Part shown: piece after piece, positions 1 to 46,649 of the stretch
Layout of the letters: each line of letters begins with the position of its first letter
Position numbering within the stretch: the first letter of the stretch is position 1
IMG/VR virus record: IMGVR_UViG_3300037488_001759
Location: 1-46,649 of that record
Strand: one strand, 5' to 3'
Length of the DNA stretch: 46,649 bases
Origin: a virus
The notes under the pieces: model-generated
The model's input: the letters and a program-made list of their open reading frames with translations, nothing else
The model's database searches: none
What the model was told of the DNA's origin: nothing
Translations under genes and position numbers: made by a program

Positions 1-2023
1 TTGCTTGTGCGTTAATCTCTTGCGGATTAATTTGTTGTACGTCAGATAGCACTGGGTATTGTTGATGTTGTTGGATAAGTTGACGGCGAATCTGTTCTTC
101 AGACATGTTTGGTTCTTCTGCGTTTGCATTGCTAGCTCCAAAATTTGCTACAAAATTTAAAACATCTTCTCTAATTTCGGGGTTAGCGGCAGTAATTGCG
201 GAAAGCCTGTTTAATTGTTTTGGAAGCTCTTTTGGTGTTGTTTGAGCGGTAACGGCTAACCAATTAATAAATTTAGGGTTTGTCATTAAGTTTGCAGCAA
301 TCCTTCCTCCGCCAATTGCAGGAATTAAACTAACTACACCACTAGAAAAACCAATACTCCCCAAACCGACCATTTGTAGCATTTGATTTGACTTTCCTGC
401 TTGCTCGGTGTTTTTAGTTAGTTCAACAACTTTATTTAAGCGGTTATATGCAGTAACTTGTTCAGGTGTGAAAATTGCTTTTTCTGTGCCATTCTTTTTA
501 AGAACAGAATATTCAGCCATGAATTTTTGAGGGCTAAATAAATCAGCCTCTGCACCTTGCGCGCCTTTTTGAGCTAAACCTAAATCCTTAACAAATGTAG
601 CTCTCAAAAAATCTTTTTGAGGCTCTTTTAAAGATTTCATTATTTCGGAAATTCTTGTTCCCCCCGATTTAACATTGCGAGTAGCTAAAGAATATACTTG
701 TTCTGGCAGTTTTGCGTCAATTAAAGGCTGAAGAGTATCATTAATAAATGTTTTTTGATTAGCGTAAACTCTATTGGCAGCATTGAATAATTTAAGAGCA
801 GTTTCGCCTCCATTGATCCTAATAGATTCCTTCATATCTTTAGTCATATTATCATAAAGAGTTTCCATCTCCCTTCTTTCATCACCTATCATTGTAGCTT
901 TCTCTCTACGAATTTTACTGCGTAATTTGCGAATCCTCTCATAATTAGGGGTTGCATCTTCAGTAAGATTTTTAATAGTATCAACTGTATTCTGTAAAGT
1001 GCCGCCTTTCTTTATTGACATTGTATCTAGCAATCCAACATCTTCATTTATATATTTTAGGGTAGAATTAAGAGGAGTGTCAGCTCTATTTCCTATTCTA
1101 TTCCCAAGCTCTCCATAAAGACCTTCTATAGCGTCTTCTGTTTTTCTTACATAATTTTCAGCTCCTTTCTTAATGATAGCTCCAGCTTTTTCATAAGTTC
1201 CACCTTGTGATTTAGTAACCCCTTGAATTTGCCCAGAAATATCATTTACCTGCTTTTGCAAAGCTTCTGTAATTGGTTTGCCAGCAACAGGAATATCTTT
1301 AATAAAGTTTTGCAAGCCAGCAGATTTAGAAACATCTGCAAGAGTTGGATCAATACCTAAATCTTGAAATGTCTTTACTGCTTTTGGATCAATTCCGGTT
1401 ATTTTTTGCAATAGTTTTTTAGGAGCTTGAGAAATTGCACCAACGGCACTTTGAGCGACGGGGATTGCTTGCTGAACAGCTCCACCTACTACACCGCCAG
1501 CAACAGCTCCTTTTGCAACATCTTCTAAAGTTTGCGGGATATTTGTTAAATCCTCAGTTTCACCTAAAGCACTTGTGGCACCTAATAAAGCACCGCCTTC
1601 CACGGCAGTTCCAAAACCTTGTCCAGCTAAACCAGCAGCACCCAATGCTTTGCCAGCAATACCAACATCAGAAAATACTTGTCCCGCAAAAGAAGTTAAA
1701 GGACGATCTTGTCTAGCTTTTTCTAGTTTAGCTCTTTCAGAAGTTCTTGCTTCTCTGTAAAGGTCGCCAATATCAATGTTTTGAGTAGCAGCTCCACCAA
1801 ATAATTTAGCAACACCAGCGGAAATTCCTGCTTTTATTTCATCGCCGAATCCTAGGGGGTTGGTTGCAGTTGTAAAGGCAGCTTCACCCATTGACATTTC
1901 TGGTTGGCTTTGGTCTTTAATTAAACCTCTTCTAACAGCTTCGTCATACAAAGGCTTTTTATCGGCTGGTAAAATACCTCTACGATTGGCTTCCTGTATA
2001 AGTTCTAACTGATTTGGTTTCAT
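1..2023 (-). CDS. Ejection (DNA-transfer) protein, allele A, 3' end cut by window edge
   Basis: This ORF starts at the ATG at 2023 (protein begins MKPNQLELIQEANR) and runs off the window start without a stop, giving 674 codons. If position 1 joins 42950, the frame continues to the stop of the fibre-proximal gene and the protein would be 684 residues. Its last visible residues (from NAEEPNMSEEQIRRQ onward) match the C-terminus of the 825-residue protein at 42919-45396; the rest is unrelated by eye. It has Gly/Ala-rich hydrophobic stretches near residues 70-130 and long charged helical stretches, as expected of podovirus proteins expelled with the DNA. The start overlaps the upstream stop (ATGA). 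The ejection role is inferred from position and composition. Confidence 0.6.
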   Translation of the reverse strand, partial: MKPNQLELIQEANRRGILPADKKPLYDEAVRRGLIKDQSQPEMSMGEAAFTTATNPLGFGDEIKAGISAGVAKLFGGAATQNIDIGDLYREARTSERAKLEKARQDRPLTSFAGQVFSDVGIAGKALGAAGLAGQGFGTAVEGGALLGATSALGETEDLTNIPQTLEDVAKGAVAGGVVGGAVQQAIPVAQSAVGAISQAPKKLLQKITGIDPKAVKTFQDLGIDPTLADVSKSAGLQNFIKDIPVAGKPITEALQKQVNDISGQIQGVTKSQGGTYEKAGAIIKKGAENYVRKTEDAIEGLYGELGNRIGNRADTPLNSTLKYINEDVGLLDTMSIKKGGTLQNTVDTIKNLTEDATPNYERIRKLRSKIRREKATMIGDERREMETLYDNMTKDMKESIRINGGETALKLFNAANRVYANQKTFINDTLQPLIDAKLPEQVYSLATRNVKSGGTRISEIMKSLKEPQKDFLRATFVKDLGLAQKGAQGAEADLFSPQKFMAEYSVLKKNGTEKAIFTPEQVTAYNRLNKVVELTKNTEQAGKSNQMLQMVGLGSIGFSSGVVSLIPAIGGGRIAANLMTNPKFINWLAVTAQTTPKELPKQLNRLSAITAANPEIREDVLNFVANFGASNANAEEPNMSEEQIRRQLIQQHQQYPVLSDVQQINPQEINAQA

Positions 2024-3180
2024 TCTGCACCCCCCATTAAAGACTTAATAATGTCTTCATTTGACATATCTTTAACTGAATCAAATAAGGTCTGTTTTTT
2101 AAAATTAACTCCTCTGACATTATATGGATCCATAGCTTCTTGTACTGCAGAAAATTCTTTATTTAATTGATTTAATTTATATTTTACCAATTCTTCTTCG
2201 TCACCAAATCTAGGCATTAATTTTAAAAATCTTTTTTCTTCAGCTTTATTAATAGCTCCACCAGAACGCATACGCCCAACTAAATCGGATAAATTTTGTT
2301 TTCTTGTTTCAAAAAACTGGGCATCTTCACTAGCTATAAAATTTGGTAAGATTGAGCCAGCAGCAGCTCTTCCAAATTTACCGTGTTGAAAACCACCTGT
2401 TTTAGGATCAAAAAATTGGTCTTTTAATTGAGCGGCGACATCTAAACCACCTTGCGCGAGACTAATAACTTTTGCAGATTCTTGGGAAAGCGGTTTATTT
2501 CTATCTGCTAAATTTTGTCCTGTGCTTTGTTGATAAGATTTATACGCTGTAGGAGTTAGCCCTAGCTCAGACATATTTTTTCTTTCTTGTTCAGCAAGAG
2601 ATAATTCAATTTCACCCTTGCGGAGGTCTTGCTTACCTTTTTGAATATCAAGGCCATATTTAGCTTGTTGGAAGCCTTCAGTTTTAATCTGAGACGATTG
2701 ATATTGTTCTTTAAGGTCTTGTTCTCTACCTTTTAAGCGAGAAGAAAGGCGTTTAAATTCTAAGATTGCTTCTGGTGATTTATCGGAAGGAAGCGGCAAT
2801 TCTTTTCCAGTTGCTTTAAAATATTCATTGTGCATTTGTTCCCATTTCTTTTGGGAAAAAGCATATTGTGGCATTGAAGAATAAGAATCCAAAATTCTTG
2901 CACCTTGAACATCATTGTAATCTTGTTGCTTTCTAATTCCTTCGGCACGAGTAGGATTTAATCCAGCAAGTCTTTGAAGAGCGTTTTGGTCGCCAGTTGA
3001 AGCTGTTTCTGATAAAATATTTTCAGCTTGAGCTTGTGCAAATTTTGCTTTATTAATATCCATCTCTTGTTGAGCAGCAAGAAGCTGTAACTGGTTAGCT
3101 TTTGCTTGCTGTCCAAACTGATAGCCTTTAAAAATATTGCCGGCAAGGTCTGGGGCTTGTTGCTGAATTAATTCTGGCAT
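2020..3180 (-). CDS. Ejection-module protein, allele A (386 aa)
   Basis: The first ~159 residues (MPELIQQQAPDLAGNIF...) are nearly identical to the 415-residue protein at 45393-46640. The remaining ~227 residues are different. The conserved part is Gln/Ala-rich and helical, with long coiled stretches. The gene lies between a p32-like DNA-transfer protein (upstream on the minus strand) and a large ejection-protein candidate (downstream, ATGA overlap), so a role in the ejected inner-core complex is likely. Only one nucleotide separates its start from the upstream stop, suggesting translational coupling. I recognise no enzymatic motif. Confidence 0.6.
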   Translation of the reverse strand: MPELIQQQAPDLAGNIFKGYQFGQQAKANQLQLLAAQQEMDINKAKFAQAQAENILSETASTGDQNALQRLAGLNPTRAEGIRKQQDYNDVQGARILDSYSSMPQYAFSQKKWEQMHNEYFKATGKELPLPSDKSPEAILEFKRLSSRLKGREQDLKEQYQSSQIKTEGFQQAKYGLDIQKGKQDLRKGEIELSLAEQERKNMSELGLTPTAYKSYQQSTGQNLADRNKPLSQESAKVISLAQGGLDVAAQLKDQFFDPKTGGFQHGKFGRAAAGSILPNFIASEDAQFFETRKQNLSDLVGRMRSGGAINKAEEKRFLKLMPRFGDEEELVKYKLNQLNKEFSAVQEAMDPYNVRGVNFKKQTLFDSVKDMSNEDIIKSLMGGAE

Positions 3181-3181
3181 T

Positions 3182-3916
3182 TTATTGTCTAGGTGTTGAT
3201 GGATAATTTACGTTTAATCTAGTAGAATCATAACCACCAGTCGAAGTTCCAGGCAAAGTATTTGAGTTATTTTTTGGACTCATGTTACTTAATCCAGCGC
3301 CAAGTAGTCCGCCGCCAATTTGAGACATGCCACCCCCATAAATATTGCCAAGTTGAGCGTCTCTATTAGCCATAGCCATTCCTTGCCCTAAAATACCTTG
3401 TTGAGAAGCACTTGCCATATTGGTACCAGCATTAATTTCATAATTGCCCATTGCTGTTGCAGATTGTTGACCCATGTTAGATAAATTTTGCAAATACCCA
3501 ACTTGGTTGCCAAATTCTTGTGATGCTGTGCCTTGAGCAAATTGCTCTAAAGCCTTCATTGCTCCACCTGATTTTAAACCGCCTCTTGAAGCTAATAGGT
3601 TTTGAGTTGATTCTTGTCCTTGAGATAAGCGAAATTGATAGCCAGGCGATTGCTCTAATCTAGTTTGTGTTGCTGCCGGATCTCCAGTAAGATATTGTTG
3701 AAGTAAATTTAATCCGCCTCTTCCAGCTTCTTCGTAAGGACGTTGATAGCCAATTGCAGCATCTTTTGATCTAGCCATTTGAGCTAAATAGGAATCCATT
3801 GCGTTTGCTTGCGCCCTTGCTGCTCTTTTTGAGGATTTGTTCGCAAAATAGCCTTGAGTAACCATTCCAGCACCTACCGCTAATCCTCCTCCTATTGCTG
3901 CTACTGCAAAAGTCAT
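3182..3916 (-). CDS. DNA-transfer protein, p32/P22 gp7-like
   Basis: This 244-residue protein begins with a hydrophobic Gly/Ala-rich segment (MTFAVAAIGGGLAVGAGMV, residues 1-19). A basic helical region (KSSKRAARAQANA) follows. The rest is Gly/Gln/Asn/Met-rich with phrases such as GGLKSGGAMKALEQFAQG. This composition is typical of small podovirus ejection proteins commonly annotated as DNA transfer protein p32 or P22 gp7-like. These are packaged in the virion and expelled to help form the channel for DNA entry. A clear AGGAG ribosome-binding site lies 5-6 bases before the ATG. It heads the ejection cluster, just after a cupin-like structural gene. Confidence 0.65.
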   Translation of the reverse strand: MTFAVAAIGGGLAVGAGMVTQGYFANKSSKRAARAQANAMDSYLAQMARSKDAAIGYQRPYEEAGRGGLNLLQQYLTGDPAATQTRLEQSPGYQFRLSQGQESTQNLLASRGGLKSGGAMKALEQFAQGTASQEFGNQVGYLQNLSNMGQQSATAMGNYEINAGTNMASASQQGILGQGMAMANRDAQLGNIYGGGMSQIGGGLLGAGLSNMSPKNNSNTLPGTSTGGYDSTRLNVNYPSTPRQ

Positions 3917-3917
3917 T

Positions 3918-4445
3918 TTAAACTCCTAATAATTTTGATTTATCAATCCAAGATAAATCGCTTTCATGCACTAACTCTTTTTCCAAATCTTCAACAATAG
4001 TATGTTCGCTTTGGTGAATAGTAGCCCATATTGTTTCTTCATGGACATAAATTAAACGCTTTGTGCCTGCTTTTGAAATCCATGTTGCAGGGGCTTTTAT
4101 GCGAGTAACTCCTTCATCAGTCATGACTGTAACATCGCCTTTAGACAAAATGCTGGTGTGGTCAAAATTATGGACTTTACCAGTTAAAATTATATCTTTA
4201 GGCAAAGTTATTTGACGAGTATATGTTTTATTGCAAATAAAATGCTCTAAAGGAAGTTCTTTTGCTGTTTGTTCAGAACCTTCAAAATAATTCTTAAGAT
4301 AATATTCTGCTAATTCTATTTTTTGTATATTAGATAAAACTGCGACATCTTGATTATATTTATCTGCCATTATTGGCAAATTAAAACAATCATCTTCTAA
4401 TTTTATTTCTAAATCTTCATCTGGTATTGTTAATGGTACAACCAT
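3918..4445 (-). CDS. Cupin-fold-like phage structural-module protein
   Basis: This 175-residue protein has a C-terminal half that reads like a small beta-barrel: LPKDIILTGKVHNFDHTSIL, then KGDVTVMTDEGVTRIKAP, then GTKRLIYVHEETIWATIH. It resembles a conserved podo- and siphophage protein with a cupin-like fold, with His residues in TGKVHNFDH and YVHEETIWATIH that could bind a metal. Such genes sit between structural genes in many phages, but the role is not established. It is the last gene before the ejection cluster on the late transcript. Confidence in the fold is moderate and in any function low. Confidence 0.5.
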   Translation of the reverse strand: MVVPLTIPDEDLEIKLEDDCFNLPIMADKYNQDVAVLSNIQKIELAEYYLKNYFEGSEQTAKELPLEHFICNKTYTRQITLPKDIILTGKVHNFDHTSILSKGDVTVMTDEGVTRIKAPATWISKAGTKRLIYVHEETIWATIHQSEHTIVEDLEKELVHESDLSWIDKSKLLGV

Positions 4446-4531
4446 ATTTTATTTTGAGCATTATTTTAGAAGCCATCATTTACTCAAAATGGAGTCGCAA
4501 TTGTTAATCTTATTTTAAAAGAAGTCAAGAA

Positions 4532-4573
4532 TTATTTTTTCTTGCCACCTTTTTTAGTTCCACATTTTTTCAT
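4532..4573 (-). CDS. 13-residue Lys/Gly-rich microprotein candidate
   Basis: The ATG at 4573 overlaps the stop of the preceding gene (ATGA), and the reading frame encodes MKKCGTKKGGKKK before a TAA. The peptide is almost entirely Lys and Gly with one Cys. The coupled start and strongly biased composition are the only support. The ~85 bases between this stop and the next gene at 4445 show no other reading frame of note. Confidence 0.25.
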   Translation of the reverse strand: MKKCGTKKGGKKK

Positions 4574-4809
4574 AACTTTTTATCCTCTTTAAATGATTTG
4601 TTAAAAAATTCTCTAGTCATAGTTCTATGCTTGTAGAAATGAATTTCTCTAGCGCTGCCAGTTTTAAATTTCTTAATTACAAAGCCATCTTTATCTGGCG
4701 TTGGTTTTACAATCTCTAAAGAAACCCTTTTGTCACCAATTCTTTTAATGCAAAAAAGAAGCCCGCTCATGTATTTTTTTGTTGATTTAACTATATCAAA
4801 TTTATTCAT
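4570..4809 (-). CDS. Small basic hypothetical protein (79 aa)
   Basis: The start at 4809 (MNKFDIVKSTKKYMSGL) is preferred over one at 4902, because the longer version would overlap the 70-residue gene upstream by 86 bases and adds an unlikely N-terminus. The protein is basic with predicted short strands (IKRIGDKRVSLEIVKPTPDKDGFVIKKF). I do not recognise it. It lies in the late operon among minor virion genes, eight bases after the preceding stop, with no clear ribosome-binding site. Confidence 0.5.
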   Translation of the reverse strand: MNKFDIVKSTKKYMSGLLFCIKRIGDKRVSLEIVKPTPDKDGFVIKKFKTGSAREIHFYKHRTMTREFFNKSFKEDKKL

Positions 4810-4816
4810 AAATTTA

Positions 4817-5029
4817 TTAATAATTTGGTACAGCCACCTCAATAAAAGTGTCTGTTGTCTCCGGTCTAGCATTAAGTACTGGTTTAGAAGAAGGGCAAAC
4901 AATTGGTGTGTCTTGTGGTTGTCTTCTTCTCCAGACTTTACTCCAAACCAGTTTGCCGTCCCATTCGAGACGGCATTCTGATCGCCATTTTTTAAAACCT
5001 GTTCTATCGCAAATGACTCTATAATCCAT
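4817..5029 (-). CDS. Small conserved phage structural-module protein (70 aa)
   Basis: The sequence (VICDRTGFKKWRSECRLEWDGKLVWSKVWRRRQPQDTP, with gaps tolerated) resembles a small protein often found in head/tail operons, with the pattern GFK...WDG..V....W..R.PQD and ARPE.TDTF near the end. Two Cys residues in the N-terminal third could be structural. Its biochemical role is unknown to me. It directly follows a 215-residue probable structural protein. Confidence 0.5.
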   Translation of the reverse strand: MDYRVICDRTGFKKWRSECRLEWDGKLVWSKVWRRRQPQDTPIVCPSSKPVLNARPETTDTFIEVAVPNY

Positions 5030-5030
5030 T

Positions 5031-5678
5031 TTAATTAACCTGAATTAATAATTCTGCACCAGAAGAATAAGAATTAATTTTAACTCTCATTGCTTGAGGA
5101 ACAACAAAATAATTTCCATTTTTAGAAGTACTAGCACTAATTAAAGCTGAATCATCCTGATCTAACCAATTAAAAACTCTATCAGTTAAACTTTGAATAT
5201 TGTCATTAGTTTGCTGAACAGTGTAATTAATAGCTCCAGTAACAATAAAGGCCAAACCAACTTGTCTTTCACTTCTATCAGAATAACTTCTTTTAATAGG
5301 AATTATTTGAGAGATAGCTTCGTCAACCGCGCCAGCTTTGGTATTAGTGCCAACAGCTCCACTTGCAGAAATACTTTGAATTGAATAAAAATAATTTGTT
5401 GTTTCTACAGTGTTATTGTTAGGACCAGCAATAATTTCAGAAATAAGAATTGTTTTGTTTTTGTCTTGATAGCCAGAAACAGTAAAATTCACCCCTGAAA
5501 TGTTGCCAGTTGAAGCAAAGCCAATTTGTTTAGCAAATAAATCTGGCGTAACCCATTGACCACTAGTAACTCCAACTCCGTTAAGAGTAAAGCTACCAGC
5601 GCCGCCTAGTGTTTGATTCTGGAACACTCCATCATCATCAACATCTGCCAGATCCATGTTTATTTCAATTCTACGCAT
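5031..5678 (-). CDS. Probable minor virion protein (215 aa)
   Basis: This Ser/Thr/Asn/Gly-rich protein of beta-strand character has acidic N-terminal residues (NMDLADVDDDG) and repeated short strands (FTVSGYQDKNKTILISEIIAG). The composition and position, downstream of the capsid gene and before the ejection cluster, suggest a virion component. I recognise no specific family. An AGGAGC ribosome-binding site lies just before the ATG. Confidence 0.5.
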   Translation of the reverse strand: MRRIEINMDLADVDDDGVFQNQTLGGAGSFTLNGVGVTSGQWVTPDLFAKQIGFASTGNISGVNFTVSGYQDKNKTILISEIIAGPNNNTVETTNYFYSIQSISASGAVGTNTKAGAVDEAISQIIPIKRSYSDRSERQVGLAFIVTGAINYTVQQTNDNIQSLTDRVFNWLDQDDSALISASTSKNGNYFVVPQAMRVKINSYSSGAELLIQVN

Positions 5679-5692
5679 AATTTGCTCCTAGT

Positions 5693-6391
5693 TTATCTTT
5701 CTTTAGCTGCAAAAACATAATCAATAGACATAGTTTTAGCTACAGCTTCGCCGTTTTGAATACCAAAAGAAATAGTTAATTCCTCATCGTCAGGAAGGTT
5801 AGTTATTGCCAATTTACCTAAAACAGTTGGATTTAGGCTATTTGTCGAAGCGGCATAAACCATTTCATCAACGCCATTGTAATAAAAACCTACAGTAATG
5901 TAAGTATTAGCTACAACCGTAGTAATTGCAGACGCAGTTGATGCTGTTGAATTTTTAATAACAACAAAATCTAAGTTAGCATCGCCATCATCTTTTCTGA
6001 AATAAACGCCATCAGTTACAGCCAATGGAGTTGCATCAGTGATTTGAAGACCAATAACAAAATCAGATTGAGTTGCATCAGAAACAGTAAATCTTGCTTT
6101 GAAAAATAATTTTTTACCAACTTCAAACTTAAATGATTCACCAACTTTTTGCAAAGCGTTTAAATCATCCTCTGCTGCTGAATTGGTAAGCAAAAGAACA
6201 CCGCCACTAACATTAGTTAGTGCTTGAGTTGCACCAACTTGAGTTTCAGTAACTGTCCAATCTGCCGCAGCATAAGCGTCAAAATCGTTAAAGTAAGTGT
6301 GCATTTGGGTTGGATCCAGTTGGATCATTTGTCCCAAAATGTTTTGAGCGGTAATGTTATTAACGCCTTTTGTAAAATTAGTAGTTGGCAT
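5693..6391 (-). CDS. Probable structural protein, jelly-roll/lectin-like
   Basis: The start at 6391 (MPTTNFTKGVNNITAQN) is chosen over 6424, which only adds MKFPPQLNLFF and reads into the G-run hairpin. The 232-residue protein contains an aromatic motif (YFNDFDAYAAADWTVTET) and then alternating strands. This pattern is common in phage structural proteins with a concanavalin-like fold next to the major capsid gene. It could be a decoration or head protein. The gene is separated from the capsid gene by a GC hairpin that may reduce its expression. Confidence 0.5.
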   Translation of the reverse strand: MPTTNFTKGVNNITAQNILGQMIQLDPTQMHTYFNDFDAYAAADWTVTETQVGATQALTNVSGGVLLLTNSAAEDDLNALQKVGESFKFEVGKKLFFKARFTVSDATQSDFVIGLQITDATPLAVTDGVYFRKDDGDANLDFVVIKNSTASTASAITTVVANTYITVGFYYNGVDEMVYAASTNSLNPTVLGKLAITNLPDDEELTISFGIQNGEAVAKTMSIDYVFAAKER

Positions 6392-6410
6392 AAAAAATAA
6401 ATTTAGTTGT

Positions 6411-6429
6411 GGGGGGAATTTCACCCCCC
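6411..6429 (-). terminator. G6/C6 hairpin between capsid gene and next gene
   Basis: Six G (6411-6416) and six C (6424-6429) flank a 7-base loop. In the minus-strand transcript the stem is followed by an A/U-rich stretch ending in a run of U just before the next ATG. It could act as a partial terminator or processing site after the major capsid gene, lowering expression of downstream late genes. Confidence 0.4.
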
Positions 6430-6456
6430 TTTACCCAATAGGACAACAGTTAAAAG

Positions 6457-7362
6457 TTAAACTCCTTCAGAAGCAAAATAGCCACGAGGATCGGTGACTC
6501 CGATTGCGTATGAAGTCATCATTTTGTATTTCTCATCACCAGACTCGAAAGCACCATCGTTGCTAAATTCGCCTTGTACAGCGGTAATCATTTTAGCACC
6601 TTCTGGAGCATCGGTTTTGATAAAATAAGCATCATTTGAAGATAGATGAGAATTCACAACAATACCTTCAGAGAACAAGCCCATGTATTTCATTGCGTTA
6701 ATATCGTTATTAGAGGTATTAACACGGAGTTGAGACTCAAGAATACGAGTAGCTTCAAACGCCAACGCAGATGGGACTTGAAGAAGAATTGGTTTAATTC
6801 TAGCTTTAATTCCTCTGTCGTTGTTTGTTTCTTTGATTTGTATACACAATTCCTCTAAAGATTCTTCACAAAGATCTTGTGGAGTTGCTAAAGTATTAGA
6901 AAAAGTGCCAGCACGGCTTGGGTGATCGGTAGCAAAGAATTTCTTGCCATCGCCAAAAGTGTAATTTGAATCAAAACCATTATTAAAAAGGTTAGCAACA
7001 TCAACTTCTTTGGTCTCACGAAGAGAAGAAGAAAGATATTCATTACCCTTAGCAATAACATCAAGATATTTGCCAAACTTTCTAGCTTCCCAAGAAACTT
7101 GGAAACCCAAAGCGCGAGTTCTTTGATTGTAAGTTGTAACATAACCCTGAGTCATTGAATCATAGGAAACGCCAGCACCTTCATTTTTAGTATTAAAAAG
7201 ACCAAAAGGACTTACCAATACATCTCTGTCAAATTGCTCATCAGTAGTTGACATTTTAACCAATTTAGCGGCCAAAAGATCATCTTCTGTGTAAGCACCC
7301 CAATAAGTAGTAATTCCAGGTTTTAATGAAGTAGCAATAGTCCCGGAGACGATAATAGACAT
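6457..7362 (-). CDS. Major capsid protein, HK97-like fold, Mu gpT-type
   Basis: This 301-residue protein has the layout of the Mu-gpT-like major head protein group: EVDVANLFNNGFDS, then FFATDHPSRAGTFSN, then CIQIKETNNDRGIKARIKP and ILLQVPSALAFEA. It would form the icosahedral shell. Its place after the scaffold and the 203-residue head protein fits the usual order portal, scaffold, head protein, capsid. The assignment rests on recalled family patterns. The short intergenic region in front of the ATG is A/T-rich with no strong Shine-Dalgarno. Confidence 0.75.
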   Translation of the reverse strand: MSIIVSGTIATSLKPGITTYWGAYTEDDLLAAKLVKMSTTDEQFDRDVLVSPFGLFNTKNEGAGVSYDSMTQGYVTTYNQRTRALGFQVSWEARKFGKYLDVIAKGNEYLSSSLRETKEVDVANLFNNGFDSNYTFGDGKKFFATDHPSRAGTFSNTLATPQDLCEESLEELCIQIKETNNDRGIKARIKPILLQVPSALAFEATRILESQLRVNTSNNDINAMKYMGLFSEGIVVNSHLSSNDAYFIKTDAPEGAKMITAVQGEFSNDGAFESGDEKYKMMTSYAIGVTDPRGYFASEGV

Positions 7363-7387
7363 TTTTTAAATAAATTTTAATTAATAA

Positions 7388-7999
7388 TTAGATTCCAACT
7401 TTACCGTTGGCTTCTGTGTGATTGTTGATAAGAACAAGCCATTTAGCATGTTGACCAATAGCATTTTCAGGAGCATCAATTAAACGTTTAATTTTTAATT
7501 GAAAACTTGCGTCAGTTGCTGGAGTGCTTGTATCTAATTCAGCACCAGATAAACCAGTAACAGTTGAACCAGATTCGGCATAAACCAAATTAGCATTAAG
7601 ACCAACAGAAGTAACAGCCAAAGCAGTTCCAGCAGTTTCTTCTTGAATCATAAATTCTTGATGTGGACTGTCGGCAACAATAGCAACTCTTTCAGTAGAA
7701 GCCGTGTTATAATTTAAAGTTAAATTGCTTGGAATAGCTTCAAAACCAATAATAACTCCAGTAATAGCATTAGCATCGCCAGCAGTTGCTTTATTGATTT
7801 CAGGAAGAGAGCCAGCAGGATATAACTTTCCATTACCAAGAACAGAAGATGTGTTAGAAGTGCCAGTTTTTACTACAGGATCGCCAATAAACAATGCGGT
7901 TGCATAGCTTGCAGGAATGTAATAAGAGTTTTTAGGAATCTCCACAAAAGGAGAATTCTTGAGCGGCGTTAAGCCGGCAGGAATATTAGCGTTAGCCAT
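7388..7999 (-). CDS. Head structural protein (203 aa), probable decoration-type
   Basis: It resembles a widespread phage structural protein that precedes the capsid gene. Matching features are an N-terminus of the type MANANIPAGLTPLKN, YYIPASYATALFIGDPVV at ~27-44, ITGVIIGFEAIPSN in the middle, GLNANLVYAESGSTVTGLSG, and a C-terminus QLKIKRLIDAPENAIGQHAKW. The protein is a small beta-rich virion component, probably a head or decoration protein. Upstream is a 168-residue conserved gene and downstream the major capsid gene. Confidence 0.6.
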   Translation of the reverse strand: MANANIPAGLTPLKNSPFVEIPKNSYYIPASYATALFIGDPVVKTGTSNTSSVLGNGKLYPAGSLPEINKATAGDANAITGVIIGFEAIPSNLTLNYNTASTERVAIVADSPHQEFMIQEETAGTALAVTSVGLNANLVYAESGSTVTGLSGAELDTSTPATDASFQLKIKRLIDAPENAIGQHAKWLVLINNHTEANGKVGI

Positions 8000-8008
8000 A
8001 GTTTAATT

Positions 8009-8515
8009 TTATTTTGTTATTATTTTTTGTGAATCTTGTTTTACATATGTAAAAGAATCGTTTCCCAAACTAACATTTTTCATTTTTTCTAATGATTCAT
8101 TATTTTGGTCTTCTATTCTTTTTTTATTATCTCTCTCAATTTGCGCGTGTATTTCCTCAGGAATTTCTAAAGCATATCTCATAAAAGTTTCTCCTTGTTT
8201 ATTTGTACCACCTCTGATTGGCGCAATGTCTTTGCCATTTTCATTTTTAGCTTGTGTATAACCCAAATCAACTAAGTCTTGAATACGACCTGGAAGATTA
8301 GAAGAAACCCATCTGCGTCTAAAACCTGGTCTTTCTGGCAAATCAGAAACTGCGCCATTTCTTTTTAAGGAAGTGCGAGGGCTTCTAGTAAATTCTCTTC
8401 CATCGGCTAATTTAACCACTTCACAATCTCTGTTTGTTGGTCTTTGGGGTCTTGAATCTTGAACATCTAGTCTTTCAAGAGAGTGTGTTTTGTAATTTCT
8501 AGTTGCTTCTTTCAT
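8009..8515 (-). CDS. Conserved head-module protein of unknown function
   Basis: This 168-residue basic protein carries the phrase LPERPGFRRRWVSSNLPGRI followed by a GY...K pattern. I associate that pattern with a small conserved protein encoded between scaffold and capsid genes in podoviruses. The C-terminal third is charged and helical. It may be a minor head or assembly factor. It lies between the scaffold candidate and the head protein, consistent with a morphogenesis role. Confidence 0.5.
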   Translation of the reverse strand: MKEATRNYKTHSLERLDVQDSRPQRPTNRDCEVVKLADGREFTRSPRTSLKRNGAVSDLPERPGFRRRWVSSNLPGRIQDLVDLGYTQAKNENGKDIAPIRGGTNKQGETFMRYALEIPEEIHAQIERDNKKRIEDQNNESLEKMKNVSLGNDSFTYVKQDSQKIITK

Positions 8516-8529
8516 ATTTTTTCCTCAAT

Positions 8530-9510
8530 TTATTTAAAATATTCTATAATAGATGTTTGTTGCATTTTTGCAATTTGCCCTTTGTTAAAATTATGTCTTT
8601 TAGCAAAAAATTCGTTATTTTTTCTAATTTGTTCTGGCAACTCGCTGTAAGAGTTTTGTTTTCTAGTGCTTTGTATTCCTCTTACTCCAGATTCAACTTT
8701 AGGAGCTTTAGAAATGCCTAATTTATCACTAAAACGATTTTTAACTTCTTGCGAAACAGTTTCTAATCTTTCGCTAATTGGAATACGGTCTGAAAGACTA
8801 TCAAAATAAGTTCCCGCATAGTTTTTTAACATATCGTCTTGATAGTACCAAGCATTCTCAGAAGACCATTCTTCAAAAACTTTAATTTCTTCTGGCTGAA
8901 ATTGTGGTTGTTTTTTTTGTTCAGGTTCTTCAAAAGAAATTTTGTTTTTTTCAAATTCAAAACGCTGTTTTTGAATAGCTCTAACTTTGGCAAGGTCTCC
9001 TTCTAAAATAGCTTGCTCTTCTGCTTCTTCTAAAGATTCAAATTTATTTTGAGTCTTTTCTTCATAAGCAAGTTTTTGAACAGAAAGCATAACATTCATT
9101 TGCTTTTGCATTTCTGCCATCTGTTTTTCAAGAGCAGTCTTTTCAAAAGCTAACTTTCTATTTCTTTCGTTTAAAACAGGAGTATGTTCTTTTTGAAAAG
9201 CAAGAAATTCTTGGGCTGTTTTATAAGGTTTTGGTGTTCCGTCTTTATTAAGACCTTTGAACATTTTACCACGCCATCCACCAGACCAGGCTTCTTTTTC
9301 TTCCTCATTAAGAGTAGAATAATAATCTTTTTCACGATCTGATCTAAACTTTACATTAAAATCTGGCTCTGCTTCAGTTTCAACCTGCTCTTCTGGTTCA
9401 ATTTCTATTTCTGACTCTTCCATATCTTCAAAAATAGGATTAGCAGGAATTTCTTTTAATCCAAAGAGTTTAGAATCGTCTATTGATGTTGATAGGTCAA
9501 TTACTGGCAT
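8530..9510 (-). CDS. Probable capsid scaffolding protein
   Basis: This 326-residue, highly charged protein starts with an acidic region (residues ~28-50, Glu-rich). It then has WSGGWRGKMFKGLNKDG and a long helical coiled coil (FEKTALEKQMAEMQKQMNVM). The basic C-terminus contains KRHNFNKGQIAKMQQ. Acidic N-terminus, central coiled coil and basic C-terminus are the usual scaffold design, and the gene lies between portal and capsid. The scaffold would drive procapsid assembly and then leave. The gene overlaps the co-chaperonin stop by 10 bases. Confidence 0.6.
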   Translation of the reverse strand: MPVIDLSTSIDDSKLFGLKEIPANPIFEDMEESEIEIEPEEQVETEAEPDFNVKFRSDREKDYYSTLNEEEKEAWSGGWRGKMFKGLNKDGTPKPYKTAQEFLAFQKEHTPVLNERNRKLAFEKTALEKQMAEMQKQMNVMLSVQKLAYEEKTQNKFESLEEAEEQAILEGDLAKVRAIQKQRFEFEKNKISFEEPEQKKQPQFQPEEIKVFEEWSSENAWYYQDDMLKNYAGTYFDSLSDRIPISERLETVSQEVKNRFSDKLGISKAPKVESGVRGIQSTRKQNSYSELPEQIRKNNEFFAKRHNFNKGQIAKMQQTSIIEYFK

Positions 9511-9860
9511 GTTTCCTCACTTATTTGCATTGCTACAATATCTCTATCTAAAATAGAGCGGTATTCTTTTCCGTCTTTTGTTTGATTGCTTGTTATCCTG
9601 TAACCGCAAAAAGTAGGAATTATAATTTTATCACCTACGCACGGCTTATCTTTCCAAGTACCTTCATCAAAAGCTTTTGAGCCAAAATTAATAATTGTTG
9701 CAATTGTTTTAGCTTGTTGCTCGTATTCTAGTGCTTTGCTTGGAAGAAAAATCCCACCTTTTGTTTTTTCTTCTACCACATCTGGTAAAATTAAAATTCT
9801 ATATTCGACACATTTCCAACCAGAAGTGTTTTGTATTTTTGATTTAATTTTTTTACTCAT
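9501..9860 (-). CDS. GroES-like co-chaperonin
   Basis: This 119-residue protein matches the GroES fold pattern. It has VEYRILILPDVVEEKTKGGI at ~18-37, the mobile-loop tripeptide region GGIFLP (35-40), then TIATIINFGSKAF, a strand with VGDKIIIPTFCGYRI and a C-terminal DIVAMQ. In GroES the loop hydrophobic residues dock onto GroEL. Phage versions (T4 gp31 is the known example) adapt the host chaperonin chamber to capsid protein. Its place beside the scaffold and upstream of the capsid gene fits a capsid-folding role. The capsid link is an inference. Confidence 0.7.
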   Translation of the reverse strand: MSKKIKSKIQNTSGWKCVEYRILILPDVVEEKTKGGIFLPSKALEYEQQAKTIATIINFGSKAFDEGTWKDKPCVGDKIIIPTFCGYRITSNQTKDGKEYRSILDRDIVAMQISEETCQ

Positions 9861-10125
9861 TCAAACCTCCATGAAATAAATTTAACAACATTTCAAGCTG
9901 TTGTTCATTTGTTACGCCAAAATAATTAGAAACTTGTTCTAATGCTTCGCAACCGCCAAGACAACTTAAGACTTTGTCTTTATCAAAAGAACCTTGTCGT
10001 CTTATGTAGTTATGCGATATTCCGTTTAACAATTTTAAACGCTGATTGGTTAAAATTCTTTTAAATTTTAACGCTGTTGGATCGTTTAACCAATCCTTTA
10101 ACTCTTTCATTTCGATTTGACTCAT
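9853..10125 (-). CDS. Small hypothetical protein in head module (90 aa)
   Basis: This helical 90-residue protein (LNDPTALKFKRILTNQRLKL) lies between portal and co-chaperonin and overlaps the latter by 8 bases, indicating coupled translation. Small genes immediately after the portal are common in this phage group, but I do not recognise a function here. Confidence 0.45.
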   Translation of the reverse strand: MSQIEMKELKDWLNDPTALKFKRILTNQRLKLLNGISHNYIRRQGSFDKDKVLSCLGGCEALEQVSNYFGVTNEQQLEMLLNLFHGGLNE

Positions 10126-10146
10126 TTTTTCTCAAATTTGTTAATA

Positions 10147-12354
10147 TTAAATATCAGCAGAGGTCGCATTTTCCTCAATAATTTCTTTGGTTGAAGGAAG
10201 TTGGACTTGCTGATTCTTTTTTTCGAAACCTGCTAACGATATTACCGCTTTTAATTGTCTATCTTCTTTGCGGTCTTGCATTTCGTCTTTTCTTGTTTGT
10301 GCGTCAATTATGTTGTCTAAAACATCTAATTGTTCTTTTGTTTCTGCCATTTCAGTGTCTTTGACTAATTTTCCAGCCTGAGCATAGTTTACTAAAACTT
10401 CTGAATCTAATTTAGCTGATTCTTTTTGAAGTTTAACTTGATCTAGTTGGAATTTATTAGCTTCGTTCTGCATGTCGCCTTGTATTTTAAGGCGTTTAGT
10501 TTCTTCTTGAGCCATTGCAACTTCCATAACTGGATCAGGCTGTGGCTGTGGTTGAATAATAAATTTGTCAAAGTTTTCAATTCCAGCGGTTTCAAATACT
10601 GTTTTATGAAGTAAAAATTGATCAACCATTGGCGAACCAATAAAACCCATTAAAAATTGAGCTTTTGCAAATTTTTGCATTGAAATAACATTCTCAGGAT
10701 TTGCAACTGGCACAATGTCATAGCCTTTTAAAGAAAAATCTTCTTTAACGCTTGGGCTTTCAAAAAGTTTTATGTCTAAAATCTCAGAATATTTTTTTTG
10801 AGACAAATATTCTGAATTTAATTCGTAAAATATTCTTATTTCTTGCCGCAAAGAGTTATAAATCCGCATAAAAACGGATTTAAATTGTTTTTGCCCTTGT
10901 TCAGCCATACCCATGTAAGTGGTGGCGGCAATATTACCGGCATTTTCACCAGTTAAAACATCTCTTAAAGAGCCTAATTCTTTTCCAGCATTAACTAGAA
11001 ACTGCATCAACACAAACAAGGTTTGCGAAGGCTCTGGGACTGGTAAAGAAACAATTGCATCGCGAATATTACTACCAAAACTATCAACCATTTTCCATTC
11101 AGCAGGACGGAAAGATTTCATTCCCCCCGTTATGTTTAAAGATTTAGAAATAAAACCGCCTCCAGTATTTTGGAGGGTTCCAGCATCGGTTAATTGGTTA
11201 ATTGAGCTATTGATTGCTGAATTAATATTAAAAAGTAAATGACCTAAACCAATACCATAAAAAGAGCCATCAGGAGAAGGGATAAAAATATAACGAACAA
11301 AGAAATTAATTGCTTTAATGCTTTCAATTTCACCTTTTTTATTTTTCTTAACGTCTTTTTCGTGAAATCTTTTTATTAGTTTTACAAGTTTATTTGTAGC
11401 TTTATGAATTACTGCAATGTAAGGTTCTGCATAGCCATCATTATCTAAATCGATTCTAGTGTGTTGTTCTAAAAATAGAATCAAACCCGCTTGCGATTCG
11501 TCAGAAGTTCTCTTTTCGTTATTCTTATCAAGTCCGTTAGTATCAGTTGCGGAATCTACAGCATCAGGATCAAAATCAAAATCAATGTAATCACCAGAGC
11601 GAATAGAAGAAACCACGTCTTGCGGGTATTTTTCAATGATTTGGGTTACAGGAGCCTCAAAAGAAGGGGCAAAATCGTTTATAATTAATTTATCTGGATA
11701 AATTAAAGAAGAGCAAATTTTATTCTCGTTTGAATCATAGTAATTTTTCTTAAACATTGTTCCAAGCGAGCTAAGAGCATTAAACAACGCATCCATATCT
11801 TGCTCAAAACCTTCAATCTCTTCGTTTAACTGATAATTCATAACAGTTGCAACCCTTTGACCACGTTTTAGCTTTGCTCCTACGTTTTGAATTGCTGGCA
11901 AACCTGTTTCATCAAGAGTTGCAACAGATCCATCTTCGTTACGCATCTCATTGCCTTCTAAATCCTTCATTACTTCGCCATCATCGTTACCAATGACTTT
12001 AGCTTTTACAATGTTACCGTCTTTAAAAATTTCAGGGTAGCATTTGGCTGCAAATTCAACGCAAGCAGTAGAAATAAGGGGAAAAATAACATTTGAAGAA
12101 CCTTCAAAAGGAAAAGAACGCTTTTCTGATTGCGACAGCGTAAATCTGATTATGTCTTGAAGTTGTTTTTGTTTTTCAGTTCTTGATTGCAAATCAATCT
12201 TATAGCGCGTGTCAATTTTTGACGCAATAGACGAACGCATCTCTTCAGACAATATTTCGGCAATATTATCCGTTTCTAAAATAGTTTTAAAATCTAAATA
12301 TTCTTTGTCGTCTTGAGTAAGCAAAGTTGTTTGCGTTCCATTTTTATTTTTCAT
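10147..12354 (-). CDS. Portal protein, P22-like
   Basis: This 735-residue protein has early FPFEGSSNVIFPLISTACVE and ECYPEIFK-type phrases, then RVATVMNYQLNEEIEGFEQ, LYPDKLIINDF-like segments and a long helical C-terminus rich in Gln, Lys and Glu. These are characteristic of the large P22-type dodecameric portals, which have a C-terminal barrel helix. It would form the vertex through which DNA is packaged and ejected. It follows terL on the late transcript. Length and order agree with P22-like podoviruses. Confidence 0.75.
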   Translation of the reverse strand: MKNKNGTQTTLLTQDDKEYLDFKTILETDNIAEILSEEMRSSIASKIDTRYKIDLQSRTEKQKQLQDIIRFTLSQSEKRSFPFEGSSNVIFPLISTACVEFAAKCYPEIFKDGNIVKAKVIGNDDGEVMKDLEGNEMRNEDGSVATLDETGLPAIQNVGAKLKRGQRVATVMNYQLNEEIEGFEQDMDALFNALSSLGTMFKKNYYDSNENKICSSLIYPDKLIINDFAPSFEAPVTQIIEKYPQDVVSSIRSGDYIDFDFDPDAVDSATDTNGLDKNNEKRTSDESQAGLILFLEQHTRIDLDNDGYAEPYIAVIHKATNKLVKLIKRFHEKDVKKNKKGEIESIKAINFFVRYIFIPSPDGSFYGIGLGHLLFNINSAINSSINQLTDAGTLQNTGGGFISKSLNITGGMKSFRPAEWKMVDSFGSNIRDAIVSLPVPEPSQTLFVLMQFLVNAGKELGSLRDVLTGENAGNIAATTYMGMAEQGQKQFKSVFMRIYNSLRQEIRIFYELNSEYLSQKKYSEILDIKLFESPSVKEDFSLKGYDIVPVANPENVISMQKFAKAQFLMGFIGSPMVDQFLLHKTVFETAGIENFDKFIIQPQPQPDPVMEVAMAQEETKRLKIQGDMQNEANKFQLDQVKLQKESAKLDSEVLVNYAQAGKLVKDTEMAETKEQLDVLDNIIDAQTRKDEMQDRKEDRQLKAVISLAGFEKKNQQVQLPSTKEIIEENATSADI

Positions 12355-12405
12355 TTACTCAGAATTAAAAGGCAGTAAAATATTAAAAAATTCAATGTCA
12401 AGCAT
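12355..12405 (-). CDS. 16-residue micro-ORF before portal
   Basis: The ATG at 12405 overlaps the end of the 29-residue ORF and encodes MLDIEFFNILLPFNSE. Its TAA directly abuts the portal ATG. It may only serve to carry ribosomes to the portal start. Confidence 0.2.
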   Translation of the reverse strand: MLDIEFFNILLPFNSE

Positions 12406-12487
12406 TATTTATTCCACCAATAAAAAGATATTTCACAAATTTAAAAACAATTGATTCCCATTCTTTTCTTAACTGTTCTAATTCCAT
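12398..12487 (-). CDS. 29-residue membrane-like microprotein after terL
   Basis: The ATG at 12487 lies two bases after the terL stop. The frame encodes an amphipathic start (MELEQLRKEWESIVFKF) and a short hydrophobic part (VKYLFIGGINNA). The close coupling to terL supports translation. Nothing about its function can be read from the sequence. Confidence 0.3.
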   Translation of the reverse strand: MELEQLRKEWESIVFKFVKYLFIGGINNA

Positions 12488-12489
12488 AA

Positions 12490-14025
12490 TTAATACCCCG
12501 TAATTGGACTTCTGTTACTTGAGTTTAAAAATTCCTCATAATCATAATCATCAACAAAGCCACCTGATTCTTGCGAATAAGTTTCTAAGCGATGGACTGA
12601 AGCCGCAAAAGTTTGGAAAGCATCCGCACCATTTGAATTAATATCGTGGAGAGGTTGATCCATGAAGCAACCGAGTTTGTCATTAAACTTTTTGCGGTAT
12701 TCTCTTAATCTATTTATTCCCGCCTCGCATTTCTTTTGATCGAACCAGCAACGGCTTAGTATTGTCCTCGCTTCATTGATTGAATCTATTTTGCTTTGCG
12801 CTCTTGTTATCTTTTCAAAACGAAAGCCAAAGTTTTTCGCAATTTCTAAACCGTCCTTCCCGTCGTAGTAAGAACGCCGAGAAATATCATGCGGGGCAAA
12901 GTGATTGCCGTAGTTGTAATTTTTATCTTTTAGGATTTTGAAGTAGTGGGGGAGTGGTTCTTCGCTCATTTCGTAATAGTCAACAAGCATGAAGTCGAAA
13001 CCTTTCTTTTGGAAGAACCAGATGCAAGTAGTATCATTGATTCCCAAATCCCATGCGGTATTAACGGGTAAGTGTTGGTCTATTCCTACCCTTCCAATCC
13101 TGCCATCCTGTTCTGCTTTCATTAATTCTTTTGACCAATACGCGCCTACAATTGCTTTCTGAAATGCTTCCTTTGAGTTACTCGGAAACTCTTGTTTCAT
13201 CAAATCGCCCTGAGTTTCTTCTTTCTTGCAATACCAAGTTTGTTGTTGTCTCGTTAGTTTAATTCCTTCGTCTTCAAGACCTAAGAAATAGTCGTCTTGT
13301 TTATTGCTAAAATAATAGTCTGAAGTCATTTGATATTTGCGATCCTTCCACCAGCCAAAAAAATGAAACTTCCAATCCAGAGCTGTTAGCTCTTCTTTCA
13401 TTCTCATTCTTCTTTCTGCAACTGTGCAAAGATTGAAGAAGTGACCGCTTGCGCCTTGTGCCGTGCTTTCGATTACGATTTGTTGGCCTTGGTGTACTGT
13501 GTTGAGTGATCCCGACATTATTTCTTCTGCTTTCTCCGGTGACTTCCTGCAAATCTTGCCAAACTCTGTGATGTGTAAACGCTGAACAGTTCCGGACCGT
13601 GCCGATGTTGTTACTGAATAACTCGATCCGTTGCTGAAGCGCATGATTTCTGTTGAGTCAGTTAAGAGAGAGCGATGTTCTTTGATTTCCGTTGGCAATC
13701 TGTCATATGCATAACGTACTTTGTCGCGTAGTAATTTCTTTGCATCTTCTAAATCGTCACCGATCAAAACAGCTGTGATGTTTGAGTTGAATAAACAATC
13801 ATCTAGAAAATTGATGCAGTAAAAAGTTGTAATTCCGAGTTGACGAGCTTTCAAGATAATGTTCAGCGAATGCGTTTCATCAATCAATTCGCTTTGTGCT
13901 TCGTTGCAAATAAATTTAAACTCTTTTCCGTTTTCGTCTTTGCAGTAATACAAGTTTGACATGCGCCAACTTTTTTGTGCTAGATTGTGCGCTAGAGTTT
14001 TCAATGCTTCGCTGTTGTGCTTCAT
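12490..14025 (-). CDS. terL: Terminase large subunit
   Basis: This 511-residue packaging motor has an N-terminal ATPase with a variant Walker A at residues 59-67 (KARQLGITT), Walker B/catalytic region LHITEF at 150-155 and a coupling motif ESTAQG at 186-191. The C-terminal RNase H-like nuclease begins with AWDLGINDTT (Asp326). DISRRSYYDGKDGLEIA and a late Asp-rich HDINSNGADAFQTFA follow. It cuts concatemeric DNA and pumps it into procapsids through the portal. Length is normal for the family. terS lies upstream after a 200-bp structured spacer. Confidence 0.88.
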   Translation of the reverse strand: MKHNSEALKTLAHNLAQKSWRMSNLYYCKDENGKEFKFICNEAQSELIDETHSLNIILKARQLGITTFYCINFLDDCLFNSNITAVLIGDDLEDAKKLLRDKVRYAYDRLPTEIKEHRSLLTDSTEIMRFSNGSSYSVTTSARSGTVQRLHITEFGKICRKSPEKAEEIMSGSLNTVHQGQQIVIESTAQGASGHFFNLCTVAERRMRMKEELTALDWKFHFFGWWKDRKYQMTSDYYFSNKQDDYFLGLEDEGIKLTRQQQTWYCKKEETQGDLMKQEFPSNSKEAFQKAIVGAYWSKELMKAEQDGRIGRVGIDQHLPVNTAWDLGINDTTCIWFFQKKGFDFMLVDYYEMSEEPLPHYFKILKDKNYNYGNHFAPHDISRRSYYDGKDGLEIAKNFGFRFEKITRAQSKIDSINEARTILSRCWFDQKKCEAGINRLREYRKKFNDKLGCFMDQPLHDINSNGADAFQTFAASVHRLETYSQESGGFVDDYDYEEFLNSSNRSPITGY

Positions 14026-14226
14026 GCTATTATTTAAAGTTTAAACGCTTCGAGCTTATCTTCAAACATTTTAGCAATCAATCGAAAATAGTTCTTGACA
14101 AAAGAAAAACAAAAGATTTAACTTGACAACAATTCCCGAAATTGGAGGGGGTGGGGGGGTGGTAGAGACGGTCCCCCGTCAGACTACTGCCGTTTGCGTT
14201 AGTCTCGCATTTATGCGAAAAACCAT
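14026..14226. promoter_or_regulatory. Structured spacer between terS and terL
   Basis: This stretch contains no convincing gene. It holds a G-rich tract at 14144-14162 with runs of five and seven G. A hairpin GACGG-TCCC-CCGTC (14167-14180) follows. A 6-bp stem pairs AGACTA (14181-14186) with TAGTCT (14200-14205), and a CGCA-TTTA-TGCG hairpin lies at 14206-14217. Such structure between the terminase genes could be a packaging (pac/cos-like) site or a transcriptional control point. I cannot tell which. Confidence 0.3.
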
Positions 14227-14766
14227 TTATTTGTTGTTGTCAATGTTGCTCAATACTTCACTAAGCCACGCGCTTGTAGTGCTCGTGTCTTTCACTTCTG
14301 CTTGAATCTTAGTCGAATCTCCGAATCTTGCCGGATTTTTCTTTGCAGCTAGCCAACGATAATGTTGGGCCAACTCTCTCTGTCTCGTTACTGTTGCTTG
14401 TGTGTCATCTGCTTGAATTTGTAGCAAAGATAATTCCGCTTTTCTTGAGATTGTTTCTGCGCTTTCTCTTTGTGCTTCGCGTGCGCGAGCGGAATGCTCA
14501 CTTTCTGAGATGAATCGCGCAACATATTTCTCATGAACTCCAAATCTCTCTTGAATCTCTTCATAGCTCTTCGCTTGTCTAATCATCTCGATCACTTCAT
14601 CAGCATTCAAATCTAAAATCTCTGCTTGTGTCAATCTCTTCAAATTGCTCTCAACTTCTCGCGTAACTTTCACAATTTCTTTCGCAACTTTCTTTCTCTT
14701 TGTTGCTGCAAAATCTGCTTTATTTAAAACGCTTTTTTCTTTCTTAGTTAGCTTTTTCTCTTTCAT
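14227..14766 (-). CDS. terS: Probable terminase small subunit
   Basis: The start at 14766 (MKEKKLTKKEKS) is preferred over 14946, because the longer N-terminus is low-complexity and basic. The 179-residue protein has a helix-turn-helix-like segment (AKSYEEIQERFGVHEKYVARF) and a helical core. Its C-terminal stretch, RELAQHYRWLAAKKNPARFG, is typical of terminase small subunits encoded just before terL. It would bind the packaging site and regulate TerL. It is the first gene of the minus-strand late unit. Confidence 0.6.
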   Translation of the reverse strand: MKEKKLTKKEKSVLNKADFAATKRKKVAKEIVKVTREVESNLKRLTQAEILDLNADEVIEMIRQAKSYEEIQERFGVHEKYVARFISESEHSARAREAQRESAETISRKAELSLLQIQADDTQATVTRQRELAQHYRWLAAKKNPARFGDSTKIQAEVKDTSTTSAWLSEVLSNIDNNK

Positions 14767-15058
14767 TTGAATCAAATATTTTTGCAGGAAAAAGCTCATA
14801 CTAAACGCATGATTTAATCCCTTAAAATTTCTGCTTTTCTCTGCGCGATTCATTAAAATAATTTGATTAAAAAAAGCAACTATTTTTTTAAATCTTTTTT
14901 GTTGACATTTGTTTTTCCTTCTCTCTCTAGTCTCCCCCGCTCTCAATCTCTGTAAATGCCGCTCTCTGTAAGCCTCGCGCTTTAGTGTATAGCTTCGAGC
15001 CGCTTAAATGCTGGATGAATTAATTAAATAATAATTGAATAAATAAATGAAATAAAAC

Positions 15059-15088
15059 TTGCATGATTAAATCGTTCTCTGTTATAGT
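15059..15088 (+). promoter_or_regulatory. Early sigma70-type promoter P1
   Basis: A -35 TTGCAT (15059-15064) is separated by 18 bases from a -10 TATAGT (15083-15088). It points into the early unit and lies 49 bases before the first small gene. Transcription would start near 15095, at the base of a stem-loop. Confidence 0.6.
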
Positions 15089-15095
15089 GTGCACA

Positions 15096-15117
15096 TCGAA
15101 ATCACTTCCGGCTTCGA
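15096..15117 (+). promoter_or_regulatory. 5'-terminal mRNA hairpin with ACUUCC loop, copy 1
   Basis: TCGAA (15096-15100) pairs with TTCGA (15113-15117). After an A-C mismatch and a U-G pair, C103-G110 closes a loop reading ACUUCC (15104-15109). It starts 7 bases after the -10 box, so it should be the very 5' end of the mRNA. A second copy with a different stem but the same loop lies at 15529-15552. Confidence 0.5.
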
Positions 15118-15136
15118 CAATCTAAAAAACAGAATC

Positions 15137-15253
15137 ATGAAAGTTCTCGCAACAAAAGCAGAAATAAAAAATACATTAATCGCATTGGTTTGGAGCGCGC
15201 CAACAATTGTTTTAACACTTGCTTTTGCATGCGCCCAAGTCGGCATTCTTTAA
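15137..15253 (+). CDS. 38-residue membrane peptide
   Basis: The ORF begins MKVLATKAEIKNTLIALVW and continues into a hydrophobic helix (SAPTIVLTLAFACAQVGIL). It has one probable membrane segment covering residues ~14-38. It is the first gene of the early transcript. There is no Shine-Dalgarno sequence, only an A-rich leader. Its function is unknown; small early membrane peptides of phages often modify the host envelope, but nothing here proves that. Confidence 0.5.
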   Translation: MKVLATKAEIKNTLIALVWSAPTIVLTLAFACAQVGIL

Positions 15254-15270
15254 ACTAAAAAAATAAAATC

Positions 15271-15486
15271 ATGACAAATTTCGTGCAATGCGTAACAAAT
15301 TCCCAATGGATCAAAAATTTGAATGTTACCGAGCCCTGCAAAGACAGATTAGAAGAAATGGCTTTAATTGCTGCCGGTTTCGGATTTGAAGCAATCCAAA
15401 TGGATGTCAAAATCCGATCATTGCGCGAAATGAAAAACGAAGAAATTCAATCGCGCTTTGATGTTTACAACAATGAAAAAATCTAA
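15271..15486 (+). CDS. Small early protein of unknown function (71 aa)
   Basis: This soluble, mixed-charge protein (LNVTEPCKDRLEEMALIAAG) has no domain I recognise. It starts 17 bases after the preceding stop and, like its neighbours, is preceded by an A-rich leader ending in AAATC before the ATG. It lies in the early cluster of small unknown genes. Confidence 0.5.
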   Translation: MTNFVQCVTNSQWIKNLNVTEPCKDRLEEMALIAAGFGFEAIQMDVKIRSLREMKNEEIQSRFDVYNNEKI

Positions 15487-15494
15487 ATAAATAC

Positions 15495-15552
15495 TTGCAA
15501 CAATAAAAACAGGCGTTACACTTCAGAAATCAAGATTACTTCCGATCTTGAT
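15495..15552 (+). promoter_or_regulatory. Early promoter P2 with ACUUCC-loop hairpin, copy 2
   Basis: TTGCAA (15495-15500), a 16-base gap and TACACT (15517-15522) form a plausible weaker promoter. Six bases later ATCAAGAT (15529-15536) pairs perfectly with ATCTTGAT (15545-15552) around TACTTCCG. The loop ACUUCC and the following A-rich leader closely match the P1 leader, while the stem sequence differs. Confidence 0.5.
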
Positions 15553-15570
15553 AATTCAAAAAATACTAAA

Positions 15571-16230
15571 ATGAGAAATCAACTTTATTCATTATCAAAC
15601 AACGGCTTTCAACCAATCCCACAAGCTCCAGAGCTTGCAATCGGAACCAAAGTGAGATTAAATCTCACTGGTTGCGATTGTTTTGGTGCGATTATTAGCG
15701 CTGATAAGCATAATTATAACATCGTCAAACTCGATGAGTATCATGCGGGATTTTCACAAACTGACAAGCACCACATCCAGCCACTTTCTAAAAAGTTTGG
15801 GATCGGAATTTATTATGTCGATTGCTTAGAAATAGTTTTTCCAGAAATTATTTCTGAATTTATCGCCAAAGCTCATGCCGCGGACGCTAGAAAACTAGAA
15901 GAAAAAAGAATAAAAAAAGAAGCTGACGAAAAAGAAATTTTAGAATTACCCGCGCTTTACCCGCACTTGAAACCAATTAAAGAAGATTACAAAGCAGCAA
16001 AAAAAAATCTAATTGCAGAGCTTAAAGCAAATTTTAAAGGCGAAAAGTTTTCGGTAAGAGTGGACCGCTACGCCGTGCAAATTTCAACCGCTCTTTCAAA
16101 AGAAGAAGTAAAAAAAGTAACTGATAAATTCAAGGGTTCTGTGTCGAGCTATTGCGGCGATTTTAGAGACTCAAACGAAAGCAATTTTAACAAAGTTTTT
16201 GGCGGCTTCAATTACATTTTCATCAACTAA
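15571..16230 (+). CDS. LPD29-domain-like early protein
   Basis: This 219-residue protein has three parts. Residues ~20-60 look like a small beta barrel (IGTKVRLNLTGCDCFGAIIS). Residues ~100-125 form a charged helix (KKEADEKEI region). Residues ~135-219 match what I recall of the LPD29 domain: KKNLIAELKANFKGEKFSVR, then a strand with ISTALSKEEVKKV, then FKG...YCGDFRD and FGGFNYIF. LPD29 domains occur in phage and plasmid polyvalent proteins, with unknown function. It has its own promoter and leader hairpin. Confidence 0.5.
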   Translation: MRNQLYSLSNNGFQPIPQAPELAIGTKVRLNLTGCDCFGAIISADKHNYNIVKLDEYHAGFSQTDKHHIQPLSKKFGIGIYYVDCLEIVFPEIISEFIAKAHAADARKLEEKRIKKEADEKEILELPALYPHLKPIKEDYKAAKKNLIAELKANFKGEKFSVRVDRYAVQISTALSKEEVKKVTDKFKGSVSSYCGDFRDSNESNFNKVFGGFNYIFIN

Positions 16231-16242
16231 ATCAAAACTAAA

Positions 16243-16719
16243 ATGAAAAGTAAAAGATTAGAAATTTTACAAAATTCTCTTCAAAAAAAAGAAGCAATTT
16301 TAGATCAAAAATTTGACAACCATTTTTTAGACGTGAAAAGCGGTAACGGCCAACCGATGAATGATAAAAGAAATGGCAGGGCAACACTTAACCGCTGGGA
16401 ATCTCAAAGTGATTCGATTAGAAATCAATACAAAGAAATAGAAAAGACAAAAAACGCGATTGAGTTTGAACAAGATAAAATTCTTGATTGCAAAGCTGTT
16501 TTGAAAGATTTGCCGAAGCCCTTTTTAGATTGTTTAGAATCTGGAGAGTTGACCCAATGGCGTAAATTTCCCAATCGCTTTTTTGTAAAAAACGGCGGAC
16601 GCGGCCGAATTATTTGGGAAAAAGGAGAGCTTCTCTGCTCTTACGTGCCAGAATTTGAAACTCCAGAGCGCGCAGCTTTTGCGGCATGTTTTAACAAATT
16701 AAAAACTCAAATCAACTAA
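16243..16719 (+). CDS. Hypothetical early protein (158 aa)
   Basis: The N-terminal half is helical and charged. The C-terminal half has WRKFPNRFFVKNGGRGRIIW and ELLCSYVPEFETPERAAFAA, which I recall only as a conserved pattern in proteins of unknown function. It lies 12 bases after the LPD29-like gene and shares the A-rich start leader (AAAACTAAAATG). Confidence 0.45.
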   Translation: MKSKRLEILQNSLQKKEAILDQKFDNHFLDVKSGNGQPMNDKRNGRATLNRWESQSDSIRNQYKEIEKTKNAIEFEQDKILDCKAVLKDLPKPFLDCLESGELTQWRKFPNRFFVKNGGRGRIIWEKGELLCSYVPEFETPERAAFAACFNKLKTQIN

Positions 16720-16731
16720 AACAAAACTAAC

Positions 16732-17292
16732 ATGAAAACACTAAAAACTTTTTTAGAAAAACATGACGCTTGCACGGACGGCTTCGAATTTGCAAAAAAC
16801 TTAACACTTGAACAATTTCTAAAAACCTGCCCGCGCGGCGATTGGATTCTGTGGTTGTTTGTAAGAACAAATCCCGATTCATTAAAAGAGCTGACACTAG
16901 CAAAAGCACATTGCGCAAACACGGTGAGGCACTTAATGACTGACAAAAGAAGTCTAAAAGCTGTTGATGTAGCTCTGGCTTTCGGTGGGGGCAAAGCAAC
17001 GCGTGAAGAATTGGCTGATGCTTATGCTGCTGCCGCTGCTCCTGCTACTGCTGCTTATGCTGCTTATGCTGCTTCTGATGCTGCTTATGCTGCTGCTGCT
17101 GCTGCTGCTGCTGCTTATGCTGCTTCTGATGCTTCTGATGCTGCTGCTTATGCTGCTGCCGCTGCTGCTTCTGCTGCTTATGCTGCTTCTGCTGCTGCTT
17201 CTGATGCTGCTAGAAAACAAAACCGGAAACAAACATCTGACATATGCCGTAAATTTCTACCGATTGAAATTTGGGATCAATCGAAATTTTAA
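16732..17292 (+). CDS. Alanine-repeat protein with conserved N-terminal domain
   Basis: Residues 1-95 form a compact region (DGFEFAKNLTLEQFLKTCPR, then GDWILWLFVR, then LTLAKAHCANTVRHL) that I associate with a family often labelled putative immunity protein. Residues ~95-162 are an Ala tract broken by Tyr, Ser and Asp in short repeats (AAYAASDA). A basic tail (RKQNRKQTSDICRKFLPIEI) follows. The Ala region is encoded almost entirely by GCT codons and is likely to vary in length. Function unknown. Confidence 0.5.
   Translation: MKTLKTFLEKHDACTDGFEFAKNLTLEQFLKTCPRGDWILWLFVRTNPDSLKELTLAKAHCANTVRHLMTDKRSLKAVDVALAFGGGKATREELADAYAAAAAPATAAYAAYAASDAAYAAAAAAAAAYAASDASDAAAYAAAAAASAAYAASAAASDAARKQNRKQTSDICRKFLPIEIWDQSKF
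17014..17214 (+). repeat. GCT-rich trinucleotide repeat tract
   Basis: About 200 bases consist mainly of GCT with interspersed TAT, TCT and GAT codons. They form imperfect hexamer and nonamer repeats such as GCTGCTTATGCT and GCTTCTGATGCT. All three forward frames, and some reverse frames, stay open here as a consequence. Confidence 0.85.
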
Positions 17293-17305
17293 CTAAATCA
17301 AAAAT

Positions 17306-17494
17306 ATGAAAAACGACGCAAAAAATATTATTCTCTGGCTCATGATTCCCCTTTTTTTACTTGTAGCTCTTTTAGACTTCTACGCAACTAAGAAAGCAGA
17401 GAGAGAAAAAGCAGAGGTCAAAAAGTTTAGAGAATGTTTACTGACTGACAACTACACAAACGACTGCAGCTCTTTAATCTTAAGAAAAAAATAA
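17306..17494 (+). CDS. Single-pass membrane protein (62 aa)
   Basis: Residues ~8-27 (IILWLMIPLFLLVALLDFYA) form one clear membrane helix. A charged cytoplasmic-type helix (KKAEREKAEVKKF) and a tail with two Cys follow. It is 14 bases after the Ala-repeat gene and one base before the next membrane gene. Unknown role, likely a small early envelope protein. Confidence 0.5.
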   Translation: MKNDAKNIILWLMIPLFLLVALLDFYATKKAEREKAEVKKFRECLLTDNYTNDCSSLILRKK

Positions 17495-17495
17495 A

Positions 17496-17882
17496 ATGAA
17501 AAACTTTGACGAATTGCTTGAAGAATCCCCACTTTTGACAGAAGAAAATTGTTGCGTTTTTTTGGGCGGACTTAGCGAAAAAGAAGAGGAATCACTTTCA
17601 CAATTTACCGGCCTTCTTGATAAAGACGGTAAAGAAATTTACGAAAATTCACATGTGCATTGCTTTAAACAAACTATTGGAAATAGTGATAAGAAATACA
17701 AAATAACGCCTTCATACTCATTCGGAGTCCCCAGTCCTCAAATGATGCCTTGGGATCCCCGATCCTCAAACTTGGACGAACTACTCGAACAATCCCCAAT
17801 TTTAACAATAGCCGTTTCTTGCGCTTGCCTTGCTTTTATGCTTATTGCGAGCTGGTTCACTTATCTAATTTTTACAGCTTAA
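17496..17882 (+). CDS. C-tail-anchored membrane protein with internal repeat (128 aa)
   Basis: Residues 3-15 (NFDELLEESPLLT) and residues ~91-103 (NLDELLEQSPILT) are clearly related, also at DNA level. The first copy is followed by a soluble domain and the second by a membrane helix (VSCACLAFMLIASWFTYLIF). The pattern suggests an ancestral duplication or fusion in which the second copy acquired a tail anchor. I do not recognise the family. Confidence 0.5.
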   Translation: MKNFDELLEESPLLTEENCCVFLGGLSEKEEESLSQFTGLLDKDGKEIYENSHVHCFKQTIGNSDKKYKITPSYSFGVPSPQMMPWDPRSSNLDELLEQSPILTIAVSCACLAFMLIASWFTYLIFTA

Positions 17883-17885
17883 AAC

Positions 17886-18110
17886 ATGAAAACAACACAA
17901 GAACAAACAAAAGAACTGACAAAAGAACAAAGAGAAATAAAAGAAAAAATTGAGCTTCTTTTAAAAAATGGTGTAGAAATGGATGAAATAGCCGCTGAAT
18001 TAAAAGTAAGCAAAGGCACTCTTTATCATGAAAAAGGTGTTTTTGCCCGATTTGGAATTCCTTTGCGAGGAAAAAAAGGCCAATCAGGTCGTAAATTCAA
18101 AATTTGCTAA
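17886..18110 (+). CDS. Small helix-turn-helix protein (74 aa)
   Basis: Residues ~32-50 (EMDEIAAELKVSKGTLYHE) fit a helix-turn-helix. A charged N-terminal helix precedes it and a basic tail (LRGKKGQSGRKFKI) follows. It is the clearest DNA-binding regulator candidate in the early unit. Target and role are not evident; it could control the early promoters. Confidence 0.5.
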   Translation: MKTTQEQTKELTKEQREIKEKIELLLKNGVEMDEIAAELKVSKGTLYHEKGVFARFGIPLRGKKGQSGRKFKIC

Positions 18111-18111
18111 C

Positions 18112-18576
18112 ATGACAAAAACAAACAAAATTGAAAATTTTTGGAGCGGAAACTTAATTTGTGAGGATGCTACTTTAGAAATCAGACAATTGTTAAAAAA
18201 AGAAAAAGCTAACTTGATTGGTGCTAATTTGCGTCGACTTAAATTGCCTCGCATGGTTTTGCGAGGTGCTAATTTAATTGGCGCTAATTTGCGCGGCGCA
18301 CGGTTGCGAAGTTGCGATTTAAGCCACTCTAATTTGATCGGTGCTAATTTGCGCGGCGCTGATCTGAGCGGTGCTAACTTAAGCAATTGTAACTTAGTTG
18401 GTGCTAATTTGCGCGGCGCGCGGTTATGGGGCGCTAATCTGAGCGGTGCTGACTTGCAAGGCGCTGATCTGAAAGGTGCTAACTTGAACGGTGCTAACTT
18501 GTTCGGCGCTAATTTAGACGGCGTTAAAAAAAGCGAATCGCAGAATTTTGCAAAAACTGTTAATCTTAAAAACTAA
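18112..18576 (+). CDS. Pentapeptide-repeat protein (154 aa)
   Basis: The start at 18112 (MTKTNKIENFW) is chosen because it follows the previous stop by one base. A longer version starting at 18028 would overlap the HTH gene. From residue ~35 the protein is a run of A(N/D)LxG-type pentapeptides (ANLIG, ANLRG, ADLSG), predicted to fold as a right-handed quadrilateral beta-helix that can mimic DNA shape. Some family members (MfpA, Qnr) protect DNA gyrase; no such role can be concluded here. The 15-bp DNA units are strongly repetitive. Confidence 0.8.
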   Translation: MTKTNKIENFWSGNLICEDATLEIRQLLKKEKANLIGANLRRLKLPRMVLRGANLIGANLRGARLRSCDLSHSNLIGANLRGADLSGANLSNCNLVGANLRGARLWGANLSGADLQGADLKGANLNGANLFGANLDGVKKSESQNFAKTVNLKN

Positions 18577-18581
18577 AAAAC

Positions 18582-18812
18582 ATGACAAAAACAAAGAAAA
18601 CAAAACAAAAAAAAATCTTTTTAATTTTACAAAATCGCCAAATTGAACAAATGGTAAACCAACTAGAATTATGTCATCGCAGGCTTGAAACTCTTGAAAA
18701 TCTCTATTCTCCGGGTGACAGCCGCCGTTGGTCTGCAAATATTTCTGCTTGCTTGGGATTATCTACTGTCGCCGTGCTTACTACTGCTTTATTTGCTTAT
18801 TTTAAAAACTAA
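18582..18812 (+). CDS. Small protein with C-terminal membrane helix (76 aa)
   Basis: A very basic N-terminus (MTKTKKTKQKKIFLILQ), a helical middle (IEQMVNQLELCHRRLETLEN) and a C-terminal membrane segment (LGLSTVAVLTTALFAYF) are visible. It lies 5 bases after the pentapeptide gene. Function unknown. Confidence 0.45.
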   Translation: MTKTKKTKQKKIFLILQNRQIEQMVNQLELCHRRLETLENLYSPGDSRRWSANISACLGLSTVAVLTTALFAYFKN

Positions 18813-18824
18813 ACAAAGGAAAAC

Positions 18825-18941
18825 ATGAAAAAGCTAACTTTAAAAGAATTACTACAAGCAAGAAAAGCAAAGATTGAGACTAGACGCGCTCTCAGTCGTG
18901 AGATTTACAAACTTGAAAAGCTAATTGACAAAAAACTTTAG
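18825..18941 (+). CDS. 38-residue basic helical peptide
   Basis: The ORF encodes a Lys/Arg/Leu-rich helical peptide beginning MKKLTLKELLQARKAKI. A Shine-Dalgarno-like AAAGGAA lies just before the ATG, one of the few in this early cluster. Its stop lies inside the ribosome-binding site of the next gene. Function unknown. Confidence 0.45.
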   Translation: MKKLTLKELLQARKAKIETRRALSREIYKLEKLIDKKL

Positions 18942-18948
18942 GAGTAAC

Positions 18949-19128
18949 ATGACAAAAACAACAATCCGCGCTTTAATACTCGCCGCTACAGCTTCATTTG
19001 TTGCCGGCTATCTTCTCGCATGTAGTCGCGTACAAATCCACGATTGCCAGAATTTTCTTGAATCAGAAAAGTTCGACACAATCGCAGAAACACTCCAAAA
19101 CAAGTTTTATCACGCTCCTAAATTTTAA
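18949..19128 (+). CDS. Small probable lipoprotein (59 aa)
   Basis: The start at 18949 has an AGGAG ribosome-binding site 4 bases upstream, so I prefer it to the ATG at 18925. The hydrophobic N-terminus (IRALILAATASFVAGYLLAC) ends in a lipobox-like LLAC, followed by SRVQIHDCQ. A lipid-anchored periplasmic or inner-membrane peptide is possible. Function unknown; superinfection exclusion would be one guess. Confidence 0.45.
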   Translation: MTKTTIRALILAATASFVAGYLLACSRVQIHDCQNFLESEKFDTIAETLQNKFYHAPKF

Positions 19129-19135
19129 ATATTTT

Positions 19136-19411
19136 GTGAATCTCAACGATTACATCGATCTCAACGATTACATCGATCTCAACATTAAATTGTTGACGAA
19201 ATACCTAAAAAACCCAACTTTTCCAGGGCGCGCGATAGGAATTGACGTTTGTCTTTACAACATAAAACAAGCGGAAGCCTCCGGCGCTTGGGACAAAGAA
19301 GACGCACAACTTGCGCTTGCAGAATTAAAAGAATTCAGAATCTGGCAACGTTTGATTAGATTCTTCTTGAGAGTTAAAGCAAAGCTCTTTAGAATTCCCG
19401 GTCAATATTAA
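19136..19411 (+). CDS. Hypothetical protein with NDYIDL repeat, GTG start (91 aa)
   Basis: I propose the GTG at 19136 because upstream sequence in this frame overlaps the lipoprotein gene. The protein starts with two direct copies of LNDYID, followed by KYLKNPTFPGRAIGIDV, and ends in a basic amphipathic helix (WQRLIRFFLRVKAKLFRIPG). It is the last gene before the noncoding region. Unknown function; start and expression are uncertain. Confidence 0.35.
   Translation: MNLNDYIDLNDYIDLNIKLLTKYLKNPTFPGRAIGIDVCLYNIKQAEASGAWDKEDAQLALAELKEFRIWQRLIRFFLRVKAKLFRIPGQY
19142..19177 (+). repeat. 18-bp direct repeat, two copies
   Basis: The unit CTCAACGATTACATCGAT occurs twice in tandem and is followed by a partial third (CTCAAC). 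It encodes the NDYIDL repeat of the overlapping ORF. A copy-number change would keep the frame. Confidence 0.8.
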
Positions 19412-19448
19412 CTTTGCATTTGAACAGCTAGCAAATATTGATTTTTTT

Positions 19449-19741
19449 GGGTCGGGGAGAGTTGAAGCTCCCCGATTCGCTTTTGTGAGGATGTCTTAGG
19501 AAGAAAGACGTTCTCACTGAGTCGAATAGTCTAAGGACGGCCAAACTCGCTTATTGGGTAAAATCCACAGAGTGGCAAAGTAGAGGAGAAATCAGGACTG
19601 CGTAGCGGGTGAGATTTCAACCTCCGGCTGTAACGGGGAAAGTGATGTGGAGAGCCTTCCTTTCCCCGTTACTAAATAACAGACGCTTGAAATATTCAAG
19701 TGCAGCCGCTCCTTCACTGCTTGCATAAGGGCGGCTTTTTT
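19449..19741 (+). ncRNA. Candidate structured small RNA (~293 nt)
   Basis: No convincing gene is present, but hairpins are dense. TCGGGGAG/CTCCCCGA spans 19452-19475. GTGAG/CTCAC with inner GTCTT/AAGAC spans 19485-19517. GAGG+GAAATC/GATTTC+CCTC spans 19583-19624. A perfect 12-bp stem pairs 19631-19642 with 19660-19671. CTTGAA/TTCAAG spans 19686-19700, and a terminator follows. A weak promoter (TTGCAT 19414, TATTGA 19436) would start the RNA at the first hairpin. At least five GGA motifs are in loops or linkers (19489, 19499, 19535, 19595, 19649). The RNA may instead be the 3' part of the early mRNA. No known RNA family recognised. Confidence 0.45.
19704..19741 (+). terminator. Rho-independent terminator
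   Basis: AGCCGC (19704-19709) pairs with GCGGCT (19731-19736), and CCTT (19711-19714) with AAGG (19727-19730), with one bulged T. A run of six T follows directly. It ends the first early segment or the candidate small RNA. Confidence 0.75.
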
Positions 19742-19905
19742 AACTCTTTATGTATAGAAAAGCGCAGAAATGCGTTTCGAGAATAGACGAGAGGGATAAC
19801 TCGAATAAAAAAAGGCTTAAGTTTTCAAGTATAGAAAACTAGCTTTTTCTATCAATGACAGTCATCTCACTTATAGAAAATTAAGGTTTTCTGTAAATAT
19901 CCTAA
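19742..19905. promoter_or_regulatory. Dyad-rich segment upstream of promoter P3
   Basis: Three copies of TATAGAAAA (19753, 19830, 19872) lie here. The second can pair backward (AGTTTTC 19820-19826 with GAAAACT 19834-19840) or forward (ATAGAAAA 19831-19838 with TTTTCTAT 19845-19852), but not both. The third forms a similar hairpin (19874-19893). A CGCA-GAAA-TGCG hairpin (19763-19774) and a palindrome ATGACAGTCAT (19855-19865) are also present. These may be operator sites for promoter P3 or an RNA attenuator. Confidence 0.35.
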
Positions 19906-19933
19906 TTGTCAGAGCAAGGCTTTGGGGTATAGT
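19906..19933 (+). promoter_or_regulatory. Sigma70-type promoter P3
   Basis: TTGTCA (19906-19911), a 16-base spacer and TATAGT (19928-19933) form a good promoter reading into the long leader of the diiron-oxidase-like gene. The -10 box is identical to that of P1. Confidence 0.55.
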
Positions 19934-19939
19934 CAGCCT

Positions 19940-20266
19940 GGCTAAAGAAGAAGGCACAACTTACATCCGCGTAAATCAAAGAAGAAACCCTTGCCGTAGC
20001 CTCTGTAAGAAGCAATGAGGGCAGGGAATTCCCTTCAATGTAGCTGGCAGCTCGGAAAGACGGCAAATTACTTCTCTACCTAGCGTAGAAGGAGCTTCTG
20101 AGTTCGTCCAAAAGGCGTCCTCAGCAAAATAAATTACTTGACTCTTAGAAATAGGAATTGAGGGTGTAGAAAAGTTAAAAGCTAGGGGACGAGCCTTTTA
20201 ATTTAGAAAATTCTTTTATGGTCTGGAATAGTCCCCTGTTCCAGGCCACCAAATCTGCAAGGGGAC
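19940..20266 (+). promoter_or_regulatory. Long structured leader with alternative SD pairing
   Basis: About 327 nt separate the P3 start from the ATG at 20267. Visible elements are CCCT/AGGG and CCTC/GAGG pairings (19988-20026), a palindrome AGGGAATTCCCT (20023-20034) and CTGAG/CTCAG (20098-20124). A 9-bp stem (20220-20228 with 20239-20247) has the loop TAGTCCCCTG. The loop segment GTCCCCT (20231-20237) is perfectly complementary to AGGGGAC at 20184-20190 and again at 20260-20266, the second abutting the ATG. This looks like a translational switch; no known riboswitch class recognised. Confidence 0.5.
20144..20167 (+). repeat. 24-bp direct repeat, left copy
   Basis: The sequence CTTAGAAATAGGAATTGAGG plus GTGT matches 20868-20891 at 22 of 24 positions. 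The two copies flank the leader end and the diiron-oxidase-like gene, 724 bases apart. Confidence 0.75.
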
Positions 20267-20872
20267 ATGATGAGCAAAAACCAAACAAAAAAACAAATAG
20301 AAGAATCAATAGCCGGTTACAAATCCGAGTTATCAGAAATCTTTGAATCAATTAATGATTTCAGAGTTTTCAAAGCCAACTTTCTTGAGAGAACTAAAAA
20401 AACTTCTCTCACAGTGTTGAATGTTTTAAGAAAAACCAGCAACAAAAGCGCTCAAAAATTTTTGATTCAAAATCTTGAAGAAGAAATGGGCCTCGGCTTT
20501 CCAAAGTCTCATTTAGAACTGCTCCAGGATGCAATTGGAAGCGTTGATTGTTCTGAAATCACCGAAGGCACAAGGCAATATCTGCAAAGAAAGGATTACA
20601 TTTTCAAACGCGCTTGGTTTGATGAGATTGTTGGCGATTTTATTGCTCACGAATTAGTCGCGTCTGATATGTTGCAGCGGATTAAAGACAAATTCGGAAA
20701 CAAATTTCAATCACAAATTTATTTTGATATTCATCTTAACGGAACTGAAGACAGGCACGGCGAAGACGCGTTAAAATTACTCAAACTTACGTCAGATTCG
20801 AATCAGGTTTTGGTTGGAGTCAGTGGCTTTCTTTCAAGCCAATTAAACTTTTTTAAATCTCTTGCTTCTTAG
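20267..20872 (+). CDS. Heme-oxygenase-like diiron oxidase (PqqC/CADD-like) candidate
   Basis: This 201-residue all-helical protein resembles the TENA/PqqC/CADD superfamily of heme-oxygenase-like diiron enzymes. Candidate ligands are Glu71-73 and His82 (NLEEEMGLGFPKSHLELL), Glu129 (FIAHEL), and His156, Glu161/Asp162 and His164 (YFDIHLNGTEDRHGEDALKL). The usual H-x3-D-x2-H spacing is lengthened by one here, so the metal site is not certain. CADD-type proteins make p-aminobenzoate from their own Tyr; other members oxidise small acids or amines. The gene has its own promoter, a switch-like leader, an AAGGGG ribosome-binding site and flanking direct repeats. Confidence 0.5.
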   Translation: MMSKNQTKKQIEESIAGYKSELSEIFESINDFRVFKANFLERTKKTSLTVLNVLRKTSNKSAQKFLIQNLEEEMGLGFPKSHLELLQDAIGSVDCSEITEGTRQYLQRKDYIFKRAWFDEIVGDFIAHELVASDMLQRIKDKFGNKFQSQIYFDIHLNGTEDRHGEDALKLLKLTSDSNQVLVGVSGFLSSQLNFFKSLAS

Positions 20873-20919
20873 AAATAGGGGTTGAGGGTGTTAGAAGAGA
20901 TTAACAAGAGATTAACAAG
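20868..20919 (+). repeat. Right copy of 24-bp repeat plus 11-bp tandem
   Basis: CTTAGAAATAGGGGTTGAGG plus GTGT (20868-20891) is the second copy of the 24-bp repeat; it includes the stop codon of the preceding gene. It is followed by two tandem copies of AGATTAACAAG (20898-20908 and 20909-20919) just before the next gene. Confidence 0.75.
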
Positions 20920-20933
20920 TAAAAATAAGGAAT

Positions 20934-21137
20934 ATGGAAAATACAGCTGACCAAATAGAGCTAGTGAATAAACTGCATCGTAGGCATATTGCCAAGCTCC
21001 TGGATTCATTAAATGGAATCAATGCCCCTAAAATTATTATTGACGCAGTAAATAGGCAATTTTCTTTTTACTCAAACGACATCAAGAACCAAGTATTAAC
21101 AAGTAATTCAAATCAAAATGAGAATCACAACAAATAA
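20934..21137 (+). CDS. Small hypothetical protein upstream of helicase loader (67 aa)
   Basis: This helical protein (LVNKLHRRHIAKLLDSLNG) has a polar Asn/Gln-rich C-terminus. It overlaps the next gene by 20 bases and has a weak AAGGA ribosome-binding site. Its place beside replication genes suggests, but does not prove, a replication role. Confidence 0.45.
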   Translation: MENTADQIELVNKLHRRHIAKLLDSLNGINAPKIIIDAVNRQFSFYSNDIKNQVLTSNSNQNENHNK

Positions 21138-21711
21138 CCGCCCTTCGTTTTTACTTTATAAATCATTTTACGCTCCAATAAAGCATTTAAAAGATGAAGA
21201 GCTTGGAATGCTTTTTCGCGTACTTTTTGAGTATCAAGACGGCTTAGAAGTTAAAAACTTACCTCCGCAAATAGGCATGGCTTTTGCCTTTTTTAAGAAT
21301 CAATTTGATCTTGATGAGCAAAAATATCAAATCACTGTAGACCGTAACAAGTCAAACGGCTCTAAGGGTGGAAGGCCTAAAAAAGAGGAAACCCAAGCTA
21401 ACCCAGAAAACCCAGTGGGTTTTTTAGAACCCAGAAAAGCCGAAAAAGAAAAAGAAAAAGAAATAGAGAAAGATAAAAGAAAAAGATTTACCCCCCCAAC
21501 TCTCCAAGATATTCAAAACTACTGCAAAGAAAGAAATAACTCAGTCAATCCTGACAAGTGGTTAAACTTTTACCAAAGCAACGGTTGGAAAGTTGGAAAG
21601 AACTCGATGAAAGACTGGAAGGCTGCCGTAAGAACTTGGGAAGGAAGCAGTTTCGATAAAAAGCAAGAACCAACCACCGCTTTTAACCCGTCACAATGGA
21701 GTAAATACTAA
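21118..21711 (+). CDS. Probable replication initiator/helicase loader (DUF6291-type)
   Basis: Residues 1-80 (FLLYKSFYAPIKHLKDEELG, then LFRVLFEYQDG, then MAFAFFKNQFDLDEQKY) and the following GGRPKK linker match a phage family I recall as DUF6291. The C-terminal region (FTPPTLQDIQNYCKERNNSV, then WLNFYQSNGWKVGKNSMKDW) resembles the DnaD/primosome-type C-terminus of phage replisome organisers. It would recruit the DnaB helicase to the origin. The stop overlaps the dnaB start, a typical loader-helicase arrangement. Confidence 0.6.
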   Translation: MRITTNNRPSFLLYKSFYAPIKHLKDEELGMLFRVLFEYQDGLEVKNLPPQIGMAFAFFKNQFDLDEQKYQITVDRNKSNGSKGGRPKKEETQANPENPVGFLEPRKAEKEKEKEIEKDKRKRFTPPTLQDIQNYCKERNNSVNPDKWLNFYQSNGWKVGKNSMKDWKAAVRTWEGSSFDKKQEPTTAFNPSQWSKY

Positions 21712-23012
21712 TGATTTACAATCAAGAAGCCGAACAAGCATTGCTTGGCGCGATTATTAATCACAACGATTTGATTGCTCATTTATCAATTGAGCAGCTT
21801 GATTTTGCTTTTATTTCCCACCAAAAAATTTTCGTACACATTGCCGGCAATCTCCGCGCTGGACTGCCGGCTAATTTAATAAATTTAAAAGATTTCTTTT
21901 CTACTCTTGATGAAGGTAAAGATTATCTTAACGCTCTTTCGCTCTCAGTGAGTGCGGCTTTACTTCCATCAGAAACTCACAAAATCTTGCGAGATTTACG
22001 CAATAAAAGAAAGCTAGAGGAGATTGCTCTTGAGTTGAAAGAAATGTCATCAGACGCAACTAAAAACAGCCAAGAAATTAAAGACTTCGTGTCTGAAAGC
22101 CTTGAGGAACTAAATTTAACAGCGTCAGCTAAAAAAACTTTAACGCTAAGCCAAGCTGTGAGAGGTAGCTTTAAAAGCAGAAGTTCAAAAATAATCTACT
22201 CAGGCTACCCTAGCCTTGATCAGATCACAGGAGGTTTTGAGGACGGAGATTTAATTATTCTTGCTGGTCGCCCTGGAATGGGGAAATCAGCGTTAGGCGT
22301 AAGCATAGCTCTAAAACTAGCGAAAGAAAACATCGGCGTTTTGATTATTTCTTTAGAAATGAGTCAAGAACAAGTAGCGCGTAGAATTATTGCAAACCTC
22401 GGATCGCTGAACGTGACAAAACTGAAATACAACTTGCTTAGCTCCCAAGCTGAGGTCGAGTTTTTTCAAAAGGCTGTAGAGAGAGCCGACGAGTTGCCAA
22501 TCTTTCTAAATGATGAAGGCGCGATAACTTTGGCAAAAATAAAGTATGAGATCAAAAAGCACGTAAAAAAAGGCGTGAGGCTTGTGATGATCGACTACAT
22601 TCAGTTGATAAAACATCAAGCAAGGGGAGGAATGACTGAGAAAATCACCGACATTAGCAACGGTTTAAAAGCAATGGCGATGGAGTTTGGAGTTGTGATC
22701 CTTGGTCTTTCGCAGTTGAATCGCGCAGTGGAATCAAGAGACGATAAACGACCTCAGCTTTCAGACTTGAGAGATTCGGGATCAATCGAGCAAGATGCCA
22801 ACATGGTGATTTTTGCCTTCCGTCCAGAATATTATCTTGAAAAGCAAAAGCCAGAAGATCCAACCCGGTTGAGCGAATGGAAGAAGGAAATGGAAAGATT
22901 GAGGGGCTTGGCTTTTGCGATAGTTTCAAAAAATCGAGATGGTCAGTGCGGAGAGGCAAGACTTCGCTTTGATGGAGAGTTTGCAAGATTTACAGAAAAC
23001 ACTAATTTTTAA
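21711..23012 (+). CDS. dnaB: Replicative DNA helicase, DnaB family
   Basis: This 433-residue protein has an N-terminal helical domain (residues 1-100, starting YNQEAEQALLGAIINHNDL). A linker follows, then a RecA-fold C-terminal domain. That domain has Walker A GRPGMGKS at 186-193, SLEMS at 214-218, Walker B LVMIDYIQLI at 291-300, and LSQLNR and SDLRDSGSIEQDA downstream. It unwinds DNA at the fork as a hexamer. Length is near the family norm. It directly follows its likely loader. Confidence 0.92.
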   Translation: MIYNQEAEQALLGAIINHNDLIAHLSIEQLDFAFISHQKIFVHIAGNLRAGLPANLINLKDFFSTLDEGKDYLNALSLSVSAALLPSETHKILRDLRNKRKLEEIALELKEMSSDATKNSQEIKDFVSESLEELNLTASAKKTLTLSQAVRGSFKSRSSKIIYSGYPSLDQITGGFEDGDLIILAGRPGMGKSALGVSIALKLAKENIGVLIISLEMSQEQVARRIIANLGSLNVTKLKYNLLSSQAEVEFFQKAVERADELPIFLNDEGAITLAKIKYEIKKHVKKGVRLVMIDYIQLIKHQARGGMTEKITDISNGLKAMAMEFGVVILGLSQLNRAVESRDDKRPQLSDLRDSGSIEQDANMVIFAFRPEYYLEKQKPEDPTRLSEWKKEMERLRGLAFAIVSKNRDGQCGEARLRFDGEFARFTENTNF

Positions 23013-23032
23013 CAACAACTAAGGAGAAAAAA

Positions 23033-23425
23033 ATGGATAATAAAATATTACAAAGCACCAATCCACATGAGATAAACTTCCCCGAAATATCTATCTTAAA
23101 AATAGAAGATGATTTCAATGAGAAAATAAAGGTTTTGGTTGGCGAAAAACTTAAGAAAACTATTGAAGATGTGCGCGAAGAAATAGAATTAGAATATTAT
23201 GCTAATTACTCTGACAATCTAAGGCACTTTTTAGATAGTCTTGTTTTGGATAAAGCTAAAGCTCTTGTGGTTGGATTGCTTGATGGTGATAAGGATTGCA
23301 TAAGAACATTTTTAGAGTTTGGTCATTCCAGAGAAAAAGTCCTTGCGTCTGTTATTGATTACGCTGCAAAAATTGAGATTGAAGATCTAAGACAAGAAAT
23401 CAAAAGACTGATTAATTATCAATAG
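23033..23425 (+). CDS. Hypothetical protein (130 aa)
   Basis: This acidic helical protein (FNEKIKVLVGEKLKKTIEDV, then LRHFLDSLVLDKAKALVVGL) has no motif I recognise. A strong AAGGAG ribosome-binding site precedes the ATG, unlike the first early cluster. It lies 20 bases after dnaB and starts a run of small genes. Confidence 0.45.
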   Translation: MDNKILQSTNPHEINFPEISILKIEDDFNEKIKVLVGEKLKKTIEDVREEIELEYYANYSDNLRHFLDSLVLDKAKALVVGLLDGDKDCIRTFLEFGHSREKVLASVIDYAAKIEIEDLRQEIKRLINYQ

Positions 23426-23453
23426 TATTAGCTCATGTTTGGAGTAAGCAAAA

Positions 23454-23687
23454 ATGACACACATTAAAGACCTATTCGCAGAAACTGTCGAAAACGCAAG
23501 CAAAGCAAAATTTTATCGTACAAACCGCGATATCTTTCTCCGTTATTTTTATTCAAACCCTTATTTATACGAGGCTTTGATCTTAGCGGGTAAATTTGAG
23601 AAAATGGAGCAAATCATAAAAGAAAATTCAACTTTCAAATTCGATGAGTTTGAAGCGGAAACTAAAAGCAAAATGGAGAGTAAATGA
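23454..23687 (+). CDS. Small hypothetical protein (77 aa)
   Basis: This helical protein (FAETVENASKAKFYRTNRDI) ends in KSKMESK, encoded by the recurrent cassette boundary sequence that also contains the ATG of the next gene (4-base overlap). No function recognised. Confidence 0.45.
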   Translation: MTHIKDLFAETVENASKAKFYRTNRDIFLRYFYSNPYLYEALILAGKFEKMEQIIKENSTFKFDEFEAETKSKMESK

Positions 23688-24073
23688 AAGGAAAAATATT
23701 CAACGCACAAGAGAGTAAATTGCAATTTGCAAACGAGTTTTTCCATAGTGCTTCAGGGCATTACATGGCAGGTTTTAATGCAAGAGTATTGGGAAATCCT
23801 CTTTATTCGACAGCTAGCTTTCAAATTGATCATTATTCAGTAGTTCCATCTCTTAAAGCGGGATGGATAAGAGCTGATAAAATGGCAAAAGATGGTAAAA
23901 TATTTTTTGTGAACGAAGGCAAGGAAATTAAAACAATGAAAGATGGCGATGCTTGGTGTTGTATCGGAAAAGATTTTACGGACTTGCAATCTTCAGATGA
24001 TTATGAGTTTGGAGATACTAGAGAAGAAGCGGTAAAAAATTATATGAAAAAATTTGAAGTTATTAACAATTAA
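23684..24073 (+). CDS. Hypothetical protein sharing both ends with ASCH-like gene (129 aa)
   Basis: The first ten residues (MKGKIFNAQE) and the last six (FEVINN) are the same as those of the 204-residue gene at 24284, but the middle differs. The middle (YSVVPSLKAGWIRADKMAKD, then FVNEGKEIKTMKDGDAWCCI) reads as a small mixed alpha-beta domain I cannot name. The shared ends suggest cassette exchange at flanking repeats. Confidence 0.45.
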   Translation: MKGKIFNAQESKLQFANEFFHSASGHYMAGFNARVLGNPLYSTASFQIDHYSVVPSLKAGWIRADKMAKDGKIFFVNEGKEIKTMKDGDAWCCIGKDFTDLQSSDDYEFGDTREEAVKNYMKKFEVINN

Positions 24074-24086
24074 ATTGAGGTAGAAA

Positions 24087-24287
24087 ATGAAAGACTTAAT
24101 CAACAAAATGTTAGACGGTGAAATAGACATCTACCAAGTCCACACCGATCCGGAAGGAGAGCTACAAAAGGAGCTTAGCGAAGAAATTAGCAGGCTTTAC
24201 GAAGCGGCTAGTGAGCAGGGCTATGATTTAGACGATGATTGTGAAAAGATTTATGAGTCAATTTTAAACGGGATGGAGAGTAAATGA
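24087..24287 (+). CDS. Small acidic hypothetical protein (66 aa)
   Basis: This acidic, helical protein (LINKMLDGEIDIYQVHTDPE) ends in IYESILNGMESK. That ending recurs almost exactly in the 83-residue gene at 24909. It overlaps the start of the ASCH-like gene by 4 bases. No function recognised. Confidence 0.45.
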   Translation: MKDLINKMLDGEIDIYQVHTDPEGELQKELSEEISRLYEAASEQGYDLDDDCEKIYESILNGMESK

Positions 24288-24898
24288 AAGGAAAAATCTT
24301 TAACGCACAAGAAGTGCAAGCGATAATTGCGGGAAATAAGACAATGTTTAGGGAGGTGATTAAACCGCAACCTCCACTTGGTTGTCAGTACACAATAAAC
24401 GGCAATCAAAGCCACGCCCTTTGTTTTGTTTATTGTAACACGCCTAGAGACGAGAGAGATTACTCAAAAGAGCCTCTTGTTTGCGTGCCACCAAAACCTA
24501 CTAGCATAGATCATAGGTTGGAATGCCACTACCAAGTAGGACAAAAGATTTTTTGTAAAGAGACTTATGAAGAATGGGATGATGGCCTCGTCTATAAGTC
24601 TGATAATTCGCCAGCCAACATAGTTTCTAAGTGGAAACCAGCCCAACACATGAAGCAAGAACACTCACGCCTAACCCTGTTGATTAAAGAGATAAGAGTG
24701 GAAAAACTTGCCGATATAACGCCGTTTGATTGCGTTTGTGAGGGAATTTGGGACGGAAGAAATGTTGCATTGGGAATGAGTGGAAAGGCTGTAGAAGATT
24801 TTAAGGACAACTGGAACGCAACTCACAAAAAACCAGAAGAGAAGTTTGAGGCATCGCCTTGGGTTTGGTGTGTAAGTTTTGAAGTTATTAACAATTAA
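24284..24898 (+). CDS. ASCH-like/morphogenetic-protein-type phage protein (204 aa)
   Basis: It matches a widespread phage protein type. An N-terminal FNAQEVQAIIAGNKTMFREV is followed by IKPQP. The middle has VGQKIFCKETYEEW and SKWKPAQHM, then LTLLIKEIRVEKLADIT, and the end is SPWVWCVSFEVI. The VGQKIFCKET strand and the I..IRVEKL strand are hallmarks of the ASCH/PUA-like barrel, which binds RNA or modified nucleic acids. Phage members are often labelled morphogenetic protein without proof. Role here unknown; it lies among interchangeable small cassettes. Confidence 0.55.
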   Translation: MKGKIFNAQEVQAIIAGNKTMFREVIKPQPPLGCQYTINGNQSHALCFVYCNTPRDERDYSKEPLVCVPPKPTSIDHRLECHYQVGQKIFCKETYEEWDDGLVYKSDNSPANIVSKWKPAQHMKQEHSRLTLLIKEIRVEKLADITPFDCVCEGIWDGRNVALGMSGKAVEDFKDNWNATHKKPEEKFEASPWVWCVSFEVINN

Positions 24899-24908
24899 GG
24901 AGTAAATT

Positions 24909-25160
24909 ATGGCTTATTTAAGATTCTCTAACGATTGCGATGTTTATTTGTACGCATCCACACATCATAAAACTAAAAATAAAGGATTCGCTCTTCATAC
25001 TTCAATTGAAGTAGGAGACATTAACGAGTGGATCGAGGGTCGAACATTTAGCGAATCAATTAATAAAGTTATTGCTAGGTTGAAAGAGTTAGAGAACGAA
25101 GGTGTTAAGTTTGACAAAAATATTTATGAGTCAATTTTAAACGGGATGGAGAGGAAATGA
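24909..25160 (+). CDS. Small conserved phage protein (83 aa)
   Basis: The beginning MAYLRFSNDCDVYLYASTHH resembles a small phage protein type starting MAY.RFS..DVY.Y. The C-terminus FDKNIYESILNGMERK repeats the end of the 66-residue gene at 24087. A GGAG ribosome-binding site precedes the ATG. Function unknown. Confidence 0.5.
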   Translation: MAYLRFSNDCDVYLYASTHHKTKNKGFALHTSIEVGDINEWIEGRTFSESINKVIARLKELENEGVKFDKNIYESILNGMERK

Positions 25161-25285
25161 GCCATTTTTGGTGCTGCGGCTGCGAACAACACGTTGATGA
25201 AGAATTTGACGGGTTTGTTGTGCTTGATGGTAAATGGTATTGCACGTTGTGTGAGGAAGAAATTAAAAAAGAGGGAACGGAATGA
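25157..25285 (+). CDS. Zinc-ribbon-like microprotein (42 aa)
   Basis: The ORF overlaps the preceding stop (ATGA). It encodes HFWCCGCEQHV near the start and WYCTLCEEE near the end, i.e. two CxxC-type pairs about 20 residues apart, as in a small zinc ribbon. Function unknown. Confidence 0.5.
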   Translation: MSHFWCCGCEQHVDEEFDGFVVLDGKWYCTLCEEEIKKEGTE

Positions 25286-25449
25286 AGAAAAAGGTATTTG
25301 TAGAAAAAGAAAGTCAAAAGTTTGTACTAGTTTCGCTTCACGCTACAGTAAAGAAGCACGCTTGGTGGCTTGTAGAACATGGAGACAATAATGGGAAAAT
25401 CGTTTCAAGCGTATCACTTAAGAATCACTTTGAAGAATTTAAGCAATAG
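25282..25449 (+). CDS. Small hypothetical protein (55 aa)
   Basis: The start overlaps the zinc-ribbon gene stop (ATGA). The protein (MKKKVFVEKESQKFVLVSLH, then WWLVEHGDNNGK) is basic and beta-like. It precedes the GNAT gene by two bases. Function unknown. Confidence 0.45.
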   Translation: MKKKVFVEKESQKFVLVSLHATVKKHAWWLVEHGDNNGKIVSSVSLKNHFEEFKQ

Positions 25450-25451
25450 AA

Positions 25452-25844
25452 ATGGAAAGGGAAATAACTAATTACCACCCGATTTACAGCGCTTTTGGTG
25501 AGCGGTCCGGGTATTTACAAACTATCCGCACGAAAGGACATAAGGCGGTAGAGATAGAATATTTTTTAGATGAGAACCAGCGAGGGAAAGGAATCATGAC
25601 GGCTTACCTTCCAGAGTATTTGCAGCAACTGGAACGCGAAGGAATTAAGAACGTCACGGCGCATGTAAAAGAAACTAATTACGTAAGCAAAAAGCTACTA
25701 AAAAGAAATGGCTTTAATAAGATTAGTCAATTTGGGAATATTGAGATTTTTCTTTATATTGCGGGGATGAAGTTAGACGCAAGCAGCCTACGGGGAGTAG
25801 GCGAGGAATTTGTCAATAGAAAAATGTTAGTAAAAGTGAAATAA
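25452..25844 (+). CDS. GNAT-family N-acetyltransferase
   Basis: This 130-residue protein has the acetyl-CoA binding motif QRGKGI at 43-48 after a beta strand (AVEIEYFLD). A helix, a strand (NVTAHVKETN, 67-76) and the typical Asn-then-SKKLLKRNGF motif (79-88) follow. Such enzymes transfer acetyl groups to amines of proteins or small molecules. The N-terminus is short for the family and the last ~25 residues are an unusual extension. The target is unknown; phage GNATs can modify host proteins. About 76 bases of apparently empty sequence follow it. Confidence 0.7.
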   Translation: MEREITNYHPIYSAFGERSGYLQTIRTKGHKAVEIEYFLDENQRGKGIMTAYLPEYLQQLEREGIKNVTAHVKETNYVSKKLLKRNGFNKISQFGNIEIFLYIAGMKLDASSLRGVGEEFVNRKMLVKVK

Positions 25845-25920
25845 ATTTCTCGCCTCTTAAGGTATGTAGAGTTTTAATAGTTGCACCACCGAAACAAACT
25901 AACAAAAAATCAATAAAACT

Positions 25921-26223
25921 ATGTTCAAAATAAAGTTAAGTTGCGGAATGGTTTTTTCCTCTTCGGAATCAATCAAAAAAGCAAGACAAGATTTCATCGA
26001 ATATCACATCGACCAAGAAATCGAAGAGCCGAAGAAAATTGCAAAAGTAATTAATGGCGAAGAGCTTGATGAAGAAAACCTACAAATCTTTGAAGAGGAT
26101 ATCGCCCAGGATCTTATCAATAGAAGAGAAGAAAAACTAGAAGATTCTGGAGTCGATTTAGAAGAAGAAATGAGAATCAGCTCAGATGAAGCGTACAGAA
26201 TCGCAAACGGGGGGGATTACTAA
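25921..26223 (+). CDS. Acidic hypothetical protein (100 aa)
   Basis: This strongly acidic protein (IDQEIEEPKKIAKVINGEEL, then ENLQIFEEDIAQDLINRREE) has no recognised motif. Its acidic charge could suggest DNA mimicry or binding to a basic partner, but there is no direct evidence. The stop overlaps the next start by one base. Confidence 0.45.
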   Translation: MFKIKLSCGMVFSSSESIKKARQDFIEYHIDQEIEEPKKIAKVINGEELDEENLQIFEEDIAQDLINRREEKLEDSGVDLEEEMRISSDEAYRIANGGDY

Positions 26224-26468
26224 TGAAAGAATTTAAAATTCAAATTGTCCGGACAGTCAAAGAAATTGGAGTAATTACTGTAATGGGTGATTGCTTAGAT
26301 GATGCGATTGAAACTGCTGGCAAAATTGCCTTTATTCAAGCAAGAGACGTTTTCTCAGATTACGATCTTGAAAATGATGAGATCAGGGTTGGAGGTCAGA
26401 AATTTAAGAAAATTACTTGGTCAGAATTAGAAAAGCCTGATTACGAAATAGAAAGGGCGAATGACTAA
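26223..26468 (+). CDS. Small hypothetical protein (81 aa)
   Basis: The sequence FKIQIVRTVKEIGVITVMGD, then DCLDDAIETAGKIA, reads as a small strand-strand-helix protein of a type common in phages (beta strands followed by DA...A helix). Function unknown. An 18-residue overlapping ORF (26461-26517) follows and is probably not real. Confidence 0.45.
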   Translation: MKEFKIQIVRTVKEIGVITVMGDCLDDAIETAGKIAFIQARDVFSDYDLENDEIRVGGQKFKKITWSELEKPDYEIERAND

Positions 26469-26536
26469 TTTTGATTGGCAAGAATACGACTACTGGTGGA
26501 CTAGTAGTCATGAATAATAATTTAAAAAAGGAAACT

Positions 26537-26980
26537 ATGGCAAACACTGGCTACTGCAACACTGGCAACCGTAACACTGGTATTTTTTGCACAAAAGAGC
26601 CGACTCAGACTTTATTTAATAAGCCTACCAATTTAATGTATGACTCGCCAGAAATTCAAAAAATTGTTGAAGTTATTGCTGAAGTTGAACCGATAACTCG
26701 GTGGATTGACTCTACCAATATGACTGAAGAAGAAAAAGAAACTGAACCTTCGCATAAAACAACTGGGGGCTTTTTAAAAACGCAAAGTTTTAAAGATTGT
26801 TGGAAAAATTCTTGGAAAAAATTTACTCAAGAGCAAAAAGATATTATTTTAAATGCCCCACATTTTGACCCAGCTATTTTCGAAGAGATCACAGGGATTA
26901 ACTTGGAATTGAAGAAAAGCGTCACTTTAGAGCTTACTGACAAAGAACTTGAACAAATCAAAATTATTTTAAACCAATAA
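26537..26980 (+). CDS. NTG-repeat pentapeptide-type protein (147 aa)
   Basis: The start at 26537 (MANTGYCNTGNRNTGIFCTK) has an AAGGA ribosome-binding site, so I prefer it to 26471 or 26510. The N-terminus holds three NTGxx pentads (NTGYC, NTGNR, NTGIF). It is followed by EPTQTLFNKPTNL, as in longer bacterial and phage proteins with many NTG repeats. The rest is helical with WKNSWKKFTQEQKDIILNAP. This copy keeps only a remnant of the repeat array. Function unknown. Confidence 0.55.
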   Translation: MANTGYCNTGNRNTGIFCTKEPTQTLFNKPTNLMYDSPEIQKIVEVIAEVEPITRWIDSTNMTEEEKETEPSHKTTGGFLKTQSFKDCWKNSWKKFTQEQKDIILNAPHFDPAIFEEITGINLELKKSVTLELTDKELEQIKIILNQ

Positions 26981-26989
26981 AAGGAAAAT

Positions 26990-28039
26990 ATGAAAATCAA
27001 AAAAGCAGTTAGAAAAGCAATTCCGGCAATTATTTGTCTTTACGGAAAATCAGGTGGTGGAAAAACATATTCAGCACTGAAACTAGCACAAGGCTTAGTC
27101 GATAAAGAAAGAATTTGCTTAATCGACACAGAAAACGGCAGGGCTTCGCACTACGCAGATGAATTTGATTTTGACGTAATTGATTTGGAGCCTCCTTTTA
27201 CCCCCGCTCGCTACATCCAGGCAATCAAAACAGCTCAAGATAATGGTTATAAAGCGATTGTGATTGATTCAATTTCTCACGAGTGGGAAGGGATAGGCGG
27301 TTGTTTGGAGATGGCAGAAGGTAAGCAGGGTTTGTTGGCTTGGGCAAAGCCAAAAGAGCAGCACAGAAAAATGATGAATATGCTCTTGCAAGCAAAAAGC
27401 CATATTATCTTTTGCGCTAGAGCTAAGGATAATTTAGAGCAGGTGAAAGTTAATGGCAAAGCGGAAATCGTAAATCATGGTTTGATGCCGATTCAAGAAA
27501 AGAACTTTCCTTTCGAAATGTTGATTACCTTGAAAATGGAAGACAAAGGTAAAGTTGTAATTGAAAAATGCGTCAAAGGCCTGGAAGAGTCTTTGAAAAT
27601 TAACGGCTACATCAACGAAGCCCATGGTAAGATTATTGCCGATTGGGTTAATCAAGGTGAGAAAGTTAATCTTGAGGCGAAGCAATTGATGGCAGAAGCT
27701 AGAACCGAAGCGATGAAGGGGGTTGACATCGTTAGTTGGGTTAATTCACTTAATGAAAAGCAAAAAGCGATTGCCAAGGGTTTTGACAATGAATTTAAAA
27801 AAGAACTGGTTGCCATTGTGAATGAAGCGAAAGGGCAAGAAGAAGAGGGCGAACTAATCACTATTGATCAAGGTATTGAAATTGAAGGTCTTTTGGTAAA
27901 GGCACAAGTCACAAAAGAACAATTCTGCGGCTCAAGAGGTATTGCTTCGATTAACCTGTTGCCAGCGTCTAAATTCGAGGCAGCAAAAAAGGGATTAATT
28001 GCTAAATCTGAAAAGGAGGCGAAAGATGCAAATAATTAG
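26990..28039 (+). CDS. RecA-like ATPase, AAA_24/Sak4-type recombination protein
   Basis: This 349-residue protein has Walker A GKSGGGKT at 19-26, an acidic LIDTENGRASHYAD at ~44-57 and Walker B KAIVIDSISH at 88-97. A strand with HIIFCARAK precedes NLEQVKVNGKAEIV and FPFEMLITL. This is the layout of phage RecA-fold ATPases (AAA_24), which include Sak4 single-strand annealing proteins. Adjacent YqaJ exonuclease and nearby SSB support a recombination role. The C-terminal ~130 residues are helical and variable. Confidence 0.7.
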   Translation: MKIKKAVRKAIPAIICLYGKSGGGKTYSALKLAQGLVDKERICLIDTENGRASHYADEFDFDVIDLEPPFTPARYIQAIKTAQDNGYKAIVIDSISHEWEGIGGCLEMAEGKQGLLAWAKPKEQHRKMMNMLLQAKSHIIFCARAKDNLEQVKVNGKAEIVNHGLMPIQEKNFPFEMLITLKMEDKGKVVIEKCVKGLEESLKINGYINEAHGKIIADWVNQGEKVNLEAKQLMAEARTEAMKGVDIVSWVNSLNEKQKAIAKGFDNEFKKELVAIVNEAKGQEEEGELITIDQGIEIEGLLVKAQVTKEQFCGSRGIASINLLPASKFEAAKKGLIAKSEKEAKDANN

Positions 28040-28637
28040 AGACATAGAGCAAGGTTCAGAAGATTGGCTAAAATTAAGATTAGGCGTTGCTACAGCGTCT
28101 AATTTTGACAAAGTAATTACTAGCGGCGGTAAAGAATCGGCAACGCTTCCAAAATACGCCCTAGAGCTTGCTACCCAATGCCTGATAAGTGAGCCAGAAC
28201 CTACTTACAAAAACGAGGCAATGCAAAGAGGCAATGATTTAGAACCTCTGGCAAGAGATGCTTATCAAGAGGAAACTTTTAGCATTGTTGAAACGGTCAC
28301 AATGTTTAAAAGTGATTGCGGCAATTTTGGATTTAGCCCTGATGGTTTAGTCGGCGATGACGGGATCATTGAGATCAAATGCCCTCAAGAAACAACTCAT
28401 GTCAAATATTTACTAGATAACAAAATGCCGACCGACTACTGGCAACAAGTCCAGGGTGGACTTTGGGTTAGTGAAAAAAAGTGGTGTGATTTTGTATCAT
28501 TCCACCCGAATTTTAAAGAAAAAAATCTTTTTATTGTTAGAGTTGAGCGTGATGAGGCATACATTGCAGAGCTTGCTAAACTAGCACAAAAGACAATTAC
28601 AATGCGCGACGAGATATTAAAACAAATTAATAATTAA
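28026..28637 (+). CDS. YqaJ-family (lambda-exonuclease-like) recombination nuclease
   Basis: The start at 28026 has a strong AAAGGAGG site at 28011-28018, so I prefer it to 27999. The 203-residue protein has QGSEDWLKLRLGVATASNFD at 9-28, GNDLEP at 69-74 (Glu73), FSPDGL at 103-108 (Asp106) and EIKCP at 116-120 (Glu116, Lys118). These are the metal-binding residues of the PD-(D/E)xK exonuclease fold. It would resect ends to give 3' tails for the adjacent ATPase. It overlaps that gene by 14 bases. Confidence 0.82.
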   Translation: MQIIRDIEQGSEDWLKLRLGVATASNFDKVITSGGKESATLPKYALELATQCLISEPEPTYKNEAMQRGNDLEPLARDAYQEETFSIVETVTMFKSDCGNFGFSPDGLVGDDGIIEIKCPQETTHVKYLLDNKMPTDYWQQVQGGLWVSEKKWCDFVSFHPNFKEKNLFIVRVERDEAYIAELAKLAQKTITMRDEILKQINN

Positions 28638-28649
28638 ACAAAGGACAAC

Positions 28650-28886
28650 ATGAGTATTTTTGAAGCAATAATTGACTACGACACTGAAGAAGTGAAAAGA
28701 CTGATCGAAAGCAAGCAGGCGACTCCAAACGATTTAGAGGCAGATAATTTTCTTGGTCGTGACGGGGATGTAGTTTTAAGAAGAGCAAAAGAAGGCGAGG
28801 AAAGTCTACAATTAAAAACAGCTTTAGAAGTTGCTGAATCTTTAAACAGAGAAGAGATTGTTAAATATTTGAAATCTGTAAAATGA
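28650..28886 (+). CDS. Small ankyrin-like protein (78 aa)
   Basis: The start (MSIFEAIIDYDTEEVKRLIE) and the end (TALEVAESLNREEIVKYLKS) look like two ankyrin helix pairs, DTEEVKRLIES and ALEVAESLNREEIVKYL, with a linker between. Ankyrin repeats mediate protein binding. An AAAGGA ribosome-binding site is present. Partner unknown. Confidence 0.5.
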   Translation: MSIFEAIIDYDTEEVKRLIESKQATPNDLEADNFLGRDGDVVLRRAKEGEESLQLKTALEVAESLNREEIVKYLKSVK

Positions 28887-29431
28887 AAATTCCTTTTTTC
28901 TTTTCTGCTACAAATTCCTTTGGGGAATCTCAGGCTAGAATAAGCAAAGCAATTTGTGATTTTCTAGCTGAAGGAAAAGATTTTGAGGTAAGTTTTGAGC
29001 TGATAAAGGAAAGCAAGACTAACAAGCAATTGCGCGGTATTTATCGCTTGATTCGTTTGCTTGCTTTACGACTCAGTGAAAAGACAGGAAACTCAATTAG
29101 CGAAAAGACAGCAAAGGAAGTTTTTAAATACGATTTTGACGTGACTAGATTAGCTAATCACGACGAGGCTTTTAAAGAAGCGATGAGGGTGAGAAGAGAA
29201 AAAGAACTTTTAGGCGATAAAATGTTTTTAAAAGATTTCTATTTTCTTGTCGATAAATTGCAGAAAACTTTTTACGTGCCCGATTCCTTTGCTTTTTTAA
29301 CGAAAGAATCAGCAATGGAGCTTTTAAATAAAGTGCAAGCTGAGTATGTAGTAAACAGAGGTTGGCACGAGATGATCCTTTTGCCTGACGAAGAAAGAGC
29401 GTTTAATGAATATTATAAAATTAAGGAGTAA
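28883..29431 (+). CDS. Possible NinB-like recombination protein (182 aa)
   Basis: The segment KTNKQLRGIYRLIRLLALRL near residues 47-66 and the region around FLTKESAMELLNKVQAEY recall NinB-type proteins, in which a conserved Asn/Gln pair precedes a helix. NinB (Orf) acts as a recombination mediator with SSB and RecA. The location between YqaJ and SSB fits. The similarity is weak and another unknown phage family is possible. Confidence 0.35.
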   Translation: MKIPFFFSATNSFGESQARISKAICDFLAEGKDFEVSFELIKESKTNKQLRGIYRLIRLLALRLSEKTGNSISEKTAKEVFKYDFDVTRLANHDEAFKEAMRVRREKELLGDKMFLKDFYFLVDKLQKTFYVPDSFAFLTKESAMELLNKVQAEYVVNRGWHEMILLPDEERAFNEYYKIKE

Positions 29432-29432
29432 A

Positions 29433-29738
29433 ATGAAGATTTTTTTAACAATAACAATTTTTTTATTAACTACACAACAATCGCATGCTTTTATTTGGCT
29501 TCTAGCTAGTGGGTGGGCTGGATATGAAGTTTCTGAAAGTTCTAAAGAAAATGAAATTAAAGCAGAACAAGAAAGGCATAATAGAAAAATAAGCGAAGCC
29601 GATGAGTTGGCTGTATGCTTAAAAACATACAAACAACTAACTAAAGAAAATTTAAATTTTAAAGGTGAACTATCGGAAAAATTAGGTTTTTGTAAAGGCT
29701 CTTTAAAGGCTATTAAATTTAAATCAAAAAAGGAGTAA
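29433..29738 (+). CDS. Small exported protein with signal peptide (101 aa)
   Basis: The start at 29433 has an AAGGAG site, so it is preferred to 29406. Residues 1-19 (MKIFLTITIFLLTTQQSHA) are a clear signal peptide, with probable cleavage after SHA. The mature part has a hydrophobic start (FIWLLASGWAGYEV), then a charged helix with two Cys. It should be periplasmic or membrane-associated. Exported early phage proteins can block superinfection, but that is only a guess here. Confidence 0.55.
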   Translation: MKIFLTITIFLLTTQQSHAFIWLLASGWAGYEVSESSKENEIKAEQERHNRKISEADELAVCLKTYKQLTKENLNFKGELSEKLGFCKGSLKAIKFKSKKE

Positions 29739-29742
29739 GAAA

Positions 29743-30597
29743 ATGTTGTCAGTAATTATCGGAAGATTTCAAACGCCACATTTGCACGAAGGCCATCAAG
29801 AACTTATTAGAGCAGCTAACAATTTTTCGAAAAATGTTTTAGTTTTAATCGGATGCACGGCTGCTATCGGGACAGATAAAAACCCGCTAGACTTTGAAAC
29901 AAGGAAAAAGATTTTTGAAAATAAAATGCTTTGCGAAATTAAGCCATTACATGATATGGTTTCAGATTCTGATTGGTCGGATCAAATTGACAAAATTATC
30001 GATGATCTAGGTTTTAAGGAAGCAACTATTTTTGGCGGCAAAGATAATTCGATTAAAGGTTATTATGACGGCAAACATAGAATAAAAATAATCAATGATA
30101 TTGGAATACATTCAGCTACTGCCTTAAGAAAAGCAATCGGCATGTCTAATCCCAAATCATCAGAAGATTTTAGAGCTGGAATTATTTATGCAGCAGAGAA
30201 TCGCTATCCGATTGTTTATTCAACAGTCGATGTAATTGTTAAAAATGATAATAAATATTTAGTCGGTAAAAAAGGTGATAAATATTGCTTTGTTGGTGGT
30301 TTTGTTGATCCGTCAGACAATACTTTACAAGCGGCGGCAATTCGCGAATTAAAAGAAGAAACTGGAATTACTGATTTTGGAGATATTGATTATTGCGGAT
30401 CGATTAAAATTGATGATGTTCGATACAAAGAAACAAAAGACTCAATTATGACTCACTGTTTTTTAGTAAGAAACGCAAGAGATTTGGAGAATGAAATTCA
30501 AGACAAAGAGTTTAAAGATTTTGTTTGGGCAACTAGAGAAGAACTTGAAGAATTGTTACACAATTTTCACAAACCTTTATTAACTTTTATTTCTTAA
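29743..30597 (+). CDS. nadM: Bifunctional NMN adenylyltransferase/Nudix hydrolase
   Basis: Residues 1-~150 form a nucleotidylyltransferase domain: GRFQTPHLHEGH (7-18, with the HxGH signature HEGH at 15-18), FGGKDNS, and the late motif HSATALR at 123-129. It makes NAD+ from NMN and ATP. Residues ~160-284 form a Nudix domain with GGFVDPSD and RELKEETGI at 201-209. The Glu cluster is intact, but the first Glu of the box is replaced by Asp and spacing is one residue longer. The order matches NadM-type bifunctional enzymes. It pairs with the NAMPT gene four bases downstream. Confidence 0.85.
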   Translation: MLSVIIGRFQTPHLHEGHQELIRAANNFSKNVLVLIGCTAAIGTDKNPLDFETRKKIFENKMLCEIKPLHDMVSDSDWSDQIDKIIDDLGFKEATIFGGKDNSIKGYYDGKHRIKIINDIGIHSATALRKAIGMSNPKSSEDFRAGIIYAAENRYPIVYSTVDVIVKNDNKYLVGKKGDKYCFVGGFVDPSDNTLQAAAIRELKEETGITDFGDIDYCGSIKIDDVRYKETKDSIMTHCFLVRNARDLENEIQDKEFKDFVWATREELEELLHNFHKPLLTFIS

Positions 30598-30600
30598 TTT

Positions 30601-31878
30601 ATGAAAAACTTAATTAACCTTTCGGACAGCTACAAATTTTCTCATTTTAACCAATACCCAAAAGGCACTGAAATCATCCATTCTTACCTTGCGCCGCGTG
30701 GTGGTGAATATGAGAAGGTTGTTATGCACGGATTGCCTTATATTTTAAAAGAATATTTATCTAAACCAAATCTTTGGGCGAATACAGTTTCTGAATCAGA
30801 ACAATTAGCAAAAGCTCACGGCGTTCCTTTTAATAGGGAAGGTTGGGAATATGTTGAAAAACTTCGTTACTTACCAATTGAAATCAAAGCTCTTCCCGAA
30901 GGCACTATTGTTGGCAATAAAGAACCTCTCCTAACCATAGAAAATACTGATCCAAATTGCGCTTGGCTTGTAGGCTATCTTGAAACTCTTTTGCTAAAAA
31001 TTTGGTACCCAGTAACTGTCGCAAGCAAATCTTACCATGTGCGCCAGATACTTGAAAGATTTTGGAAACCGACTGGAAGTATTGCTGGCGTAGATTTTGC
31101 TTACCATAACTTTGGCGATCGCGGATCATCAAGCGTTGAATCAGCAGCAATTGGCGGCGTAGCTCACTTAACTCAATTTAAAGGAACAGATAATTTTAAT
31201 GCTCTAACACTGTCAAATGAATATTACGACGGAAAATACCAAGGGTATTCAATTCCAGCTTCTGAACATTCAACAGTGACATCTTGGGGCCAAGAAAACG
31301 AATTTGAAATGATCAAGGCTTATCTTAAATCTTATAAAAATTCGTCATTTGGACTTATTGCTTGTGTTTTAGATTCTTACAATATTTGGAAAGCTACTGA
31401 TTTTGTAACTAGTGGCGAAATGAAAGCAAAAATTGAATCTGCTGATTATCCAATTTTTGTAATCCGCCCTGACTCTGGCGTTCCTGAAGTTGTCATCGAA
31501 AAAATTTTAGGGATTATGGCTAATAATGAAGTGGCTTACGAAATTAATCTAAACAATAACAAGAAAGTTTTTAAAAAATACCGCATTATTTGGGGAGATG
31601 GAATCACACCTCAAACAATTGCAAAAATCTTAACCCTCGGCAATTCTCTTGGTTACTCACCAGAAAACTTTGCTTTTGGTTCGGGTGGCGATTTAATGCA
31701 AAACGTAAATCGCGATACTTGTAAATTTGCAATGAAATGTAGCGCTATTAAAGTAAATGGCGAGTGGCGTGATGTTTATAAAGATCCAATCACCGACCAA
31801 GGAAAAGCTTCAATTCGAGGAAAAGTTGAAGATTCAAGATTTGTCACCGTGTTTAAGAACGGCGAGATTTTAATTTAA
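30601..31878 (+). CDS. nadV: Nicotinamide phosphoribosyltransferase (NAMPT/NadV)
   Basis: This 425-residue protein begins with LSDSYKFSHFNQYPKGTEII and contains FAYHNFGDRGSSSVESAAIG at ~166-185. The active-site segment SIPASEHST has the catalytic His at 223. VLDSYNIWKA, FVIRPDSGVP, IIWGDGI and AFGSGGDLMQ follow. These are all hallmarks of NAMPT. It makes NMN from nicotinamide and PRPP. With the preceding NMN adenylyltransferase it completes a two-step route from nicotinamide to NAD+, the pathway described in phages as NARP2. The C-terminus is slightly shorter than in animal NAMPT. Confidence 0.92.
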   Translation: MKNLINLSDSYKFSHFNQYPKGTEIIHSYLAPRGGEYEKVVMHGLPYILKEYLSKPNLWANTVSESEQLAKAHGVPFNREGWEYVEKLRYLPIEIKALPEGTIVGNKEPLLTIENTDPNCAWLVGYLETLLLKIWYPVTVASKSYHVRQILERFWKPTGSIAGVDFAYHNFGDRGSSSVESAAIGGVAHLTQFKGTDNFNALTLSNEYYDGKYQGYSIPASEHSTVTSWGQENEFEMIKAYLKSYKNSSFGLIACVLDSYNIWKATDFVTSGEMKAKIESADYPIFVIRPDSGVPEVVIEKILGIMANNEVAYEINLNNNKKVFKKYRIIWGDGITPQTIAKILTLGNSLGYSPENFAFGSGGDLMQNVNRDTCKFAMKCSAIKVNGEWRDVYKDPITDQGKASIRGKVEDSRFVTVFKNGEILI

Positions 31879-31890
31879 CAAAGGAGTAAA

Positions 31891-32337
31891 ATGTCAGTAA
31901 ATAAATTTATCGGAATTGGTAACGTAGGAAAAGATCCTGAAATCAGGTCAACCCAAGACGGCAAAATGATTGCTAGTTTTTCAATTGGTATTTCAGAGTC
32001 ATGGAAGGACAAAAGCACTGGCGAGCGTAAAAGCAAAACAGAGTGGGTAAATATTTCAGCTTTTGGCAACATTGTCTCTGTGATTGAAAACTATGTGAAA
32101 AAGGGTTCAAAAGTTTACGTAGAAGGCTCTCTGCAAACGACTAAGTACGTAGACAAGCAAGGCGTAGAAAAATCTCAAACCAAAGTAATTTTGCAGGGGT
32201 TTAATTCAACTTTGCAATTGCTTGATGGTAAAAAGGATGCTGAAGGTATTTCTCAGCATTCAGTTGATAAAGGTAACGGTTATGCGCCGCAATCAAATTA
32301 TGCTGAAGAAGAGAACGACGACTCGATACCTTTTTAA
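31891..32337 (+). CDS. ssb: Single-stranded DNA-binding protein
   Basis: This 148-residue protein has an OB-fold: MSVNKFIGIGNVGKDPEIRS, SFSIGISESWKDKSTGE, TEWVNISAFGNI and KKGSKVYVEGSLQT. A disordered linker and the acidic tip DDSIPF follow. The tip recruits replication and repair partners. Its length is usual for a bacterial-type SSB. A strong AAAGGAG site precedes it. It protects single strands during replication and recombination with the neighbouring genes. Confidence 0.92.
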   Translation: MSVNKFIGIGNVGKDPEIRSTQDGKMIASFSIGISESWKDKSTGERKSKTEWVNISAFGNIVSVIENYVKKGSKVYVEGSLQTTKYVDKQGVEKSQTKVILQGFNSTLQLLDGKKDAEGISQHSVDKGNGYAPQSNYAEEENDDSIPF

Positions 32338-32470
32338 AACGGTATTCATCATTAACAGATAAAGCCTAGGGCCTGTAGGTTTCAAGAGCATAAACCCTTG
32401 GATTAACCCTAAGATTGAGATGAATCTAAGGGTTTTCCTTGGGGTTAATCACGGAAAAAATTAAAATAAA
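32338..32470 (+). terminator. Post-ssb spacer with two exclusive hairpins
   Basis: AACCCTAAGAT (32405-32415) can pair with ATCTAAGGGTT (32424-32434), with one mismatch, and is followed by a U-rich TTTTCCTT. Alternatively GATTAACCC (32401-32409) pairs perfectly with GGGTTAATC (32442-32450). The two share bases 32405-32409 and exclude each other. This could be an attenuating terminator between ssb and the downstream genes. Nothing else is visible in this spacer. Confidence 0.4.
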
Positions 32471-32632
32471 ATGACATTAGATCAAGCAATTGAACAAATA
32501 GAGGCCGCAATAGTGGCCGTTAGAAATAGAGAGGACGTGGGGTTTTTTGATGGTAAGAAAAATATTGAGGAAATGCTCATGGATATTGAGTACCGCCTTA
32601 ATCGACCAGATAAGACCGAGAGAATAGCGTGA
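32471..32632 (+). CDS. Small hypothetical protein (53 aa)
   Basis: The ORF encodes MTLDQAIEQIEAAIVAVRN, then a helical, charged peptide ending in RPDKTERIA. Its stop overlaps the GTG start of the ImmA-type gene (GTGA), which supports translation. There is no strong ribosome-binding site. Function unknown. Confidence 0.45.
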   Translation: MTLDQAIEQIEAAIVAVRNREDVGFFDGKKNIEEMLMDIEYRLNRPDKTERIA

Positions 32633-33129
32633 TTAATTCTGAAAAAGCCGAAATAAGCGCATTAGATTTATTGTCTAAATTCTCTTATAAAAAACCACCA
32701 GTTGATCCCGTTCAAATCTCAAGAGGACTTGGAATTGATGTTAGTTTTGTGACAATGCAAGATGAAGAAGATAGAAAAAATGTGTCTGGCTTCTTTGATG
32801 CCGAGAAAAACGCAATACTCGTCAACTCAGAACAGTCTGGTGCTAGGCGGGGATTTACTGTGGCTCATGAATTAGGTCATAAGATTCTTCATGCCGAATG
32901 GCTTAATCATTCAAATGAAATTCTTTATCGCTCTTCTTACGTCTCCCAGGATTGGAGAGAGCAAGAGGCAAATTTTTTTGCTGCCAATCTCTTGCTGCCA
33001 AAATTCATGATGGATGAGTATAAAGAAAAATATGGCTTGAATCACAAAGATTTGGATTTGTGGGCTGGAGTTTTTTGTGTTTCCAGAGAGTTTATGGCTA
33101 ATCGCTGGAGGTTTTTGTATGGAAAATAA
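32629..33129 (+). CDS. ImmA/IrrE-family metallopeptidase
   Basis: This 166-residue protein with a GTG start has GFFDAEKNAILVNSEQSGAR and then the zinc motif HELGH at 80-84. EQEANFFAANLLLP supplies the third ligand, Glu. ImmA-type peptidases cleave ImmR-type repressors, and IrrE cleaves DdrO. In most phages the peptidase sits next to its repressor; here no repressor is adjacent and the nearest HTH gene is 14.5 kb away. It is encoded by the replication/recombination operon, so a host regulator or toxin-system target is possible. Confidence 0.8.
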   Translation: MINSEKAEISALDLLSKFSYKKPPVDPVQISRGLGIDVSFVTMQDEEDRKNVSGFFDAEKNAILVNSEQSGARRGFTVAHELGHKILHAEWLNHSNEILYRSSYVSQDWREQEANFFAANLLLPKFMMDEYKEKYGLNHKDLDLWAGVFCVSREFMANRWRFLYGK

Positions 33130-33451
33130 TCTTTTAAAACCAGCTCCAGAATATCGCAATGGCTACAAAGACCCAAAGAGGATGGCAGACCTTCATAATC
33201 TGCCTTGCTCGCTTTGTTTTTTGAAAGGCTGGCAACAGAAAAGTAAAACTATCGCGCATCATAAAATTGGGTTAGGGCTTGGCAAGAAAGCTAGTGACCT
33301 TTTGACAATGAGCTTGTGCGATAATTGCCACACTAAAGGCCAGGACGCAATTCATCATCTTGGAAGAGTAGCTTGGGAAGAAAAGTTTAATGTTACCGAA
33401 GAGGATTTAATAACGATAACCAACAAAATGCTAGAAAATGCAACAGATTAA
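33119..33451 (+). CDS. HNH-like (Ref/DUF968-type) nuclease candidate
   Basis: The start at 33119 (MENNLLKPAPEYRNGYKDPK) overlaps the peptidase gene by 11 bases. The pattern is that of Ref-like HNH proteins: LPCSLC at ~29-34, IAHHKIGLGLGKKASDLL, then MSLCDNCHTKGQDAIH with WEEKF. Two CxxC pairs form a zinc site and the His pair is catalytic. Ref is a RecA-dependent nuclease of phage P1. RusA follows with a 14-base overlap, consistent with a DNA-processing operon. Confidence 0.65.
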   Translation: MENNLLKPAPEYRNGYKDPKRMADLHNLPCSLCFLKGWQQKSKTIAHHKIGLGLGKKASDLLTMSLCDNCHTKGQDAIHHLGRVAWEEKFNVTEEDLITITNKMLENATD

Positions 33452-33806
33452 AATCGAAAACATTATCAAGGTTTCTAGCAATAAAATCTATGCGAGCGCG
33501 CACTGGAGAGAAAGGAGTAAACTGAAGGAAAACTATTTATGGCTGACAAAATCTCCTTTTAAGAAACTAAAGCCAGTAAGTGGAAAGGTTGATTTAGATT
33601 TCCAATTTTTCTTTGCGTCTAGGGCTTTGGATAGCTCAAATCTTGGCTACATGGCAAAGATGATTGAGGATTGCTTAGTAACCTATGGAATTCTGCAGGA
33701 TGATTCGATTAAATACGTCGGCCAAATTTCTTTGGAATCCTTTAAGAGTAAAGAAAAAGACCAAGATTATTGCATTTTAACATTAAACGAAAAAACTATT
33801 TTATGA
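33438..33806 (+). CDS. rusA: RusA-family Holliday junction resolvase
   Basis: This 122-residue protein has the RusA core ALDSSNLGYMAKMIEDCL (63-80), with Asp65 and Asp78, and GILQDDSIKYVG (84-95), with Asp88 and Asp89. Substrate-binding Lys and Arg residues (HWRERSKLKENY) lie near the N-terminus. It would cleave four-way junctions before packaging. The first conserved acid is followed by SSN instead of the common ADN. The overlap with the HNH-like gene points to joint expression. Confidence 0.75.
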   Translation: MQQIKIENIIKVSSNKIYASAHWRERSKLKENYLWLTKSPFKKLKPVSGKVDLDFQFFFASRALDSSNLGYMAKMIEDCLVTYGILQDDSIKYVGQISLESFKSKEKDQDYCILTLNEKTIL

Positions 33807-33816
33807 AACAATTGCG

Positions 33817-33939
33817 ATGTCTCCTTTAAAACTAAACAAGCACAAAGAGTTTCCTAAATCAATCGGAGAGTCTTTGTCTGAGTTTTACCGAGTTGCTGCG
33901 GATATGAGAATGAAGAAAGAGAAAATCAAATTTAAATAA
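33817..33939 (+). CDS. 40-residue basic peptide
   Basis: The ORF encodes MSPLKLNKHKEFPKSIGESL, followed by FYRVAADMRMKKEKIKFK. The end is very basic. It sits between rusA and the next gene with short spacers. It could be a small nucleic-acid-binding peptide, but nothing proves it. Confidence 0.4.
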   Translation: MSPLKLNKHKEFPKSIGESLSEFYRVAADMRMKKEKIKFK

Positions 33940-33942
33940 AAT

Positions 33943-34275
33943 ATGACTAAACGCTTGTATTTTACAGACATAAACAAAGCTCTTTACATGATGAAAGAGT
34001 TTGAAGTCACATTTATTGTTGGAGACCAAGGGTATTATAATTATACAAATTACTTACCCCGTAGCGCTAAATATTATGTTGCATCTGAATCCGAATATCT
34101 TTTTGAAGCAAAAGAAGGAGATATCGGAATTCGAGCTGATAATGATCGGTTAGCAATAGCCGAGGCTACTAGTTTTGAAACTTTTGAAGAGCCTAATTTT
34201 GCTTATAGCTCAAGAAGATATTGGAAAGTTATCATGCGCGACAACAAGCTCTTTTTCCAACCCGAAACCGAATAA
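33943..34275 (+). CDS. Hypothetical protein (110 aa)
   Basis: This beta-rich protein (EFEVTFIVGDQGYYNYTNYL, then YYVASESEYLFEAKEGDI) is rich in Tyr and Phe. I do not recognise it. It precedes the repeat-rich, A/T-rich noncoding region. Confidence 0.45.
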   Translation: MTKRLYFTDINKALYMMKEFEVTFIVGDQGYYNYTNYLPRSAKYYVASESEYLFEAKEGDIGIRADNDRLAIAEATSFETFEEPNFAYSSRRYWKVIMRDNKLFFQPETE

Positions 34276-34280
34276 ATCTA

Positions 34281-34387
34281 TTTTATTAATATTTTACTAA
34301 TATTTTATTAATTATTTAATTTTGCGCGCCCTTGATTCTATTGGGCTCGCCTGTGTTTTACTAATTATTTACTAATAATTTATTAAT
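34281..34387. repeat. Six 11-bp-phased iterons around a GC hairpin
   Basis: The 10-bp motif (A/T)TTTA(C/T)TAAT starts at 34281, 34292 and 34303 and again at 34356, 34367 and 34378, always with 11-bp spacing. Between the triplets lies a hairpin of GCGCGCCC (34324-34331) and GGGCTCGC (34343-34350), with one mismatch. The surroundings are extremely A/T-rich. Helical phasing suggests cooperative protein binding. An origin of replication with an unwinding element, or an operator, are the likely options. Confidence 0.6.
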
Positions 34388-34398
34388 AAAAAAATGCG

Positions 34399-34430
34399 AA
34401 TAAAATGATAATAAAATGATAATAAAAGAT
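34399..34430 (+). repeat. 11-bp tandem repeat overlapping a start codon
   Basis: AATAAAATGAT occurs at 34399-34409 and 34410-34420, followed by AATAAAAGAT (34421-34430). The second copy supplies the ATG at 34416; the first supplies an upstream ATG reading M-I-I-K-stop, whose TGA overlaps the next ATG. Confidence 0.7.
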
Positions 34431-34709
34431 AAAGCTACGATTGAAAAGATAAAAAAGATTGCTTCTAAGGACATCTTGCTAGGTGGAATGGTGGCTATTC
34501 TTAGGCGCGCAAAGTTAACTCAAATGACTACCGTTGGCGGGTTTACTTACCAGGCGGAAAGATTAGGATTCAAAATGGAGTATTTAGACGCGCTTATCAA
34601 GAATTTTGCTAGGACCGGAGTAACTGACAAGGCTAAGAGTTTAAATCTTATCAGAGAAGAGCTATTGGGAGCTTTTAAACTTACTCAAAAAATTCAAGAT
34701 GGCTGTTAA
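34416..34709 (+). CDS. Last early gene, hypothetical protein (97 aa)
   Basis: This helical protein (IIKDKATIEKIKKIASKDIL, then GGFTYQAERLGFKMEYLDAL) has some resemblance to small DNA-binding helical domains, but no clear motif. Its 3' end overlaps the convergent late gene by 48 bases, so the two transcription units meet here without a visible terminator. Its position beside the iteron region makes an origin-related role conceivable. Confidence 0.45.
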   Translation: MIIKDKATIEKIKKIASKDILLGGMVAILRRAKLTQMTTVGGFTYQAERLGFKMEYLDALIKNFARTGVTDKAKSLNLIREELLGAFKLTQKIQDGC

Positions 34710-35078
34710 GATTGGGTTCCAGACGTTAAGCATTTTAAGAAGTAGAATTGCAACAAAGATGAAAGCAAAGGCAACCCAGGAATCAACCACAAACATTGCG
34801 ATGCGGTAGATTACATCGATGCCCGTGCGGAAGAATTGAGCAAAGATAACAACAACAAGCAAAATAAAAGCCCACCAGGTTTTTGAAAGACCGAGCCTGT
34901 CCCAGTTTGTAGAGGGATCTGGTGCGTTTTTAAGGGCTTCCTCGGCACTTTCTTGGTTCAACAAGAACTTGAGTGGGTTCGGAATTTTAATTGCTCCCAC
35001 GGCCTTCTTAAATAGAGCTTCTAGCTTAAGGGTGATGGTATCTAACAAGCTGTTTACTTGTTTTGGATCTACTGTCAT
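34662..35078 (-). CDS. Two-helix membrane protein, holin candidate (138 aa)
   Basis: Residues ~68-92 (TWWAFILLVVVIFAQFF) and ~98-118 (VVDSWVAFAFIFVAILLLKM) are probable membrane helices. They are preceded by a soluble N-terminal domain with a helical segment and APDPSTNWDRLGLS. It is the last gene of the late unit and directly follows the endopeptidase (4-base overlap), so a holin role is plausible. Other small membrane genes in this cluster are competing candidates. Confidence 0.45.
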   Translation of the reverse strand: MTVDPKQVNSLLDTITLKLEALFKKAVGAIKIPNPLKFLLNQESAEEALKNAPDPSTNWDRLGLSKTWWAFILLVVVIFAQFFRTGIDVIYRIAMFVVDSWVAFAFIFVAILLLKMLNVWNPILTAILNFLSKFKSSQ

Positions 35079-35548
35079 ATTTTCATTATTTCGTTAGTTA
35101 CTTTCCATACTCCGTTAAGCAGTTCAGCACTGCCAAATTTATTGCGATTGTCAGAGTCGTGCATTGCTGTTTGCATATGAACGCAACTTCTTTCTACAAA
35201 GCACTTGTCTACGTTTACGCCAGAGGCTTTGATTGCCATCACAGCTTCAACTGGGGTCATGCCCTGGATGTTAAAATCACAAGCTAAGAATTGGAGATGC
35301 CAACTATTAAGAGAGCCTTTGACGGCTGCGTTTAGCTCTCTACTGCGAAAAGCACTGGTGATTGAAAAGGGTTCCGCGATTGCGTCACGAAGCTCTTGCA
35401 TTTTGTCAGCAAGTCTTACGCCGGCGGTAAGTTGGTTAAGGTCTGGAATATTATTTATTCCCAACCTTGAGGCAGTAATTGAGCTTAAAAACTCTTCAGG
35501 AGTAAAATTCTTTCGGCGAAGGTTCTCTTTAGTTACGATTGAGGACAT
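35075..35548 (-). CDS. M15-type peptidase, probable endolysin
   Basis: This 157-residue protein has FTPEEFLSSITASRLGINN at ~15-33. The peptidase core is ITSAFRSRELNAAVKGS (63-79), then SWHLQFLACDFNI, with zinc ligands His84 and Asp91, and SCVHMQT with His124. This matches the peptidase M15 (D-Ala-D-Ala carboxypeptidase-like, M15_3) family used as phage endolysins that cut peptidoglycan peptides. No signal peptide is present, so release depends on a holin. It lies between spanin and holin candidates. Confidence 0.8.
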   Translation of the reverse strand: MSSIVTKENLRRKNFTPEEFLSSITASRLGINNIPDLNQLTAGVRLADKMQELRDAIAEPFSITSAFRSRELNAAVKGSLNSWHLQFLACDFNIQGMTPVEAVMAIKASGVNVDKCFVERSCVHMQTAMHDSDNRNKFGSAELLNGVWKVTNEIMKI

Positions 35549-35778
35549 TCTTTTCTCCTGATGTCTTTGTAGTTACGAAGGGAGCTGATGAATTGGTAAT
35601 CAAACTCTTCTTGGTGTTTGTTTAGCGATGCTTTGTCGTTTTCAGAAATCATAATATCTGGAAATAAGAGGCAGCCAGAAGATGCATATTTCACTTCACG
35701 GCTACAACTTGAACTATAAGCCAGCAATAAGATCAGACTTGGAAAGTTTAGAGTTTTTAACTTTAATTTCCTCGGCAT
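35533..35778 (-). CDS. Rz1: Outer spanin, Rz1-like lipoprotein
   Basis: This 81-residue protein has a hydrophobic N-terminus (NFPSLILLLAYSSSC) ending in Cys25 as likely lipidation site, then SREVKY. The mature part has a HQEEFDYQFISSLRNYK helix and a terminal Cys. Its start lies inside the Rz-like gene in another frame (overlap 35714-35778), the classic Rz/Rz1 arrangement. It would sit in the outer membrane and pair with the inner spanin to fuse envelopes at lysis. The lipobox itself is not ideal. Confidence 0.6.
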   Translation of the reverse strand: MPRKLKLKTLNFPSLILLLAYSSSCSREVKYASSGCLLFPDIMISENDKASLNKHQEEFDYQFISSLRNYKDIRRKECPQS

Positions 35779-35914
35779 TTTTTACGGATTTAATTAAAGA
35801 ATTGTTTGATTTGTTTTCTTCTTGCAACGCTTCATTTTTCTTTTTTAAAGAAGAGGCAAAGATTGCTAGGACGGACGAGGCTACAAAAAAAAAGATGTTA
35901 AGAATTTTAAACAT
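35714..35914 (-). CDS. Rz: Inner spanin, Rz-like
   Basis: This 66-residue protein has an N-terminal membrane helix (ILNIFFFVASSVLAIFASSL, 4-23), then a coiled coil (KKKNEALQEENKSNNSLIKS). That is the design of i-spanins, though shorter than lambda Rz. The overlap with the Rz1-like lipoprotein in another frame strengthens the call and indicates a host with an outer membrane. Confidence 0.6.
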   Translation of the reverse strand: MFKILNIFFFVASSVLAIFASSLKKKNEALQEENKSNNSLIKSVKNAEEIKVKNSKLSKSDLIAGL

Positions 35915-36143
35915 TTTTACTTCTAAAGAATTTGTCGAAGATTGTCCCGGTTAGAACAGCTATTCCTCCCCAAATCAAAGTGTCAAGGGAGTTATCGACA
36001 TTCTCATAATTAGAAATCTCGCGGAAAATAGCAATGGCCATTAAAGCGTTTTTGCCCAAGATGCCGTTTAGAAGCATAATTGAGCCGCTTATCCGCTTAA
36101 GGCTTGGTTTACCTTTTTCTTCAAGGAAAATGTCTAAAATCAT
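35907..36143 (-). CDS. Small membrane protein in lysis cluster (78 aa)
   Basis: Two hydrophobic segments (IMLLNGILGKNALMAIAIF and LIWGGIAVLTGTIFDKFF) flank an acidic loop (REISNYENVDNSLD). It has short overlaps with both neighbours. It could be a holin or antiholin; the family is not recognised with certainty. Confidence 0.5.
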   Translation of the reverse strand: MILDIFLEEKGKPSLKRISGSIMLLNGILGKNALMAIAIFREISNYENVDNSLDTLIWGGIAVLTGTIFDKFFRSKNV

Positions 36144-36478
36144 TTTTTTACCTTAACAGATAATTTATCTTTTTCTTCTAACTTTTTTAATTCTTCAAGA
36201 ACAAGTAACATTACGCCGTCTTGGGATTCTCTTTTACCGTGCGTAGCTTGTTGAATCTTGCTGACTTTTTTGTCAAGATCTTCAAATTTATTATCAATTT
36301 CAGATTTTAAATCATTAATTTTAGTGGTTTGTAATTTGTCGATTCTTTCCCAAAAAGAACTAATTTCGCGTACGGAAACCCAACTGATAAATTTTACCGC
36401 TAAAACTCCTAGAAATACAATCCCCGCCCATAGCCCTGCAGACAAATCATTCCAGGTAATAAATTCATTCTTTTCCAT
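36140..36478 (-). CDS. Membrane-anchored coiled-coil protein (112 aa)
   Basis: An N-terminal membrane helix (LSAGLWAGIVFLGVLAVKFI) is followed by a long coiled coil (KINDLKSEIDNKFEDLDKKV). This topology resembles small phage holin-associated or i-spanin-like proteins. It overlaps the next gene by 4 bases. A lysis or membrane-modification role is inferred from position only. Confidence 0.5.
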   Translation of the reverse strand: MEKNEFITWNDLSAGLWAGIVFLGVLAVKFISWVSVREISSFWERIDKLQTTKINDLKSEIDNKFEDLDKKVSKIQQATHGKRESQDGVMLLVLEELKKLEEKDKLSVKVKK

Positions 36479-37135
36479 CTAAGCCTTAATTAAATATGCG
36501 AGGCTGCCCCAAAGGATAAAGCCCCAGAAATATTCCCCGACCTGCCAACCATTGCCCCTAACCATTCCAGGGATTCTTTGGCAAATCTCCATTGCCAGAA
36601 GATAGGCCGAACCCATTAAAAGACCTACAGGGAAAATAAGAAATGATTTTCCACTTATTGGAATAAGGAAGAGCGCAATCATAAATAAACTAATTATCAA
36701 CAAACTAGTCCACATTAAGCCGCGAAAGGATAAGGCAAAAAATCCAGCTAAAACAGGCCGATCAGAAAGCGCGAAGAATATGCCGTCGGCAATTATTGCG
36801 TCTTTTCTATTCTTATCAACAGTGCCGTCGATCATCGCGTTGATGTAATTGCCCCAGCCCATACACGACCCTGCAAGCATTGCGACAGAAAGCAAAAGGA
36901 AGCAATCGATTCTTTGTGAAGTAGTTACTGGCGAAATAATTAAGGTAAAGACTAAGGCAAAAACAAGATGATGAATGTGCTTGCCGAAAAACTTAAATTT
37001 ATTTTCTGCCCGTTGTTCGGCTTCCACAAAGGGTAAGTGGTAAAGTCTTACTAAGCGCTTAGCATAGAGCGCGGCCAAAAGACCGCCTCTAATCTTATTC
37101 ATTAACGCACCTAGTAAAGCAATGGACAGAACCAT
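36479..37135 (-). CDS. Polytopic membrane protein (218 aa)
   Basis: There are about five or six membrane helices, including LVFALVFTLIISPV, FLLLSVAMLAGSCMGW, LMWTSLLIISLFMIALFLIP and FLIFPVGLLMGSAYLLAM. The conserved-looking end is GWQVGEYFWGFILWG. Similar multi-pass proteins of unknown role occur beside tail genes in many phages. Its place among virion and lysis genes on the late transcript does not reveal the function. Confidence 0.55.
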   Translation of the reverse strand: MVLSIALLGALMNKIRGGLLAALYAKRLVRLYHLPFVEAEQRAENKFKFFGKHIHHLVFALVFTLIISPVTTSQRIDCFLLLSVAMLAGSCMGWGNYINAMIDGTVDKNRKDAIIADGIFFALSDRPVLAGFFALSFRGLMWTSLLIISLFMIALFLIPISGKSFLIFPVGLLMGSAYLLAMEICQRIPGMVRGNGWQVGEYFWGFILWGSLAYLIKA

Positions 37136-37139
37136 AAAT

Positions 37140-37475
37140 TTAATCTGGGTAAACTTCTTTCTGGATTTTTCTGACGTAAGAAACTATTGCTACAAAAAGG
37201 TCTTGTAATGACATTTGTTTGCCAATGCTGTCTCCGGTTGCTGGATCAATTAATTCAAAAGTCTCAGAATTTAATTGAGATAAACTAATAGTTTTATCAA
37301 GGTTGTTAGAAAATCCCTGAATAATATTTGTATCACCATCGGCATCAACAATGGCTTCAACTTCTGTGATTGATAACTTAATTCTTTCAGATTCAGAAAC
37401 GCCATATTTTATGATAATTTCTTGACCTCGGATGAAAGGGTTTGATAATGTTGAATTGTAGTTTCTGTTGTTCAT
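37140..37475 (-). CDS. Hypothetical late protein (111 aa)
   Basis: This protein of mixed strand and helix content (IKYGVSESERIKLSITEVEA, then LIDPATGDSIGKQMSLQDLF) is encoded between the 339-residue virion candidate and the polytopic membrane gene. The ending QDLFVAIVSYVRKIQKE looks like a C-terminal helix. I do not recognise the family. It may be a virion accessory. Confidence 0.45.
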   Translation of the reverse strand: MNNRNYNSTLSNPFIRGQEIIIKYGVSESERIKLSITEVEAIVDADGDTNIIQGFSNNLDKTISLSQLNSETFELIDPATGDSIGKQMSLQDLFVAIVSYVRKIQKEVYPD

Positions 37476-37503
37476 AATGTTCCTTTAGATTTAAAATTAA
37501 TTT

Positions 37504-38523
37504 TTAGAATGATTGATAACCTTGCGCGTTAAAGTAAACCGCGCCTGCAACTGAAGCGGTTAGCGTTGCGACTTCAAGCAAAGTTGCCGCCGTTCCCTTA
37601 AGTGGGGTAGGGAAGGAAATTCGAGTAGTCGGCAAGCCTGCTACTGGAATTTTAGTCCTAAAAAGAACAGTTCCTGCCGCGCCGTCTCTGATTACTAATT
37701 CAGTAGCAGTGGTTAATGCTTCGGACATTATGGTTATCCCAGTTATGTAATTCCTAGTCAAAGCGGCACCAGCAGCTTTAATGGTTACGGCGACTGTAGT
37801 GTTTAATATTCCTGCGGCGGCAGCAGCATATTGCCAGTCGTTTTCTGCCGTTCCATAAGGCTTTGTTGGTACTTGACCAGCAGTGGTTATGAACAAATCT
37901 GAAACGTCATTATTTGTTAATGTTGTATCTAAAACGGTAACGACTTTCCCAGCAACTTTAAGAGGAAAAGTGGTTGAAGGGAAGGAATGTCCAGTACTCC
38001 CAATTGCGCTAATCTGAAGATTTGCGCCAGTGTTTTGAGCAATTTGCGTAACAGCAGACGCAAAAGGCGTTTGCATGAATTTTGAAAACGCTTGTATTGA
38101 GCCACCAGTTATTGTAGTGACAATTCTTAGGCGGATATATCTAAAATTTACAGGAAAAATATAACCAAATTGCGAAACGCTTGCGGTAATTGAAGTAACA
38201 ATCGCTACTCCCGCAATTGCGTTTTGGTTATAGAGTGTAATTGATTGAAAGTTCACATTATCATTTGACCCCTCGAAGATAAATGAGCCACCAGTTGCTG
38301 TTGATATAACTTGCACCATTGCTGATCTGTAGCCAGTCGCGTCTGTTGCCGCTGCTCCTGCTACTGCTGATAAAACGTTATTTACAACTGCTGTTTGAGC
38401 TGCTTGACCAATTATATAAAGGTCTTGAACATTTTCGTTAGATAATGTTACCGGGATTGAATTTGCAGCAGAAGATTGACCTCTTGGGTTGGTTGGATTG
38501 TATATTGAAAAACCGCCTGACAT
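37504..38523 (-). CDS. Probable virion surface/tail protein (339 aa)
   Basis: This Ala/Thr/Val-rich, beta-strand-rich protein has an N-terminal SIPVTLSNENVQDLYIIGQA, of the type seen in phage head-fibre and structural proteins. GSFIFEGSNDNVNFQSITLY, a carbohydrate-binding-like pattern, follows. Composition and late position suggest an exposed virion protein. About 84 bases upstream are A/T-rich and appear empty. Confidence 0.5.
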   Translation of the reverse strand: MSGGFSIYNPTNPRGQSSAANSIPVTLSNENVQDLYIIGQAAQTAVVNNVLSAVAGAAATDATGYRSAMVQVISTATGGSFIFEGSNDNVNFQSITLYNQNAIAGVAIVTSITASVSQFGYIFPVNFRYIRLRIVTTITGGSIQAFSKFMQTPFASAVTQIAQNTGANLQISAIGSTGHSFPSTTFPLKVAGKVVTVLDTTLTNNDVSDLFITTAGQVPTKPYGTAENDWQYAAAAAGILNTTVAVTIKAAGAALTRNYITGITIMSEALTTATELVIRDGAAGTVLFRTKIPVAGLPTTRISFPTPLKGTAATLLEVATLTASVAGAVYFNAQGYQSF

Positions 38524-38607
38524 ATAAGTAAATAAATTGTAGCAATAATATTTTTACATTTACTCAATGTAATAAATTTTGCCGTGTTAATAAAAAAAAT
38601 CAAGATT

Positions 38608-38913
38608 TTATTTTAATTCTTGATACATGCTTTGAAAAAAATTATTCCAATTTCTTCCTAGCTTTTCTTGCGCTGATGGTAAACCAAAAGTTGCACCAGT
38701 TGTTTTGTAGCTTTTCTCAAAAAAAGAAAACCAAACTGGATCAATCTCTCCATTTTCTTTTGCTAAAGGTTGCCCTGCATTTGGTACTCCAATATCAACT
38801 AATAAATCAGTTTTTATTGTTGTTTTTATTTGTTGAAAAAAAGTATTCCATTCAGGCTTCACAATATTATTTTCTTGCACAATTGGTTGTTGAATATTTG
38901 GCAAATTAATCAT
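38608..38913 (-). CDS. Small tail-region protein with three W-FF repeats (101 aa)
   Basis: The start at 38913 (MINLPNIQQPIVQENN) is used because it overlaps the gp10-like gene by 8 bases. Three similar motifs are visible: PEWNTFFQQ, PVWFSFFEK and RNWNNFFQS. This suggests a small repeat protein; the pattern PxWxxFF recurs in short phage tail-associated proteins. Function unknown. Confidence 0.45.
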   Translation of the reverse strand: MINLPNIQQPIVQENNIVKPEWNTFFQQIKTTIKTDLLVDIGVPNAGQPLAKENGEIDPVWFSFFEKSYKTTGATFGLPSAQEKLGRNWNNFFQSMYQELK

Positions 38914-40324
38914 CTTCTGATTCAGTCTCCACAAATGCCCCAGCAATTTGAAACTTAGTTGGCTCGCTATAATTTAACCTAGCAATAAAAGAGCGGGCTT
39001 TTCCGCCTATCTTTGTCCAAAAAACTTCTGTTAAGAAAGAGCCTTCTGCACCAATTGGCTGCCATAATTCATCAGTGTAAGTCTTTCCGCCATTGTCGGA
39101 AAACCTTCCTACTAATTGTGGATCAATTCCTTGCCCTGTTGCAATACCAACTCCCGTATCCATCATTACAACAAATTTACTTAAAGACATTCTTGCAAAG
39201 TTTTTAAACATTGTTGTCCCAATAACTTCTCTTTTAATTACTGTACCATTTTCAGTGTAAACATCTGGATCTATTTCATAAATAACGCCAGTTTGAAAAT
39301 CGCCTATTAAATTTTTACCAGCAAAATATGCGTGACAATTAGCTACCCACCTACCATCTTTTCCTTGATTATTAACGCTTTCTCTTTCGTGCCAAAGCCC
39401 GGTTGTAATATCATATTCCCAAGTTTTATTTTTGCTTGGAAAAGTTAGACAATAAAACTTGTGTCCATCTTGGACATAGGTAAAACCAATTGCGTCATCA
39501 ATTGTTGTGTAAGTCTCTATTTCTTGCGAAAGAGGAAAAGTTGATATTGGCTTTAATTGATAGCCAATAGTCTGGTAAATAATTCGATCATTTCCTAAAA
39601 AGAAAAATGAATTATCCATTGTGGCAACTGAGTATTTTGAAGCGCAACCCTTCTCAATATAAACACCTTCTTTTCTTTGGAATAATGGCGAAGATCCAGT
39701 ATTGTAAAATACTTGGATAATATTTTCTTTAAAAAACCAAAGCTCTAGGTTATTTTGATAAACTCTTACTATTTTTGAAGAATTGGCTTCAACAGTAGCA
39801 GCGTTTAAAGCATTCCAATTTTCAGTAGTATTTACATTAGACCATTGAAATTCATTGCTATTAAGTAAAGCCGAAACAGTAAAACCATCTAAAGTTGTTA
39901 CTGATCCGGAATCATTAAAATCACCATCGGTAATTTGCGTTAAAGAAGCAGCGGTAGAAGTGCAATAATAAGCAATTCCATTTGGAAGTTGAATTGTAAC
40001 CTGATCGCCGTTGTCAGTCATAATTACTTGACCGATTTCCGTAGTAATATCTCCTAGCGAAGTTACTGTTTCTGATGAGTCTATTTTATAAACTTTATTG
40101 CCCGCTACAACATAAAGGTTTTCTCCCATTACGCGCATTCCATAAATAGGAAGAGAAACGCTAGTATCTTTCCAAACATTGTTACCTGGAGTTCCTAAAA
40201 TTAAATTAGGAAAAGGACTTGTTTCTGGAGTAATTTCAGCATAACAATTTAGCATTCTTTCCGCTGAAATTAATCCGCTTTTTGCTTTGTATGAATTAAT
40301 TCCAAAATGGATTTGCTGCAACAT
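38906..40324 (-). CDS. Tail hub/packaged-DNA stabilisation protein, P22 gp10-like
   Basis: This 472-residue, beta-propeller-like protein has SAERMLNCYAEITPETSPF near residue 20-38. IYGMRVMGENLYVVAGNKVY, NSNEFQWSNVNTTENWNALN, WFFKENIIQVFYNTG and TWEYDITTGLWHERES follow. These are recurrent in P22 gp10-type proteins, which cap the portal/gp4 ring and attach the tail needle and tailspikes. The gp4-like gene abuts it upstream, as in P22. Confidence 0.7.
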   Translation of the reverse strand: MLQQIHFGINSYKAKSGLISAERMLNCYAEITPETSPFPNLILGTPGNNVWKDTSVSLPIYGMRVMGENLYVVAGNKVYKIDSSETVTSLGDITTEIGQVIMTDNGDQVTIQLPNGIAYYCTSTAASLTQITDGDFNDSGSVTTLDGFTVSALLNSNEFQWSNVNTTENWNALNAATVEANSSKIVRVYQNNLELWFFKENIIQVFYNTGSSPLFQRKEGVYIEKGCASKYSVATMDNSFFFLGNDRIIYQTIGYQLKPISTFPLSQEIETYTTIDDAIGFTYVQDGHKFYCLTFPSKNKTWEYDITTGLWHERESVNNQGKDGRWVANCHAYFAGKNLIGDFQTGVIYEIDPDVYTENGTVIKREVIGTTMFKNFARMSLSKFVVMMDTGVGIATGQGIDPQLVGRFSDNGGKTYTDELWQPIGAEGSFLTEVFWTKIGGKARSFIARLNYSEPTKFQIAGAFVETESEDD

Positions 40325-41262
40325 TATTGGTAAAGATTATAAGTTGGCACAAAATAAACCGAATCTTCTCTATCATATCCTTTAAGATTGCGTAACATTT
40401 CATCAGCAGTTCTTTTAATTAATTCTGCTTTTGTTTTGTTAGTTTCATAATCATAAGTTAAACGGGAAGCTAAACCAAAAGCTAAAGTTTCAGCCCATTC
40501 AATTGGAAAATCCGGATTGTCAGTCCCATTAGTAAAATCAAAAAACATTTTTTGAAATGTAAATTTAATTGTATTAGTCGCGTCACTAGGGGCTTGGTAT
40601 AAATAAAAAGTACCAGAACTTAATTGCTTATCATAATAAAATTGAGTCGGTTGACCTGAAACTGTTTTTTGAGAAAGATTAGAATAATCGCTTCTTGCTA
40701 ATTCGCTTAAAACAGTATCATAACTTGAAGAATCCCTTCTTCTAGCGGACGTAATTGATTCGGGACGTGTAATTTTGGTTTGATAAACATAAACAGTTGC
40801 TGCGCTTGAAACATCGTCAGTTAAAGCGTTACTTAGATTAATTGTTGTTCCGGCAACGCTTGCAATAGTTGTCCAAAAAATATCGCCATCATCTTTCATT
40901 ACGCCAACATAATAACCAACAGTAAAGCCAGTTGCGCTTGTAACAACAATTGCTGTTGCTGCACTTAAAGCTGCTGCGCTTGTTGTTGTTTGTGTAAAAG
41001 ATTCAGTCGCGTTTGCGGTAGATCCATCTAAAACATAACTTTCTTGTCCAACAGTTAAAAACAAAGTTCCTTCGGAATATTTCCAAAGATAAACACCTTC
41101 GCTTTTTAAGCCCTTTACAAACAAGTTTAAAGCATCAGAAGCTTCGTTTACCTCTTCGGCAGTTAAAGCCCTTCCACGAGCCTTAACGCCAAGAATAGAT
41201 AAAGCTCTATTGATTATGTCATTTCTTGTTTGTGAAAATGTATTTGTTCCACTGACTGCCAT
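40324..41262 (-). CDS. Head-tail adaptor, P22 gp4-like
   Basis: The N-terminus (RNDIINRALSILGVKARGRA, then LTAEEVNEASDALNLFVKGL) is the helical signature of P22 gp4-like adaptors, which bind the portal after packaging. Compared with P22 gp4 (166 aa) this 312-residue protein carries a long Ala/Thr/Ser-rich beta insertion near residues 75-160. A later FDFTNGTDNPDFPIEWAETL leads into a helical C-terminus. Partner genes gp10-like and portal support the role. Confidence 0.6.
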   Translation of the reverse strand: MAVSGTNTFSQTRNDIINRALSILGVKARGRALTAEEVNEASDALNLFVKGLKSEGVYLWKYSEGTLFLTVGQESYVLDGSTANATESFTQTTTSAAALSAATAIVVTSATGFTVGYYVGVMKDDGDIFWTTIASVAGTTINLSNALTDDVSSAATVYVYQTKITRPESITSARRRDSSSYDTVLSELARSDYSNLSQKTVSGQPTQFYYDKQLSSGTFYLYQAPSDATNTIKFTFQKMFFDFTNGTDNPDFPIEWAETLAFGLASRLTYDYETNKTKAELIKRTADEMLRNLKGYDREDSVYFVPTYNLYQ

Positions 41263-41263
41263 T

Positions 41264-41659
41264 TTAACTAAAATTAGTATTAATGTTGTTTAATTCTTCT
41301 AGGGTCGTGCAATTAGCAATATCTTGTTGAAGAGTAACAGCCAGAGGGCGATTAATCGTTACGCTTTCATCAATTGCCCTGCCCCTTTCTGTAAAAGTGA
41401 TAATCTGCCAATCTGTGCTATTTAGATAGATTTTACATTGGGCTGTTTTGGAAATTTTTCCTTGTTCCAATAAAATACTATCTGGCGTTATGTATTCTTT
41501 TAAAGCTCCGTCAATAACGCGCATGGCGCCAGATATGTCCTTATGCTCTTCATCAGAAATTTCGATGAATGGCTCGGGGATTGAAGAGTAGTTGATCGAA
41601 TCAGGATAATAGCCCTTGACCAAAGTTGTTTGTGGATCGTAGTGAACTTTTACTGTCAT
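41264..41659 (-). CDS. Possible tail-fibre assembly/accessory protein (131 aa)
   Basis: The sequence KGYYPDSINYSSIPEPFIEI, then SDEEHKD and a central strand region, is of the type found at the start of phage tail-fibre assembly proteins. It lies right after the fibre gene on the late transcript, where such chaperones are normally encoded. The C-terminal half (AVTLQQDIANCTTLEELNNI) is helical. Moderate to low confidence. Confidence 0.4.
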   Translation of the reverse strand: MTVKVHYDPQTTLVKGYYPDSINYSSIPEPFIEISDEEHKDISGAMRVIDGALKEYITPDSILLEQGKISKTAQCKIYLNSTDWQIITFTERGRAIDESVTINRPLAVTLQQDIANCTTLEELNNINTNFS

Positions 41660-41680
41660 GTTCTTTAAAAATTATATTAA

Positions 41681-42916
41681 TTAATAGCCATAAGCTACAT
41701 AGTACCTAGCGCAAGTAAGTCCTCCGCCACTCTGAGAAGACCATACGGAAACAAAATTAGCTAATGTGTTTGATATCACATTGACTTGAGAAGATGACCC
41801 TGGCGAAGCAGCAGGGTCTTGGCTTCTAGTCATAATCCCTAGCACAGCATTTGGAAATGCGATAGGAAAAGTGATCGTGGTTTGGGAATTATGAGTTTGT
41901 GAAGAGGTAGTCGGAAAGCCCCATTGTATAATTAATCCATTTGGCAAATATGTGTATCCATCACTTGATTTGGTAGCTAGAAAATCATAATTAAGGTGCT
42001 GAGCAACTACGATCCATTTGGCGGCAGTGGAAGAATATCTTAGCTCGACTATATCAGTGGTCAGATCTAAGGTTATATTAGTGGCATAAGGATTAAAAAT
42101 ATTGCCTGTATTATGCTTTATTACAACATTCCTAGCATTTGCGGTATTCGATACATAGATAATTTGCCCATCTTGCCCACCACTTATTGTGTCTAAATCA
42201 TCAGTCGCAGCAGCTCCTTCAGTGTCTAAAACATAAGAGCTTGAATTATTAGTCAAGGTTACAACGCCACTCGCAATTGTTAAAGCAGTCGTAGATCCAG
42301 ACAGGAGAGGTAGAGAAGATGGATTTAAGCAAATAATATCCACGCCGTCATTAGCGCAAAAATATCTTTGACCAGCTCTTAAGTCATTTGCTTTCATTGC
42401 AACCTTCGTGCCTTGTTGTGTATATTTTTTCCAGTTTAAAGCAGATAAACCATCAATTGCTAAAGTTGGGCTATCGCCGCAATCTAAATGGGGTTGAACA
42501 ACAAAAGTTTGATTGTTGGTGTAGGAGCTAATTGTTGGATTGGCAACTAAAGTAAAAGCTGTTGAAGTTCCAGCGGTTAAACCCCAATAAGAAGTTGGTC
42601 TAACATCAAAATCATTAAGAGAAGCAGCAGAAACACTTGTACCAACTGGATCGGCTCCCTCTCCATTTACAATATTATCAGAAGAATCTTTAACAATAAG
42701 TTTTAATTGCGATAAATCAGAATACCAAATTTCAGGAAAGCGACCGTTAGCGTCGGAAAGAACGGGATTTGTATTAGCGACACTTGCCCCTTCATCTTGA
42801 TAAGTTGTTACAGGCGTTGTTGTTCCTGTTGCATAGAAATAATATTTATAACCAACCGCAACTGCTCCGGCATTAGTAAATATTCTTGCGATTGGTTTGT
42901 AAAATCTTTGTGCCAT
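41681..42916 (-). CDS. Tail fibre/tailspike receptor-binding protein (411 aa)
   Basis: The N-terminal ~100 residues (MAQRFYKPIARIFTNAGAVA, then YYFYATGTTTPVTTYQDEGA and PVLSDANGRFPEIW) match the particle-binding head of P22-type spikes and podovirus fibres. The middle is beta-rich. The end (GLIIQWGFPTTSS, then FPIAFPNAVLGI and ARYYVAYGY) matches the C-terminal domain of gp53/Mu-type fibres. It should bind the host surface receptor. It lies just downstream of the variable ejection cassette. Confidence 0.7.
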   Translation of the reverse strand: MAQRFYKPIARIFTNAGAVAVGYKYYFYATGTTTPVTTYQDEGASVANTNPVLSDANGRFPEIWYSDLSQLKLIVKDSSDNIVNGEGADPVGTSVSAASLNDFDVRPTSYWGLTAGTSTAFTLVANPTISSYTNNQTFVVQPHLDCGDSPTLAIDGLSALNWKKYTQQGTKVAMKANDLRAGQRYFCANDGVDIICLNPSSLPLLSGSTTALTIASGVVTLTNNSSSYVLDTEGAAATDDLDTISGGQDGQIIYVSNTANARNVVIKHNTGNIFNPYATNITLDLTTDIVELRYSSTAAKWIVVAQHLNYDFLATKSSDGYTYLPNGLIIQWGFPTTSSQTHNSQTTITFPIAFPNAVLGIMTRSQDPAASPGSSSQVNVISNTLANFVSVWSSQSGGGLTCARYYVAYGY

Positions 42917-42918
42917 AG

Positions 42919-45396
42919 TTAATCTTTGTAATAGCGTTGTTTAATTTGTTTTGCTTGTGCGTTAATCTCTTGCGGATTAATTTGTTGTACGTCAGATAGC
43001 ACTGGGTATTGTTGATGTTGTTGGATAAGTTGACGGCGAATCTGTTCTTCAGACATGTTTGGTTCTTCTGCGTTTGCGTCAGAAATTAAAGATAAATTTC
43101 CTGAACCACCTTTTGAATTTGTTAAAGTAGTTAAAAAACCAGATTGTAGGTAAATTTGAGTCATTAAATTATCAACATCAACCTTTTTGGTAGTTTTGGC
43201 TAATTGTTGAAATAACTGCCTTCCTTCGTCTGTAAAAGCATATTTAACCATTGTTTCAGCCTGCTTAACGTCAACAGATTTAACGCTTCTTCCTGTTATG
43301 CCTTCTTGCAGCATCAAATTAGAGCTTATCTTCTTAGACAAAGGATCAATAAACACCCTGCCGGCTGCACGAGGAACGGCTTTAATACCTTTTCCTAGTA
43401 TATTTTCCCCTTGTGCAATTGATTCAGTAAGAGGCGCAGATTTAATATCTTGATCTAAAGCTCGTTTTAAGGCGTCTTGGACTGGTTTAGTTTTTTCAAT
43501 GTAAGTTAAAGCCTTAGAGAATCCTTCATAAGTCTTAGAAGAAGGAAACATTGCTTTTAATTTAGCGGCTTCTTGAGGATTTTTTACTAGGCTGGCAAGA
43601 GTTTGGTTTTCTCTTAAGGTTGAAATTTTCTGATCTACAAAAGATTTAACTGCGCTAGAATATTTTTCTGGACTAATTGCAATTAGTTGAGATTTAACTT
43701 TTGAGATTTCAGTTGGACTTAGTCTGTAAAGTTTATTCATCGCGTCCGCACCTTTATCGCTTTGCAAATTAGCAATGATTCCTTTTGTGCCTTTCTGTGC
43801 CTTCATCAACTCTTCTAAATCTGCGCTGTAGGTATTCCGAGCGTCTTTGTAGCCAGGCAAGCCATCATCTAAAAATTGCAGAATATCGCTTCTTTTAGCC
43901 ATCAAAGAAGCCTCATCGGCATCTATAATAAGTTTATCAAGATTGCCCGAATTTCTTCTTAAATAACTTTGTAAATTATGCAAAACAACAGGATGATTAT
44001 CTGGCATTGAATTAGTAGCTTTTCTAAAAAACTTACTAGCACTTGTGCCTTCTGCGTTAATAGCCGCCTGTCTGCTTTTAGTTAATGCCTGCTTAATATC
44101 GGGACGAGATAAAACATTCTGCAAAACAATTTCATCGCCTTCGGAATTAATAAATTTAGAATTTAAAGGAATTATTTCTGAAGGCGATCTAAGTTCTTCT
44201 TTGAATCCTTTTGCTTGTTGCAATAATTCTTGTCGTTTTGATAATGGTAATTTTTCATCGATAATTGCTTGCTCAACAATGCTAAAGGCTTTGTCATACA
44301 TTGGCTTTGCAGTTGTCTGCATTTTATTTTTTAAGCCTTCTAAATATTGATTAGATATTTGACCTAAAGCATTTTCATCAGGAGTAATTCCTTGTAAGAC
44401 GCTATTTTGAGCTTTAATAATTCTTTGTTCCCTAACATCAAAAGAATTTTGTAAAATCTTTCTTGAAGCAGCAATTTGCGCTAAATCTTGAATATTACTT
44501 ATATTTGATTTGCTTACGTCAATTGGGTCTAAACCAATTCCAGCATCACCTTTTAACTCAGCATCAATTTCTTGCGGGCTGATTCCTTTAGTTTCTAAAT
44601 CTTTGATTGTTTGGTTGGCAACTTTAGCTCTGCCAAATAAATTAGTTTGAGCTTCTGGTAAAGTGCTTTTAATGCGCCAGTTTTTAAGATTCACAGGAAT
44701 ATTTGCGGCTTTAGTACCGGCAACGCCTCCCAAAACACCAGCACCTAACCCAACTCCAATATTTGCAACATCTCTTAGTTTGCTATCAGAAGCGACATTT
44801 AAAACATCTAAACCTTGTTGAGTAGCTGCTTGTGCAACTGGCATAGCTGTTGAAGCAACTGCCAATCCAGCGGCTTGTTGACCAGTTTCTACACCAAATG
44901 CTTTACCTGCAGCTTGCGCAATCTTCCCGCCACCTTTTGCAGCCAATGTAGCACCTTTACCGAATATCCCACCACCAGTAAATAACTCTCCAGCGGTATC
45001 GACTAATTGTTCTGTTGTGTTGCGAGGTGCTGCAAATCCGCCAGTTGCTTTGTCAAACAATAGTTTAATTTGATCTGAAGCTAAAGGAACGCCTAAAGCC
45101 ATATTAACTGGATCAGCTATTGAAGCTATTCCAGATAGTCCTGTTCTAGTAACGCGAGCGGCTGGTCTAAGAAGATTTTCAAGTAATTTATTTCTTACAG
45201 CTTCCATTTTATCTACTGGAGCTGGAGGAGTATCTTGAGTAGCTTGTGGCTGTGATTCTTGTGATCCATATTCTAACCAAGGAGCATTCTGATCTTGAGG
45301 AACAGAAACATTTTGAGCGTCAGTTTGAGGAAGCACCTGCTGCTTTTGAGAAATTTGTGGCTCGGCTGGTTGCTGATATTCTTCCCAAGGGTTCAT
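42919..45396 (-). CDS. Ejection (DNA-transfer) protein, allele B (825 aa)
   Basis: The N-terminus is Gln/Pro-rich (MNPWEEYQQPAEPQISQKQQ). Hydrophobic Gly/Ala-rich segments cover ~90-235 (IGVGLGAGVLGGVAGTKAA). Then a long helical part (~250-750) ends in AEEPNMSEEQIRRQLIQQHQ. The last ~45 residues equal those of the allele A protein at 1-2023. Such large helical proteins with amphipathic segments are typical of the ejected inner core of podoviruses. No lytic transglycosylase motif was seen. It overlaps its upstream neighbour by 4 bases. Confidence 0.6.
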   Translation of the reverse strand: MNPWEEYQQPAEPQISQKQQVLPQTDAQNVSVPQDQNAPWLEYGSQESQPQATQDTPPAPVDKMEAVRNKLLENLLRPAARVTRTGLSGIASIADPVNMALGVPLASDQIKLLFDKATGGFAAPRNTTEQLVDTAGELFTGGGIFGKGATLAAKGGGKIAQAAGKAFGVETGQQAAGLAVASTAMPVAQAATQQGLDVLNVASDSKLRDVANIGVGLGAGVLGGVAGTKAANIPVNLKNWRIKSTLPEAQTNLFGRAKVANQTIKDLETKGISPQEIDAELKGDAGIGLDPIDVSKSNISNIQDLAQIAASRKILQNSFDVREQRIIKAQNSVLQGITPDENALGQISNQYLEGLKNKMQTTAKPMYDKAFSIVEQAIIDEKLPLSKRQELLQQAKGFKEELRSPSEIIPLNSKFINSEGDEIVLQNVLSRPDIKQALTKSRQAAINAEGTSASKFFRKATNSMPDNHPVVLHNLQSYLRRNSGNLDKLIIDADEASLMAKRSDILQFLDDGLPGYKDARNTYSADLEELMKAQKGTKGIIANLQSDKGADAMNKLYRLSPTEISKVKSQLIAISPEKYSSAVKSFVDQKISTLRENQTLASLVKNPQEAAKLKAMFPSSKTYEGFSKALTYIEKTKPVQDALKRALDQDIKSAPLTESIAQGENILGKGIKAVPRAAGRVFIDPLSKKISSNLMLQEGITGRSVKSVDVKQAETMVKYAFTDEGRQLFQQLAKTTKKVDVDNLMTQIYLQSGFLTTLTNSKGGSGNLSLISDANAEEPNMSEEQIRRQLIQQHQQYPVLSDVQQINPQEINAQAKQIKQRYYKD
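42951..43077. repeat. 127-bp exact repeat of window start (copy of 1-127)
   Basis: All 127 bases equal positions 1-127; base 43078 (G) versus 128 (A) is the first difference. It encodes the shared C-terminus of both ejection-protein alleles. 127 is a standard assembler k-mer length. Confidence 0.95.
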
Positions 45397-46640
45397 AATT
45401 TCCTCCAGCTATTTGGCGAAGCTGGATTACCACCTAAGAATTGAAAACCATTTTTAACCATTCCTACTTGAGGAGGAGCTTTAGGTGCGCTTTGGCTTTC
45501 TTCTGGAAACAAAGGTTTCGATGCTAAATCTTGCAATGCTGTTTCGATCTGATCTAAAGGTCTTTTTTCACCAGTCATTTTATTAACAAGTCTGCCGGCT
45601 TCCGCTGTTCTCATGTCCATCCTGCGCTGAGTATCAATAATCAACTTAGCACCTGAAACAGAATTTTGAGCGCTAAATACTCTTGATTGAGCAGCCGCCA
45701 AATCTGCCTCTGAAATAGCCGTACCCGCACCATATTGACCACTAGCTAAAATAGCTCCAGCTTGCTCTTTTGATAAAGCAATTAACTGTTCAATATTTGC
45801 TATTTTATTTTTATCTACTTTTACGCCTAATTGATTAGCGATATTCCCCAGCGAAGCCACTGAAGGCGTTAATTTGCCAGTATCACCAATTTGATCGAAT
45901 AATTGTTCAGCTCGGTTCAATTTAGCAATGTTACCGGCTGCGTTACGACTATTTTTCATTAAAGTGGAATATTCCTCCCCTCTATTTTTACCAAATTCTT
46001 TGTAAAAACTTGACTCTTCTTTATTGTCTATGTTCACAACGGAAGTTGGAGGCTTGACATAAACAGGAAGATTTTGGCCGCCTGTTTGAGCTGGTTTAAA
46101 TTCGCCAGTTTTTTTATCGAAAGTCATCAATCCGCGACCAGTTTCTTGAACGCTTAAATCTGTTTGCTCTTTCAATTCTTGCTCTCTTCCTTTTAAGCGA
46201 GAAGAAAGGCGTTTAAATTCTAGTATTGATTCAGGTGATTTATCGAAAGGAAGCGGCAATTCTTTTCCAGTTGCTTCGCGATATTCATTGTGCATTTGCT
46301 CCCATTTCTTTTGAGAAAAAGCATATTGTGGCATTGAAGAATAAGAATCCAAAACTCTTGCTCCTTGAACATCATTGTAATCTTGTTGCTTTCTAATTCC
46401 TTCGGCACGAGCAGGATTTAATCCAGCAAGTCTTTGAAGAGCGTTTTTGTCGCCAGTTGAAGCTGTTTCTGATAAAATATTTTCAGCTTGAGCTTGTGCA
46501 AATTTTGCTTTATTAATATCAAGCTCTTGTTGAGCAGCAAGAAGCTGTAGCTGGTTAGCTTTTGCTTGCTGTCCAAACTGATAGCCTTTAAAAATATTGC
46601 CGGCAAGGTCTGGGGCTTGTTGCTGAATTAATTCTGGCAT
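45393..46640 (-). CDS. Ejection-module protein, allele B (415 aa)
   Basis: The first ~159 residues are almost identical to the 386-residue allele A protein (2020-3180), with a few substitutions such as E for M at residue 40. After GREQELKEQ the sequences diverge. Allele B continues with VKPPTSVVNIDNKEESSFYK and a helical domain containing ASGQYGAGTAISEADLAAAQ, and ends in NGFQFLGGNPASPNSWRKL. It is the same position in the gene order as allele A. Role in the ejected complex is inferred. Confidence 0.6.
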   Translation of the reverse strand: MPELIQQQAPDLAGNIFKGYQFGQQAKANQLQLLAAQQELDINKAKFAQAQAENILSETASTGDKNALQRLAGLNPARAEGIRKQQDYNDVQGARVLDSYSSMPQYAFSQKKWEQMHNEYREATGKELPLPFDKSPESILEFKRLSSRLKGREQELKEQTDLSVQETGRGLMTFDKKTGEFKPAQTGGQNLPVYVKPPTSVVNIDNKEESSFYKEFGKNRGEEYSTLMKNSRNAAGNIAKLNRAEQLFDQIGDTGKLTPSVASLGNIANQLGVKVDKNKIANIEQLIALSKEQAGAILASGQYGAGTAISEADLAAAQSRVFSAQNSVSGAKLIIDTQRRMDMRTAEAGRLVNKMTGEKRPLDQIETALQDLASKPLFPEESQSAPKAPPQVGMVKNGFQFLGGNPASPNSWRKL

Positions 46641-46649
46641 TTTATTGTC
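46551..46649. repeat. 99-bp exact repeat of 3091-3189 at window end
   Basis: The last 99 bases equal 3091-3189 exactly; the base before (46550, G versus 3090, A) differs. Homology with a few mismatches extends back to about 46170 (2710). 99 is also a usual assembler k-mer length. With the 127-bp repeat it frames the two alleles. Confidence 0.95.

Follow-up and report, generated by a model that had tools for sequence, protein, structure and literature searches.

The leader in front of an open reading frame at 20267-20872 of a phage record raises the question of whether one loop, with two identical segments as its alternative partners, could control the start of translation. The window, i.e., the whole stretch of 46,649 nucleotides that was analysed, carries all parts of this leader on the plus strand, and re-reading of the sequence confirmed the positions of the stem, the loop and the segments given in the initial annotation. 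A hairpin (HP2, 20220-20247) is formed by GGTCTGGAA (20220-20228) paired with TTCCAGGCC (20239-20247), which gives 9 bp including one T-G, and its loop (20229-20238, TA-GTCCCCT-G) presents the segment GTCCCCT (X', 20231-20237). X' can pair with AGGGGAC at 20184-20190 (X5') or with a second AGGGGAC at 20260-20266 (X3'), which lies at the start codon and holds the sole Shine-Dalgarno-like bases. The upstream copy had been regarded as a competitor for the loop of HP2. This copy is kept among related leaders, but it is not a free segment, being exposed in the loop of another hairpin (HP1, 20172-20204; arms 20172-20183 and 20192-20204, C20194 bulged) in the minimum-energy fold given by RNAfold. Because the loop of HP1 holds the upstream segment in every family of leaders described below, the upstream interaction would be a kissing complex and not another simple pseudoknot.

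HP1 and HP2 are separated by a U-rich linker (20205-20219) that ends in UAU and makes up, together with G20220, a conserved UAUG at the foot of HP2. Between HP2 and X3' lies a tail (20248-20259; ACCAAATCTGCA in the window, GCCAAACTACAA as consensus), which would be loop 3 of a pseudoknot. This tail is nearly invariant over six families (alignments A1 and A2) and the T-A-T-G at the foot of HP2 is invariant (alignment A2). Upstream of the leader, a repeat search revealed a promoter-like box (20136-20167, consensus TCTTGAYTCTTAGAAATAGGGGTTGAGAGTG), a second copy of which (20860-20891) precedes the next gene. The general plan, from 5' to 3', is the box, HP1 with the 7-nt segment X in its loop, the U-rich linker with UAU(G), HP2 with X', the tail, X again, 0-5 nt and the start codon, the whole element spanning about 95 nt of one leader. 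The gene of the window begins with ATGATG (20267-20272). Its start had been placed at 20267, where an ATG is indeed found, but translation more likely begins at the second ATG (20270) since AGGGG lies 5 nt from it, against 2 nt from the first, and the same AGGGG stands 5 nt before the ATG of the related leader L009. The encoded protein has 201 aa, or 200 aa from the second ATG.

Such an arrangement had been judged unlikely to arise by chance, and the counts agree with this. AGGGGAC and GTCCCCT are found only three times on both strands of the record, always in this leader. A scan for X followed by a hairpin with X' in its loop and by X again (k=7, stem of at least 8, X with at least 4 G/C) retrieved a single site in the window, namely this leader, and the same arrangement was found in none of 300 shuffled windows (dinucleotide model). 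The chance of finding X in the shuffled upstream region is 0.0015-0.026 per leader and that of an HP1 stem of such length around X5' is 0.01-0.06 per leader.

Pattern searches and scans based on the relatives of a neighbouring gene, all in uncultivated phages, led to 11 leaders with all three segments on nine phage contigs, window counted (the window, two in L001, L009, L010, L085, two in L100, L107, L108 and L136). In every one of them X5' lies in HP1, X' in HP2, a GCCAAACTACAA-like tail follows and X3' is found 0-5 nt before the ATG; both hairpins are present in the minimum-energy folds of all 11 (RNAfold). These leaders fall into six sequence families with five X 7-mers: AGGGGAC, AGTGCGG, GGTTCAC, AGGGCAC and GTAGGGC. 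The gene of the window has a sole close relative in IMG/VR, L001, which is 93% identical. Between these two, 2 of the 95 nt of the leader are changed, both outside the pairs, and 65 of the 606 nt of the gene. Directly after this gene, L001 carries its second leader (L001b), where one hairpin loop shows AGTGCGG, the following loop CCGCACT, and AGTGCGG returns before the ATG. L001 has the keys AGGGGAC and AGTGCGG, and L100 the keys AGGGGAC and GGTTCAC. A covariance model running from HP2 to X3' and built from the 11 leaders themselves recovers, in 0.89 Mb of loci, only its source leaders and a truncated twelfth one, L007 (E <=7e-9), and its best match in unrelated loci has an E of 0.007. Repeat arrays with three AGGGGAC (L073-L075, L093 and others) were set aside as they have neither the hairpin nor the tail layout.

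The central claim of the initial annotation, that one loop has two identical partner segments, including one at the start, is borne out by these relatives, as the complementarity is kept in the 11 leaders and six families despite changed letters; it thereby passes the comparison of homologous leaders that had been named as a possible refutation. Covariation was evaluated on one leader per family (window, L009, L001b, L100b, L107, L108), with blocks aligned by hand and one bulged HP1 base omitted in the window and in L001a. For HP1, 42 of 42 cells are paired, with two-sided changes in six of the seven pairs; for HP2, all 48 cells are paired and seven of the eight pairs are changed two-sidedly. 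X5' and X' are paired in 42/42 cells and X' and X3' in 41/42 (83/84 for both alternative helices together), each with two-sided changes at all seven positions, so that the three segments change together. The mismatch between X' and X3' in L108, like that in L136, counts against the switch. Permutation of partner strands between families gives P of 0.001-0.004, which is near the floor for six families. The duplex energies of the five X pairs range from -9.0 to -12.0 kcal/mol, while the two keys within a phage cross-pair at only -0.9 to -4.0 kcal/mol, as expected if every element pairs with itself only. Comparison of the leaders establishes that the three segments are complementary, that both hairpins exist, that tail and spacing are conserved and that the element recurs before different genes. 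It is extremely unlikely that a chance similarity arose in one leader and was passed to close relatives: four of the 11 leaders are near-identical (L009, L010, L085 and L100a), as such a history would have it, but six families, five X, two-sided changes at every position and the empty shuffles refute this reading already. Two further features were considered and rejected. An upstream ORF starting from UAUG, as a coupling device, shares the frame of the gene in only part of the families, which lends no support to a coding role. Some minimum-energy folds join GTGGT, at the end of the box, to ACTAC in the tail, a pairing that L010, L001b and L108 do not retain.

The same data bear on whether the element acts as RNA or as DNA. 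HP1 and HP2 stems contain nine G-U pairs, which point to this strand acting as RNA. Conversely, the kissing and pseudoknot helices are devoid of any G-U, which is stricter than RNA pairing needs and counts against the switch. This strictly Watson-Crick pairing of X, its direct-inverted-direct layout and the location of the element near replication genes (DnaB at 21711) would suit a DNA feature, in which a phage protein would bind the direct and inverted AGGGGAC, as at an operator or a replication origin, and the hairpins would either be fortuitous or arise in single-stranded DNA. We consider this very unlikely, since the three copies change their letters jointly and share no common recognition sequence, and since the G-U pairs of the stems, the constant tail and the fixed placement 0-5 nt before the start codons of different genes are poorly accounted for by it.

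The leader is probably, on balance, a cis-acting translational switch of a phage mRNA in which kissing is the on state and the pseudoknot the off state. In state A, the loops of HP1, which shows the 7-nt X, and of HP2, which shows its complement X', would kiss through seven Watson-Crick pairs, leaving X3', the second X before the start codon, free for translation. In state B, the loop of HP2 would pair with X3' to form an H-type pseudoknot with the conserved GCCAAACUACAA as loop 3, burying the start site and turning the gene off. The two states would be mutually exclusive because X' can pair only once. The pseudoknot would comprise a stem 1 of 8-10 bp, 1-3 nt, a stem 2 of 7 bp and a loop 3 of 12-15 nt. 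Such sizes are within the usual range of H-type pseudoknots. As stem 2 ends at most 5 nt from the start codon and covers AGG or AGGG in five of the six families, initiation should be blocked in state B. The kissing form should come first during transcription, being kinetically favoured because HP1 and HP2 are transcribed before X3'. A later takeover by the pseudoknot, favoured by its shorter connection, would by itself generate a timed pulse; alternatively, a protein or another factor reading the UAUG or GCCAAACUACAA parts would favour one state. Unless such a factor fixes one state, translation is predicted to come in a burst and then to stop. We infer from the arrangement of these parts that the element acts as RNA inside the cell, and likewise its direction, its timing and a possible trigger.

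Several observations count against this switch. In the isolated fold, part of X' is closed into the HP2 stem. AGG or AGGG is found near a usable Shine-Dalgarno spacing in five of the six families, but the X3' of L001b, AGTGCGG, is hardly a Shine-Dalgarno, and only 16 of the 44 ORFs of at least 120 aa of the window have a Shine-Dalgarno-like motif. Furthermore, the truncated L007 leader, a natural deletion copy (L007 4350-4520; L114 5092-5145, minus strand), retains HP1 and HP2 while X3' and the controlled gene are lost, its CGCCAAACT running directly into the leader of the next gene; the leader of that next gene carries no such element in the window and in L005.

The direction of the switch can also be read the other way round. 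In the IncI-alpha plasmid ColIb-P9, pseudoknot formation activates the translation of repZ. The pseudoknot is reported to be the molecular switch of repZ translation and to compete with an antisense RNA for one site (Asano & Mizobuchi 1998, as cited in PMC10724649). On this precedent, the same fold could work with opposite sign, the pairing of the HP2 loop with X3' being needed for translation and HP1 kissing turning the gene off. The conserved loop 3 fits this as well, for it suggests an important pseudoknot, though not necessarily a repressive one. Such a sign is nevertheless unlikely, as only 0-5 nt separate the end of X3' from the start codon in all families, which would put a 7-bp helix inside the ribosome footprint, and as five of the six families place AGG in X3'. 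The likeness with ColIb-P9 lies in one loop contested by a pseudoknot partner and a kissing loop, the outcome of which sets translation, while the kissing partner there is a separate antisense RNA, Inc, devoted to the control of plasmid copy number. In contrast, the competitor in the phage leaders would be a hairpin of the same leader with an identical copy of the start-site segment. The rep leaders of I-complex plasmids precede a plasmid rep gene and have a separate antisense RNAI encoded on the opposite strand; the genes downstream of the phage leaders vary and do not belong to one rep family.

A regulation in trans was also weighed, in which HP2 or HP1 and HP2 would be released as a small RNA repressing the gene on other messages, the upstream X being a decoy or a self-target. 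The c4 RNA provides a model of this kind, of which the leader would be a one-loop version: processing of a longer transcript releases c4, whose loops base-pair to targets located at the ribosome-binding site (PMC5320573). The c4 RNAs of P1 and P7 resemble the present leaders by their phage regulation through short loops pairing with start-site regions, and a difference of 4 nt between them changes specificity (PMC5320573). That each element within one phage has a distinct X also suits a regulation in trans. However, c4 acts in trans after processing and has three stem-loops, whereas two hairpins and one complementary loop are found here; the leaders lack the three stem-loops with a' and b' loops and gave no Rfam match to the c4 covariance model (RF01695). 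Furthermore, X' and X3' stand at most 30 nt apart on one RNA, which should let pairing in cis prevail, the leader shows no terminator-like T run between HP2 and the gene and no additional copy of X or X' was found in the window record. A trans-acting RNA appears distinctly unlikely for these reasons.

With regard to known cis-acting elements, the leader had been proposed to be unrecognised, and a search of Rfam release 15 gave no match in the window at the gathering threshold; the leader regions gave only sub-threshold matches at chance level (E up to 5). In the guanidine-II riboswitch (mini-ykkC), two hairpins of one leader kiss, as proposed here, which is thought to expose the Shine-Dalgarno; its loops have conserved guanidinium-binding ACGR motifs and a putative anti-Shine-Dalgarno lies in its linker (PMC9094411). 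The phage leaders differ by loops of 8-13 nt, by a freely varying 7-nt X and by an anti-start sequence that would be the HP2 loop itself; ACGR in both loops was not found in them, nor any Rfam match. Cobalamin riboswitches also govern access to the ribosome-binding site by a kissing loop, L5-L13 (PMC10907184). There, kissing hides the site and a large aptamer binds the ligand, whereas kissing is proposed to free the site in the phage leaders, in which no aptamer is evident; no Rfam match to the cobalamin aptamer core was obtained for the window or the leader regions.

Judged against the open-access literature, the new part seems to be the identical second copy of the start site, carried by a hairpin of the same leader. 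Competition between kissing and a pseudoknot is known from plasmid copy control, where it occurs in trans; here it would take place within one leader, with changeable 7-nt keys on a conserved scaffold. Different keys inside one phage suggest an evolved orthogonality. If it works as proposed, the element would offer phages a compact timer or switch, possibly one without a ligand, for their early and replication genes, and the covariation yields a directly testable model. More tentatively, and with somewhat less than an even chance, the leaders could represent a self-contained class of switches without fixed regulatory letters. In such a class, an upstream hairpin copy of the start-site sequence would compete by kissing for one loop, and phages would diversify the 7-nt key to avoid cross-talk among the switches of one genome and would set it ahead of early genes of unrelated kinds, perhaps for a timed burst of synthesis in which no ligand takes part.

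The genes found downstream of the element are diverse. The 201-aa protein of the window matches PF14518 with an E of 1.6e-6 and 28.5 bits, below the cut-off of 28.9. PF14518 corresponds to haem-oxygenase-like, iron-containing redox enzymes. No solved structure was matched by sequence and the AlphaFold model of this protein has a mean pLDDT of 39, with no usable fold. The same weak PF14518 protein follows L001a, whereas L001b precedes a DUF1376/primosomal-type protein, L100b a DnaD-like helicase loader, L108 and L136 PDDEXK-type nuclease-like proteins, L010, L085 and L107 117-aa proteins without assigned function and L009 and L100a 70-aa proteins without assigned function. The control of a diiron-oxidase-like gene, suggested initially, has that single sub-threshold Pfam match behind its label; since unrelated genes follow the element in other members, it is not tied to diiron chemistry. 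In the same way, iron, p-aminobenzoate or folates as ligands gain no support, as other members precede primosome or replication, nuclease-like and other genes. In the window, L001, L100 and L108, the downstream genes adjoin replication genes or are such genes. Joined to their differences, this suggests a control element that can be moved between the genes of this region.

Looking for the element elsewhere, a strict tail pattern gave 59 matches in 84,980 genomes of bacterial and archaeal species, none with the element. The covariance model retrieved nothing from 369 and 385 genomes of two classes, centred on a gammaproteobacterial and a Rickettsia-labelled MAG, a search that says little as it had no positive control. 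Among cultured phages, the L009 leader showed no real relative when compared by BLAST with 50,697 phage records.

The surroundings of the leader show other recurrent parts. Copies of the TCTTGAYTCTTAGAAATAGGGGTTGAGAGTG box also stand in related contigs, ahead of elements, of genes and of non-coding modules. It is possibly the early promoter of these phages, a role suggested by its position only, although it lacks a recognisable normal -10. Immediately 5' of the leader, a conserved non-coding block some 160 nt long (window 19903-20065; L110 12938-13101; L114 5228-5361; L121 4180-4335; L116 6775-6930) is 79-90% identical between phages. It has a likely covarying stem (CCTTGCC/GGCAGGG in place of CTTTATC/GATAAAG) and no Rfam match, and is probably a structured small RNA. 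More widely, an ORF-poor stretch (window 19412-20135; L001 4000-4870) contains shared modules that are reordered between related phages, such as a tRNA-Cys (L001 4096-4170) and a short GTGCCCCCGAACGA...GCGGGGGACAT hairpin block. This stretch looks like a region of exchangeable non-coding RNA cassettes.

Elsewhere in the window, two copies of one gene (2020-3180 and 45393-46640) are 93% identical over 300 nt, an exact repeat of 127 nt is found at 1-127 and 42951-43077, and the minus-strand structural genes at both ends of the record are partly duplicated. An alanine-rich low-complexity gene (16732-17292) lies close to a pentapeptide-repeat-like gene (18028-18576). Finally, a cytidylyltransferase/Nudix protein followed by a nicotinamide phosphoribosyltransferase (29743-31878) forms a phage NAD salvage pair.
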